From positions 23,643,001 through 23,707,000 of the forward strand of contig OY754467.1 in assembly GCA_963575645.1 (NCBI GenBank): a DNA stretch of 64,000 nucleotides. Direction: 5' to 3'. The notes below the pieces were generated by a model. It was not told the origin of the DNA, did not search any database, and saw only the letters and a list, made by a program, of their open reading frames with translations. Source of the stretch: Xanthostigma xanthostigma. Lineage: Eukaryota; Arthropoda; Insecta; Raphidioptera; Raphidiidae. The position numbers and the translations under genes are program-made. Positions 1-64,000 of the stretch are shown one piece after another; position 1 is the first letter of the stretch, and each line of letters starts with the position of its first letter.

Positions 1-595
1 CAAAATTTGGTTTCAATCCGCTTATCCTTGGTGTCGGAATGATAAGAAATGTCAAAAGTGTCGTTTGCAACTGTCAAAGTATTATGTTCTAATAATAATT
101 AGTTATTCCAATACTTAACTTAGAAGGCGTTGCATTTCACAAAATACTAATGTCAAAAAATTGAATTAAACATTAGAAATGCAGCCGTTTTCATGTTAAG
201 ACAAGACATACGTTATCGTCTAATTTCCATGTACGGCAAACAAAGACGACCGACCGCGTCGCGCCATGCATTAGACAACATTGCATTTATACAGCTATTT
301 TTCTATATAAATTTGTATAAAAAAACTGTTTAGGCAAATTCTGTTATACGAAATCTATGTAAAATGTTCTCCTCTTTCGTTTAAGACTGGTTTCAAACCG
401 ATCTGATTTAAATTGAGCGAGAAATTAGCAAAAAACACGCACAGGGTCAGGCGGAACGTTACGCGTTAGGAACGTTAGGAACGTTACGCGTTAGGAACGT
501 TACACTTTTTCGTGCATGCAGCCGGTGTTTTATCAATTTTTAAGATTGGTGATTCATCAATTTATAAGACGTTATCACGTCAAAAATCGATTTGA
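1..595 (+). repeat. Dispersed repeat RB, copy 1 (cut by the window start)
   Basis: This is a non-coding repeat, nearly identical in inverted orientation to 55583-56170. Part of it also recurs at 49905-50269 and 63235-63365. It contains a short minisatellite at about 455-510 built from AACGTT/GTTAGG words, whose length differs between copies. It runs straight into repeat RA near 590. No ORF shows protein homology. The class is unknown. The coordinates are approximate at the RA border. Confidence 0.75.
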
Positions 596-1084
596 TAAGA
601 ATTTTACGAGTAATTTTAAAAAATTACTTTTTTCCTAATTTTTCGTTCATATTATCTCATGAACAAAAGAACCAATTTTGATCTGGTTTGCGGTGATCGA
701 CGCAGTTTTTTTAGCCTAAGAAAGTAATTTATTACAAAAAAATCGATCTGAAACAATTTTAAGAATCATTTAAAAAAAACACTTTTTTATGATTTTTTTC
801 GTTCACGGTATCTCGTGAACAAATGAACCGATTTTGATTCGGTTTGCGGAAATCGACACAGTTTATTAAGGAGAAGAGCTGATTAGATTTTGGAATTAAT
901 CGGTTTAGTAGTTTAGAAAATATTTTACAAAAGCTATTTTTTAAAAATTGTTTTTTAAGATTTCTCAAAATTTTTTGGGCTCAATCATTTCAAATTTTCA
1001 GGAAGTCTAAGTTCACCAAGATCACGTCAGACGCCGCAAACCGCGTTTCAGTCGGACACTCCGTTCAAAAGATATAAAAGGTTT

Positions 1085-1115
<31 letters not shown>

Positions 1116-1275
1116 TATACAGCCCTACGGACATCATCTCCAAAATAGTCAGAATAGATTTCTAGGACCTCAAAACGTCGAGATCTGGCGAAAACTTGAT
1201 TTTCGAAAATCGGGATGAAAACAATAACTTCCCGATTTTTTTGAAAAAAATTTTTTTAATTTTTTTTATAGCGGG
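590..1275 (+). repeat. Dispersed repeat RA, copy 1
   Basis: RA is recognised by a repeated half-module (a GTTCAC...TCGTGAAC-type palindrome followed by ATGAACC), a CA-rich microsatellite at about 1087-1113, and a 3' part with the palindrome CGATTTTCGAAAATCG and the word CGGGAAGTTA. Further copies are at 25757-26880, 41157-41655 and 63490-64000 (inverted). The short ORFs across it are not conserved between copies. It is a non-autonomous element of unknown class. Confidence 0.7.
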
Positions 1276-3187
1276 AAATATTCTACAAAATATTAGCAGT
1301 GTTTTAAAAATATTATTTTTTTGGAAATTATATAATAAAATTATATTGAGAGTCATTTTACTACGAGCTCATAAGTAATTAATTTAACTTTTTTTCTTGC
1401 AAATACAATATAGAGCCTGAATATTGCGTCAGATGAGTATTACTTATATTGCCGAATAATGTCTACAAATAGATCTTTAACAATAACAAAATTGATGTCA
1501 AGCATCGTTTATGAACTGACAACTCATCGACCTTGAGTTCGAGTTCAAGTCGTGACAATAACATTCGGAAGTGTAATTGGTTTCTTTATTCATAATATAT
1601 ATCCAACCTTTTCTCCATGTGTAGCCACTGATTTGATGTACGGCTATTTACAGTAACAAGTAAATTAAAATTAATACTACTTTTTATTTGTAACCGAGAG
1701 GATACTGATCGAAATATAAAAAACAATATAAATGTCTTTTGCAACTCAGTTTCTGAATTTCACATTTACACATAAAATGAAGGTTTTATTGACGGCACCG
1801 ATTGAATTTTATATTTAAAAGTCACGTCAACAGTTTTTATTAAAAAAAAGTACTTTTATTTAACTCACAAAGTTACATATTTACATCCTCATTCTAGAAC
1901 TTCTCCACTGTTCATCATAAACAGGTAAAATATATCCTTAACTGAAAATTAAAAAAGTAAAACTATAGAAGCCATTCACAACAAGGGCGTAGATATTTTT
2001 TTTCTAGGGGAGAGGTAAAGCAAAAAATCAATATTTTTTAAGTTTTATTAATATCACACAAGAATACTCACAAAGTAAGGTGTCAAACAAAATATTAATT
2101 CCCAAACCAATTTTACAATTTTTTTTTCAAGAAGTATTTTGAAATTTTATTTGTTAGCCAGATATTCGTATTATTTTCAGATTTACCTTTTTATTATTAT
2201 GATCCTTTATCCCCCTTCCCTTATCTACGTCTTTGATTCGCAACCGGTAGATAGTAGTAGATGGAAAGATTTTTATATTTGTTATAATATTTTGTTTAGC
2301 AATATACCTAATTGCGGAAATAAGGGTCCAGAATATTACATACTTTGATTATAAATATGAAACGAATATCAAAAATTGTCAAAACGTTACCATTTTTGTA
2401 ACCAAAAATATTTAACAAAATTAAAATTAAATGCTTACCGGATAACAAAAGTAAACTTAACTATCAAAACTTTGAAAAATGGCAAAGAAAACACCTTTAC
2501 TTCCACCATGAAGGATACTAACCGAGCATAAAGTTCAAGAATTCTGCGCTTCTGCTGGTAGTCCTGAATATATTTAGAACAATAGTCATTTAAGTTTTCG
2601 TTAACGATAATGACTACACTATGTACACGTATTTCTCCTTTACACGCACATTTGAGCCCGTCAACAATAACGGTTAATAGAGGTTGAGAACACTGTAGCT
2701 AATGTAGCAGCTTGTTTGTTTATTTTCAAGTTTCCATTAACATTACAGAACATATCTGTAGTTTAATTGATGATTTTCGCAGAATTTTGATTTAATATTT
2801 GCATAAAGACTTGCTTCAAGCTCACACCATACAAAAGTCTACTGTACATAGGTACAACACTACTAAAATTTTATAAGCGAATTGACAAAAAAATTAAAAG
2901 TAGGTAACTACAAAATACCAAAATATCTATTCCCGACGATTCACTTACCATTTATAAAGAAATGCTAACATCATTAGCAAAACGTACGTGGTGAATCGAG
3001 ATTATTGTTTCAAAGGGAATCTAGGACTATTTAGTGCAGTTAATTATTTATTATCACCAACGTTTCGATCAATATTCGATCTTTTTCAAGGTTCTGTAAA
3101 AATCAAATTTACAAAATTGCTACATTACGTACATTTTGTGTTTAATTGTACAATTAAGCACAAAATGTATGTATTTTATACATCTAG
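1276..3187. other. AT-rich stretch without recognised gene
   Basis: I see no conserved coding sequence here. The reading frames at 2139-2348 and 2988-3245 have no recognisable domain and look like chance. A small hairpin near 3120-3175 (GTACATTTTGTG against CACAAAATGTA) precedes the LTR relic. Confidence 0.6.
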
Positions 3188-3446
3188 TGAGACGATTACC
3201 TTTGGACTTTTTCGGATAAACTCACGTAATCGTCTCGTAATATAATGTACTATCTGTGATAAGTATTGAGATTGTAGTGAACCAGTTTTTTTAGAATGTA
3301 GGTACACACAGAAAATTTCTGATATCTTAATGTGATTGTAATTGTTAAAGTGAAAAATAATCAATCAAACGACACATGCAAAAAAGAAATTTGGATCGGT
3401 CTCACCAAGTACTCCAGATTCTGACTGATGTGGTTTAAAGGATTGT
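3188..3446 (-). repeat. Diverged LTR relic, same family as the SMAP-carrying element
   Basis: The reverse complement matches the last roughly 260 bp of the 536-bp LTRs at 35723-36258 and 37753-38288. The match includes the terminal hairpin (GAGACGATTA paired with TAATCGTCTC) and the segment reading GGAGTACTTGGTGA. Substitutions and small indels are frequent, so it is older. The 5' half of the LTR is missing, and no primer-binding site follows the LTR end at 3188. It is therefore a truncated 3' LTR or solo LTR. Confidence 0.8.
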
Positions 3447-3447
3447 T

Positions 3448-3754
3448 TGAAAATCCAATTTCTTATTCACGATAAAAATATATATTAACGTACAGGTACA
3501 ACTATACGATCTAAAAAAAACAAATAATAATCACCGCAATTCTAAAAATATGTATATTAACTTATCTCACAGATGTTAATAAAGAAATAAAAATATATGA
3601 GAAAAAATTGAGAAAGTAAATTAAAAATAAAAAAAAAACAATTAAAAAAATAAAAAAAAAATAAAAATTAAAAAAAATAGAAATATATGAGAAATATAAA
3701 TATTATATATAATATATAAATATCAAGTGAAAATAAAATGGAGTAAAAACAAAT
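3448..3754. other. A/T-rich low-complexity stretch
   Basis: Long A-runs and AAATA/ATATATA words dominate 3590-3725. No gene is seen. Confidence 0.7.
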
Positions 3755-3837
3755 TTTCCCAATGATGTTGGCGGGAATCGAACCCGAGACCCTGCCATTA
3801 TTGGCCTTACGTCTTAACCGCTCGGCCACCGGGCGGT
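3755..3837 (-). repeat. tRNA-derived sequence (Ser/Leu-like promoter boxes)
   Basis: The minus strand carries an A box (TGGCCGAGCGG) and a B box (GGTTCGATTCC) at tRNA-like spacing. The acceptor arms do not pair convincingly and no anticodon stem is clear. It is probably a SINE head or tRNA pseudogene, followed on its 3' side by the A/T-rich tail at 3590-3725. Confidence 0.55.
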
Positions 3838-4584
3838 CACAGTATATCGCTATTATTGTCGTATAGAAGTATTATATGGATGATACGAAAAATTGATAAG
3901 ACGAAAGTCGCATGGTCACAGAACTATAAAACTTGGAAAGTGGCCTCTTATACACGGCGGCATATGGGAGAGAGGCAAAATCAATAGATAATAGAGATTC
4001 GTAGGACGGAGATGCGTTGATTTGCTTTTATTATGTGAATTTTATTATTTATTTTATTTTATGTGCGGAATTTAGCACAGAAGAGAATCTCTAACGAGAT
4101 TCTCCCATATAATATTAACAATTGATACTTTTCTACAATCTAGGGTAGTGGTCACCAAATGGCGATCGCAGGCAAGTTTTTCATGGACTGTGGTGAAATT
4201 GTGTATTTTCAGAAAATAATAAATAATTATTCTCAGAAAATAATTAGAAATCAGACACCAAATATCATAATAAATATTTTATCCACTTCATTTCACGGTA
4301 TCGATTGTGTTTTGCACATAAGATGACAAAAGATTCCAAAGAAACGTTTTCTACGCAAAACAAGTACTCTAGTTGTAGACGAGTTGGTAACTCGGTGGAA
4401 GGAGAGTAGAAGGAGTTGGGTAGGGGTTTTAAGTTTTCTGGATCGCGAGAATTCAATACTGTTTCTAAACAAGCCCACAGGAAAAATCATTGGGGATCAG
4501 TGATGTAAAGGGTGGTGAACTACTCGTGTGTAGGTATAAATTGAGCTTAGCATGTAAAATCATAGACAGTTTTCTAAGATTGAA
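3838..4584. other. No gene recognised
   Basis: This stretch is AT-rich. The overlapping short frames at 4265-4490 (-) have no domain. Nothing else is supportable. Confidence 0.55.
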
Positions 4585-4670
4585 ACAATTTAAAAAGAAT
4601 CTTTACCGATGTTTTGCTTGTGGCCAACGTTTTGAAAAAATTATTTTCGTCTTCAGGACTTATGAACATG
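4585..4670 (-). repeat. Decayed PLE fragment with hammerhead-like core
   Basis: On the minus strand CCTGAAGAC is followed by an A/T stem (GAAAAT...TTTTTC) and by CAAAACGTTGGCCACAAGC. This matches the motif of the PLE miniatures at 45173-45466 and 17953-18155, with a G-to-A change in the usual GAAAC box. The partner arm is absent. Confidence 0.5.
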
Positions 4671-5040
4671 TATTTTACAAGTACGTACCTACAATTTTTA
4701 CAATAAATATACCTACTACAAAAATATATAGATATTATAATCTAGTTTTAATAAATACGCATTTGAAAACTTATTATTGATTTAAAAATAATCACATTTT
4801 AATCATTTATATTCTACGCCTCTTAATTATAACGAAAATAATTTTTACACGACCCCCCTACAAACTAGTTGCTTCTCAAAGTATCTACTGCGTGTCAAGC
4901 TGGGCAATAGCCCTGTTTGAAAGCTTCAGTTCACCACTGTTGTCGTTGTATTGCCGAGAGAAGTTATAAGCAAATATTTTCAACTCATTAATTTTATCAA
5001 TAAGTTTAAATTAAGATATAAGATTTAAATATTATTACCA

Positions 5041-5118
5041 CGCGACTGAGATGAAACAGTGTTATATAACAACACTGTTTCATCTCAGTCGCGAGCGAAG
5101 CCGCGGGTAGCGGCTAGT
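5041..5118 (+). mobile_element. Helitron-like 3' end with a palindrome
   Basis: The sequence ends in a GC-rich hairpin (GCCGCGGGTAGCGGC) followed by CTAGT, the classical Helitron 3' signature. Directly upstream is a perfect inverted repeat with 23-bp arms (5041-5063 and 5071-5093) and a 7-bp spacer, built from the same terminal sequence. That suggests two Helitron ends joined head to head. No 5' end was identified. Confidence 0.65.
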
Positions 5119-5648
5119 GAAATGATAATTCACTTACTTGATACATAGCCCACCAATTAAAAATTCACATATTTTACCGTTTGAATATATTTAATTCGTC
5201 ACAAAAAATTATTCTTGATTAAAATTTGTGTTTGCTCAGAAACCTACGAGTACAAAGAGCTAATTGGAATCGATACCATTCTTGTCGTATACAGGGGGAA
5301 TATTAGCGTCTGATTGGATTCGCTCAATGGATAGAAACCAAATTTCAAACTTGGTTTGTATAGGGTTGCTCGATAGGATATTTGTATTTCCTTTCTTCTC
5401 CCATAATTAAGGGTAGTTTACTAATAAACAAAAATAGGAAATTGCAATATTCTTCCATTCTAAATTTTTCAGATACAAATGAATGGCGAAATATTGTATA
5501 ATGTATATGATACACCGATTTTTGAAATATGATCGTCGAAATCGTCTGAGCTGTTTTCGAGAAGATCTCAATTTTTTATTTTTAGTAAACTATTCTTGTT
5601 AAGGGAGTAGAGGGGAAATAAAAAAATCCTCTATCTAATAAAAATCTT
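5119..5648. other. No gene recognised
   Basis: This is AT-rich unique-looking sequence without conserved coding. Confidence 0.5.
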
Positions 5649-6493
5649 GAGTGAAAAAATAACTCTAATAATTTAGAGTGATGATGATCCTGTTTCAATG
5701 TTGGAAGATTAAAAAGGAAGAATCCTGGTGGCATAGGATCGATGAAACAAAGCAAATACTGAAGGTTTTTATTGCATTTTATTGTCTGACGTTTCGGCAA
5801 TCTTTATGCCATCTTCGGAGAATCTAGAAGAAAAGTTTTAAATTATTGTTGTTGCAGTTGTTTTTGTTGAAGTTAATTGATCTTAAAGTTGTTATTGTTA
5901 AAATTATTGTTGTTAAAATTAAAGTTAAAAAATTGGAAGTAAAAATAAATAAACTTACCAATGCTGTCTCTTTTCTCAGTATTTTTGTTATGTATAAAAT
6001 AAATTAAAATATGAAATGTCATCAAAAGGTATTAAAATTACTATTTTTCTTGAAAAACGACTTGATTTTTACTAAAAACTGTATAAATGTGTCTATGTTA
6101 CTTGCACATTTATACAGTTTTCAGTAAAAATCAAGTCGTTTTTCAAGAAAAATAGTAATTTTAATACCTTTTGATGACATTTCATATTTTAATTTATTTT
6201 ATACATAACAAAAATACTGAGAAAAGAGACAGCATTGGTAAGTTTATTTATTTTTACTTCCAATTTTTTAACTTTAATTTTAACAACAATAATTTTAACA
6301 ATAACAACTTTAAGAACAATTAACTTCAACAAAAACAACTGCAACAACAATAATTTAAAACTTTTCTTCTAGATTCTCCGAAGATGGCATAAAGATTGCC
6401 GAAACGTCAGACAATAAAATGCAATAAAAACCTTCAGTATTTGCTTTGTTTCATCGATCCTATGCCACCAGGATTCTTCCTTTTTAATCTTTC
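5649..6493. mobile_element. PLE-derived inverted dimer (387-bp arms)
   Basis: Arms 5705-6091 and 6105-6491 are near-perfect reverse complements around a 13-bp spacer. Each arm carries the motif CCGAAGATGGC...TTGCCGAAACGTC, pointing outward (left arm on minus, right arm on plus). This resembles the hammerhead-like core in the PLE at 22190-24538. AAAAATCTT at 5640-5648 and 6494-6502 may be the target duplication, which would add an unpaired 56-bp segment on the left. There is no coding capacity. Assignment to Penelope-like elements rests on the motif and the architecture. Confidence 0.65.
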
Positions 6494-6610
6494 AAAAATC
6501 TTAAGCTTAAATTTTGTTTCGATCTGAGCTGTGTGTCATCTAAGCGTCTTTACTCTTAAGCCCAATCAACCACTCATGTTTCCCTTGTATACAAGAATAG
6601 TTATATATAT

Positions 6611-7528
6611 TGTAACAGAACTGTTCTAATACGTGGTGGAAATTATTTATTTACAATAATACACGCTTAACAAAATACTTAAACACACAAACGAATTCGT
6701 ACTTCTCAAACGTAACAGTAATAATTGTAACGCTCGGCTCATGAACGTTCCTGCACTTAAACTAATTTAAGAAAAAAAATATAGGTTTGTTTAAAACTTT
6801 TGTATATTAAATAATAAACAAAATACATTATTTCTTACAAAAAAAAAAAAACTTCACAGATAAAAAAATGCAATTTATGATTTTAACTTTATAAATCAAT
6901 GCTTAATTTACTACGCTGCTTCTGCCTAGTAACTACTACTAATAAAAAAAAATGAATTCATGCCTCCGTAGCGGAATTTGTGACCTTCATAAAGGTCACT
7001 GAAAAAATAAAATTGTAACATCTGGGATGTTACATAATAACAGAAACAAAATAACGACAGTTCTAAATAATAACATAAAAGACTAAGTAACAGAGAATAT
7101 AGAGTCACTAAACTATGTACACAAAATATTTACAAAACAGGAACACAACAAAGTTTGTCCAGTACACGATTATTTACAAAAAGTCGTTTATGTAAAACCA
7201 GATTTATATAATTGCACTCAATGGTTTACACACACCGAAGCTTATTTATCTTCACAGTATAACTGAATAATTTATGTCGCAACGCCAGAGCACTTGAACA
7301 CATGAACAACTCACGAACAACTGACTGACTGACCCATGCCAGCGACCCGCTCGCATTTCATAGCTTCGTCCCCCCTGTCGAATGTTCTAAAAGCATCTCA
7401 ACCTTTCTTTACATGCATTGCCTTCTCCAGGAAATTCTAAGAAGGTCGGGCTTTTTTACCTATTTTCCATTGTTGTTCTTGCTAGAAGATTCTACAGAAC
7501 CCATAGTCCCAACAGGGAGCACGCAACA
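6611..7528 (-). repeat. Solo LTR, family LTR-B, copy 1
   Basis: On the minus strand it begins TGTTGCGTGCTC and ends CTGTTACA, so it has TG...CA borders. ATAT flanks both sides (6607-6610 and 7529-7532), a 4-bp duplication as in Ty3/gypsy elements. It is related to 14518-15149 and 51707-52364 at both ends and in overall layout, but is longer (918 bp). No internal coding region adjoins it. Confidence 0.75.
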
Positions 7529-7532
7529 ATAT

Positions 7533-8765
7533 TAATTTACCGATCTAACAAACTCGTTTTAGGTTTTAGAGTATACACATTTTTTTATTAAGTTTATAAT
7601 ATTTAAAATGTTACAAATATTATTTATTTGTAACCAGGCTGTTATAAAATTTGTTATAACTAACTAATCGTGTAGTATTGTGATTACAGTGATTATTTTT
7701 AATACAATGAATTTTTGCTGTAAAAAATCAAGGGAACAGTAAATTGCATACTTATGATTTTACATGTTAAATTAGCTATTTACACGAGAGCAGTTCAACA
7801 CCATGTAAAAAAATTAATGTTGGATTTTATTTGAGAAATAAAAAGGATTGCTCGAACTTTCCGAATTAACAAAATAATTAGAATGGACGTTTGCATAAGA
7901 CTACACAAACATTTTATTCCAAGCACTGACACATTAAATAAAAAATTCAACCCGTGTTTCATTTTGCTTATTCAGCTTTTGACGATGCTAACTTTGTTAG
8001 CGAAGTTTTTTTTTAAATAACGTAATGCTGTTTGAGATAACATACTATTTTCTGTTCTTATCTACTTTTAATATACGAGTTTGCATCATTTAAAGTACTA
8101 TCTGGTTCTATGTTGATGCAGTTTAGAATGCATTTAAATATTTAGGTCACAGAAAAAGATTATAAGAACCATTTACGATCTGCCGTACCGAGAATCGTCC
8201 TTACCTTGCCTGCCCTGTATGCATACGGATATGACCAAATAATTTATATGAAGTCCAATATAAAAACCAATTTACAATTAAATATTATCTTTAAAAAGTA
8301 CTAATAAATAATATGTAAACTTGCAGTTTTGATTCTATTTACAGTTCAATTTTTATTTCACATCAATGTCACTTACTACTATTTTGGTTTGAATCTAATT
8401 TTGTTTTTGTTTCTGTATATTCAAAAAAACTAATATTTAACAAAACTCACATTTTTTATTTGTGTCATTATTTTGGTCAAAATTATTACAAGTTTATTTT
8501 TTAAATTCATGATAGTGTGCCATGGATAAACCAAAATAATGAAGAAATAAAAAATCGAATTTTGTCATGAAACTCGGTTAGAATAATATTCTAATAATGT
8601 TTCTAATAATAATTTGTTGTCGATATCTAACACAAAGCAGTAGGCTGAGGTAAAGTTCAGATTTAAGTTGAGCATATTAAAAAATGTAACCCATCAATCT
8701 TTATGTCTGTAAAAATTCAAATTTGTATTCCTTTGTCTTTACCTTAAATGCGACACACGTATATA
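7533..8765. other. No gene recognised
   Basis: AT-rich, with no conserved ORF, RNA gene or clear element boundary. Confidence 0.55.
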
Positions 8766-8998
8766 GAGTGATTTTCTTTTAAAATGCAATATATACATGA
8801 GTTTTGTTGATATGGTAGATATGGAAATCATAAATGCATTACAGAATATCGTTTTATATTAAATGGAACATAAATCGGGCGCCCAAGATTCGTTTGCATT
8901 TTATACGAAACAATTTTCTGTAATGCATTAATGACTTCCATATAGCTACCATATCAACAATACTCATGTATATATTGCATTTTAAATGAAATTCACTG
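8766..8998. mobile_element. Palindromic MITE, TA target duplication
   Basis: This 233-bp element has long inverted arms (about 8766-8855 and 8915-8998) whose ends resemble CAGTGAATTTCATTTAAAATGC-type termini split across both sides. TA lies at 8764-8765 and 8999-9000. The loop contains GGGCGCCC. The TA duplication suggests the Tc1/mariner superfamily. Confidence 0.7.
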
Positions 8999-9000
8999 TA

Positions 9001-10713
9001 TAACAAAGATACAACTGGAGCTTCAGGCAAACTGAAACAAAGTTCGTAGTATTTACATTAACTCTTGCCTTATATTAATAAATCAAAGTCATAACTTATA
9101 AAGCCAGTTTATTTGTGTCAGAACCCTTCGTTTTCCCACATCAGTACGAGGAGATGACAGGGGCGGAAGGAACATGGCAGGAGATAGCTCGAGGCAGGTG
9201 TTGATAATGAATTTTCATGTATCATCATTATTACATAACGCTACAGATGAAGCTTTATGTTCAGGATAAGAGACTTTAATACTATTTAGTGTATTTGCCA
9301 TAAGGCACTTACACTATTGGAGTTGGTCGGGTGGCGGAACCTAAGGGTCCGACCATAATTTCTCTACGTTTCATAGCCGCCTGAACAATTTGATATAAAC
9401 AAAATTTGGTCCACATGTTGAAATCCATCACTGCACGAAGTTTATTCAAAATGGGTTCAATCGGGCTATTTTAAGAGTGGTGCTTAGGGGTTGAAAAACA
9501 TTTTTGGGTCCAAGCATAACGAAAAAAAATTCTGAATCGTTTTAAAATTGAAATTTAACCCTTTAGTAAACATTAAAATGAGTTCCTAAATTTTTAAAAC
9601 AGCATATGTGTCAACCATCAGCCAACAAGCGCTCATTAGAGAGAGAGAGAGCGAGAGAGAGAGAGAGAAAGAGAGACTGCATTTCTGCAGCGTTCTCTCT
9701 CTTAACTGCAGACATTTTCACTTCGGAAATGCGTCATTTTCATGAAAATCTACTTTGGCTTCTTTTTACGAAATTCGGGAGTTAAAAATAAAAAAAAAAT
9801 ATTCTCTCTTTTGGGCCTAAAATTTTTCATGATCTGATAGCTTACTATTTGGCCAACCTTCCTAAAGCTAAAAAGTACGAAATTTACACTTAGATTTTAT
9901 GTTGTGTCTTAAAACTAATAATAAATTAAAAAAAAATAAAATAAGAATTCTTCACAGAAGTGTCATTATCATAAAAAATGACGCCTTTCCGACCCCCAAG
10001 TGATAGAGGTTAAATCATTCCAAATTAAGTAGTCATACTTTCTTCTCTCGAGACGAATACGAGTAATTACCGGCCATTCTGCATAATTTGAAATGATTAA
10101 TGTACCTATGAATTTTGTATTCAATAATATTACTGAACTTATGTAGTTTAAGACACGTTGTATATAGTGTATAATGACTTTCAAAAATAATGTTACTTGA
10201 CCATATATATTTTACTGTCACTGGTAGGTATTTTAAAAAATTAATTCAATTGTCCAATCGATAAGTGGATTCCGATCTGAATAAGCATAGGCGCTTTGAA
10301 ACTTTGCAAAGTAAATTTCGACGCCCTGAATAAAATGAGGAAAAATACAAAATGTGATTGCAACCGCCGAGACCGCCATATTGGAGATAATTGTGCAAAC
10401 ACAATTTCTTTGAAATATTATGTCGCTTCGAGTGCTTCATATGGCAAGAAATTTTTTTGTGAAAATAAAATAGAATTATATTTTCTACAAAATATCTCGT
10501 ATCGACTGGTTTCGGTGCAGCAGCCGAGCGAAGTAAATAATTACTACTAACAAAATTATAATTTAGTGCTTTTACTGAGCTTAGACTTTTGCTGAGCCAT
10601 ATTTTAGACAGAAAATTTGTTTTTATAGTTGAAAATCCTCAAATATAGTTGATTATACTTGTCTATTCCACATAGCTTCCTGTTCAATATGCAATTATTA
10701 TTTTTATATTATA
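9001..10713. other. Non-coding stretch with repeats and an AG microsatellite
   Basis: An interrupted (AG)n tract lies at about 9639-9677. The segment at 9285-9350 (TTTGCCATAAGGCAC) resembles 12465-12500, so it is part of an unclassified repeat. The short frames near 9969-10550 show no domain. Confidence 0.5.
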
Positions 10714-11026
10714 ACTAGCCGTTACCCGCGGCTTCGCATGCGATTGAGACTAAACACGGATGTATTCTCATTATTTGGCGTAGTTACTCCTTTCTCGACG
10801 TAGACCCACCCAATAAATTTGAAAATTGATGACGTTCACGTGATCAACGTCCTGATAAACCATGGAAATTTTAGGGGTTAAATTTTCAAAAATCCGTTCT
10901 TGGCGGATGCCTACGTCATAATAACTAAATATATGTCAAATTTCATCCCAATCCGCCCAGTGGCTAGAGCTGTGCGTTGATAGATCAGTCAGTCATCAGT
11001 CACGATTTCTTTTATATATGTACAGA
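10714..11026 (-). mobile_element. Non-autonomous Helitron
   Basis: Read on the minus strand, it starts TCTGTACATATATAAAAG and ends GCCGCGGGTAACGGCTAGT. The 3' hairpin plus CTAGT and the 5' TC are Helitron borders. It is 313 bp long with no coding capacity. No target duplication is expected or seen. Confidence 0.7.
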
Positions 11027-11859
11027 TATAATACACATTTATTGTTCTTTTCTCATTTTGACAGTCATCAAAGAGGATATTAAAAGTTAGGAACATTTAG
11101 TAAAATTATGCAATGGTATTCTACATTTAAATATCATAAAAGTAAATGCTTCCAAGTCTTTTGACATTGTTTACAATAAGCAGCAAGAATCAAGGACATG
11201 TCATCAGATACTAACATTAACAGTTATCACTCTTCTTAATTAAACTTTATTAAGTTGAAACTTTTGTATGTCCATTAAAGGATACACGTGAGTAAACCAA
11301 ACATGTGTATAATTTTAATGAAAACCTTAAATATTTGTGCAGGGACGGCAACTACGAAAATTGACAGTAATAGTTCATGTTTAAGGAATTAGGAATTCGA
11401 TTTCATCATTTCCTTTGAATAATTAATTAATTTCTCAAAATGTTTTATATGCATCTAGTGCAGAACATAACCAACTTTGAACAAGCAAGAATAGAGTAAT
11501 GAGATTTGGCGTTCAAGAAAGAAAAATTTTCTGAGTTATACGAATCTCTGAAAAAATGGGAAAATAAACATTTTTTTTTGTAAAATTTACTGTAAAAAAA
11601 CCTTTAAAGTATTGTATTTGAATTGAATGAATATCTGCCTTGCAATTTCCGTCCTGAAAATTTTTTCATCAAAGCAACTATTTATGCGATACTTGTAACG
11701 AAAGAACGCAACAGGCATAATTCTCGTTATGTCACCTAACCTCGATTTTAAACGTTATCGCAAGAAGAATTACATTTACGAAAAACGTCATAAGATTTTA
11801 TTTGTATAGAATTTAATGCTCTTCAATTGTTACGTATTTTTAATTCGATTGTAAAATCG
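11027..11859. other. No gene recognised
   Basis: AT-rich sequence without conserved coding. Confidence 0.5.
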
Positions 11860-11994
11860 GTCCTTCTATGTGGATCTGAAACCTGGAAAGTGACGAAAGT
11901 CATAACAACTAAACTGCAAATCTTCATAAACAAATGTCGCAGAGCAATCCTCAAGGTGAAATGGTACGAACACGTCTCGAACAACGAACTTTGA
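11860..11994 (+). pseudogene. LINE reverse-transcriptase C-terminal fragment
   Basis: The frame starting at 11860 reads VLLCGSETWKVTK, then KLQIFINKCRRAILKVKW, then HVSNNEL and a stop. This is the conserved segment after the fingers/thumb of RTE- or Jockey-type LINE polyproteins (the usual pattern is LLYGxETW...KLQxFxNxCLRxIL). Only about 44 codons remain. The sequence just after the stop partly repeats the SNNEL-coding stretch. It is a degraded fragment. Confidence 0.6.
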
Positions 11995-12570
11995 AAACGT
12001 GCATGTTTCGAACAATGAATTAGAGGAACTTATTATTATTATTAATTGTTGCCTCATAAGATCAATTTTCCAACGTTTCGTGAAAAAACATTTTTTTAAT
12101 TTATGAATCCAGAACTTACGAAAATGTACACTATCCGCGATTAGCCTCTTATATTTTTTATTGGTCGAAACCCCCTGCATATGAATCTGAAGAGAAACTG
12201 CGTCACGCTATTTTTACATGTTTGATGTTTGCTGCGTTCTCGTCTAATAGGCAAAATTGTTGAATATTTTCCAATAATGCATCTTAAATGCTTATTATTT
12301 CTGTAATTCCAAACTAATTCGACATACGCATGTAAATATTTGTTCGGTCAAGTCATTGTGGGCCTCCAAATATTCACGTATTGATATTGACACTTATGTT
12401 TTGCGGAGGAGAATGTAGGGAAGCAAGCAACAATAAAAATCTGATATCCTCTATTTAATATATTTGCCATATGGCACAATGGCACATACGCTACTGACGT
12501 CAGTCCAAAATTTTTCGACGTTTAATACTCTCCCGAACAATTTGGAAGCATTTTGGGAATGTCTATATAT
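11995..12570. other. No gene recognised
   Basis: AT-rich. 12410-12510 shares words with 9285-9350, and no coding is supported. Confidence 0.5.
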
Positions 12571-13352
12571 ACTAGTCGTTACCCGCGGCTTCGCACGCGA
12601 TTGAGACGAAACACGGATAAGTCCCTATTATTTGGCGTAGTTACTTCTTTCTCGACGTAGACACCTACTAAGAACGGATTTTATGCAAATTCTATCCAAA
12701 ACGGATTTTTCACCTACCATCACATTCTCTCCTTCTCTTTCTCTGGAAATATTATATTGACCTTCCCATCTATGTCACCATCCACACCCAGTCACGTATA
12801 ATTTAGTGCAGTTATTTTATTAATAGATTGATTTTGAATATTGAAGTAACGAAAAGACAATATTATTTTAAGGGATATATAAAGAAGTTAAATGTTCTAT
12901 TTCATTTAATAAGAAACTTTAGTTCACATAACAAGGCCTGTAATAGCAAATACACTATACTGTCGGCAGGATTTGGCACTACGACTGTCGTTTTTCGTAA
13001 TAGCGGTTCCGTCCCGATTTCACCCGCGCGCAAAAGAACGAATTGGGGGGGGGGGGGTACTTGAGTACGCGCATTAATGTTAGTTTACCGAGATAAATGT
13101 TGTGTCCAAATTTCATGATGATCGGAGTTACCGTTCAAAAGTTTTTGTCGGACGGACAAAATATTTTGAGTTATATTTTGCTAAATTTTTCATTGATGCT
13201 CCGCTTCTATTGGTCGTAGCGTGATATTATATAGCCTATAACCTTCATCGATAAATGGACTAACCCACAAAAAGAATTAAATTCGAACCAGCAGTTCCTG
13301 AGATTAACGCGTTCAACCAAACAAACTTTTCAGCTTTATATATTAGCGTAGA
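12571..13352 (-). mobile_element. Non-autonomous Helitron
   Basis: On the minus strand the 5' end is TCTACGCTAATATATAAAGC and the 3' end is GCCGCGGGTAACGACTAGT, the typical insect Helitron borders. It is 782 bp and carries no Rep/helicase coding. A G-run of about 13 lies near 13045-13057. The frame at 12828-13064 is chance. Confidence 0.7.
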
Positions 13353-14513
13353 TATGGATATATACTTTCGAAATTTCTTAGAAAAATATTAGACCGCCTC
13401 TGCACATGCATTAGAATTCTGTTTGAAGCAATATTATGAAAGCACGGAATATTATATTAAAATAATCATTATGACAGAGACCATATCTAATTAAAAATAT
13501 TATTGCAATTAGAACACGGTTGTTTACAAAGTATTTACGTAATTATCTTTATAACTTAATTTAATTTACTTCCAATTAGAAATATATTTTTGTTCGTTAT
13601 ATATTTTAAAATATCGTATAGATAATATTATAGTATTATCTCAATGATGTTTTTGCGTGTTCCCAAGAGATTTGTGGAAAACCGCTACCGTTAACAAAAA
13701 AGTTTCATCGAGATTTCTTGCTACTGGCAACAGGAATACATTTCTCGTTTCATTTATGTGATTAAAATAAACTCATTAAGAATGAATATAAAGTGTTCGT
13801 TCTTAATGAGTTCAAAATTATAATAATTTTAACGATATTTGAAGTAGGTACTTATTTGTGAAATTACCTTTTGTAATTGTAGCTAAGGTATTTTAATTAC
13901 AATTTAAACTAGTAAGTTAATTAGTCATCGTAAAGCTAGCTGTTCACTATGAACGAAGTTGTCGAGTACCCGGGGGTACTATGCTGACTGTTTGCCCCGG
14001 GTGAAATAGATCTAGATCCGACACTGTGGAGGAAACAGGCTTTTATATGAATATAAATGAACAGGTTTTGTGTTTGTAATTTAAATGGAATTTCTAAAAA
14101 AATATATACTTTCTAGAATGGTAAGAAAAACAAAAACAATAATAATTATAAACAAAGCAATTTTTTTTATTTTCTGTTTGAAAATAAATTATTCACATGC
14201 TTAGTAGCCGATTTTAAATTATGTTTTTGTATACGTTTCTTCAAAATGTTGTAACGATTTCTACGGTGAATAGATTCAAAAGATGTTTAAATACTAACAA
14301 AGCTTATATTGTTTACCTTGAAACGATCAAACCATCAGCTACACCACAAAGAAAAAGAACGACAACAAACAACATAAAAAATATACAACACAACAGAACG
14401 TAGTACCAACATTGATAAAGGAAAAACTAGTTATTATTTGTGCGTGCATTCTGCAAGTGATTTTCCGCTTTAAAATTGAAAGGTAAATGTATAATCAAAT
14501 TTTATCATTCATA
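13353..14513. other. No gene recognised
   Basis: AT-rich. A perfect short hairpin (AACTCATTAAGAA paired with TTCTTAATGAGTT) lies at about 13772-13812. No conserved protein is seen. Confidence 0.5.
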
Positions 14514-14517
14514 ATAT

Positions 14518-15149
14518 TGTAACAAAACTGTTCTAGTCCGTGGTGGAAAACATTTATTTACAAAAGTGAAACATTAACGAAACAAATAAACAAACTGAAA
14601 TGCATTACTTTATAGCGCAACAGAAACAAAACGACAGTTCTAACTAATAAAGTAATAGAATAAGTAATGAAGAATACAAAGTCACTATACAACTATTATA
14701 CACAAGATTATTTACAACACAGGATCACACCAAAATTATTTAACACACTTATTTATTAGCTATATACAGTTCTATTTATTTCGTACACTATTATTTACAC
14801 AGCTCATTTACACAGTTCATTTATTTGTTTACATTAGCAGTTGCCTCAGTAGTTCACTGACTGTTAATTTATGTCGATTGTTCACTCCATGAAACACAAC
14901 GTATCACTATTTCCGTATGACTGTCCCCGTGTGACTCCAATAAGTTATCACGTGGTTTATATAGGCGCTGGATAGTTCTTTCCTTTACTGCTTTCATTGT
15001 TGTCTGGCATTTAGCAACAAAGCTCTATTGTTGGAACAACAATCAAGCTTATTGTTGTCTCCCACAACAAGCGGTGTGTTTTCGTTAGAATGACGAGTCG
15101 ATTGTCGTCTCACGGACTTCTTTGTTGTCTCAACGGGAAGTTTATAACA
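14518..15149 (-). repeat. Solo LTR, family LTR-B, copy 2
   Basis: The plus strand runs TGTAACAAAACTG...TTATAACA, so the LTR lies on the minus strand with a TG...CA border. ATAT lies at 14514-14517 and 15150-15153 as a 4-bp target duplication. A TATATA box at about 14957 would fit its promoter on the minus strand. It is 632 bp with no internal region. Confidence 0.75.
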
Positions 15150-15265
15150 ATATCTTTAGGTAGTGATTCACGTTTATATGAATTAGTAATATAAAATATT
15201 GATATCCTTCTGTAATGTCGTTGTTATGTGGATTTTTTGGATATTTTTATGGATGGTTGGTTGTG

Positions 15266-15430
15266 GAAACGTATTTTCAGAATACTTCTCTGTCCGACTG
15301 TCTATTTGTGCCAGTATTACTTATCACAGTCTGACGTTAATTTAGTGTCTATTAATTCTAAATAAACGCCAAACTGCGATGGCGGTACAAATACAGTCAG
15401 ACAGTCAAAGATTCTTGAAATACGTTTTTC
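15266..15430. mobile_element. Short palindromic MITE
   Basis: Imperfect inverted arms of about 45 bp (CGTATTTTCAGAAT... and ...ATTCTTGAAATACG) enclose a second short palindrome around TTTGTGCC/GGTACAAA. No target duplication could be fixed. Confidence 0.5.
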
Positions 15431-16779
15431 TGGAACGTCATAATACAATTATTACCAAAAAAAACCACATGAAAATAATTACAGAAAAGTGTTATTTCGT
15501 CAAAGTTTTATGCATATTTGTCAATCGACATAATCTAGATATATGTATAGAGAAATGATTCATCAACGCCCGTGTCAGACCGCTGAAGATATAAACTTGA
15601 TATTTGGACATTAGTTTCCTCTTGCGACGTAGCACCCACTAAGAAGAGGAACGAAATTTAGTTTTTAAGCGGATCAAAAAAGTGTGTTTCTTGACAAAAT
15701 GTCTGTATCTTACAAATCGTTAAACTAAGAGGTATTCAGGCCTATGTTACTAATGATAGTCCATGATGAATACCAAGTGCTTAGCAAAGTATGCACTCTA
15801 CGTAATCACTTTTGTTTGTTTTTTATTCTGCTAAACAAAGAACCACGAAGGGCTAAATTGTCTCGTGACATGTTTATAACAGTGGATAAATCAAAGCTTA
15901 TATTTAAATGTGTATTGTTAGCTGTCTCTATAGTATTAATTGAATAAAAATGGACGACGAAATATTTGTAGTTACCAGAGAATGAGAACAGGTTGACTCA
16001 AAACTCAAATTAGAATTTTGTGCAAGTGAAAATTATACTAATTTTTTATTCACAATTGTGGATTTAGTTGGTGAGAGTTTTTTACGCAACAATATTTTTA
16101 ATGGTCATAATCTAGGTAAGATCAATTTAAATTGACAAGTTGGTACTTTTTCTCACATTTTTGCAATATTTTTGACTAACGCTGAAATCAAACCGCTGAC
16201 GATAGAAAATTGAAATTGAGACAGTATGCTTCTTTTGTTGACGTAAGCACTCACTCAGAAGAATTTTTTCAAAATTCAGTCCCTAAGGAGATTAAAAAGA
16301 GTGTGTAGAGTTTTTTTGACAAAATGTTCATATCTCACGAATCGCTAAAGTGAGAGGTATTGAATTCAGCATACCAACTCTTAAAAAAATGAGCAAATAC
16401 GTGTTCGATCGTTTTTTATCAGCCTTTAAAGAGATGAAAAGGTGAGTTATAAAAATAATCCTTTTCGGAAACTACCTGAGTTAGAGACACGTTTAACTTG
16501 AGTATTCTTTGTTTAAATCATTGAGATCGGTGTTCGAAGATTATCGAAATTCGTATCCCTAGAGGTGAAAATAGCGGAAAAACTTTCATGAAGGGTACAT
16601 TGTATCTCTGAAATTGTGATAAAAACTCTTCTTTAAAATAAATAAATACATGTTCAACGGTCTTTTAAGAGGCTATACCAGCTTGCAATTTTCAAAAAAT
16701 CGTTTTTTAATAGTCGATACTTTTAAATCTTGAATCATTTCAAATTTTCAATTATATCCTAGGTTATAGAAATTACAAG
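15431..16779. other. Non-coding with Helitron-internal-type repeats
   Basis: The segments at 15620-15680 and 16235-16320 share the GACGTAGCACCCACTAAGAAG type of word found inside insect Helitrons. No ends were located and no gene is supported. The frame at 15744-15947 has no domain. Confidence 0.45.
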
Positions 16780-17093
16780 GGAACGTGTCAAAGAGTTCGC
16801 AGGTACCGGTCCGGTGAAGATACTTGGTGTTCGTATCAGCACGAGAAGGACTCCGGAACTTTGGATTCTTATTAGCACCAAAACTATATTCGTAAAGTTG
16901 TTAAAACAGTTATTAAACCAGTATACGTTAGATAAACTGGTACTGAGCGCTGTTTAGAAGGATATACTCAAAATAACAACGAAAGTTTAGACGCTATCAT
17001 TTGGTCTATGGCTTCTAAAGTGCATAACAGTGTCGCGAAAATTGTGTGCATTTATACTAATAACACCTTTTATGTGAAGTTGTGCATTTTTTA
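16780..17093 (+). pseudogene. Mutator-like transposase-domain remnant
   Basis: A single frame contains GEDTWCSYQHEKD (around 16813) and, 45 codons after its first Glu, CLEGYTQNNNESLDAIIW (16951 on). Spacing and residues match the C-terminal part of a Mutator-like transposase-derived family common in insects and cnidarians, in which W-C-x-Y and C-L-x-G-x-T-Q-N-x-N-E-S-x4-I-W are hallmarks. Two in-frame stops (TAG at 16873, TAA at 16933) interrupt it, so it is dead. The frame closes at about 17091. No flanking terminal repeats were found. The family assignment is from memory of the motif. Confidence 0.6.
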
Positions 17094-17341
17094 AATTCAC
17101 ACGAAAAAGCGTCAGGTGGACATAAAAAAAGCACAGACCACTTTATTTGCGAGATCAATGCTGCCGATAGTGAGTATCGCTTCTGTGATCAAACTCACCA
17201 TGTAAGTAAATCAGTGAGTTGTGTTTGATTTTATGAATTACATTGATGATAGGATAGGATTATGTAATACAGTGGAATATGGAACAGTTAGGGTGCTACT
17301 TTAATGTCATCAGTGACCTGAAACATAATACGGTTCAACGG

Positions 17342-17911
17342 TGAAAGGCACATTAAAAACACGACGGCAATCTAATCAACAGCTTTATTTCACGACACGA
17401 TAACATACATATTGGATGGATATAAAGAACGACGCTCATCGCATAATAAAATAATTATTACAAAGAACTATGTCATTCACAAAACATTTCCCGTGACAAT
17501 TTATACCTATATAAAATAAACAGAAGACTTAACTCCAAAAACTACTTTGTTATCAATACTATAGCGAATACCGGTTTCGTTTCAGCCGAAACCAAAGCTT
17601 ACTTCGAGGGCAATTCTTATTTTTTAAGCCTTTGTTCATTTTAGCTGTTGCAAATAATGTCTTGGGGGTCATAGGTTCAATTATTTGATAAACTCACGAC
17701 AGCGGACAGTTAGCATGGGCGTGAGAAGCCCACAGTGACACTCTCCGCCGCCGCTCTACAATGTCGATCGTTCCCGAACGTCGCACGAACGCTCACGAAC
17801 CTAATTTCGGTTTCGGTCTTAGTTTCTCCTGATTTTCTGCCGACAACGAAACTAAACCGAAACTCCAATTAAACGCCGAAACCGAAACCGAAAGCGCGGT
17901 CGAACACTAAT
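17342..17911 (-). repeat. Possible LTR (GC-rich promoter-like segment)
   Basis: On the minus strand the segment starts TGTTCGACCGCG, has a CpG-rich stretch with repeated CGGTTT words, and contains an AATAAA signal close to its far end, which could read CCTTTCA. That is the layout of U3-R-U5. No target duplication, primer-binding site or second copy is visible. Its base composition is clearly unlike its neighbours. Confidence 0.35.
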
Positions 17912-17952
17912 AAATTAATACATCAATACAGATAATTAGAATAAAATTGTAT

Positions 17953-18155
17953 CTTCAGCATAAAGTAGTGTTGATCCAATAGAATGTTACGATGGAGGAA
18001 GGTTTTGGTTGAGGATCATAAATAAATAAGCTTTACCAGTGTTTCGCTAGTGGCCAACGTTTCGAAAATAAATAAATTTTTCGAAACGTTGGCTACTAGC
18101 GAAACATTGGTAAAGCTTATTTATTTATGATCCTCAACCAAAACCTTCCTCCATC
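17953..18155. mobile_element. Miniature PLE-type inverted dimer
   Basis: Arms at about 17991-18066 and 18075-18155 are reverse complements and carry CGAAACGTTGGC outward, with a shared terminal word GGTTGAGGATC that is also present at 45173-45466. ATAAAATTGTAT flanks both sides (17941-17952 and 18156-18167), a 12-bp duplication. It is about 200 bp with no coding. Confidence 0.65.
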
Positions 18156-18167
18156 ATAAAATTGTAT

Positions 18168-20170
18168 GCCTGTGCTTCTAAATACTTTTTTCGATTAATA
18201 AATTGAAAAAAATTGTTTGTTTGTTTGAACGATTTTAACTTAAAAGCTGTGATATCTTAAACACTTTTTAAAATATGATAATAATCTGGGATATAACTAC
18301 TGGATTCCGTGAAGCAGCTGATCTACATACTTATGATAGTACAGATGCTTTTTCAGTTCCATTTTTGGTGCGTTAGCAGAACGCTAATATAGGATATTAC
18401 GACGGTTAATTAACAGCCAGGCTGCCAGGCAAAGCCGGACAGCACATCTAGTAAACGAAAATTGTGTCCTGCTGGAGACGATGTGTCGAGATAAGATTTT
18501 TTAATAATTCTCGCTACGAAGACGAGAAAAGTACTCCGGAGAAAGTAACGATACAAGTGCTGTAAACAAAAAAGTTCATATTTGTTACACTAATCAGTCT
18601 TTAATGTTATGTATTTGAATTTTTGGCAGAGTTGTATGCAAAATAGTCCAATTTTTGGCACAATTTACACTACGAAAAAAAAAATCCTTCGTTCAATAAC
18701 TAGTCAATCCTATTTTAAAGAATCATGCAAAATTTCAATTAAATCGGCCTATATTGCCTAATGAACAGAATTTTTAAAGGCGCTCTCTCTCCTAGACCAT
18801 ACTCCGATGGACTTAAAACTTTAGAAAAACATTCTAGGTAGGTTATACTATTTGATAAAAAATAAAAATACCATGAATTTTTTTAAATTTTCAAACCCCT
18901 TACATTTTTTTCTGATTTTTGAGTATTTTGAATGATACCAGAGATGTGAAAATGTGTTTCTCTAGAATTCTTCTATTGGTTGAATTAAAAAATGAATTTT
19001 AATTTATTATGCGAACAGATGTCTCACACATTATTCATATTTATTAAATATTATAAATTGATTACTCGTTTATCTAAATTCTAAATCAACACTTCTATAA
19101 ACATTATGATATTCTGTGCATTTAATTAAAACTATATGAATGTTTGTTTGCAATTATTTTGGTAAAATTATTATGGCATATTTCAACAAGATGGCAGTTA
19201 TGGAAATAACCATTTTACAGAAATCGAACCCAGTGTCTTCCGAATGCCACGTATCCTCCTCGGTTCTACTAACGTAAATTTAATCCATATAGTTTTTAAG
19301 TCAGTCTGTATATCGAATAGCCGCTATTTTTTCAATCAGAGAAAGTTCGATTTTATCCTGAACCTAATGTATCCATTATCCATGCCTTTATAGTAGATAG
19401 GTATATGAAATATTATATTACAAAAGAACCATAGTAACAAAAAATAAAGGCTGAAATTTAGAGAGAGATAAAATGGAAAATGAGGCGAAAAAAAGCAGTG
19501 AAAGTTATTATCGTTGCATTTACGAGCATGGTGTACATGTTTGGAATGTTAAATCGTAAAATTTTCTTTCTTTTCCACCTTACAATAGGTGAAAGCTTTT
19601 CAAAAAAATGACTTTAATATAGAATACCAGAGGGAATGTTCAATTCTGTCTAAGTAGAGGCGTTGCTTCAGACTTCTACGGTCTGTTTTTAATCTATTTT
19701 TTATTTCATTTCTTTTTGTATCGCATAGTACATAACATTTTTTAATATCGACTTATTGATCATGATGTTAACAAAACATGACGGAAAATGCTAAACACAG
19801 CGTGGTCTAATATTTTATTAATCCTTTAATGGATGCGTTGATTACTTAGTAATCTACTTTCCGTTTCTGTGAAAAGTAAAAATAGCATTACTGATCGTAT
19901 CTTTCTATTACACAAACATCAATGACGCAATGAACACAATTTATTTAGTAAAATGTATTTTAAATCTGAAAACAAGCTTAACGACTTAACCCACAAAGGG
20001 GTATTGCTGTTTTGTGTGTTACTTTAGGTAAAAATTTAATATCAAAATTAATTGCAAACTTTTTTTTCAAAATAGCTACATTTAAATAATTTTTACGATA
20101 TCTGAATATAGTTTTTCTTTATTTTTTGTACTTTAGTTTTGCAGATGCTCTGTTGTTTTATTCTACATAA
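18168..20170. other. No gene recognised
   Basis: About 2 kb of AT-rich sequence without conserved coding, RNA genes or clear element ends. Confidence 0.55.
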
Positions 20171-20178
20171 TACTATAG

Positions 20179-20388
20179 GGGACCCGGTAGGCAGATATTG
20201 TCCTGCCACAGATCTTGCTAGCAAAATAGATATATTTCTTGAAATAAAATTTTTTATTCAGTATAATTTAAATATCTCAAGTACATTGTAATTAGATAAC
20301 GAAGAACAAAACTAAAAGAAAGCGAAAACATTTGGACGAAAAATTAATTTCTTTCTGGATCTCGACAACAGGGCCACCTACCGGGTCC
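20179..20388. mobile_element. Short TIR element, probable 8-bp duplication
   Basis: Terminal inverted repeats GGACCCGGTAGG and CCTACCGGGTCC bound about 210 bp. The flanks TACTATAG (20171-20178) and AACTATAG (20389-20396) differ by one base, as expected of an aged 8-bp hAT-type duplication. No transposase is present. Confidence 0.55.
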
Positions 20389-20508
20389 AACTATAGCTAA
20401 GAACCATCCAGGTGACCCCATAAATACAGAAAAAAATATTCAAAATCGGTCAAGCCGTTTAAGGGGAGAAGAATTTCGAATACACGCACACTGGAATTTT
20501 ATATATTA

Positions 20509-20763
20509 TCATATTAATTATTAATTAATATTATAAATGCGAATGTAAGTTTGTTTGTTACGCTTTCACGCAAAAACTACTTAACCGATCATCATGAAAC
20601 TTTGCACATACACTCTTGAAGGTATTAGAAGTAACATAGGATACTTTTTATTAAAAAAAAATAAAAATTTTTTACGAAAAATAAGAAAATTGTTTCCCCT
20701 GATATGCATGTCAAAAGTCGATTTCCATCTCAATCGCGGGCGTAGCCGCGGATAGCGGCTAGT
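20509..20763 (+). mobile_element. Non-autonomous Helitron
   Basis: The 5' part reads TC...AATATTATAAATGCG, followed by the ACGCTTTCACGCAAAAACTA segment typical of this insect family. The 3' end is GCCGCGGATAGCGGCTAGT (hairpin plus CTAGT). It is about 255 bp and non-coding. Confidence 0.75.
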
Positions 20764-20777
20764 GTATAATATTATAC

Positions 20778-21427
20778 CTTTATATATAAAAATTACGTGT
20801 CACATGTTTGTCCGCGATGAACTCCTAAACTACTGAACCGATTTTAAATTTGATTTGCACACCGTGTGCAATTCGACCCAACTTGAAAGATAGGATAGCT
20901 TACATTTCAATTTATAGTCGCAATATTATTTTATTGCAAATTATTTGTCTATTCCTTGACAGTCATAATACAACCATATAATATGGCGATACCTGTTGAC
21001 TGGATTGAGTGAATATTCAATAGAAGGCGCAACGAACTTAACAACGATAGTGAATATTCAATAGATGGCGCAACGAACTTAACAACCATATAATATGGCG
21101 ATACCGGTTGACTGGATTGAGTGAATATTCAATAGATGGCGCAACGAACTTAACAACCATATATCTAGATCGAGAATGTAAAAAAACTGAATATCGTTTA
21201 AAACAAATAGAGCAAGTGTTTTAAAGGACAGTTATCCCCGAATACTTTACGCTATTTTTTTTTCGAGCACGACGGCGCAGCCGGAGTGCTCGACATACAC
21301 ACATATACGCCCATGTATATTTTAAAATAGCTAGCAATTAATAAAATAGATAGATAGATAGATGTTCCAATTAAATTGTTTTATTATTTCACTTTATACG
21401 TAGCGAAGCACGTACAGGGCCGCTAGT
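20778..21427 (+). mobile_element. Non-autonomous Helitron with internal tandem repeat
   Basis: The 5' part (TATATATAAAAATTACGTGT, then CCGCGATGAACTCC) and the 3' end (AAGCACGTACAGGGCCGCTAGT class, ending in CTAGT at 21427) identify another Helitron family. A TAGA microsatellite lies near 21345-21362. It carries the tandem array at 20971-21163. Confidence 0.65.
20971..21163 (+). repeat. Tandem repeat inside a Helitron
   Basis: Units share GAATATTCAATAGATGGCGC and AACGAACTTAACAACC. The array is two long units with the ATAATATGGCGATACC part and one short unit lacking it. The copies differ at few positions. Confidence 0.75.
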
Positions 21428-22257
21428 AGAAATATAAAAATTCCTTATAAAAAAGCTCTATCCCAGTTCTAATAATTACAAGTACCTGGATGACCGAGCT
21501 TTGCTCGGAAAGTTAAATACAATACTGATATGCTGTGGTAAGCTTTTATCGGACTTGTGTCGGCGCGGGGATCAAGGATAAAACATGTTAATTAGTATCA
21601 ACACGGTATAAGGCAGCATTAATTATATTCATATTATTAATCCTTTAACTTCTTGGTAATGTTTAAAAATATATTTAATACTATCCTTGTGAGATTTAAT
21701 ATAAATACGTATTTGAAAGAAAGTTAAAAACAATTACAGTAAACCCTCGTTAACACGAACACGGTTAACACGAATTTCGGTTTAACGCGAACAAAAATTT
21801 GCTCTCGACAATGGTCACATAAGCTTTAATGTAATTATGTTCGGTTAACACGAACCCTCGTTAATACGAACTTCGAACAACTTTTTCGTCCCTTCATGGT
21901 TAATTATCGGATAATACGAACTACAAAAATTCTCAAATCATATATTTTGATCATTTTGGTCAATGAATATACAATACAACTAAAAGAGAAGATTCGCTTA
22001 AGGGATTACAAAAGTAATTAGCTCACATTCTAAAAATAGACAAAGGACTGAGAGATTAAAAATTCACTCGAAATCCTATAAATAGAAACATACCTCAAAA
22101 TTTTTCCCCTCTTATTTATTGAAATGTATTTTGTAAACAAATAAAAACAAACTTTCAAACTCAGATAATATTTAAGAACAATTAATGTTCAATAAATAAA
22201 ATTATCGACCAATTTTTCAGACAATATATTAACAAACAATATAAAAAAATTAATACA

Positions 22258-22301
22258 TTAACGTTTCGATCCGGATTTGGATCTTCTTCAGAACGGATCT
22301 A
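22258..22301 (-). ncRNA. Hammerhead-like motif, left PLE end
   Basis: The minus strand reads CTGAAGA, then a 5-bp stem GATCC/GGATC, then GAAAC, the order of the hammerhead core boxes. One extra A sits between the first box and the stem. PLEs are known to carry hammerhead ribozymes near their termini. Stems I and III are weak here, so activity is doubtful. Confidence 0.5.
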
Positions 22302-22470
22302 AAAATATAAAAAAATAATTAATAATTAGTTTCTATTTACTTTGAATGGAATTCGTGATAGATATTTTTAAAATATAAATATTGAAAAAATAATAACAAA
22401 CAATGTTTTATTATGTAGTCATGGAAATAATTTGAGCACCTATAAAGAAAGAAAAATTATTAAAAACAAA

Positions 22471-23579
22471 TTATTTCAAAATAATATTATATATATTACT
22501 TAAATTTTCCGTATCTAATTGAGCATTGAGAGAATTTTTATTTGATTTTATATGTAACATTTCCGAAATATTTCTTTTAAAAAAATTAGTTTCATTATCT
22601 AAAATTTTTATATCATCCCAATTAATTTTGTGGTCAAGTTCTAATTTGTGTTTAGTTATTACATTATGTTTGTCAGGGATTAATTTGTGATTATTTTGAT
22701 GCTCTTTTATTCTTGTTTTAAGAGCTCTTTTAGTTTGACCAATATAATTCTTAGCACAATTTTCACAATTAATTTTATATACAACATTATGCTTTTGAAA
22801 TTTATTAATTTTATCTTTTCCCTTTTTAATAATTTTATCAAGTTTATTATTAACATTAAAAACAGTTTTTATATTTAAATTTTTAAGAAATGAACTAAAT
22901 TTTATTGAAATATTTTCGAAAAAAGGAATTACTATAAAAGGACAATCAACATTATTAACATTGTTTTGTGAATTATGACTTTTTGTTAATTTATTAATTC
23001 TAATTTTGATAAATTTATTTATAAATTTGAGAGGATAAGAATTGGCAAGTAGGATTTGACGAACTAAATTAAAATTATTTAAGTGAAATTTTGGTTTAGA
23101 TAATAAAATGGATTTATCAATAAGATTATAAACCATAGCTATCTTTTGATTTATTGGATGATTAGAATAAAAATTTAAAACTCTACCAGAACTAGTTGGT
23201 TTATTAAACCAGTTAAATTCAACAATACCGTTATTATTAATAATTAGTGTATCTAGAAAACTAATTTGATTATTATTTTCTATTTCATGAGTGAATTTAA
23301 TTTTAGGGTGAAAATTATTAAATATACAAATCATATAGTTTATTTTATCTTTAGGAATAATACAAAAAATATCGTCAACATATCTGTGATAGGTAATAGG
23401 TATAAAATTAAGATTACCAAAACATTGTTTTTCTAAATCTCTCATAACAAATTCAGCAAAAATTGGAGACAAAGGAGAACCCATAGGAGTACCATCAATT
23501 TGTTGATAGCATTTATCATCAAATAAAAAATATGTGGAATTTAAAATTAAATTGATGGCTATAGTTAATTCATTCCACG
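22471..23579 (-). pseudogene. PLE polyprotein, 5'-truncated: RT (partial) plus GIY-YIG endonuclease
   Basis: This is the coding part of the longer Penelope-like copy. The product would copy RNA into DNA at a nicked target. The frame is open from the dimer junction (about 23579) to the stop at 22471. It has no start of its own; the first Met (23484) lies within the motif DGTPMGSPLSP. Visible RT motifs are FDDKCYQQIDGTPMGSPLSP (motif B region) and YHRYVDDIF, the catalytic Asp pair, about 35 residues later. Earlier RT motifs are lost at the junction. The C-terminal 110 residues hold the PLE-type GIY-YIG nuclease: VVYKINCENCAKNYIGQT, with the CxxC pair, then the conserved Arg in LKTRIKEH. No internal stops occur. 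It is defective by truncation only. Confidence 0.85.
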
Positions 23580-23582
23580 GAA

Positions 23583-24224
23583 TCCATTTTATTATCTAAA
23601 CCAAAATTTCACTTAAATAATTTTAATTTAGTTCGTCAAATCCTACTTGCCAATTCTTATCCTCTCAAATTTATAAATAAATTTATCAAAATTAGAATTA
23701 ATAAATTAACAAAAAGTCATAATTCACAAAACAATGTTAATAATGTTGATTGTCCTTTTATAGTAATTCCTTTTTTCGAAAATATTTCAATAAAATTTAG
23801 TTCATTTCTTAAAAATTTAAATATAAAAACTGTTTTTAATGTTAATAATAAACTTGATAAAATTATTAAAAAGGGAAAAGATAAAATTAATAAATTTCAA
23901 AAGCATAATGTTGTATATAAAATTAATTGTGAAAATTGTGCTAAGAATTATATTGGTCAAACTAAAAGAGCTCTTAAAACAAGAATAAAAGAGCATCAAA
24001 ATAATCACAAATTAATCCCTGACAAACATAATGTAATAACTAAACACAAATTAGAACTTGACCACAAAATTAATTGGGATGATATAAAAATTTTAGATAA
24101 TGAAACTAATTTTTTTAAAAGAAATATTTCGGAAATGTTACATATAAAATCAAATAAAAATTCTCTCAATGCTCAATTAGATACGGAAAATTTAAGTAAT
24201 ATATATAATATTATTTTGAAATAA
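23583..24224 (+). pseudogene. PLE polyprotein C-terminal part (GIY-YIG) in the shorter copy
   Basis: This is the plus-strand partner of the coding region on the other arm. The frame enters at SILLSKPKFHLNNF, just after the dimer junction, and stays open to the stop at 24222-24224. It includes the linker and the whole GIY-YIG domain (YIGQTKRALKTRIKEH). The RT is absent and there is no start codon at the 5' end, so it is not expected to be expressed as a functional unit. The DNA matches the opposite arm closely. Confidence 0.8.
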
Positions 24225-24397
24225 TTTGTTTTTAATAATTTTTCTTTCTTTATAGGTGCTCAAATTATTTCCATGACTACATAATAAAACATTGTTTGTT
24301 ATTATTTTTTCAATATTTATATTTTAAAAATATCTATCACGAATTCCATTCAAAGTAAATAGAAACTAATTATTAATTATTTTTTTTATATTTTTAG

Positions 24398-24443
24398 ATC
24401 CGTTCTGAAGAAGATCCAAATCCGGATCGAAACGTTAATGTAT
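24398..24443 (+). ncRNA. Hammerhead-like motif, right PLE end
   Basis: CTGAAGA (24405-24411), stem GATCC/GGATC, then GAAAC (24429-24433). It is the mirror copy of the motif at 22258-22301 and recurs near 47722 in the other PLE copy. Confidence 0.5.
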
Positions 24444-24838
24444 TAATTTTTTTATATTGTTTGTTAATATATTGTCTGAAAAATTGGTTGATAATTTTAT
24501 TTTTTGAAGAGTTCTAATCAGACGTTAATCAAAGATTTGAACAATTAATGTTATTAGATAATTTATAATAAATAATTATTCAATGTTTACTTAAAATAAA
24601 TCATGATTTGACACTTAAAAAAATGACTGTATTTTATGCCATACTCGGTTTACACGAACTCCCACATAACACGAACTTTTTGCCTGATTTTTACGAGTTC
24701 GTGTTAACGAGGTTTTACTGTATTATTATAGGTGAGTAATTTTAATAAATAAATTTTTAACCTATAATAATAATTGTTTTTAACTTTCTTTCAAATACGT
24801 ATTTATTTTAAGTCTCACTTGGATAGTATTAAAGATTA

Positions 24839-25046
24839 ACTGTCATAATATTTTGAAAACAATTGTTTCATTGTTTGTATAAAATTCCAAATCCTACTTA
24901 CAATATTTAAGTATTTTCATACGTCAAAAAATTGATTTTTATAATGATAAAATTTGTAAGAAAACGATTTTTTCGAGAGATGAGACCTAGCTAAAACGAT
25001 TTTGTTGCCCCCCAAAATCCCTTTTCAGTAAATTTCATCCAAATCG
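24839..25046. other. Dispersed repeat hosting the large foldback
   Basis: The last 40 bp before 25047 match the reverse complement of 56489-56525, which reads on without interruption. It is therefore the target copy of a dispersed repeat. Confidence 0.55.
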
Positions 25047-25049
25047 TTA

Positions 25050-26652
25050 TAGTATAAGAGCCAGTGATCGGCTACCAGTATGTATTTGACCAGACCTGAA
25101 TTTTTACACAGTGAGTCTCCTATACCTACCATACATGGAGTGGGGACTCACTAAGCCCGGAGTGGCCGCCGCGGCCCGTACTCAGGTGCGACAGGTACAA
25201 AATTTGACTAATTTTCAAAGTATTTGACCACGTCTGCCATTTGGAAATTTAATAATATATTATTATTGCTATTGAAAAATAACAATGGCAATCATCGTGG
25301 AAGACAATTTTTTAAGTACTAAAAAATATGAAATTTTGAAAGATATATTTTTCATCACGGATTATTATTCTATTTATTATTTCAAGCAAGTTCCGTAAAT
25401 AAAATTTTTTTCTAAACTTTATAGTTCCGGAAATGTTTAGAAAATAAAAAAAAAATCAGCTGCTCTTTTGTTTTGTAGATCTGTCAGAAAAAAACTAGTT
25501 AAGCAAGCTTTGATTAATTTTTACATGACGTGGAACATATTTTGTAGGTGACCAAGACGACGAATAGCAAATATCATATTGAATACTAGCCATTACCCGC
25601 GTCACCTCACGTGATATCAGAAATGTTATTTTTTTTCTTTTACTATATCAAATGTCAATATTTTTGAAGTAGGAATGGTCTCGTCGCCCAATTGGTTGGA
25701 ATTTTTTATTTGTTCCAAAACAAAAATAAAAAATGTCAAGAGAATATAAAAAATTTGAAAAGAAGTTTGACCCTGCAGGCCATCCCTGTAACTTCCCGCT
25801 ATTTTTGAGTTCAAAACGCTCAAAATATATAAAATATAGCAAGAAGTTTATTCGAGCTCAAAAAAAAAACACACTTTGTTACGAAATTTTCGTTCACTAT
25901 ATCTCATGAACAAATGAACAGATTTTGATGCAATTTGCGGCAGTCGACTCAATTTTTTATTCTAAAAAAGTAATTTATTACAGAAAAATCGATCTCATAG
26001 GAATTTTACGAGCAATTTAAAAAAAACACTTTTTTAAAAATTTTTCGTTCACGATATCTCGTGAACAAATGAGCCAATTTTGATGCGGTTTGCGTCGATC
26101 GACGCAGTTTTTTTAGCCTAAGAAAGTAAATTATTACAAAAAAATCGATTTGATAAGAATTTTACGAGTAATTATAAAAAATTACTTTTTTCCTAATTTT
26201 TCGTTCACGTTATCTCATGAACAAATGAACCAATTTTGATCTGGTTTGCGGCGATCGACGCAGTTTTTTTAGCCTAAGAAAGTAATTTATTACAAAAAAA
26301 TCGATCTGATAACAATTTTAAGAATCATTTTAAAAAAACACTTTTTTACGATTTTTTCGTTCACGGTATCTCGTGAACAAATGAACCGATTTTGATGCGG
26401 TTTGCAGAAATCGACGCAGTTTGTTAAGGAGAAGAGCTGATTAGATTTTGGAATTATTCGGTTTAGTAGTTTAGAAAATATTTTACAAAAACAAATTTTG
26501 AAAAATTTTTGAAACTTGTTTTTTTAAGATTTCTCAAAATTTTTTGGGCCGAATCGTTTCAAATTTTCAGGAAGTCTAAGTTCACCAAGATCACGTCAGA
26601 TGCCGCAAACCGCGTTTCAGTCGGACACTCCGTTCAAAAGATATAAAGGGTT

Positions 26653-26708
<56 letters not shown>

Positions 26709-27621
26709 GCCCTACGGACATCATCGCCAAAATAGTTTTAATAGCTTCCTAGGACCTCAAAACGTCGAGATCTGGCGAAAACTCGATTTTCGAAAATCGG
26801 GGTAAAACCAATAACTTCCCGATTTTTGAAAAAAAAAAAATTTTTTTTTTTTTTAAAGCGGGAAGTTAAAAATTATTTATGCCTATACCTATAAACAATA
26901 TTTTTATTCTCACTTGACACTTTTTAATTTTGTTTTGGAACAAATAAAAAAATCCAACCAATTGGGCGACGGGACCATTCCAACTTCAAAAATATTGACA
27001 TTTGATATAGTAAAATAAAGAAAATAACATTTCTGATATCGCGTGAGGTGACGCGGGTAATGGCTAGTATTCAATATGATATTTGCTATTCGTCGTCTTG
27101 GTCACCTACAAAATATGTTCCACGTCATGTAAAAATTAATCAAAGCTTGCTTAACTAGTTTATTTCTGACAGATCTACAAGACAAAAGAGCAGCTGATTT
27201 TTTTTTAATTTTCTAAATATTTCCGGAACTATAAAGTTTAGAAAAAAAATTTATTTACGAAACTTGCTTGAAATAATAAATAGAATAATAATCCGTGATG
27301 AAAAATATATCTTTCAAAATTTCATATTTTTTAGTACTTAAAAAATTGTCTTCCACGATGATTGTCGCGCGATAATGGTCTGCCATTGTTATTATTCAAT
27401 AGCAATAATAATATATTATTAAATTTCCAAATGGCAGACGTGGTCAAATACTTTGAAAATTAGTCAAATTTTGTACCTGTCGCACCTGAGTACGGGCCGC
27501 GGCGGCCACTCCGGGCTTAGTGAGTCCCCACTCCATGTATGGTAGGTATAGGAGACTCACTGTGTAAAAATTCAGGTCTGGTCAAATACATACTGGTAGC
27601 CGATCACTGGCTCTTATACTA
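25050..27621. mobile_element. Large foldback element with TTA duplication
   Basis: The termini TAGTATAAGAGCCAGTG (left) and its inverse (right) open arms of about 700 bp (25050-25752 and 26900-27621) that are nearly identical in inverted orientation. TTA flanks both sides (25047-25049 and 27622-27624). The arms include a GC-rich block (GAGTGGCCGCCGCGGCCC) and part of repeat RC. The core is a copy of repeat RA. No transposase is seen. A 3-bp TWA duplication would suit PIF/Harbinger, but the termini are not diagnostic. Confidence 0.75.
25757..26880 (+). repeat. Dispersed repeat RA, copy 2 (longest)
   Basis: This copy lies in the centre of the foldback. It shows at least four successive half-modules (GTTCAC...GTGAACAAATGAAC), a (CA)n tract at about 26662-26703, and the CGATTTTCGAAAATCG palindrome, ending in GCGGGAAGTTAAAAA. 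Its start matches that of the copy at 41157. Confidence 0.7.
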
Positions 27622-27624
27622 TTA

Positions 27625-28349
27625 GGGTCGTTTTCGAGAAAATATTTAGGGACATAGGTAGGTACATAGGTAGATACAAGATTAGCTTGTTTAAATATTA
27701 TTTATTTATACAATGATACTTAACTATTGTTGTAATATGTTGAGAACAAGCCTTACAACACATGAAAAAAGTTACTTTCTTAAATTTACCTCCGCTGCAC
27801 TTAGAACATCCACTGAAACACAATAGAGTAGAAATTATTACTAGATAAAGTAAGAAAAACATGTATCTGAATAATACATCAATGTATCAAGCGCAGCCGA
27901 ACAGGCAGTAACATGTTCATTGTTAGTGTCGATCAGTAGCTATGCACAGCAAGACGCATAGCTCTATCTTTCTCACATCGTGAGATAGCAAAGGTATGGC
28001 GTCTCTCCTCATATGGCGTCCCTCCCACTTTTACCCTAATATAGGGATACGCATAAAAAGAGTTTCTACTGTAAGTTCTCGTTTTAGCTGAAAAAGGTTA
28101 ACATAATTTTAAAACAGGAAGAATATGTTTAAATTCAATATAAATGAGAACACATTTTGCTGTAAATTTACTGTCAAATAAAGAAGTCCAGTAAATTACA
28201 TTTTACTCGCTGTATAGAGTGGAATAGAATAAATAGTTTATACACGTTGTGCGCGTGGTTCAGTGACGTCATTGTACTGTTATACAGAGTAACAATGAAG
28301 TAAATAATAGAAGGCAACATTGTAATATTCTGCTTAGTGCTTACAAGAT
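27625..28349. other. No gene recognised
   Basis: No conserved coding. It includes sequence related to other repeats at its left edge. Confidence 0.5.
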
Positions 28350-28642
28350 ATAAAATAAAATAAATAAAAAAATTTCAATATACCACGTTTTTAAAACGAA
28401 CTAAAAAGTATAAAATAATTTTTTTAACTTGTAAGATTTGAAACGAAAAACGTGGGGCGCATTATTCGCTTTATCACATAAATAGATTTTTTTCATTGAT
28501 AGCTATATTCTCTACACTTCTTATAAACTGTCGCATGTGCCCCACATTTTTCGTTTCAAATTCTACAAGTCAAAAAAATTATTTTTTACTTTTTAGTTCG
28601 TTTTAAAACGTGATATATTAAATTTTTTTAATTTATTTTATT
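28350..28642. mobile_element. Palindromic MITE
   Basis: Inverted arms of about 100 bp each (28369-28468 and 28535-28635) share AAAACGAACTAAAAAGTA and GAAACGAAAAA(C/T)GTGGGGC. The target duplication is not resolved. Confidence 0.65.
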
Positions 28643-28689
28643 ATTTTCTTCTTTTTAGTATTGTGATTGTGAAATGTTGCAATTAATTT

Positions 28690-28945
28690 TAAATACTTTC
28701 GTGTGATCAACGGGACCATTCCAATTAAAAAAATATTAACATATGATATAGTATAATAAAGAAATCGCGTGTAATGGCAAGTAAGTTTTGGTATCAAATA
28801 TTTGGATATTTGCTATTCGTTGGCATGGTTACCTACATATTATATTATGTTCACGCCATGTAAAAACTAATCAAATTATGCTTAGCAAATTTCCTTCTGA
28901 CAGATCTACAAAAAAAGAACAGCTGATTAAAGAAATTAAGTTCGG
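28690..28945 (+). repeat. Repeat RC, partial copy
   Basis: This piece (GGGACCATTCCAA onward, with TTTCTGACAGATC-type words) matches the 5' parts of 34640-35237 and the foldback arm at 26950-27250, but diverges strongly. Confidence 0.6.
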
Positions 28946-29060
28946 TTTAAACTCGTCATATATTAAATTTTTTTAAATATATTTTATTATTTTCTTCTTT
29001 TTAGTTGACAAAAACGTCATTAAGACAAAAATACATCGTATAAAAATAAAAATACTATAT

Positions 29061-29133
29061 GGCCTATGGGGGGATCGTACCCGCGATCTTCGCGTTGTTA
29101 GCACGGAGCTCTAACAAACTGAGCTACGACTGT
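29061..29133 (-). repeat. tRNA-Val-like sequence
   Basis: The minus strand has a good D arm (GCTCAGTTTGTTAGAGC), an anticodon stem-loop with loop CTAACAA (anticodon AAC), and a T arm (GCGGGTACGATCCCCC). The acceptor ends do not pair and the T loop has TACGATC in place of TTCGATC. It is probably a SINE head or decayed tRNA. Confidence 0.5.
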
Positions 29134-29140
29134 TGATTGC

Positions 29141-30120
29141 GAGCCGTTGTATAATGGTAAATAAGTAAGAATGAATTATATGTATTTATTGAAACTTCTT
29201 TTATTATTTCTTCTTTATATTAGTATTTTCGCGTATTGTCATCTAATTCTGAGTTATGTAAAAAATTTCAAGTCTCTATGTCATCAGAAAATTAGTTTAA
29301 AATCAATTACAAAATTCCACCCGACATACACCAAAAGCAAGTTGACATAAGAACGTGGTAATAATAATAAACAAAAGAATTACATTTTAATGTAGCAATG
29401 CAGCTCTTTAATTTCCATGACACGCTATTAGTAGGTATCCTATACATCTTTACCAAAATGTCGATTAATTAGGTAGATTTTAATTGAACATTGTCCTAAA
29501 AACTAGAAAAATTCTTTTTTTTTTGCATAGTTATCTAATTTGATAATTGCATTAGCGAGTTGCGACCGGTAAAACAAAATATGGTTATTAATTTTATGCT
29601 TCTTTATTATTTGATTAATGTATCACAGTCTTATAAACGCTAATGACCTCAGCTGTTTAGCGTCTATAATCTACAATCTATGATCTTTTAAAATATGCAA
29701 AGATGGGTTATCAATTCACCCAGCTAATATTGACAGCACAATGTATGACAAAACGATGGCATGAGAATGAAGAGTTATTTGGTGGCTACTATAGTGCATC
29801 ATATTTAATTTTAGGACTATTATACATTATGGTGGAAGAGCGGGTCACGCTAGCAGCGTCACAATGCGGTAAAATATCAACGATTGGATGAGATTTAAGG
29901 GACAATTTAATGCCCTATTTTTATTTAAATTTAGAACCCTTGATATTTTACTTAAAATTTATTCTCTATATGGTGGTAGTACGGATTTCATATGGTGGAG
30001 ATGCGGGTCACCATGGCGCAAAAGCTAGTACAATAATGGCAGTCCGTATAGCTACAGTCAATTAATAATCGATTCTAATCGACAGTAAGTAAGGAAGTTG
30101 ATTGTGAAACGAAGGAAGAC
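29141..30120. other. No gene recognised
   Basis: AT-rich. The frame at 29703-29891 has no identified domain. 29830-30020 contains two similar TATGGTGGAxG(A/C)GxGGTCAC segments, a small imperfect direct repeat. Confidence 0.5.
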
Positions 30121-30129
30121 ATTATATTT

Positions 30130-30320
30130 TCCTTTTTAACCGACTTTAAAAAAGGAGCTTATATTATGTTCGATACGTATATTATTTTCTATGTATGTTC
30201 AGTCATAACTTTTTGAGGGGTTAACCGATTTAAAAAATTTCGACGCCATTTTGTTCAGACTATTTACCGATTTATACCATAACATTTTTTCTTTTTAACC
30301 GACTTCGTAAATGGAGATTT
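30130..30320 (+). repeat. Dispersed insect-type repeat (AACCGACTT)
   Basis: TTTTTAACCGACTTTAAAAA recurs twice (about 30136 and 30292) with ATAACTTTTTGAGGGGTTAA between them. I associate this pattern with repeats common in several insect orders. The class is uncertain. Confidence 0.5.
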
Positions 30321-30960
30321 TTGATGTGAAACATCTATTGGCGCGTTTGGCATCAAAACCATGCCGTGACGGAAGCGGGATCACGCTCTCTTATGCCCCC
30401 TCTACGCTATCGCGCTCGACTTCCTTGTGAGATCGCGCGCATATATTGTACACTGGTTGCTTCTTTGCGTGACTTGTCACAACTCACACAGAGACGCTAT
30501 ATACTGCGTGTGCGACTATAGTATGCTTGTCACGTTCACCGTTTGTATACACACTTTGTATTAGTTATAGAGTGAAATTTATTTACTGGCATATATTTAG
30601 TCACTAGAATTTCGTTATTTGACAGGGCGAAATCAAGTTACAGACGTTCCACGATGGCTCCTTATTTTTTTTATATAATATGTTACCTTATAGCTCCGGA
30701 AATTATTAATAAATTTTGATGACACTTTTTCTATTAAACATACCGTTTTTTTTTTTAGTTTAGTATTAAACTATTAGGAAAGAAGGCGATTTATAACATG
30801 CTAACAACATATTCAAATCTTCTTGGTTTCCGGACTTGTATATACCAATGGACCACGGCATACAAGCCCGGAAACCAAGACGATTTGGATCAACACCGGC
30901 CGTGAAAGCCTACACACTTGGATAAACTACATATTGCAAAGCCACCGAAAAGTGAAAAAC
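30321..30960. other. No gene recognised
   Basis: 30822-30885 contains an inverted pair, TTTCCGGACTTGTAT and ATACAAGCCCGGAAAC. The frame running through it is not conserved. Confidence 0.5.
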
Positions 30961-30966
30961 GAAAAA

Positions 30967-31152
30967 TTTAAAAAAATTGAACCTCCTTCAAAACAGATCA
31001 CTAAAAAACGTAAGATATCAAAGTTTTGAGGTTTGCACCGATTTAAAATAAAAACATAAACCGTGACAGTAATAAAATAGGTGCCGGCCTCAAAGCTTTG
31101 TTATTTTCCGCTTTTTAGTGATCCGTTTTGAAGGAGGTTCCATTTTTTAAAA
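30967..31152. repeat. Short inverted repeat
   Basis: Arms at about 30967-31008 and 31110-31152 share GAACCTCCTTCAAAAC and ACTAAAAA inverted. It is the remnant of a small foldback element. Confidence 0.55.
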
Positions 31153-31680
31153 GTTTTTAGAAGCATGAAGTCGGTACAGCTTTTAAAAATATGCTTATAG
31201 GTATTGTATTTTTGTTTTGGAAATGTTTAAAATAAGTACTACGCGTCATCAAAAAATATTGTGGTTAGTAGTAAATATTCTTGTATATTTTTTTTCGCGA
31301 CATTATCAACTTCTTATGTAGTTTTTCGTGCCCAAATAAATATGCGTTTACTAAGTCTGTGAACATTTTTGGTGATGTTCAAAACCTATATATCTTTGAC
31401 AACTGTAATAAAATATCCCTACACATATATATTGACAAGCTTTACAAGTCATATCTCTGGGGACTGGAGATAAAACGTTGTAAAGCTTGCTTCTACATAT
31501 TATTCTTACTTGCGGCATTATCATCATAAATCTAATGGTGCAAACTATTAAGCTTAAGCTATAAGCAGTAGTTATATAAAATTTGTACTCTATTTCGCAG
31601 CATAGCTGTTATATTATCTTTTATCAAAGTACAGTTAGAACAAAATATTAAGAGCAGTTTTATGGGTATAAACGGATATA
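31153..31680. other. No gene recognised
   Basis: AT-rich. The frame at 31281-31529 has no domain. Confidence 0.5.
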
Positions 31681-31802
31681 CAGGGTGTCCCATTAAGAAT
31701 GGGACATAGAACAACCGCAGATTCTCCAATTCAAAATAAAACGATTAAGCGAAATATGCTTAGATAAAATGTTACTCGTTTCCGAAATACAGGGTGTTGA
31801 AG
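31681..31802 (+). repeat. CAGGGTG-type mariner MITE fragments
   Basis: CAGGGTGTCCCATTAAGAAT at 31682 and a second CAGGGTGTTGAAG at 31791 resemble Tc1/mariner terminal motifs of insects. No matching inverted end was found. Confidence 0.4.
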
Positions 31803-31947
31803 TTGAAAACTGAAAAATTATTAATGTCCATAATTTTTTTAATACACCGTATAATTTTACTCAAATCGGCACACTTGTTAAATATCATAAAATGCACCTA
31901 ACAATAAAAAAAATAGTTCAGTACGCTCTACCAGTGGCGTACGGCAG

Positions 31948-32388
31948 GAGTAAGTAATGCTTGTACCCCTTCTAAATGTTACGCCGCTGTCTAAATTTTA
32001 ATTTTGACTATAATTTTAATTTTTTTGATATTTTCTAAGTCAATGATGTACACTTGTTAGTTTGTTGTAAAGTCATTGGTTTTCGAGATATTCGCAGTTA
32101 AAGATAGATAGACATGTACTTTTTATTTGTATTATTATTAATAATATTCATTTTTACAATTTTGTCTTAAAACCAAACAAAGTAGAAACTAATGTAATGA
32201 ATAATACAAATAAAAAGTACATATCTATCTATCTTTAACTGCGAATATCTCGAAAACCAATGACTTTACAACAAACTAACAAGTGTACATCATTGACTAA
32301 GAAAATATCAAAAAAATTAAAATTATAGTCAAAATTAAAATTTAGACAGCGGCGTAACATTTAGAAGGGGTACAAGCATTACTTACTC
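31948..32388. mobile_element. Foldback element, 190-bp arms
   Basis: Arms 31948-32137 and 32200-32388 are near-perfect inverted copies (GAGTAAGTAATGCTTG at the tips) around a 62-bp loop. No coding, and the target duplication is not clear. Confidence 0.75.
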
Positions 32389-32483
32389 GCGCACGTGGAT
32401 CGGTTATCCTTTTCTCTTGGACATTTAAAGATTGCGTATGTTCTGTCTTAAAATAAAAAGATTGCATTTGTTCAAAAACAGAC

Positions 32484-32548
32484 ACCATTTAGTTAGTGAA
32501 TACTCATCTGCCATGCGGGTGTCCCGGGCTCGATTCCCGACAGATGCG
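32484..32548 (+). repeat. tRNA-Gly(GCC)-like sequence
   Basis: AGTGAATACTCATCTGCCATG followed by the B box GGGCTCGATTCCCGAC resembles tRNA-Gly(GCC) from the D arm onward. The 5' acceptor half is degraded and cannot pair with ACAGATGC. It is a pseudogene or SINE head. The segment just before it (32405-32470) matches part of repeat RB at 50085-50130. Confidence 0.5.
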
Positions 32549-34262
32549 CAACAAATGTTGTTTTTATTTTTTTAGAGTTGCAAATACACTGTTTAATAAT
32601 CATATTATAGTATAAATAAAATTTTCGAATAATTTATAGACAAATTAGTTAAACGCTGAAACGAACTAATGAATGACGTGCGACTAGGCGTTCCGTAGCT
32701 TGTTTGATTACGTCACGTTAAACGAAGTGCGCTATTATTATTTGACGACTTTAACTTATGTTTTCTCATGCATGCATACAACTTTTACAATATTCTGGAC
32801 TCTCTGATGATACCATAAAGAAACATGCGGAACGATCGTATTACGCTGGGTATAAATAACCAGTAAGTTCAACTGTTCTTAAGAAAATGTCTGTGACATA
32901 ATCCACGTTTTAACGATTGGTAACTCTGAAGATTATTTTAGGATCGCTCATAAATTGCATATGATATTTTAGAACTTTCTTTGACCAACTTTGTATCGTA
33001 TACCACAAATTTGAAGAAGCCTTTGCAGAAATTAGGGCAATGCATAACTTGAATTTTTTTTTCATTTGTTTCCAATTTGCTCACCTCTGGGACCAAAAAT
33101 CAAAAATAAATGTGGCCTATGTTACCCAGACCATAATAACGAATCGATTGCCACAGCTTATTTATCAAAATCGGATGAATAGTTTAGGCGCTACGGTGGA
33201 ACATCTGTAAATACAAACTAACATAGATGTTATACCCTTCCTTTTAGGCTGCACCGCAGTCGGGTAAAAATGCAATATGAATGTGAAAGATGCGTTGATA
33301 AAAATTACATTTGAAAACTTTTATTTTGTGAGTTCAATTTACAAACCTGTAGTGTTTGCTAAAAATATTATGATGTTATGTATGGTTTTTTCTATTTAAA
33401 TAAACTTCTTTCTCTATGGAAGTACAAAAAGAATTTCTTTAAAAGTGTGTAATTTTTGATGCGGTAAATGGCATTCTGTCAATGTTTTATGAATTATTCT
33501 TATTTTGCTCCAGAACACAGTAAGATACATTTCAATTGGTTTTAAATTGCCGTTTACGAACTTGCCCCGAATGCGGGGAAAGTTCGCAGTAGGTACAGTT
33601 TGTTACATTTTTCTGTATAAACGAAAATTTCCAAGGAAAATTGGTGTTTTTTCAATACAAATTATAGAGTATTAACTCTACTTTGCGTTGATACCAATAT
33701 ATGTAAAATATTTAAAAAAGGGCATAAAAATAAATGTGTTAAAAGTGGAACTTTACCAAAACCGACCCGATCTTACCCCATTTTTCCTTTACTCTCTCTT
33801 TTTGAAATATTGTTAAATGTGAGCGATTCCTTCCCTTCAGTCAATAATCTAATTTTAATACACAAAAGCGAAATACCATTCACCACGAAATCTTAGAATC
33901 CATAAAGCCTACAAACTTGAAATTTAGATGGTAAGTTCCTTTTGTGACGTCAACACCCACTAAGAAGAGTTTTTTGAAATTTATCCCTTAAGATAGATAG
34001 ATAAATATTTCTTCACGTAGCCACAAAGAAAGCGACAGAATTGGACAAAAACTGATGCTAAATTTGTGTATACCTACACAATTTAAGAAAAATATCATTG
34101 CAATCTGTCAATTATTATTTTTCAAGCGGGATCGATATGAAACTCTACTGTGTTTTTCATATGGAGCGTATGTTCACAATCTGAAGTCATTGTCAAATCA
34201 GGGTTTTTCACATTCCTTTCTGCAACCCAGCATAATACCTATACCAGACACACTTATTTTCA
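32549..34262. other. No gene recognised
   Basis: AT-rich. It contains Helitron-internal-type words at 33935-33990. The frame at 34055-34285 is chance. Confidence 0.5.
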
Positions 34263-34286
34263 TTTCAGTCGCGTGTAGCGACTAGT
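34263..34286 (+). mobile_element. Helitron-like 3' end
   Basis: The hairpin GTCGC-GTGTA-GCGAC is directly followed by CTAGT. The body probably extends leftward to about 33880, but no 5' end was fixed. Confidence 0.5.
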
Positions 34287-34639
34287 AGGTACAATATAAG
34301 ATACAGCACTGATGACTACCAAAGAACAACTGTGAGCACTTGTTCAGTTTACTTAAGATTTTAGCTTTCACTTCTTCTCTGGTAATACTATACACCCCCT
34401 CCCGAAACGTGATAAGTAATTCATGAACAATCTCTCAGCAGAAACTTGGAGAATGATCATCATCAATATCAGAATACTATAGACAAGCTAAGAACCTACA
34501 TAAACCGTGCCTAGCTTCACAATATGTCGTAAAAATGTCAATTTCAATTTTGTGGACATTTATAATAAATTGCTGCGTGATTAAACATCTCCCTGTGCCA
34601 GTATTTAAAATACACTTAAAAAATTCCTGCCAATTGGGC

Positions 34640-35237
34640 GACGGGACCATTCCAACTTCAAAAATGTTGATATTTGATTATAATAAAGAAAATAAAATAT
34701 CTGCTATCGTGTGAGGTGACGCAGGTAATGGCAAGTATTCAATATGATATTTACTATTCGTTGCCATGGTTAGCTACATAATATGTTCCACATAATCAAA
34801 GCATGCCGAACTAGTTTATTTCTGACAGATCCATAAAACAAAGGGCTGATGATTTTTTTTATTTTCAAAATATTTCCGAAACTATAAAGTTTAGAAAACA
34901 AATTTTTTAACGAAACTTTCTTGAAAATATAAATAGAATAATAAGCCGTTATTAAAAGTATATCATTATTAAATAAAAACTACCGTTACAGCATATAATA
35001 TCTCTTCTGCGCATGCGCCGATTTCCCCTAAAAATATTTGCATACCAAATATCCTCCCAAAATTTGGTTTCAATCCGCTCATCCGTTTGACTTGTATCGT
35101 GTTCACAGACTAACAGACGCACAGAGTTTTTTCAAAAATATGGTTTTTGGATTCGGGGGACCTCAAAACGGAAAGATATTGTAAAATTTTTGAAAAGTGA
35201 TTTTACTACCATTCCCCACTTGTGGGTTGGAATGGTA
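34640..35237 (+). repeat. Dispersed repeat RC, fullest copy
   Basis: It starts with ACCATTCCAAC and ends with GTTGGAATGGT, so it has 11-bp inverted termini. It holds a TGCGCATGCGCC palindrome (35009-35018 core), an ACAGACGCACAGAG segment and two G-rich words. Related copies are at 61260-61730 and, in part, 26950-27300 and 28690-28945. No coding. Confidence 0.65.
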
Positions 35238-35630
35238 AAATATTTTATTAACAAACGGTTATATTCTATTAACGAATTGTAATTTTATTGTCAGATTCAT
35301 TATTGCCTTCTTTGAGTTGTTACACAGCTTTTAGGCTATTAATGAAATAAATAAATACTTATGTTCGGGAAAAAACAGTAGTAAAACGCCGGTGGAGAAA
35401 CGCATACGTGGATACGATAAACTTTCATTAAACAAGTGAAAGTCAGTTTGTTGACAGAAATGAAAAACAATGACTAGGTACCTATTTAATTTTTGTGAAA
35501 CTTCAAAACTGATTTTTTTTCAACATTGTCAGTCGAATTGTTTAAAAAAATGAAAAAAAAATAAAAATGTGAACTTTTGAAGTTATAATTTGTTACGTTG
35601 ACGGCAACCATCTGCGGATTGAGTGAAGTA
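35238..35630. other. No gene recognised
   Basis: AT-rich, with no supported feature. Confidence 0.5.
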
Positions 35631-35722
35631 TAAAAAAATTAATACTAAAAGAACATTTTTAAAAACAAGCTTTCATATGCTCTGAAAAGAAGAAAATAAA
35701 CTTTAAATTAAATCAAACCCAT

Positions 35723-36258
35723 TGTAACGATTCAAAACTTTTATATTACATTGTACGTAGTTTAGAGATAATAATTAGAATTGGGTATTTACTGTACTTG
35801 TCTATTTGTTTTGTCACGGCGCGTGTCAATTTTGGTTTTGGCATGTTGAACGACGCAGTGAAATAAAGAAAAAAATATGTTTTTTGTCTGAAAAAAGGCA
35901 GTAAGTTTTAAAAGGTTGAAATAGGATGTATTAAAAATAAGCTGTGAAAAAGTGTTGAAATATTTCCTTTAAACCACATCAGGGAGAATCTGGAGTACTT
36001 GGTGATCTACCGATCCAAATTTCTTTTTGTATGTGTCGTTTAATTGATTATTTTTCACTTTGTCAATTCCAATCACATTAAGATATCAGAAATTTTCTGT
36101 GTGTACATTCTAAGATATCTTGTTAACAACAATTTTATAATAAAACATTGAAAATAAATATTTTAAATTGTTTATTAATTTTATTAAAATTTATTTTAAA
36201 TTATATTACGAGACGATTACGTAAGCTTATCCGAAAAAGTCCAAAGCTAATCGTCTCA
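35723..36258 (+). repeat. 5' LTR
   Basis: TGTAACGATTC...ATCGTCTCA, 536 bp. AATAAA-type signals occur (AAATAAAG near 35862). The 3' end folds into a hairpin of GAGACGATTA with TAATCGTCTC. It differs from the 3' LTR at A35768/G37798 and C36255/T38285. Confidence 0.9.
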
Positions 36259-36260
36259 TT

Positions 36261-36278
36261 TGGCGCCCGAAAAAAGAC
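36261..36278 (+). promoter_or_regulatory. Primer-binding site, tRNA-Lys type
   Basis: TGGCGCCCGA begins two bases after the LTR end. TGG pairs with the CCA tail, and CGCCC is the pattern of tRNA-Lys-primed elements such as gypsy. Confidence 0.75.
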
Positions 36279-36423
36279 TGGACCTTGGAAATTATCCAGA
36301 CTAATACCAAGTGACATTTTGGACATTTTAATAATAATATCAATAATAATTATTATTAAATCAATATCAATCAATTAACTATAAATCAATTTGTTTATAT
36401 ATTATAAAATTTAAGTTATTAAA

Positions 36424-37267
36424 ATGACTACAAAGAGTGAAAAAAAAAGATCGTGCAAAACAAATTCAGGACAAATGTCAACAAGTACTAAATGATTTGT
36501 TAAGAGATGAGGATAATAAATATTGTGTCGATTGCGATACAAAAGATCCTCGTTGGGCATCGTGGAACATAGGTGTGTTTTTATGTATAAGATGTGCAGG
36601 AATACATAGAAATCTCGGCGTTCATATTTTGAAAGTAAAATCAGTGAATCTGGATAAATGGACATGTATCTCAACAGATGGGCAACAGTCGTGTTTGGGC
36701 TGTTTACGAAGCAAATTTGCCCGACCATTTCCGGCGTTCTCAAACGATTCTAGTTTAGAGTCATTTGTGCGCGCGAAATATGAACATAAATAGTATATCG
36801 CCAGAGAATGGGTGCCTCCGGCACTGCCAAAAGTAAATTGGGATAAAGAAGACGACAAATCCAGTGTCGAAAACGCGAAAGTTCAAAGCGAAGTAGAAAG
36901 TTTCTTTAATCAACCGACTCCGACCGAAAAAGAAGAGACGAAATTAACTGAAGATAGCATATTAGCATTATACGGCAATGCTCCGATGCAACAAACCACA
37001 TTTCAAGCAAATTACGCTCCGACAGGGGCAATTCCTGGCTTTCAAGTTCAGCAACAAGCATTTCAAGTTCCAGTTTATCCGACAAACTTGCAAGCTTCCT
37101 CGCAACCGCAGCAAGCTTTTCAAAACCAATCGACATTTGTTTCGCCGCCTCAGAATCAATTTGTGATAGCTCAACAAACGATGCAATCTCAAAACTTCGC
37201 TCCTAATACGGGCGCAGCAGTGCCTAATCCCTTTTACGCTAATCAGCAAGCCCTGCAACAACAGTAA
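36424..37267 (+). pseudogene. SMAP: SMAP-family ArfGAP retrocopy (disrupted), LTR-element cargo
   Basis: SMAP proteins activate GTP hydrolysis on Arf GTPases in clathrin and endosome traffic. The copy starts at ATG 36424 (MTTKSEKK), but a 9-A run is one base out of frame with what follows. From 36437 the ArfGAP domain reads on. The zinc finger is intact (CVDC, 16 residues, CIRC), as is the catalytic Arg in CAGIHRNLGVH. After NLDKWT a short deletion shifts the frame. The +1 frame then shows the family sequence QQMGNSR and AVYEANLPD, and a one-base loss near 36752 restores SNDSSLESF. An AAA/AAG-to-TAG change at 36791-36793 stops the frame within KYEHKKYIAREW. The rest (WVPPALPKVNWDKE, acidic linker, SILALYG, Gln/Pro-rich tail) is open to the stop at 37265-37267. 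It lacks introns, so it derives from mRNA. Full-length function is not possible as it stands. Confidence 0.9.
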
Positions 37268-37740
37268 CTAAGTAGATAGTCAATTGTTTGTGTAAATGTG
37301 CATTCTTATCGGGTGCATAAAGAACTTAAAGCGGAATTATGGACAGTCATAGTTCATATTTAAATTTTACTATGACGCGCTATGACTGTGCATAAATTGT
37401 GATATAATTTTGTTAAATTTTTATTTTTGAAGATGCACAGATCTTTATTTTATACTTTGCAGTAAATATAAACACAATTGTTTTTTTTTATAGTTGAAAA
37501 TTCTTCGAACATTTTATATTGTTTTCAGTTGAAAAGATTGATTAACTAATTTTTTTTTAATTGTTTTGAAATTTTTATGTTTTTTTTTTTAAATATTTTA
37601 TATATTACGTGTAAACGAAGATTAGTATTTTATTCAATGTGGTAAATCTTCGTAAAATTCCAGGTAGTACGTAATTCTCATTTATTTAAGCGGTTCATCC
37701 TCCATGCATTTCTTTATTCTAAAATTGTTCGTATGAACCG
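37268..37740 (+). other. Presumed SMAP 3'UTR within the LTR element
   Basis: This is non-coding and T-rich, following the SMAP stop, with TGTAAATGTGC and A/T tracts. It ends with an inverted pair, AGCGGTTCAT and ATGAACCGCT, just before the polypurine tract. No poly(A) tract of retrocopy type is present. How much of it is host UTR and how much is original element cannot be read directly. Confidence 0.5.
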
Positions 37741-37752
37741 CTGGGGGGGCTA
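37741..37752 (+). promoter_or_regulatory. Polypurine tract
   Basis: CTGGGGGGGCTA directly abuts the TGTAACG start of the 3' LTR, the position of the plus-strand primer. Confidence 0.75.
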
Positions 37753-38288
37753 TGTAACGATTCAAAACTTTTATATTACATTGTACGTAGTTTAGAGGTA
37801 ATAATTAGAATTGGGTATTTACTGTACTTGTCTATTTGTTTTGTCACGGCGCGTGTCAATTTTGGTTTTGGCATGTTGAACGACGCAGTGAAATAAAGAA
37901 AAAAATATGTTTTTTGTCTGAAAAAAGGCAGTAAGTTTTAAAAGGTTGAAATAGGATGTATTAAAAATAAGCTGTGAAAAAGTGTTGAAATATTTCCTTT
38001 AAACCACATCAGGGAGAATCTGGAGTACTTGGTGATCTACCGATCCAAATTTCTTTTTGTATGTGTCGTTTAATTGATTATTTTTCACTTTGTCAATTCC
38101 AATCACATTAAGATATCAGAAATTTTCTGTGTGTACATTCTAAGATATCTTGTTAACAACAATTTTATAATAAAACATTGAAAATAAATATTTTAAATTG
38201 TTTATTAATTTTATTAAAATTTATTTTAAATTATATTACGAGACGATTACGTAAGCTTATCCGAAAAAGTCCAAAGCTAATCGTTTCA
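37753..38288 (+). repeat. 3' LTR
   Basis: 536 bp, 534 identical to the 5' LTR, ending ATCGTTTCA, followed by the CCAT duplication. Confidence 0.9.
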
Positions 38289-38576
38289 CCATTAATTACA
38301 TTATACAATTAATATGATATAAAATCTTTTTGTGTAATTATATTTTATGAAATACACATATGCGTATTATATACATTTTTTCTTAAAATTAATTGTGTCG
38401 AGATAAAGTTACATATTCAATTCTTGTTTAATTACACAACATTTTATAAGATCATATAAATTGTATAATGTAATAAATGGTTGGGTTTGATTTAATTTAA
38501 AGTTTATGTTCTTCTTTTTAGGCATTTATATAAAAGCTTGTTTTTAAAAATGTTTTCTACTATTAATTTTATTTTT

Positions 38577-41156
38577 TAGTTTTTTGTTATAAATTGTTTA
38601 TTTTTTGGTTTTTTGCTAAAATGCATTGTCCTTGGAACTGAATCAACATGTAAAAATTCAACTCCGTAGGATAAGAGAAAGTGGTTATAATAATTCAGCT
38701 TGCAAGAATTGACCTAAACAAACAAATTAACATAAAACATTGCAACTTAAATAACATTTTGTAAAAATTATTGTCGATCTAATGTTATCTACTCGTAGTA
38801 AAATTATTTTATTTTATAACAGACATTAGAAAAAGTCCTAGGAATCCAGGGTTATAACACGAGCTTATTTAAAAAGAGTTAAAAGTTTTAATTGAGAAAT
38901 ATTTGTCAAATTCAAGGAAATTAAACGCAACCACCCGGAGAATCGATGGCTTTATGCCGTAATCCAAGAAAAGTTTGAAACCGCACTTATAGACGAAATT
39001 GACAAAATGAAAAACTTGGAATCAACGTGAAGACTCGTTGAATTAACGATTGGTAAACATATGTGGCGGCTTAACAAATTTTTATCAGACGCTGTTATAT
39101 ATTATTAAAATGTTAAATTCGTATAAAATTATGCCGAACCCTTCATTATTCAATGTAAAATCGAAACTGTCGCACACAAACTTCAAGACAATGCATAACA
39201 AAGTTGTGGAAAATGGCGCCTTCAGAACATTAAGCCGGCATTCACCGATGATGATTCTTATAGCGAATAATGTTGAGAATAATGTAATAACGTAGGCAAT
39301 CTGAAAGGGTTGAAGAAAACCTTTGAGTTTAAGCTCATGGTATTGCTAGTTTCTCAGTTTAGGCCTAAAGAAGTCGTTTTGTATAATACGACATGAAAAG
39401 GATGTAATGTGTATAAGCTGTCTATAATAATATATTACTGACCGGAATGGTTTTGCAGTTTAACCAGTTTAAGATTGTATCATCCGGTTAACCGAAATTA
39501 GTACAGTTTGCGAGGGTGACTAGGAGCTCGGTTGAAGAAATTATCATTGATAATAATTATAAGGGCAGGCCCATGTGGGAAGATTAACCCTAAAACTAAA
39601 GCTATAAATAAGAAAACTTTTTTTATACGTACATTTTTGGTTTGCGAAATTATTTTTAAACGAATTTATTTAACTTCACGTTCCGTATATTCATTTGTTT
39701 CAAAGCTTGCAACCGATTTTTCACCAACTTCCCGTTATCCGATTGAGATGAAAGTTTGCACATATGTGTATAGTCCCGATGACATTACAATATTATCGTA
39801 ACTTGCTTGCCGGTCCGGTTCGCCCAGGTGCGAATCAAGTTTTTTAAATTTTCATTCACTTTCCTTTTATTAATTGAGTTTAAATTTTGCACACACGAGG
39901 AGTTCCGATGACAACAACTTTGCATTAATGGTGCACTGAGAGAGTTGGATTTCGATCCTTCTATTCTTATAATCAGACTAGTTGTAAATAAATCTCTTGA
40001 CGTAATTTTTTGTGGTAGCCTTTTTGAGTCAATCGTAAGAAACTAATGTTACATTTTATTATAGCAAATAATAGGCAACTCTATCGCTACTATAACCGAT
40101 GTACATAATAAAAATAAAGAAATTTTTACGAAATACACTTTTTCTCGTAACCACAAATGATTAATTAATGGAGAATAAGGACTAACGCACATATGCTACT
40201 TTTATCATTCCAACACCACAAGTGGAGAATGGTACCTATTAATTTAGATCAATATATACTTTTCAAAATTTTTAAATGTTTTTTTTATTTTGACGTCCAC
40301 CGAAGCCAAAAAACATATTTTTGAAATATATATAAACATTTTGGGCTGCTTGTCTGTGAGCACAATACAGGCCAAACGGATGAGCGGATTAAAAGTAAAT
40401 TATAAATTATTTCTTTTCTTTATTTGTTTTGTGTATCTCATATTCCTGTCACCGGTTACCCGTCGTTATTTCCAGGTCTAAAGTGTTGCAACTTCATTTA
40501 GATTTTGTAACTTTACCGTAAGACTACGACAAAGCTCTAAGAAGATGGATTAAGAATAGACATCTGATATACGTAAGAGACTCCTGAATCCGTAAACAAA
40601 GAAAACATAATTTATGCAAGTATTGTTTTCACTTAAAGTTTCTCAAATCCTAGTATAATGAAGTTTAATCCGAACAGTTTTAAAAAACAGTTAGAAAATG
40701 TATAAGTAGAGTTTAAATTTATAAGAATAATAATATTAAATCTGAACACAGTTGCAATGTTTGTTTCTAAATAAACATAAAAATAATAATAGTGTCACAG
40801 CCATTTGACTAATAGTGGCTTGTGTGAGTCGGAAAAAGCACGAAAATGGTAAATATTTTGAGCCAGAATGAAACTACCTTCCCTCCCGTTTTCGAGGATG
40901 CTGAACACAATGGCGGCGTCAGAATTTCTCGTTGGAGGATATGCGACGTTTTGTCTCTTTTATTTTTGACCAACTGAAAATACAACAATATTATAAATAA
41001 GTAATCGTTATTATCAGAATAAAAATTAAGCTTAACCTCTGACTGTCAACATATTACGTGTAATTATAATGTACATGACGTATAGTTAATGAGAAACTAA
41101 TAACAAATCATTTTAAAATAGTGAAGAAATTAAAACGTCCTCAATAAACAAAAATT
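38577..41156. other. No gene recognised
   Basis: About 2.6 kb, AT-rich. The frames at 39050-39295 and 39532-39801 have no domain. 39680-39960 contains two similar segments (CGTTATCCGATTGAGATGAAA type) of the kind seen in insect dispersed repeats. Confidence 0.5.
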
Positions 41157-41655
41157 GAAAAGAAGTTTGATCCTGAAAATTCAAGCTATTTTTGAGTTCA
41201 AAACGCTCAAAAGTATATAAAATATAGCAAGAAGTTTATGTTTTAGTTCTTAGAACTCAAAAAAAAAAAACACTTTCTTACGAATTTTCGTTCACGATAA
41301 AATGACGGTAGTTTAGAAAATATTCCAAAAAAACAAATTTCTACAAATTTTTTAAACTTGTATTTTTGAGATTAATCAAAATCTTTTGGACCGAATATTC
41401 CCAATTTTCAGGATATCTAAGTTCAGTAATATCACGTCAAATGTCGCAAACCGCCTTTCAATCGGACAGTCCGTTCAAAAGTACTAAGAGATTTACATAC
41501 ACACACACATACAGCCCTACAGGCATCATCGCTAAAACAGTCACAATAGCTTCCTAGGACCTCAAAACGTCGAGATCTGATGAAAACTCGATTTTAGAAA
41601 ATCGGGGTGAAAACAATAAAATCATTGATTTTTATAGCGGGAAGCTAAAAATTAG
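41157..41655 (+). repeat. Dispersed repeat RA, copy 3 (shortened)
   Basis: It shares the start (TTGAAAAGAAGTTTGA...GAGTTCAAAACGCTCAAAA) and the 3' part (CTCAAAACGTCGAGATCTG, AAAATCGGGG, ATAGCGGGAAG) with the copy at 25757-26880. Most of the inner half-modules are missing. Confidence 0.7.
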
Positions 41656-42104
41656 TATTTGACATATCATAATCCCGACAACTTATCAGTAACAGTCAAA
41701 TATCACTGCACACGTTAATTCAAAAATTAATAATCGTCAACAAATAGGTGTCATTATATACTAAAATGAATCCTTGGGTGTAGGAATGATCTTAAATTAA
41801 CTGTCTTATCCAATTTGATGTAGGTACATTATCAAATATCAAAATCATTCGGTTGTTATGACAAGTGTAATAATGCAAAACCGCATTATATACAGAAATC
41901 TTTCACATCATGACAAATTTAAAAAATGCTTGCCAAAAATAACCAATATATTGATAGATAACATTGTTTTGAAACCAGTGATATAAATAATGATATTCAA
42001 TCTCAAATATCAACCTTAAAAAGAAAAGAATTTGAGTTACAATCAACACAAATTAAAATTTTTTTAATTGATATCGCAAAATAAATATAAATCACATAAT
42101 TATA
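41656..42104. other. No gene recognised
   Basis: AT-rich, beyond the truncation point of the gypsy relic. Confidence 0.5.
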
Positions 42105-43155
42105 ATAACCAGACTTGAAAAAAATTCTTCCAGCCCGTATCACCTCGCTGCGTTTCGGCAAGGTCACATCTTCCTTGAGCCAGACTCTGGCTACTGAGTC
42201 CTCCATGGAGTGTAAAAGAATTTCTTCGTCACCAACTCTAAAAAAACCTTCCTTTAAGTCCAGCGTGAAGCCGAATTTTTGCAGGAGATCCATTCCTAGG
42301 ATGAAATCGTCGGAGATATCCACCACTATGGTTGAGTTTTTTGTTTCCGATACCGATCGTCATTGTCGCCGATCTATGCGTCAAAATTCTGTCGCCCGCT
42401 GCCATCTTGAGTAGAACTGTCACGGGCAATAGCTTTGTGAATTTATTTACAACACCAGGACGTTTATCGACTTCATCGCATCCGTATCGACTAGTAACGG
42501 AATGGTCTGGTCAGCGACGTTTCCAGCGACAAAAATGCTGGCCGTGCGATCCTGAGGTGACATGGCGTGAGGATGACAGTCCCAACAACGTGGTGTCCGC
42601 ACATCTTGAGGATTTTTCTTGAGACCTATCTCCTTAAGAACCCTCCGCAACAGCTCCTCCAGCTGATCTTCGGCGCTCTCAGTTTCTTTCGTCATTGTTC
42701 TCATCCTTAAGTTTGCTGTTTCTCTCTCTTCTTCTTCATTTATGTCTTCAACGACCACAACTTGTCGTCTTCCTTCTAATATTGTTAATCGTTCTGCAAG
42801 GGTTTCGAATCGTTCATTGACTACCCTTATCTTTTCTTCCACTATTCTTGAATTTTCATTTATATTTTCTAGTTCTTCTAACTGTAGAATCTTCGTGAAT
42901 TTTTGAAATCAGCATGCTCGCATTTTCTTTCTGCTTCCTTGCTATCGCCTGCATCATTGTCAGCATGCTCGATATTGCGACCCCGCTGTCCACCACAGAG
43001 AATGGGAAGCAATCTGGATCCTCACCTTCTGCGAGTAGTGCATTTTTGAGCCGTGTTTATAGCACACTTTTCACGCCTGATGTGTCTAGGTTCCTTTCTT
43101 CTAGCTCCCGTTTTAAATCTGGTACTACCAAATCCTTCAACAGTTTTGTCGTCAT
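42105..43155 (-). pseudogene. Ty3/gypsy gag-protease relic with SAP domain
   Basis: The order on the minus strand follows. From ATG 43155 comes a SAP-like region (LLKDLVVPDLKRELEERNLD, then TSGVKSVL) with an in-frame stop soon after. Then comes a charged coiled-coil stretch (EEKIRVVNERFETLAERL). RCWDC follows, the first half of a zinc knuckle that runs straight into protease sequence. The aspartic protease comes next: LLVDTDAMKS replaces the usual DTGA, and near 42330-42250 the flap and C-terminal motif DDFILGMDLLQKFGF is seen. Frame changes near 42450 and 42845 separate the parts. RT and integrase are absent and the copy ends near 42105. The protein would have formed particles and matured the polyprotein. 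It is now defunct. Confidence 0.75.
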
Positions 43156-45172
43156 TGTCGTAACCCCACACCTGACACCAACCTAACAAAACTGTAGGTA
43201 ATTTGTATAAAAAACTCTTTCTTTTATTGTTTTGTTACGCAGGACAACGGTACATTTACACTACTTCCACACTTCAACAATTATTATTGTTTGTTAATAT
43301 CAGACTGTATTTATAATTGTTATCATTTAGTAAAAAATACTTTTTAAAAGTATTTGTATTTGAATTTTGAAATACTTTTACTCAAATACTTTACAAGTCT
43401 GTGTATAACATGTATTATATTTTCAATTTTTCTTCTTATAAGGAAAGCTGAATTTCTGATACGATTTTCAGTTTTAAATCTAGATTTAAGAATGTTGTTT
43501 GTTTTTAACTGAACAGAGATTTCCATTTAGCTATATGCAAGCGACCTTTCTAAATATACTTTTAAAGCTGAGAGTCGTATCAGAAATCTACCATTAGTCA
43601 TAAACAGAAAAATTAAAATAAACAAAAACAAAACAATTTTACAAAATGTATTCTCTTCTAAGGGAAATATACAAATCCTACATCTACCACACAACGTTGG
43701 TTTTGCCGCTAGATTCCTTACTAGATTTGGCTGCTAGGTTTCAACCATGCTGTGACGCTGGGTTTCGTGATGGCTATTATGTGTTCGCTTCACACGATAC
43801 GTGTATTGGAGTTTGCTTTGTAGATGAGTTTGGTGCGCGCGCAGTGATTGTTCGAATGTTAACAAAAGTGAACATTTTTATTGTCTCTGAACAGAACACA
43901 CACCATGATACAATATTTGTTTGTAGGCGTTTGTCCATGTCGCCTACGTGACAAGCCGTTGTTTCCTGATTGGTTTTTGCTCAAAACAAGCAGGCACATA
44001 GGCCCGGTTTTAATTTTGAAACTCATCTTCTAGCCACACGCAAGCTCACAGTGATATCATTTCCATCCTCACAGCCAGCGCGCCAGCCAGCACAAGTTTC
44101 AGCAGTGATTCCATCGACAAAACCAGCTTTGTGTGCAGCAACCTTTAAATACACTAAGCAAGTGTAACAATAATGAGGTTTTCATTATTGGATTAATTTT
44201 AAAGTAACCCTATTTTAGAAATAAAACATAGGTACTTATATTTTGATAATTTTCCTCTCCACAAAATTCAAAACCCATATCGTTATGATGTGAGTCGAAA
44301 ATCGTATAGCAAAGCTGGATGTTAATTTTATACTGTCTGGTTTCTTTTAAACATAAGTCGCGGAAAATCTCGGTTTATCTCATGTCGCTTCAAATAAGGT
44401 CACGTTTGTTTGTGAAGTGAGAGCAATTCCTTCTTTGCTTTACATTCTCTCTACGGCGTACGTGCTTTAGTCTTCGCTGAAATTTCACCGTCAGTCGCCG
44501 AAAGATGAAAGTAAAAGAGCACGAGTAGTGACGTGCAATGCTGCTCTAATAGTTTTGTGTTGAATTATTAAAGAAATGTTAATCATATTTAACTGATTAA
44601 AGTAATGAGGGAATCTTCAATTTGTCAATTTTAATTTCAATATAAAGAAAAGCGGCTAATTCTAAGAGCTTTATTCTTAAAAAATGTGTTGGATAAAATT
44701 ACACCAAAAGTATTTTTTTTAGCACCTCCTTTAAAATAGCTGCTTTTCATGTCTGTAGAGCGGTCGTAAAATGATCCACCTAATATCAATTTGTTAAGTA
44801 AAACAAACATACATAGTAATATTATCTAACCAATTCAACAGTAATTTTCATAAATCACCTAAGTTTACCGTAAGAAGTATATGTACAATCACAAAGACGT
44901 GAATATTAATTTTCCTAAACAATCTGATAAAATATACAAGTTATATAATGGAACTGTCAAAAATGTTTAAAATATACTGAAAATGAAGGGAAAATTAGCT
45001 ATATATAGGAGTACGTGCAAAACACGTGGTATATATCTCGGACGTGGGCATACTTTGGCTCCTGCGATTGTTAACAACAGAACTACTTTATTGGGGGTAT
45101 GACAAAAAATACATTTTACACACGATTCAATAATGTGACTATGAAACAACACCAATTTATATATTGAAGGAC
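43156..45172. other. No gene recognised
   Basis: 43160-43270 may be leader of the gypsy relic. The open frame at 43646-43951 (+) has a moderately balanced composition but no family resemblance. 44390-44530 is mildly GC-richer without coding support. Confidence 0.45.
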
Positions 45173-45466
45173 ATTTATTTGGTTGAGGAACAAATTATTG
45201 AAAAATAAGCTTTACCAGAGTATCGCTTGTGGCCAATGTTTCGAAAATTATATTTTCTTCCTCAGGGCCTCAATGCAAGTTGAGATGGTAAATTGTGCAA
45301 ATTATTGTAACATACATGATCATTTAAGTTATGAATGTTTTAAATACAAAAATATCATAAAACAGTTTTTTAGATAAAATTGTTTTGTCCAGTGTAAAAA
45401 TAATTATTGGCCACAATCGATACTCTGGTAAACCTGATTTTTCAATTGTTCCTCAACCAAATAAAT
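45173..45466. mobile_element. Miniature PLE-type inverted dimer
   Basis: The tips read ATTTATTTGGTTGAGGAAC and its inverse. The minus strand of the left arm carries CCTGAGGAA, stem GAAAAT/ATTTTC, GAAACATTGGCCAC, a hammerhead-like core. The right arm keeps only GGCCACAATCGATACTCTGGTAAA. The terminal word GGTTGAGGA links it to 17953-18155. Non-coding. Confidence 0.6.
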
Positions 45467-46789
45467 CTCCTTAAATACATATTTTTAGAACAAAACTTCT
45501 ACTAACAACCATTTTATATGTTATAAAATAGTGATTCATTTATTTACCTATTTGGGTAGATAGCGATATATTCCCATATAAACAATCGCCGTCTACCCAA
45601 AATGCACGGCTAACCCCTTTTTCCATCGCTTTGATTACTTGTTATTATTCAAAAACCATGCTGACGTCGGCTACTAAATAATTAATCAGAGGAATTTAAA
45701 CAGTAACTACATATATTATACCTACATAGAATGAAATCATTTCAAACTTCCAGATTGCTGGAAGTTTTAGAATTACGAATATAGTAAAATGGTTAATTTA
45801 ATTTATTTTTCGTTGAAAAAAAAAGGATGTAGATTATAGCACGTGCGAGTTTTAGAGGACTTGCCGTACTTCAAATAACGTACGGTCTATAGTAGATACT
45901 TAATCGATGCAATGCATACATGGTCATCAGGAGGTTCACTCGACTGTCGACTGATGTTTGTCAGCTCTTAATTTCACTGACACGATCGACAGTTTGACTC
46001 AGAACTGACTACTGTCCTAGTTCTGTCAAGAACATGGTTTGCAAGTATTCTTAGCGCAAATTAGTTTTTACACTTCCAGTGATGCTGCTGATATTTCGCT
46101 TCTCGAGCCAAGGTGCAGCGTTCCTGCAATGGAAGCAAAAATATGAATTATTAACATGAAAATGAATTATTTGTTGGTTACATTATTCTACTTGTATAAA
46201 CATTGTAGAGCCGCCTAATTTATTTGGATAGTTAATATTTAAACGTAAATTGCCCCTTATAATTAAAATAATAATACAGGGAAAGAGACAAAAAAAATAG
46301 GGGAAAGCTGGATTTTTGCACGAACCTTCCTTTCGTGATTCTAAACAACATATTTGAAGTTTCCACTGATATATGTGCCGCTAAAAATGTTAAGTGGGAT
46401 AAAAAGATCATCGAAACAGTTTTTGGCGAAAATTTCGCTAACGGTGACTTTTATGAAAAAATAGTATCAAATTTGTAGATTAGAAAATTGCCTATAATGG
46501 TATTACATTTTTTCGTAAGACTTACGGTTGTCGAGAAAGTTGTATTTAAAAAATCGTAACATTTTGTTCCTTATGATACGTGCACTCCTTTCCCCACCAC
46601 CTTTGAAATGGAGTATATTATACAAGATGCGTTTATTTAAGTGGTGTCCACAATACGCATAATCCACGTTTATTGTGATTAAAAAATGTTAAGGTATTAA
46701 AGAAAATAAACAAATTATCAATTTTTGTATTTGAAAAATGACTATTTATAAAAAAAAATACAAAAACAATTATAAAATATTAATACTAT
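45467..46789. other. Mostly unassigned; one weak exon candidate
   Basis: No conserved gene is recognised. A possible 20-codon terminal exon on the minus strand (46123 down to 46061), preceded by a pyrimidine-rich TTGCTTCCATTGCAG acceptor, is listed as a finding only. Confidence 0.4.
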
Positions 46790-46938
46790 ATTACTTATAC
46801 TTAAATTTTCCGTATCTAATTGAGCATTAAGAGAATTTTTATTTGATTTTATATGTATTAATTGGGATAATATAAAAATTTTAGATAATGAAACTAATTT
46901 TTTTAACAATTAGATACGAAAAATTTAAGTAATATATA

Positions 46939-47500
46939 CAGGGTGACATATGGGAAACGGACGTTTTTAGAATGGCTAGTACACAGCTGTCAGTGGTGGA
47001 AAATTGTTGCGGTATAGAACGTTCGCTTCGAAGTGACCTACCATTTTAGATAAAATGGAGCAGTGGACCAATACAGCAGCGAGTGTTCGCGTACGATACG
47101 TTCGTTCGAAATGGTGAGTCTGTTATTGCAACACAGCGGATCTTTCGATGGCCATTTTAATATCGGTCGGAATGGCGCAATTCCAAGCCGTAATACGATC
47201 CTGCGATGGATTAAAGGTTTCAGATTAACAGGAAACATTAATGGAGTTAAAAGATGCCATTACAGAAGAGGTGCATTTGGTTGAACGAGAGCTGTTAGCG
47301 AAACTTTCGGCACAGACTTAAAGTGTGCATTCAAGAGAGTGGCCGCCACCTGACAAATATAATTTTTCATACCTAACTACCTACATTAAATCAAATGGTA
47401 GGTATTGATCTGTCGTTTTTTAAAACAAATTATTTTTTTCATCAAAAACAACTGATTATACATTCATTTGAAAAACGTCCGTTTCCCATATGTCACCCTG
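46939..47500. mobile_element. Tc1/mariner-type element inside the PLE
   Basis: Perfect 30-bp inverted termini (starting CAGGGTGACATATGGGAAAC; 46939-46968 and 47471-47500) with TA duplicated at 46937-46938 and 47501-47502. The 562-bp body carries only the N-terminal part of a transposase-like protein, so it is a deletion derivative. Confidence 0.85.
47055..47284 (+). pseudogene. Mariner-family transposase N-terminal HTH fragment
   Basis: The homology is spread over several frames. From ATG 47055 comes MEQW. The frame at 47074 reads QQRVFAYDTFVRNGESVIAT. The frame ending at 47284 reads GHFNIGRNGAIPSRNTILRW, then IKGFRLTGNI. Together these match the DUF4817-type helix-turn-helix domain found at the start of many insect mariner-like transposases (RVFAVxxYF...HFNxxRxxxxPSRNTILRW). 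The catalytic DDE/D domain is absent. Frameshifts make it non-functional. Confidence 0.75.
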
Positions 47501-47850
47501 TATAATATTATTTTGAAATAATATTTTGTTTTTAATAATTTTTCCTTTCTTAATTCTTTTTAGGTATTCACAATTATTTCCATGACTACTTAAAAAAATG
47601 ACTAATAAGAAATTGTTTGTTATTATTTTTTCAATATTTTGATATTTATAATTTTGAAGGAATTTTATAAAAAGCGAATTAGAAATTAAATATTAATTAT
47701 TTTTTATATTTTTTAGATCAGTTCTGAAGAAGGTCCAAATCCGGATCGAAACGTTAATGTATTAATTATTTATTTTGTTAATATATTGTCGATAACTTTA
47801 TTTATTGAACAGTTCTAATCAGACGTTAATTAAAGATTTGAATACTATTT

Positions 47851-49319
47851 TTTTTATAAACACCGTTTTTTGCGACGTTTGACCCGCGTAACATTTTCAG
47901 CAGCATATGCTTCGGTGGGGACTTTTAGGATATTGTTTAGAACCATAAAAGAAAAGTTAATATGAAAATTTAGCTTTTCGGGAATTTTTCCGCAGTTTAA
48001 CCTTTTTTTGTCTTTATTCCCTGAATTATAAGTGGTTCAATAATTATTTAAAAGATATTTCTTGTCACGGTCATATTGAAGTCTCGTGACTTTTTGTCTA
48101 AAAACTTAAAATTACTTTTTTGATTTTTTAAAGATATAGTTCAAGCCTCGATTCAAATAATCATCCTTTTTTTCTATAGATTTTTATCCATCCATGATAT
48201 GATTATTTCAATTCTCATCGGACGACGCAAATTATCTAGTGGTGGCTTAATTTTTTTATATCGGTAATTTTAGAATTTTATTGAAATTATAGTTATTGAC
48301 TCATATATTAATATTATTTTTTATACTTACTGTATCTAATTTCTAAATTCGAGATTTTTGCTCTGTTGTAAATTTTATTATCTTTTGTAAAATAAATATT
48401 CGTTTATATACTTATCGGTTTGTGTCTTTCTTACTATTACCTATTTGTAACCACCATTAGCTGGCACTGTTTTGCTAACACTAAACACATGTCCGGGCCC
48501 ATAATGATACTTATCTCTGCAAATTTTTGTTTTGATGTGTTGATTTTTTTTTAGGCGAGGGGAAAAGATTTGAGATGAAGGGTGCAGAGGGTGTTTGCAG
48601 GGACGAATACTCTTAAAGATTTATTTTGTTTTGAGCATTTACTGTAGTGGCATTCACGAATTCTTAATTTCTATAATGCCACAACGGTAACATGACTTTG
48701 TTTTACTTAGCTTGACAAATTCTATTATAAATAAAAATAAAATAAAAAGACATATCGTAATATTATTATGTTACACAAAAAGCAATTTAAAACTTATTCA
48801 GCAAATATAAAAGCACTTAGTAAAATTTAACAATAAAAATAAAAGCATTACAATAATTGTTTTAGTTGCTTTGTCAATAAAAAATATTATTTATTTTGTT
48901 GCAGCTAGAAAATTTATCCAGGGGGATGCGACAAAAGTAACATGTGTGTTTAATCAATAATTCTAAAAATAAAAAAAAAAGGTAGATTAAGAAAAAAAAA
49001 CAATAGAAAGAGAGAAACAATTAAAAACGGTAGATCTACCGCTAAAACGGCAACACTGGTGACACCATGCCTATTGTAAGTTACAATAAAAACCGATCAA
49101 GTGTGAGTCGGACTCGCACACGAAGGGTTCCGTACACTATGGACTTTTTAAATACTTTTGTAAAAGAAACAAAAGAGGCGCTATAACAATATGAATCCAG
49201 TGGGAGTATGCAAGTAATTCAAGAATTTCAAGGCTTGAAATTTTACATTATATACTCCGGCGTTATTATATTATTAACACTTTTTTCTTTCAAAAATTTT
49301 TTGGAGAATAAAATAATAT
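47851..49319. other. No gene recognised; insect repeat piece at about 49095-49135
   Basis: AT-rich. AGTGTGAGTCGGACTCGCAC followed by GAAGGGTTCCGTAC is a repeat motif I know from insect genomes, particularly moths. No coding. Confidence 0.5.
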
Positions 49320-49865
49320 AGTTTTGAGAAATATGCCATTATAAAAAAAAAAGCGTTATGACATTTATCTCTGTTGCGCATGCGCCGATTTCCCCCAAAA
49401 AAATTACAAAACTTTAGAATAATAAACCATTGTGAAAAATATACCATTATTATATAAAAACAATGTTATAGTATATATTTCTTCTGCGCATGCGCCACCT
49501 TTTCCCCTAAAAACTTTTTACAAAACTTTCTTTTAAAATAGGATAATAAACCATTATGAAAAATATACTATTAGGTACTATATAAAACAACGTTATTGCA
49601 TATATTTCTTTTGCGCATGCGCCAATTTTTCTCAAAAACTTTTGTAAACATAGATAGAATAATAAACGGTTATGAACAGTATACCGTTATTATATAAAAA
49701 ACAACCTTATGGTATATATTTCTTCTACGCATGCACCGATTTTTCTCAAAAATTTATTTCACAAAACTCCTGTAAAAAAAAATAATAAACCGTTATGAAA
49801 AGTATACTATTATCTTATAAAATCAACATTATAATATATTTTTCTTTTGCGCTTGCGCCGACGTC
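49320..49865 (+). repeat. Tandem array of ~120-bp units with GCGCATGCGC palindromes
   Basis: Five degenerate units each contain an AATAATAAACCGTTATGAAA-type segment, TATATAAAA, and a TGCGCATGCGCC core at 49376, 49486, 49613, 49727 (mutated) and 49849 (mutated). The spacings are 110, 127, 114 and 122 bp. A single unit is present in repeat RC. Confidence 0.75.
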
Positions 49866-49904
49866 TCAAAAGAAAACAATAGGCCTCTTTATTTTTGCAT
49901 AATA

Positions 49905-50790
49905 TCAAAATTAGGTTTCACTCCGCTCATCCGTGGTGTTGGAATGGTAAAAAATGTCAAAAATGACGTTTGCATAGCTGTCAAGATTAATTAGTTATTC
50001 AAATCGTTAACTCAGAAGGCGTTGCATTTCACAAAATATTAATGTCAAAACACTGACTAATATTTGAAATGACATCCGTTTGTGAACAAATGCAATCTTT
50101 TTATTTTAAGACAGAACATAAGCAATCTTTAAATTCTCATATCAGATTGTTTTTTATATAAAGCTGTATAAAAAAGTGTTTCGGCGAATTCTCTTATAAA
50201 AAATCTATGTAAAATTATCTCCTCTTTCGTTTAAGACAGGTCTCGAAACGACCTGATTTAAATTGAGCTAATAGGTCATATGCATGTATTTTTTTTATAT
50301 TTTTAATAGATTATTTAGTCAACCATAATACGGAAAAAAATTGATAATCATTTAAAAATGTAATATTATCACAAGAAAAAAAATATGAAATTTCACATTC
50401 AAAAATAGACAGTTTAAACAATCGGCCATGTTGGCGGGCTTATGTGACGTCACGATATATGATGCATGTCAACTTTGATGTCAAATTGTCAATGTTCTAA
50501 ATGAAGTTTATTTGTTGTTTTCTCAAATACTGACTTAATCTTACTGTGAGACGACCCAGTAGCCATGGAAACTGTTATTGATATATACTCTGACGTCACG
50601 CTGCGTTTTGAAAATTCGAAAATAGCGCGTATTTTCTACGTTTCTATTTTATTATTTGTATTTTTTTCAGTGATTAGATTAATAAAATAACCATTACGAT
50701 ATGATCAGGAACTAAAATATATTTCAAAATAAAAATTTAAACCAATTTGGAGTCTCATGCATATGACCTATTATAAGCAAAAAACTTAGT
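49905..50790 (+). repeat. Dispersed repeat RB, split by a MITE
   Basis: It matches window positions 1-430 (CCGCTCATCC, AAGGCGTTGCATTTCAC, TTTAAATTGAGC) up to 50269 and resumes after 50773 (AAGCAAAAAAC). The copy is diverged. Confidence 0.7.
50271..50771. mobile_element. MITE with ATAGGTCATATGCATG termini
   Basis: 16-bp perfect inverted termini and TA duplicated at 50269-50270 and 50772-50773. It interrupts repeat RB. About 500 bp, with no transposase. Confidence 0.75.
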
Positions 50791-51706
50791 TTTTGCTCCT
50801 CTAATTAATATTCAGTAATAATGCAATGTAGTATATCTAATATCGTTCTAAGTCTAATATGGCGAGGGCCCCAAGAGGTATATTATCTATCTCTTCACAA
50901 CTCTCTTGACATGTATATGAATTAAAAGGGTTTGACGAATAGGTAAGCTATGTGACGTGATTCTAAACTCAATATGACAGCCGTCTCAAGATGGTGGATT
51001 AGCTATTTTAAGAAATGCATGGGTTAAGGCGTAACTAAAAATTTGAAAATAAAATATTAGAAAAAAACTTTTCAGTGGCAAGGTTTTACTGCAGTGTACT
51101 TAAAAGGAAAAAATATTTTTTAATAATTTAGATTTTTAAATATAAAAACGTGGGCCATGTCTAATCTATTATCATAATTCGTACAATCTATGGTTTATAT
51201 AATTGAGAACCTAAATGAATGAAAATTAATTTTTCTTTTTTAGTTCACCGTAATAAAAGCTTGTCCTTAAAAAGTTTTCTTCTACTATTTTTTAACTTTT
51301 TAGTACCAGAACACTTTTTGACGTTAACGATTCCACAATATTACCTATTAGTAGAGGGTCGTTGTAGTTAAGCATTTAATTTCTTATTAGAATATTTTAT
51401 TAACTATCATTGTGGTTTACTATTTGAAAATTGTACAAAGAAACAAAAACGTAATTTTAATAATAAATGAGTACAAACTGCAATCAATAATCCAAAAATA
51501 AACTGTTGTTCATTGGTAGCTTAACAATAAATCAGCCCGTTATAGTTTTTCATGCGTACATTTGTAATCATTGCAGGTGTAATATTGAAGCAAGCCCCAT
51601 GAAAAAAAATTGAATTTAACTGTTAAAAAGCGAAACAGAACAGGGGAAAGCTAGCATCTTCAGCCTCACAATTCTTATTGATCCATTAAAAAAAGTCTCA
51701 TTGTTT
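50791..51706. other. No gene; fragment of the 35.6-kb MITE family
   Basis: 51225-51300 resembles the arm tip of the palindromic MITE at 35631-38576 (TAAAAGCTTGTCCTTAAAAA). Confidence 0.5.
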
Positions 51707-52364
51707 TGTTGCGCGCTCTCTGTTGGGACGACTATGCTTTATGTGGAATATTCTCGCAACAACAACAATGGAAAGCAGGTAGTCAAAACCTGACCTTCAT
51801 AAAGTTAACTGAAGAATGCGATACATGTAAAGGAAGGATCTTGGTGCTTCTAGAAAATTATACCAGGCGGAGGACGAAGCTATAAAATGCGAACGGAGTT
51901 GTTGGCAGCCAGTCAGTTGGTTAGTTGCAGCGCGTACATACAGTAGATTACAAACAGCTGTGTGACATAAATTGTTCAGTGTCGATACAGCAAGACCGAG
52001 GTAACTGCTAAGATAGAAGATAAATGAGCTGTGTAAACCATTGACTGCAATTATATAAATCTGGTTCAACATAAATAGCTTCTGTGTTGTAAATAATCGT
52101 GTGAATATAGTTAGTAGACAAGTGCGAATAAGTGTACTAGATAAACTTCGGTGTGTTTGTGTGTTGCAAATATTTTGTGTAGGTACATAATAATTAGGAC
52201 TTTATATTCTTCGTTAATCTTTACTCGTCTATCTTTATTATTTAGAACTGTTTTGTTTCTGTTTGTTAAAGATGTACGCTTACGTTGTGTGTTTAACTGT
52301 TTTGCTAAACGTTTATTATTGTAAATAAATAGTTTCCACCACGAACTAGAATAGTTTTGTTACA
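51707..52364 (+). repeat. Solo LTR, family LTR-B, copy 3
   Basis: It begins TGTTGCGCGCTC and ends TTTGTTACA. A TATAAAA box at about 51881 is followed by a GCAGCCAGTCAGTTGG stretch resembling an arthropod start region. GTTT and GTAT flank it (one mismatch in a 4-bp duplication). 658 bp, with no internal region. Confidence 0.7.
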
Positions 52365-53439
52365 GTATTTTCCGTATGTACCGTACAACATTTTAATATT
52401 CGTTACTTGATTTACATTTTAGTAGGTGCGTCTTATAGTTCAAAAAATACGGTTTGTTACACTAAGTCTAGAGGAAATAAGCTTTTAAAATACTAGGAAA
52501 TATTTGTTCAGTTGAGTAGACCCTAAGAAAATTACGGTCAGTAGTATATTTTAACTACATAATAGGTATGTATATGCAGACAAATATATACGACGAAAGT
52601 ACATCTTTTCTTATGTCGGTTAAGACATTTTATTTTCTTTAATTTCTCTGATGTAATATAAAAATATATAATTGGTCAATTACATGTTACACAGCACATG
52701 AATATGTGAATTGTACAAACTTCATTGGATTGTATCAATTCCCAGGGTAACACAGCCCCTCATTTTTACACAAAATCGATAACAAACTCAATTCAATTGG
52801 AGAGATAATAAAACCGTTCATAATGTACGTAACAAGAAGACCAACATTAAAACAAATATAAAAGATATTTAACATCGATACCCACGTAAAATAATAATGG
52901 GACTTATGTCGGTCAGATCTTTTTCTTGCAAGTTTTTCGTGGTTTTTAGATATTTTGTGTGATACCTACACAGCAAAAAATTAGTTTCTAGTGCTTTTGT
53001 CTGTTTGTGCCATCATTACACGAAAACTGGGTTAGACTGATTTTAGTTACACTGGATAGACTATCAAAGTTACTCTAATTTAAATTATATGATGGTTTTT
53101 ATCTGGCTATACGTTTAGGCAAACAAATAGGTATCGAATTCGTATCGTCGATATATGTAGACACCGAGAATGTGACAAGTTAAACTTGATCGTAGTGCCA
53201 ACTACAGACCAGAATTTTTAGCGGATATAAAAAAATTGTTGTTTTACTATGCTATATATGTATATAAATTTTTAGAAAACACACAGATCAACTGCGTTTT
53301 TAAAATAAAATAAATGTCAGAGGTATTAAATAGGCATAAAAATTACAGGAAAAGTAATTTTTCAAACGAGCGTTTGAAAACATCAATATACCGTGAATTA
53401 ATGTAAGCATGCCCACAAAATCTTATAGACCGAGCAGTG
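52365..53439. other. No gene recognised
   Basis: AT-rich, with no supported feature. Confidence 0.5.
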
Positions 53440-53700
53440 TAGAGTAGTGGTGATGGCACTAGACTCGCATTCGCGGGTACTGGGTTCGAATCTCGACGGG
53501 GGCAGATGTGTTTCTTAGGGCCTCTCGCCGAGAAATGGTAATTCCTGTACCGGCCATCTTGTTGAGGTTCCATGGTTTCCCTCAATAATTTCATATAAAT
53601 ATCGAGATGCTTCCCTTATTCAAGGCCACAACTGATTACCTGTTAAACTCCTATGCTCAAAAGTTGCCTACCTTTTCCTAATTTCCTAAAATTCCTTCAT
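53440..53700 (+). mobile_element. tRNA-derived SINE
   Basis: The head has an A-box-like AGAGTAGTGGTGATGGCAC and a B box GGTTCGAATCTC. The body reads CCATGGTTTCCCTCAA, then ATATCGAGATGCTTCCC, resembling the conserved core of a SINE family common in insects (GTGGTTTCCC...GCCGGGATGGTTCC). The 3' end is uncertain. Confidence 0.6.
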
Positions 53701-55582
53701 TCGTTCATTGCTATTAAATATTAAGTTGAAGTTTAAAAATATCGAAAATAACGGAAAGTGTGGTAGATGGAAAGTAGTAATGATGCGAATGGCATCTGTT
53801 ATGACACAAAGTCGAGACACGGATTGCAAACGCATTATTATTATTATTGTAAGGAAAAATTCCGTAAAGAATTATGCATCCACAAGCACCCAAAACTTCA
53901 AGCTCGTCTCCGTCATACAAGGAATACTTGCGGAGCAAGCTGCAACTATGACCGCGTCTCAAACCATAAAATAAGCGATTACAGTGAGTTTGGGTCGTGC
54001 GCACGGAGTACACGCAGCGACCCGATAAGCACGGCTTTTTGCATGCGATAGACTAGTGATCCAGCATTACGCTGACATGCCGGAATACATTTTATATTTG
54101 CCAACAGTGACGATTTGGCTCCTCCAAGAACACCAATAAGAACAATTAATTTAACAGAATACTCTGGATACTGCTTCCTGAGTTTAAAAAGAAGGTCTTG
54201 ATATTTTGTTCGCTTTTCATTCGCCTTCGCGACTATGTTGTTGTTGTTATTATTATTATTATTATTTAAACTTAATCTTTGGTGAAAATTTTAAAAAGTA
54301 CCTACGCAACTGTCAGTCAACAAAATTCCTCCTGCATTATTTTTTTCTACAATAGGCGGTACCGTACTCGTCGTTCTTCAACGTCGCTTTGTACTATTTA
54401 CTCCAATATACCCGCAGTAGCTTACCACACATACCCATCCCAGCAAATCTATGAATATTTAATTGCTTTATTTCAACATTCATAATGTTTGTGTTTTATT
54501 AACTTTATTTATTATCCCCAGTGTACTGAAAAGTTATTGTAATGGTTCCAGAAATAGAAATCAAAATTTTGCCATATTTTTAGGTATCAAATATCAGTAT
54601 AGTATTTATACACTATTTTTGACAAGAAGTAGGTATGTCTGTGTATGTACGTACGTGGTAATTTCTTTCTAGTACGAAATCTTACGAGAAAAATGTTTTC
54701 GATTTCGTTTGGGTGCCACTCGAAGAGTATTAACGCGATATTAAATTTTTTTTTCAAAATTTATCCAGCCGTAAACGGTTTATCTATATGAAACTCAAAA
54801 TTCGCAGCGATTCTTCTGGGACACCTGTATACCTGTATAAAAATTTACGTTGCTTGCACCAAACAGCAGCGTTGGCCACCAGCGCATAAATAATGCAGCA
54901 TTACATTACCTAAATCCCGTATAAACTCAGACTGCAGTTAGGTAGTTTACACGGAGAATCATAGATTGCAGAGCCGTCACTACTGTGTAATTTACTGAAT
55001 ATTACAACACAAACACTGCTCAAACATTTCCACTTTGCATCATTGATTTTGCTGAAAATGTTCTCTACAAAGCATAATATGCAGATAAAACTCTTCTTTC
55101 AAATTCTAAATCTAGAAAGTTTATCATTTTATATCTTCTTTTAAATCGAATTTAAGCAATTTGTAGTTGATATTGTTATTAAATACTATATGTACTATTT
55201 TTCTTGTAGAGTTGGACGTTGCGCTATAGCGACTGGTGAGGATGGAATATTTTTTTTCATAATTTCAATATTTGGCATACATTCTATCAATCCAACATCT
55301 GAATAAACTATATATTATGTACACCAGCGGTTTCTAAAGTCAGGGGGGCGTAATATTTACCAGAGGGGGCGCAGATTAATTGCAAATGTCGTTATTCTGA
55401 TAAAATCATGGTTTTAAGAATAAGCGCTCAAACATAATTACGAAATAATGGTCATTTTATATTAACACTGATTTTTCTGCTCGCTATACTGTAGGTACAC
55501 CTTTATAATTATTTTTTGAGTAATGAAATTATTTGCAAATTGTTTATACATTTTTTCAAGCTCAAGGGGGGGCATCACAGGT
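53701..55582. other. Unrecognised; overlapping short frames
   Basis: At 53708-54051 two overlapping plus-strand frames and one minus-strand frame are open. The frame from 53767 has Cys/His-containing stretches (YYYYCKEKFRKELCIHKH), but I cannot place it in a family. ATT-type microsatellites lie near 53836-53850 and 54238-54268. Confidence 0.4.
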
Positions 55583-56480
55583 AAGATTTTTGACGTGATA
55601 ACGTCTTATAAATTGATGAATCACCAATCTTATAAATTGATAAAACACCGGCTGCATGCACGAAAAAGTGTAACGTTCCTAACGTTCGTAACGCGTAACG
55701 TTCCGCCTGACCCTGTGCGTGCTTTTTGCTAATTTCTCGCTCAATTTAAATCAGATCGGTTTGAAACCAGTCTTAAACGAAAGAGGAGAACATTTTACAT
55801 AGATTTCGTATAACAGAATTTGCCTAAACAGTTTTTTTATACAAATTTATATAGAAAAATAGCTGTATAAATGCAATGTTGTCTAATGCATGGCGCGACG
55901 CGGTCGGTCGTCTTTGTTTGCCGTACATGGAAATTAGAAGATAACGTATGTCTTGTCTTAACATGAAAACGGCTGCATTTCTAATGTTTAATTCAAATTT
56001 TTGACATTAGCATTTTGTGAAATGCAACGCCTTCTAAGTTAAGTATTGGAATAACTAATTATTATTAGAACATAATACTTTGACAGTTGCAAACGTCACT
56101 TTTGACATTTCCTATCATTCCGAACACCAAGGATAAGCGGATTGAAACCAAATTTTGGGAGGATGTTTGATATGCAAATATGAAGTGGCCTATTGTTTTT
56201 GGGGAACATCGGCGCATGCGTAAAAGAATATATCTCTTATAATGATGTTTTATATAATAATAATATAGTTTTTAAAACGGTATAGTGTTTTATTATTCTA
56301 CTTTACAAGAAAGTTTTGTAAAATGTTTTTGACATGATAACGTCTTATAAATTGATGAATCACCAATCTTATAAATTGATAAAACACCGGCTGCATGCAC
56401 GAAAAAGTGTAACGTTCCCAACGTTTGTAACGTTCGTAACGTTCGTAACGTTCCGCCTGACCCTGTGCGTGCTTTTCTCG
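55583..56480 (-). repeat. Dispersed repeat RB with partial duplication
   Basis: 55583-56170 is the inverted near-copy of window positions 1-595. It is followed by a GCGCATGCG-containing piece (56171-56325). A second partial RB (56327-56465) then repeats 55585-55715 in direct orientation, with a different number of AACGTT-type minisatellite units. Confidence 0.75.
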
Positions 56481-56639
56481 AAAACGGCCCTAACGATTTG
56501 GATGAAATTTACTGAAAAGGGTTGTGACTTATAAACGATCATATATTTTATAGCTCACGCTTTTATAGTTGTGAACCCAAATTATTAATAAATAGGTACC
56601 TAATTAAAAAATACTTTTTTCCTTTCAAATTAATTGTCT

Positions 56640-56962
56640 ACTAGCAAAGTGGACCCTCGATAAGTCGAAAACCTCCAAACTCGAAAAATTGTTTTGTTCC
56701 CTTCTCTTCAAGTCCCAAAACCTCCATTACTCGAAATCTCAACCCTCTATAGGTCAGTGAGTCCCTATAAGCCATTTTGGTACATACTTTCCCTCCATAA
56801 CTCGAAAAAATAAATTGGACCTCTATATCTCGAACATAGCAACTCAAAATTAGTTATAATGAATGTTAACTCCTGCATATCCAATATTTCTTTACAAAAT
56901 CTGCCTAAGTCGAAAACTATATAACTCGAATTTTTGGCGTCTTACATAGGTTCTACTGTAAT
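56640..56962 (-). mobile_element. Pogo/Tigger-like fossil
   Basis: The minus strand begins CAGTAGAACCTATGTAAGAC. Both halves are rich in AACTCGAA/GTCGAAAACCTCC words typical of pogo-like subtermini. The other end (GGACCCTCGATAAGTC, 56652) is an imperfect partner. No transposase. Confidence 0.55.
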
Positions 56963-57205
56963 TTATTTCTTGAGTAATTTAAATTACATTATTATATTAT
57001 ACACTGGTTTCCAAACATTAATGTTAGGATGAACTATGTAAAATTCCGCGCATTGTAATTCCTGAATTATTTGCGCAATCCCACTGGTTAACTTAAACGA
57101 TATAGATATCAATAAAAAAAAACAAATGTTAATTTCATACAATTGAAATAATAATAAATTATGTTTTTCGATTTTCAAATAAGAAAACCATTAAAAAAAG
57201 TTAAC
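56963..57205. other. No gene recognised
   Basis: AT-rich spacer. Confidence 0.5.
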
Positions 57206-57255
57206 TCGCGTAACGTGGGACTCGAACCCAAGACCCCGCAAATTTGAATTTAACC
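57206..57255 (-). repeat. tRNA 3'-half-like sequence
   Basis: The minus strand has GCGGGGTCTTGGGTTCGAGTCCCACG, a T arm with B box GGTTCGAGTCC, but no A box or D arm upstream. A fragment. Confidence 0.45.
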
Positions 57256-58079
57256 CATCTATATATAATTTCCTACTGTGTGTCCGGACGTTCGTCTGTC
57301 CGTCGAACTATCTGTTTATCTGTCTGTCTGTGTTTCCAGATCCTCCAGAAGGTCCCAGTTGACCTAGGAAATTAAATGACTTATAGTAAAGGACACGGCA
57401 CCGAATCTTCTGTTGAGTGGGATTATAGATTTTCTCCCCAGGGACAGAAACAGGGGGAAGGTCTTCTTCTAACATATATGTTAACTTCTATGGTATATGT
57501 AAAATAAGAACGTTATTTTGAATATTTGAACTTTGATTTACTACTAGTTTTATTATATTTTAAAACAATTCCGAGAACTTTTTCGGTATTTCTGAAGTCA
57601 AAAACATTTTTTAATTTCTAAAAATCATTCTTTAAATGAATTGGATCCCGCTTATTTCATGCTCTGATGAATTATAATATTGGGAGCAAAAGTTTAAACA
57701 GGTATAACATATACTATATCTACATATAAATATTTTGAAAAAATGGTGCCAAATCGTTCAGAAATTTTATGTCAGATACACTAAATTCCAAGTTGTTTTC
57801 CTCATAGAATTCGCTCAATAGATCGATTCGAAACGTGTTTTAAAAGACATTTTTACAAAGAGTTTGTACAAATGGCTGCCTAATATAAAAATGGTATCTG
57901 TCGCGCCTTATAATTCTTGAATTACTTGCATACCTACTTCAAATGTTTTGTCGGTCTTCCTGAAGTTTTGGGCTAAAGTACTTTATGTATAATATACTCT
58001 GCTTTGATTGTATCTATTTTCTTGTATTTTGTGCTCTAACAGATTGCAAGTTTTTGATGATTTGTTTCTTTTGTTACAG
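57256..58079. other. Probable ferlin intron, with polypyrimidine acceptor at its end
   Basis: Non-coding. A CTGTCTGTCTGT tract lies at about 57320-57332. The last 25 bases (TTTGTTTCTTTTGTTACAG) form a strong 3' splice site. Confidence 0.6.
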
Positions 58080-58268
58080 AAATTCGAATGGCCGGTAGCC
58101 CGAGCTGTGGAAAGCCATGAGATTCTAACTATTGAGTTAATCTCACAGGGTCGCGTCTTTGCTAATAAAGTCTTAGGCTCCTACGGACTTGTATTACAAA
58201 GCGTCGTTCGAGATGGCCGCCTTTTGGTTGCGGATACCCTACTGGACCCTAATAATAAACCTTTGCCA
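58080..58268 (+). CDS. Otof: Otoferlin-like ferlin, one internal exon (C2A domain)
   Basis: Ferlins are large tail-anchored proteins with several C2 domains that act in calcium-dependent membrane fusion (otoferlin in vesicle release; the fly relative misfire in sperm). This exon gives 63 codons, phase 0 at both ends: KFEWPVARAVESHEILTIEL, then a stretch with RVFANKVLGSYGLVLQSVV, then DTLLDPNNKPLP. It aligns with the otoferlin C2A segment that begins with FRWPVA, has a V-F-x-N-K-x-x-G core and ends with DTLxDxNN. The borders are TTGTTACAG before and GTAAGT after. The open frame continues upstream to a Met at 58008, but the acceptor lies inside it and the upstream residues do not fit. No other exon of the gene could be found, so the flanking introns are at least several kilobases. 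Ferlin is near certain; the otoferlin subfamily is likely. Confidence 0.85.
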
Positions 58269-58356
58269 GTAAGTTAACTTTATATTTCACATTATTTTGT
58301 ATTATTAAATAGGCAAATTACTGTTTCGACATATTTTTATATCTATGAATTATGTA

Positions 58357-58701
58357 TAGGGTTCCCAACCCTCCTAGATTGCCCGGGAGACTCCGATAAT
58401 AATGGTTAACCTTCCGGGATGCAATAATTTCTCCGGTTTTTCTAAATTTATAAGCCATCGTCGCTCGCTAAGTAAGCATTTTAAAAATTAATAATTAATT
58501 GAGATTTTCTTTCAACACCCACTCGATTTTTTCATGTAAAAACTTTTATGATTTTTTGTTAAAAAACCGTCAAATATTAGATGCTGCTCGAAAGTAAAGT
58601 AAATATATATTTAAAAATTAATAACGATTGAGATTTTCTGTCAACCCCCCCTTCCCCTACTCGGTTTCTTAAAATTCTCCTTTCGAGAGTTGGCAACCCT
58701 A
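58357..58701. mobile_element. hAT-type MITE in the ferlin intron
   Basis: The ends TAGGGTTCCCAACCCTCC and the inverse of TAGGGTTGCCAACTCTC are bounded by a perfect 8-bp duplication ATTATGTA (58349-58356 and 58702-58709). 345 bp with no transposase. It starts 88 bp after the exon's splice donor. Confidence 0.85.
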
Positions 58702-58709
58702 ATTATGTA

Positions 58710-59734
58710 CCATAAAAGAAAATTTCCGAAAGACGATATATTTTTTTTTAATTGGAGGCATTTCTTTGGTTACTTATTAAAATGTCCTTATGTAGAGGAT
58801 AAAAATAATATAGACTTTCTTATTTCCGTTTACGCAGTTAGTCCACTCGAAACTTTTTCACACGTTTAATATGGTGTTGCCTTTTTAAGTTAAAAATAGA
58901 GAACGTTGAGATGTTGCGTATTTGATAGGAGAACACAGCCTAGTAAAGGTGACGAATCGCTGTGCCGTCTTCGACGAACAAAGCTTTGTTATTTTAAGTA
59001 GCACCTTTATGGATTTCTTTCGGCGGATTCGGAAGAAGAACCTCATTATGAACATTTCTCGTGTTATATATTAACATGAATGGTTCTTGAAATATCTTTT
59101 TTTAAATATTTAACTACTATTATTTGAATAAAAAACTAAAATTCAACCACGTTACATTTTTTATTGAATATAGGGTATTTCAATTTCTCCAAATTTTGTC
59201 TCAAATATTTCAGAAATCATTTTTTACACCCTGGAGCTTAATTACATGAAAAATGCTCAAAATGTTATCGTCCTTCTAAACCAATTTTTCGACGATTTTT
59301 TAGGTGATACCCACTTAAAAATATTTAAGTTACGCGATTTTGTCCCCGTTTCAAATGTTTCAAATGATCGTATTTTAAGACTCTTTACAGTATAATTTAT
59401 TATAAGTGATCGTGAGTCGAATCCCGAAAAAAATGTCGTTCCATCGTTGAATTTCGGTTTTGTGCATAATCCTATTTATAATTTAAGAAACTTTGAGTCC
59501 AGTACGATAACTCCATGTGCCCAAATTCTGACTTTTTTTAAGTCATAGAAAACGTGTTCCAAAAAAAAAGTTTGTCGAACTATTTACAAATTTCCTCAAA
59601 AATACGTAAAAACTTTTCGTCTTTCACTGTTATTTTTTTAATCTAACCAATCAGAAATCACATATACAAATTATACACGTCATAACAACTGGTGTAGAAT
59701 TACTGTATTACTAACTCACTTTGTATACACGAAC
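58710..59734. other. Intronic or intergenic, no gene recognised
   Basis: No conserved coding. AT-rich. Confidence 0.5.
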
Positions 59735-59992
59735 CCGTAATTGTTTTTTAAAGAGCTCCCCGCAAACGCCCTCCCCTTTTCACTGCGCAAAAAAAAACCC
59801 ATCGCATCGACACAATCCCGCAATTGTATTTTTATACACGACCCCGTAATTGTTTTTTAAAGAACTCCCCCCAGACACCCTTCTCTTTTCACCGGGCAAA
59901 AAAAAACGTCATTGCATCGATATGACCCCGTAATTTTGTTCTTAAGAACTCCCTCCAAATGGCTTAACTTTTTCTCTGCGCAAAAAAAATGA
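59735..59992 (+). repeat. Tandem repeat, about three units of ~95-105 bp
   Basis: Each unit has ACCCCGTAATTGTTTTT, AAGAACTCCC, a C-rich word and CTGCGCAAAAAAAA. The third unit is shortened. Non-coding. Confidence 0.65.
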
Positions 59993-61259
59993 ATTTTTAA
60001 AAATCAATTTTCCGCACTTAAAACGGCTAATAGTGTTATATACCTATATGTTATTTAAAATAATAATTGTGTTTTTCCAATGGATATTTTGCACATCGAG
60101 TTATCGTACTCTAATCAGAAACTTCATATTAATGTGATGAGGCAAAACCGATTCAATATTCGAAGTTAATTATTTAAAGCAGGCATATTAGTAATCTGTG
60201 CGTATAGTCCGTGAAAACTGTCATGGGACCTACGGCTGAACTGCATAACGGATCTACGTAGGCGATTTAGGAGAACAAACACGCAGGTTGTAGACTTAAT
60301 TTAGTCAGTACGCGTATTTCTAAATTGGCAACTTTGAAGCGATTGCGAATTCCCTGTATCATATTATGTTCATTATCGTGTGTAAGGGGTGGTTGTGAAC
60401 ACTAAGGCGTACGCCCGTGGTTAGATTAACATTTTTGTGAATAGTATACTTTTTTGTTATAATTGTGTTACGGAGCCCGTCATGTCAGCTGTATAAAAAA
60501 TTCTGAAAATGCCCTTTGGCAAATGTACCAACCAATTAATGATAATAATATATGTAAAAAAATATTCTGTAAAAAACTAGCCTCGATGGAGCAGCTTGTT
60601 TTTGGTGGGATTTCACTTCTTTTTGTAGAAACGTGGGCATATTGATTTATTTTATTAGATTTTCTTATTTGACACAGTTTTTTTCTTTTTAGAGTAGTTT
60701 TTTTATTATTACAAATCTTTCTTTTCTTTATATGTGTGTAAACCTTGAAAGTATGCAATTCAGACAGAGAATAGTTCCTTATCTCTATGGTAACTAATGA
60801 TACAAAACAATGCAGCTGATTTGAGTAAACACATATTATCTGGTTTTCTGGAATTTCTGCCGCACTCTCTCTCTCAACTGAGGACATTTTCAGAATCTTC
60901 GATTATCCTAGTTTTTATAGTTTTCCCTTTATGTGGCCATTAAACCCTAACTCTCTACCAAATTTCAGCTCTCTGAGTTTATGGGAAGTACTAGTTCTAT
61001 TTTGATGATCATGAGTGAGTGAGTGTCATAAATGCGAAACTTTGCTTTCGCTTAACTTCGGAACTAAATGACCTACAGACTTGAAATTTTGGATTTTAAG
61101 TATGTGATTATAGCTTACTGGATGACGAAAATTTCTGCGTTCTGGTCTTATCCAGAGGTTCTCAAATAGGGGCCTGAAAATGCGGCGAAATGCAGGTTCC
61201 AGTAAAGGATGGTACGGCAGTGTTTGCTTCGCGCTCGACTTGGCGGGAGCACTGCCGTG
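59993..61259. other. No gene recognised
   Basis: The opposing frames at 60463-60645 (+) and 60480-60887 (-) overlap and have no recognised domain. 60855-60900 resembles 9695-9720 (CTCTCTCTCAACTG...GACATTTTC). Confidence 0.5.
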
Positions 61260-61730
61260 CCCCCAGATTTCTGACAGGTCAATCAAAACAAAACAGCGGC
61301 TGATTTTTTTTTATTTTCCAAATATTATAAAGTTCAGAAAAAAAATTTTAACGAAACTTTTTTAAAAAACTAGAATAATAAGGCGTTATAAAAAGTAACC
61401 CATTATTATATAAAAAATACCGTTATATATATATATATCTCTTCTCCGCATGCGCCGATTTTCTCCAAAGGCAATAGGGCTCTTCATATTTGCATACCAA
61501 ACATCCTCCCAAAATTTGGTTTCAATCCGCTCATCCGTTTGACCTGTATCGTGGTCACAGATTAACAGACTATCAGACTAACAGACAAACAGACTAACAG
61601 ACGCACAGAGTTTTCCAAAAATATGATTTTTGGATTCAAGGGACCTCAAAACGGAAAGATATTGTAAAATTTTTGAAAAGTGATTTTTGACCTAAACTAG
61701 TACTGTGGGTTGGAATGGTAATATTTGGAT
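61260..61730 (+). repeat. Dispersed repeat RC, second large copy
   Basis: It is collinear with 34825-35237 and ends GTTGGAATGGTAA. The ACAGACTA motif at 61557-61612 is expanded to four or five units, against one in the other copy. Confidence 0.7.
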
Positions 61731-62071
61731 AGGGTAGAGGCAACTTTGCAAGAATCGGAGTTCGGTAGGTATTCGGCCATGATCTTGTATAAAAAACAGA
61801 TTCGCTATTTATCTGGAATTATCGAGACAAAGTGCAAACTATTGAAAATTTTAAGAAAATGATCGTTACAGGAATTGTCTCATCTCGTCGTGAAGCAATA
61901 GGAAGAATTCCTATCCACATCTGCCTCCGGATGTGAGTCTGGTGTTCTTATTCTTAAAGCTAATCACTCGGTTCAATTGAAGGAAAGATAACTCAAAACA
62001 TGTAATCGACGGTGTAATTTATTTTCATTGAAATTACTACCTACTTACACTCATTGCCGTTAAATAAGGTT
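61731..62071. other. No gene recognised
   Basis: Unassigned sequence. Confidence 0.5.
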
Positions 62072-62674
62072 ATCTGGAAAGTTTTCCGGGAGTTTTGAAA
62101 ATTGGTCATTTTATAGATTTAAATGTGCTCTTTCCGAATTTCTACTTTGCCGCGTCGTTTCTTTGCCGCTCGCGCCGCCATATTGGAAGAATGGTGCCTA
62201 AAAACAGTTTTTTGACAATATCTCCTTCCTGTCTCATTTTTAGAAAAAAATATGAATGGCACCAATGGAAAGAATGGAAAATTTTACGAAGGAAACATGT
62301 GTAGGTAACATGTATTTTTCACATGAAATTCGAGCGAGCAGAAATTTGTTATTACTAAGGTCACAAATTGACACGCGTCGATAGCCTGCTCAGATTGCAA
62401 TAGTTTTTTACTAGAACAAGCAAATGATATTAAACCAATTGCAGATGAAAAATTATTATTTTCTTGAAGTATTACGTGTGTTCCAAAAATGTTTTAAGTA
62501 ATTTAACAATTTTATATATGTAGTTGTACATTGGAGGTTTTCAATATTATTATTTGACAAATTTCGATGAATCATTTGTTGAAAAAAAATACTTAGATAG
62601 CATACCTACTTAAAGAGCTTGTCTAAAATCTATAAAATCACCAATTTTCAAAACTCCCGGAAAACTTTCCAGGT
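62072..62674. mobile_element. MITE with ~45-bp terminal inverted repeats
   Basis: CTGGAAAGTTTTCCGGGAGT opens the left end and its inverse closes the right. The arms continue through AAAATTGG...ATTTTATAGATTT. About 600 bp, with no transposase. No clear target duplication. The frame at 62095-62304 lies partly in the terminal repeat and is not convincing. Confidence 0.65.
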
Positions 62675-63234
62675 AAAACTACCAAACGTACTAATTGAAC
62701 AGTGAACAATTAATGAGATTTGTATTTTTAACGCAAAGTGAAATAGGTAAAGTTTGATTCAAATCAATGATACTGTGATACATAATTTTGAAATGTAAAT
62801 AAAAGATTAACAATTTATTTTAAAACTAAGTTTAAATTTAGAATAGCTGGGGATGATACGTTTTTTGACAATCCTCAAAATTAAACCTTAAAAAATATAA
62901 TATATTTACATCTAGATATAGAAAAAATAAAAAATCATCGTCAGCGATTTTTCCTTTTTAAACATATTCTAGGTATTCCTTTTTAATAAGATAGCCTTTT
63001 TTTAAGGTTTGACGAGTTATTAGGCGCGAATAGCGTAAGCTAAAGCGCCTATATGTACTCGCTTTGTCTGTGAATCTGTGAGTCACGCTTTTTGTATCCA
63101 GCGTACAGCCCAAACGCCTTAACCGATTTTAAAAAAACTTTTTTTTGTTCGATTCGTCTCCGGGTAACTTAAATCCTAACGTCGCCCGATTTTTGAATGT
63201 TTGTCCCAGAGGGGAGAAAATTAGGAAAAAAAAA
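62675..63234. other. No gene recognised
   Basis: 63005-63200 resembles dispersed insect repeats (AACCGATTTTAAAAAA). No coding. Confidence 0.5.
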
Positions 63235-63365
63235 GTTTTTTGCTTATTTCTCGCTCAATTTAAATCAGATCGGTTTGAAACCAGTCTTAAACGAACGAGG
63301 AGAACATTTTAAATATATTTCGTGTAACAGAATTTGCCCAAACAGTTTTTTATCCCGATTTATAT
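63235..63365 (-). repeat. Dispersed repeat RB, partial
   Basis: It matches 55725-55855 (TTTCTCGCTCAATTTAAATC, GAGGAGAACATTTT). Confidence 0.7.
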
Positions 63366-63489
63366 AGAAATAAATTCATTTTATACATAATTATATAGAA
63401 ATGAATTCAATTTAATTGTTGCACGGTTTAACATGATAATTTAAAATACGAGCACCAAGGTAATTTTAAATAGAAAGGATTGATTTTTT

Positions 63490-63645
63490 TAACTCCCGCT
63501 TAAAAAAAAAAATTTTTTTTTTCAAAAATCGGGAAGTTATTGGTTTCACCCCGATTTTCGAAAATCGAGTTTTCGCCAGATCTCGACGTTTTGAGGTCCT
63601 AGGAAGCTATTAAAACTATTTTTCGATGATGTCCGTAGGGCTGTA

Positions 63646-63705
<60 letters not shown>

Positions 63706-64000
63706 AACCTTTTATATCTTTTGAACGGAGTGTCCGACTGAAACGCGGTTTGCGGCATCTGACGTGATCTTGGTGAACTTAGACTTCCTGAAAATTTGAA
63801 ACGATTCGGCCCAAAAAATTTGAGAAATCTTAAAAAAACAAGTTTCAAAAATTTTTTAAAATTTGTTTTTGTAAAATATTTTCTAAACTACTAAACCGAA
63901 TAATTCCAAAATCTAATCAGCTCTTCTCCTTAACAAACTGCGTCGATTTCCGCAAACCGCATCAAAATCGGTTCATTTGTTCACGAGATACCGTGAACGA
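63490..64000 (-). repeat. Dispersed repeat RA, copy 4 (cut by the window end)
   Basis: It is the inverted copy of the 3' part of 25757-26880, with a (GT)n tract at about 63648-63692, the CGATTTTCGAAAATCG palindrome and a half-module at 63960-64000. Confidence 0.75.

Follow-up and report, generated by a model that had tools for sequence, protein, structure and literature searches.

The window analysed here, one stretch of 64,000 nucleotides from Xanthostigma xanthostigma, contains a pair of LTRs that enclose a SMAP-related sequence and lie within a palindromic repeat. The features of this locus are as follows.

35632-38573, no strand assigned: palindromic (MITE-like) repeat, split by the element
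35719-35722, no strand assigned: CCAT of the left flank, putative target-site duplication
35723-36258, plus strand: 5′ LTR, 536 bp, starting with TGTAACG and ending with CGTCTCA
36259-36423, plus strand: leader, from the 5′ LTR to the SMAP ATG, 22% G+C
36261-36281, plus strand: primer-binding site (PBS)-like sequence TGGCGCCCGAA..., spaced 2 bases from the 5′ LTR
36424-37267, plus strand: SMAP retrocopy, from the ATG to the LQQQ-stop, placed by SMAP protein alignments
36437-36793, plus strand: ArfGAP domain part of the retrocopy (PF01412, E 8.3e-29)
37268-37740, plus strand: region after the SMAP stop, putatively the 3′ region of the element and/or the SMAP 3′-UTR
37741-37752, plus strand: G-rich tract CTGGGGGGGCTA, putative polypurine tract, abutting the 3′ LTR
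37753-38288, plus strand: 3′ LTR, 536 bp, differing from the 5′ LTR at two positions
38289-38292, no strand assigned: CCAT of the right flank

Comparison of the two LTRs showed that 534 of their 536 positions are identical (99.6%), that both have TG...CA termini, and that the mismatches fall at LTR positions 46 (A/G) and 533 (C/T). An identity of 99.6% over a 536-bp repeat pair is far above chance expectation, and the LTR pair described by an earlier sequence-only reading of this locus was thereby confirmed. The interior between the LTRs is 1,494 bp long. The PBS-like sequence, also claimed in that reading, does start at 36261, 2 bases past the LTR; it appears similar to the complementary strand of the 3′ end of tRNA-Lys, and its 21-mer had a single match within the window when up to three mismatches were allowed, with 0.00 matches expected from 100 shuffles. 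The claimed polypurine tract stood in part: a G-rich sequence does adjoin the 3′ LTR, but it consists of a run of seven G followed by CTA and is purine-rich in part only. The SMAP part has a G+C content of 41%, between a leader of 22% and a 3′ stretch (37268-37752) of 26%, and the 5′ junction with the SMAP mRNA would lie inside the leader.

A Pfam scan covered seven plus-strand pieces, taken from a list of 20 stop-to-stop frames in the leader and 3′ region. The result showed no gag-pol match in these pieces, and their only matches were weak and below the cut-off (Clarin-2, 0.018; zf-C3H1, 0.093). No further stop-free frame of at least 130 aa was found within the element interior. Within the scope of these scans, the SMAP sequence stands in place of gag-pol, as had been proposed. 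ARAGORN and Rfam gave no hits anywhere in the window, and a bacterial promoter model, irrelevant to a eukaryote, made 4 predictions in the LTR where 3.4 were expected.

The assignment of the interior to the SMAP family was upheld by several searches. Besides the Pfam match of the ArfGAP part, the best PDB match, obtained with a 72-residue piece, was SMAP1B (E 2.6e-34), and a protein search, in which 1905 of 2186 candidates were at E ≤ 1e-3, had insect SMAP1 among its top named entries (120 matches listed). Among 157 proteins, the unbroken ArfGAP pieces were closest to Chrysoperla (97 of 105 residues), with beetles further down. For the C-terminal part, a search (188 of 316 candidates) showed, among the 120 matches listed, none that was nearly identical along most of it, and no Pfam family was matched by the second SMAP piece (36794-37267) or by a frame-3 piece with stops read as X. 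A frameshift-tolerant alignment was made against a profile of 122 SMAPs, which were picked from the 157 proteins for beginning with M and containing the motifs CIRCAG and ILALY (35 left out). The copy matched from profile position 1, and the profile alignment stopped at 36994; tblastn with the Tribolium protein extended the match to the LQQQ before the stop ending at 37267 (E 9.7e-75, 44% identity with gaps). The copy contains no intron-like insertions relative to SMAP proteins, so the description of it as intronless is true in that sense only, the comparison being made at the protein level and not with the host gene. Taken together, it is well supported that a host SMAP mRNA-like sequence is carried by an LTR element.

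The SMAP sequence is a dead fragment: it has about three frame-disrupting indels and one stop, most of its central region is missing, and its C-terminal tail was not seen. In the alignment, the A-run at 36440-36448 is longer by about 4 nt, about 14 nt net are lost near 36664 (one extra base against a 5-residue gap), and a single nt is lacking near 36744; in addition, an in-frame TAG stands at 36791-36793. The spacing between the NWDKE-like and ESFFNQ-like patterns is 15 residues in the copy, compared with a minimum of 85 and a median of 109 in the natives (70 of the 122 with both patterns). A conserved C-terminal tail ends in the form N-[ILVM]-W in 79 of the 122 natives, and inspection by eye of all three forward frames past the stop revealed no such tail. 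A full-length open SMAP reading frame is absent, and a functional SMAP gene was ruled out because of the stop and the frameshifts.

The decay of the passenger was then compared with that of the LTRs. In the 140 ArfGAP columns aligned, 89 are at least 98% conserved and the copy differs at 7 of these 89, of which one is the stop and one (column 86) adjoins an indel and is doubtful. The same comparison in native leave-one-out controls (n = 122) gave a mean of 0.45 such changes and a maximum of 5, and it is to be read as a comparison with the SMAPs of other species, not with the host's own, in which one native control reaches 5. At the rate seen in the LTRs (2 differences in 1,072 LTR bases), about 0.5 changes are predicted in the 267 nt of these 89 codons, whereas the copy has six or seven; the binomial P is 3.1e-4 for 7 of 89 codons and 1.2e-3 when column 86 is dropped. 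Likewise, there are three indels in about 438 nt of the SMAP copy versus none in the LTRs (P = 0.024). The simplest reading of this mismatch is that the passenger was probably dead before the present copy was inserted, implying that the chimera had probably moved before. The excess of interior decay could also reflect gene conversion between the LTRs, a SMAP copy that was already dead at capture, assembly errors, above all in the A-run, or a host SMAP that itself has unusual residues. Of the capture of a host SMAP proposed by the sequence-only reading, the SMAP sequence inside an LTR element stands, and the path from a single capture to the present locus appears more complex than proposed, as the passenger seemingly decayed before insertion.

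We give a probability of roughly three in four to the following explanation of the whole locus, namely a non-autonomous LTR retrotransposon with a SMAP copy replacing its own coding region, which arose by template-switching capture of SMAP mRNA and was afterwards propagated as a non-autonomous passenger. Packaging would probably have brought SMAP mRNA together with element RNA, and the reverse transcriptase would have jumped between the two templates, taking up SMAP sequence that begins close to the start codon and reaches the LQQQ codons but not the C-terminal tail. The resulting chimera would have retained the LTRs, the PBS and the G-rich tract, and with these kept, the proteins of an autonomous relative could recopy it in trans. 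We infer at least two rounds of such movement: the SMAP part would have decayed in an earlier genomic copy, and the present locus would be a later insertion into the palindromic repeat. The scheme builds on what was observed directly, namely the organisation of the element, the SMAP identity of its interior, the disabling changes and the unequal decay of LTRs and interior. A bolder extension, which we regard as speculative and unlikely, is a multi-generation trans-mobilised family in which the captured SMAP forms the body of the element and stays mobile after the death of the gene, with transcripts that could target the native SMAP via small RNAs.

A simpler history would comprise a single recent capture and one insertion, with the damage arising during reverse transcription or after insertion and the LTRs being alike by chance or gene conversion. 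The 99.6% identity of the LTRs and the finding of one chimera only in the window are consistent with this, and template jumps could plausibly yield large deletions. The six or seven changes at near-invariant codons, against about 0.5 predicted (P between 1.2e-3 and 3.1e-4), argue against it, and we consider it improbable. A decay older than the LTRs would also be accounted for if the source was itself a decayed SMAP pseudogene whose transcript was captured, or if a processed pseudogene was inserted into an element that later lost gag-pol. The internal poly(A), which the sequence-only reading had named as evidence against its own proposal, was looked for among interior A-runs of at least 7 and is absent; the sole such run is the 9-A run at 36440, within the coding part. 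The lack of poly(A) speaks against a LINE-made pseudogene, and a processed pseudogene nested in the element was rejected as the main reading on this ground. With no poly(A) tract past the SMAP part and no Pfam gag-pol remnant in the seven pieces scanned, a pseudogene source in either form is very improbable. The locus could also belong to a long-established, stable family whose SMAP part serves, or once served, the element carrying it. A passenger seemingly older than the last insertion and an ArfGAP region that remains recognisable are in keeping with such a family, but the frameshifts and the stop in the ArfGAP region oppose a normal product from the present copy, and this history has hardly any probability in our judgement.

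The insertion site itself was examined in the palindromic repeat, whose arms pair 35632-35721 with 38482-38573 and 38288-38340 with 38429-38481. When the flanks were joined with a single CCAT, the alignment with the opposite arm had a 4-nt gap there (score 173); when both CCAT copies were kept, it was gap-free there (score 187), and the partner arm reads CCCAACCAT. This suggests that either the CCAT repeat predates the insertion, or the arms carry an unrelated 4-nt indel exactly there, the latter being possible because the arms differ by several more small indels in the same alignment. A CCAT duplication had been claimed at this site. The letters do flank the element on both sides, but from the opposite arm of the palindrome, their status as a target-site duplication is doubtful.

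One further LTR-like feature was found in the window.

3188-3442, minus strand: diverged LTR relative, 3′ half (75% identity with gaps)

The LTR of the element has therefore at least one relative within the window. No PBS follows this related LTR, which is perhaps a solo or truncated LTR. A tRNA-like (SINE-like) stretch was seen by eye about 320 nt upstream of it (about 3762-3840, minus strand), where ARAGORN was silent. No autonomous partner was seen in the window, nor was a second copy of the chimera, the interior matching only itself and one 44-bp A/T-rich stretch (3662-3621). The conserved 3′ end of the LTR had no matches in viral_contigs and none in genome_contigs, collections of viral and prokaryote records that may omit this genome.

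Several other repeats were observed in the window. An inverted repeat at 22309-24386, presumably Penelope-like, has two 806-nt arms that are 100% complementary and 466 nt apart and contains RT and GIY-YIG open reading frames with Pfam matches below the cut-off; over 60 bp at 46798-46857, a similarity of 98% to it is seen. The best match for a Penelope-type open reading frame had 52% identity. A near-perfect long hairpin lies at 5701-6495 (391-nt arms, 99% complementary, 13-nt spacer), and a satellite-like repeat with 156-bp spacing occurs in separate blocks at 582-881 and 25865-26439. An open frame at 42447-42908 on the minus strand has an end that by eye is like a retropepsin motif (LLVDTDA), and it had no Pfam match.

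LTR-mediated retroposition via template switching has been described in animals; according to the available text of the same source, every polymorphic retrocopy in Drosophila was attributed to this route, and both retroposition routes have been described in mosquito (PMC5408686). Template switching was also proposed for Pxyfem of the diamondback moth Plutella xylostella (PMC9674220, as excerpted), and duplicates flanked by transposable elements can amplify as pseudo-TEs, the LTR-mediated family CG17604_r being named in the accessible portion of PMC8277862. Judged by what these portions of the three papers report for Drosophila, mosquito and diamondback moth, the claim that such a capture is rarely seen so clean in an insect was overstated. 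Our literature search turned up no paper on a SMAP1/ArfGAP retrocopy with an insect retrotransposon, so this SMAP capture has no published record within that search; captures of its kind are already known. An element with readable ends, a primer site and a host passenger provides a specimen for how frequently host mRNAs are copied by LTR elements in insects, and whether such chimeras go on spreading becomes testable because an older passenger sits between LTRs that look young.

The locus shares with the metazoan LTR-mediated retrocopies (Tan et al., 2016, as related in the available parts of PMC5408686, PMC9674220 and PMC8277862) a host mRNA copy joined to LTR-element sequence and an attribution to template switching. 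Those cases include polymorphic Drosophila retrocopies and the amplified CG17604_r family, whereas here the LTRs, the PBS and the G tract are readable in one element and the passenger has decayed beyond the LTRs. Pxyfem, the W-linked PxyMasc retrocopies, likewise combines in an insect a spliced mRNA copy with LTR-retrotransposon sequence; as far as the available text of PMC9674220 goes, Pxyfem retains gag fragments, has no identified LTRs, is present in 11 copies and has a role in sex determination, whereas the SMAP element has intact LTRs and no gag recognised in the pieces scanned. Maize Bs1 is also an LTR element with host gene copies, but it belongs to a plant and contains portions of three cellular genes, in contrast to the one insect gene here (PMC5408686, in the text at hand). 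In rice and sorghum, the captured genes are likewise inside full-length LTR elements, and in rice a higher percentage of them turned into pseudogenes; the portion of PMC3726574 available gives 672 and 1,343 such plant cases, respectively, compared with the single insect locus described here.
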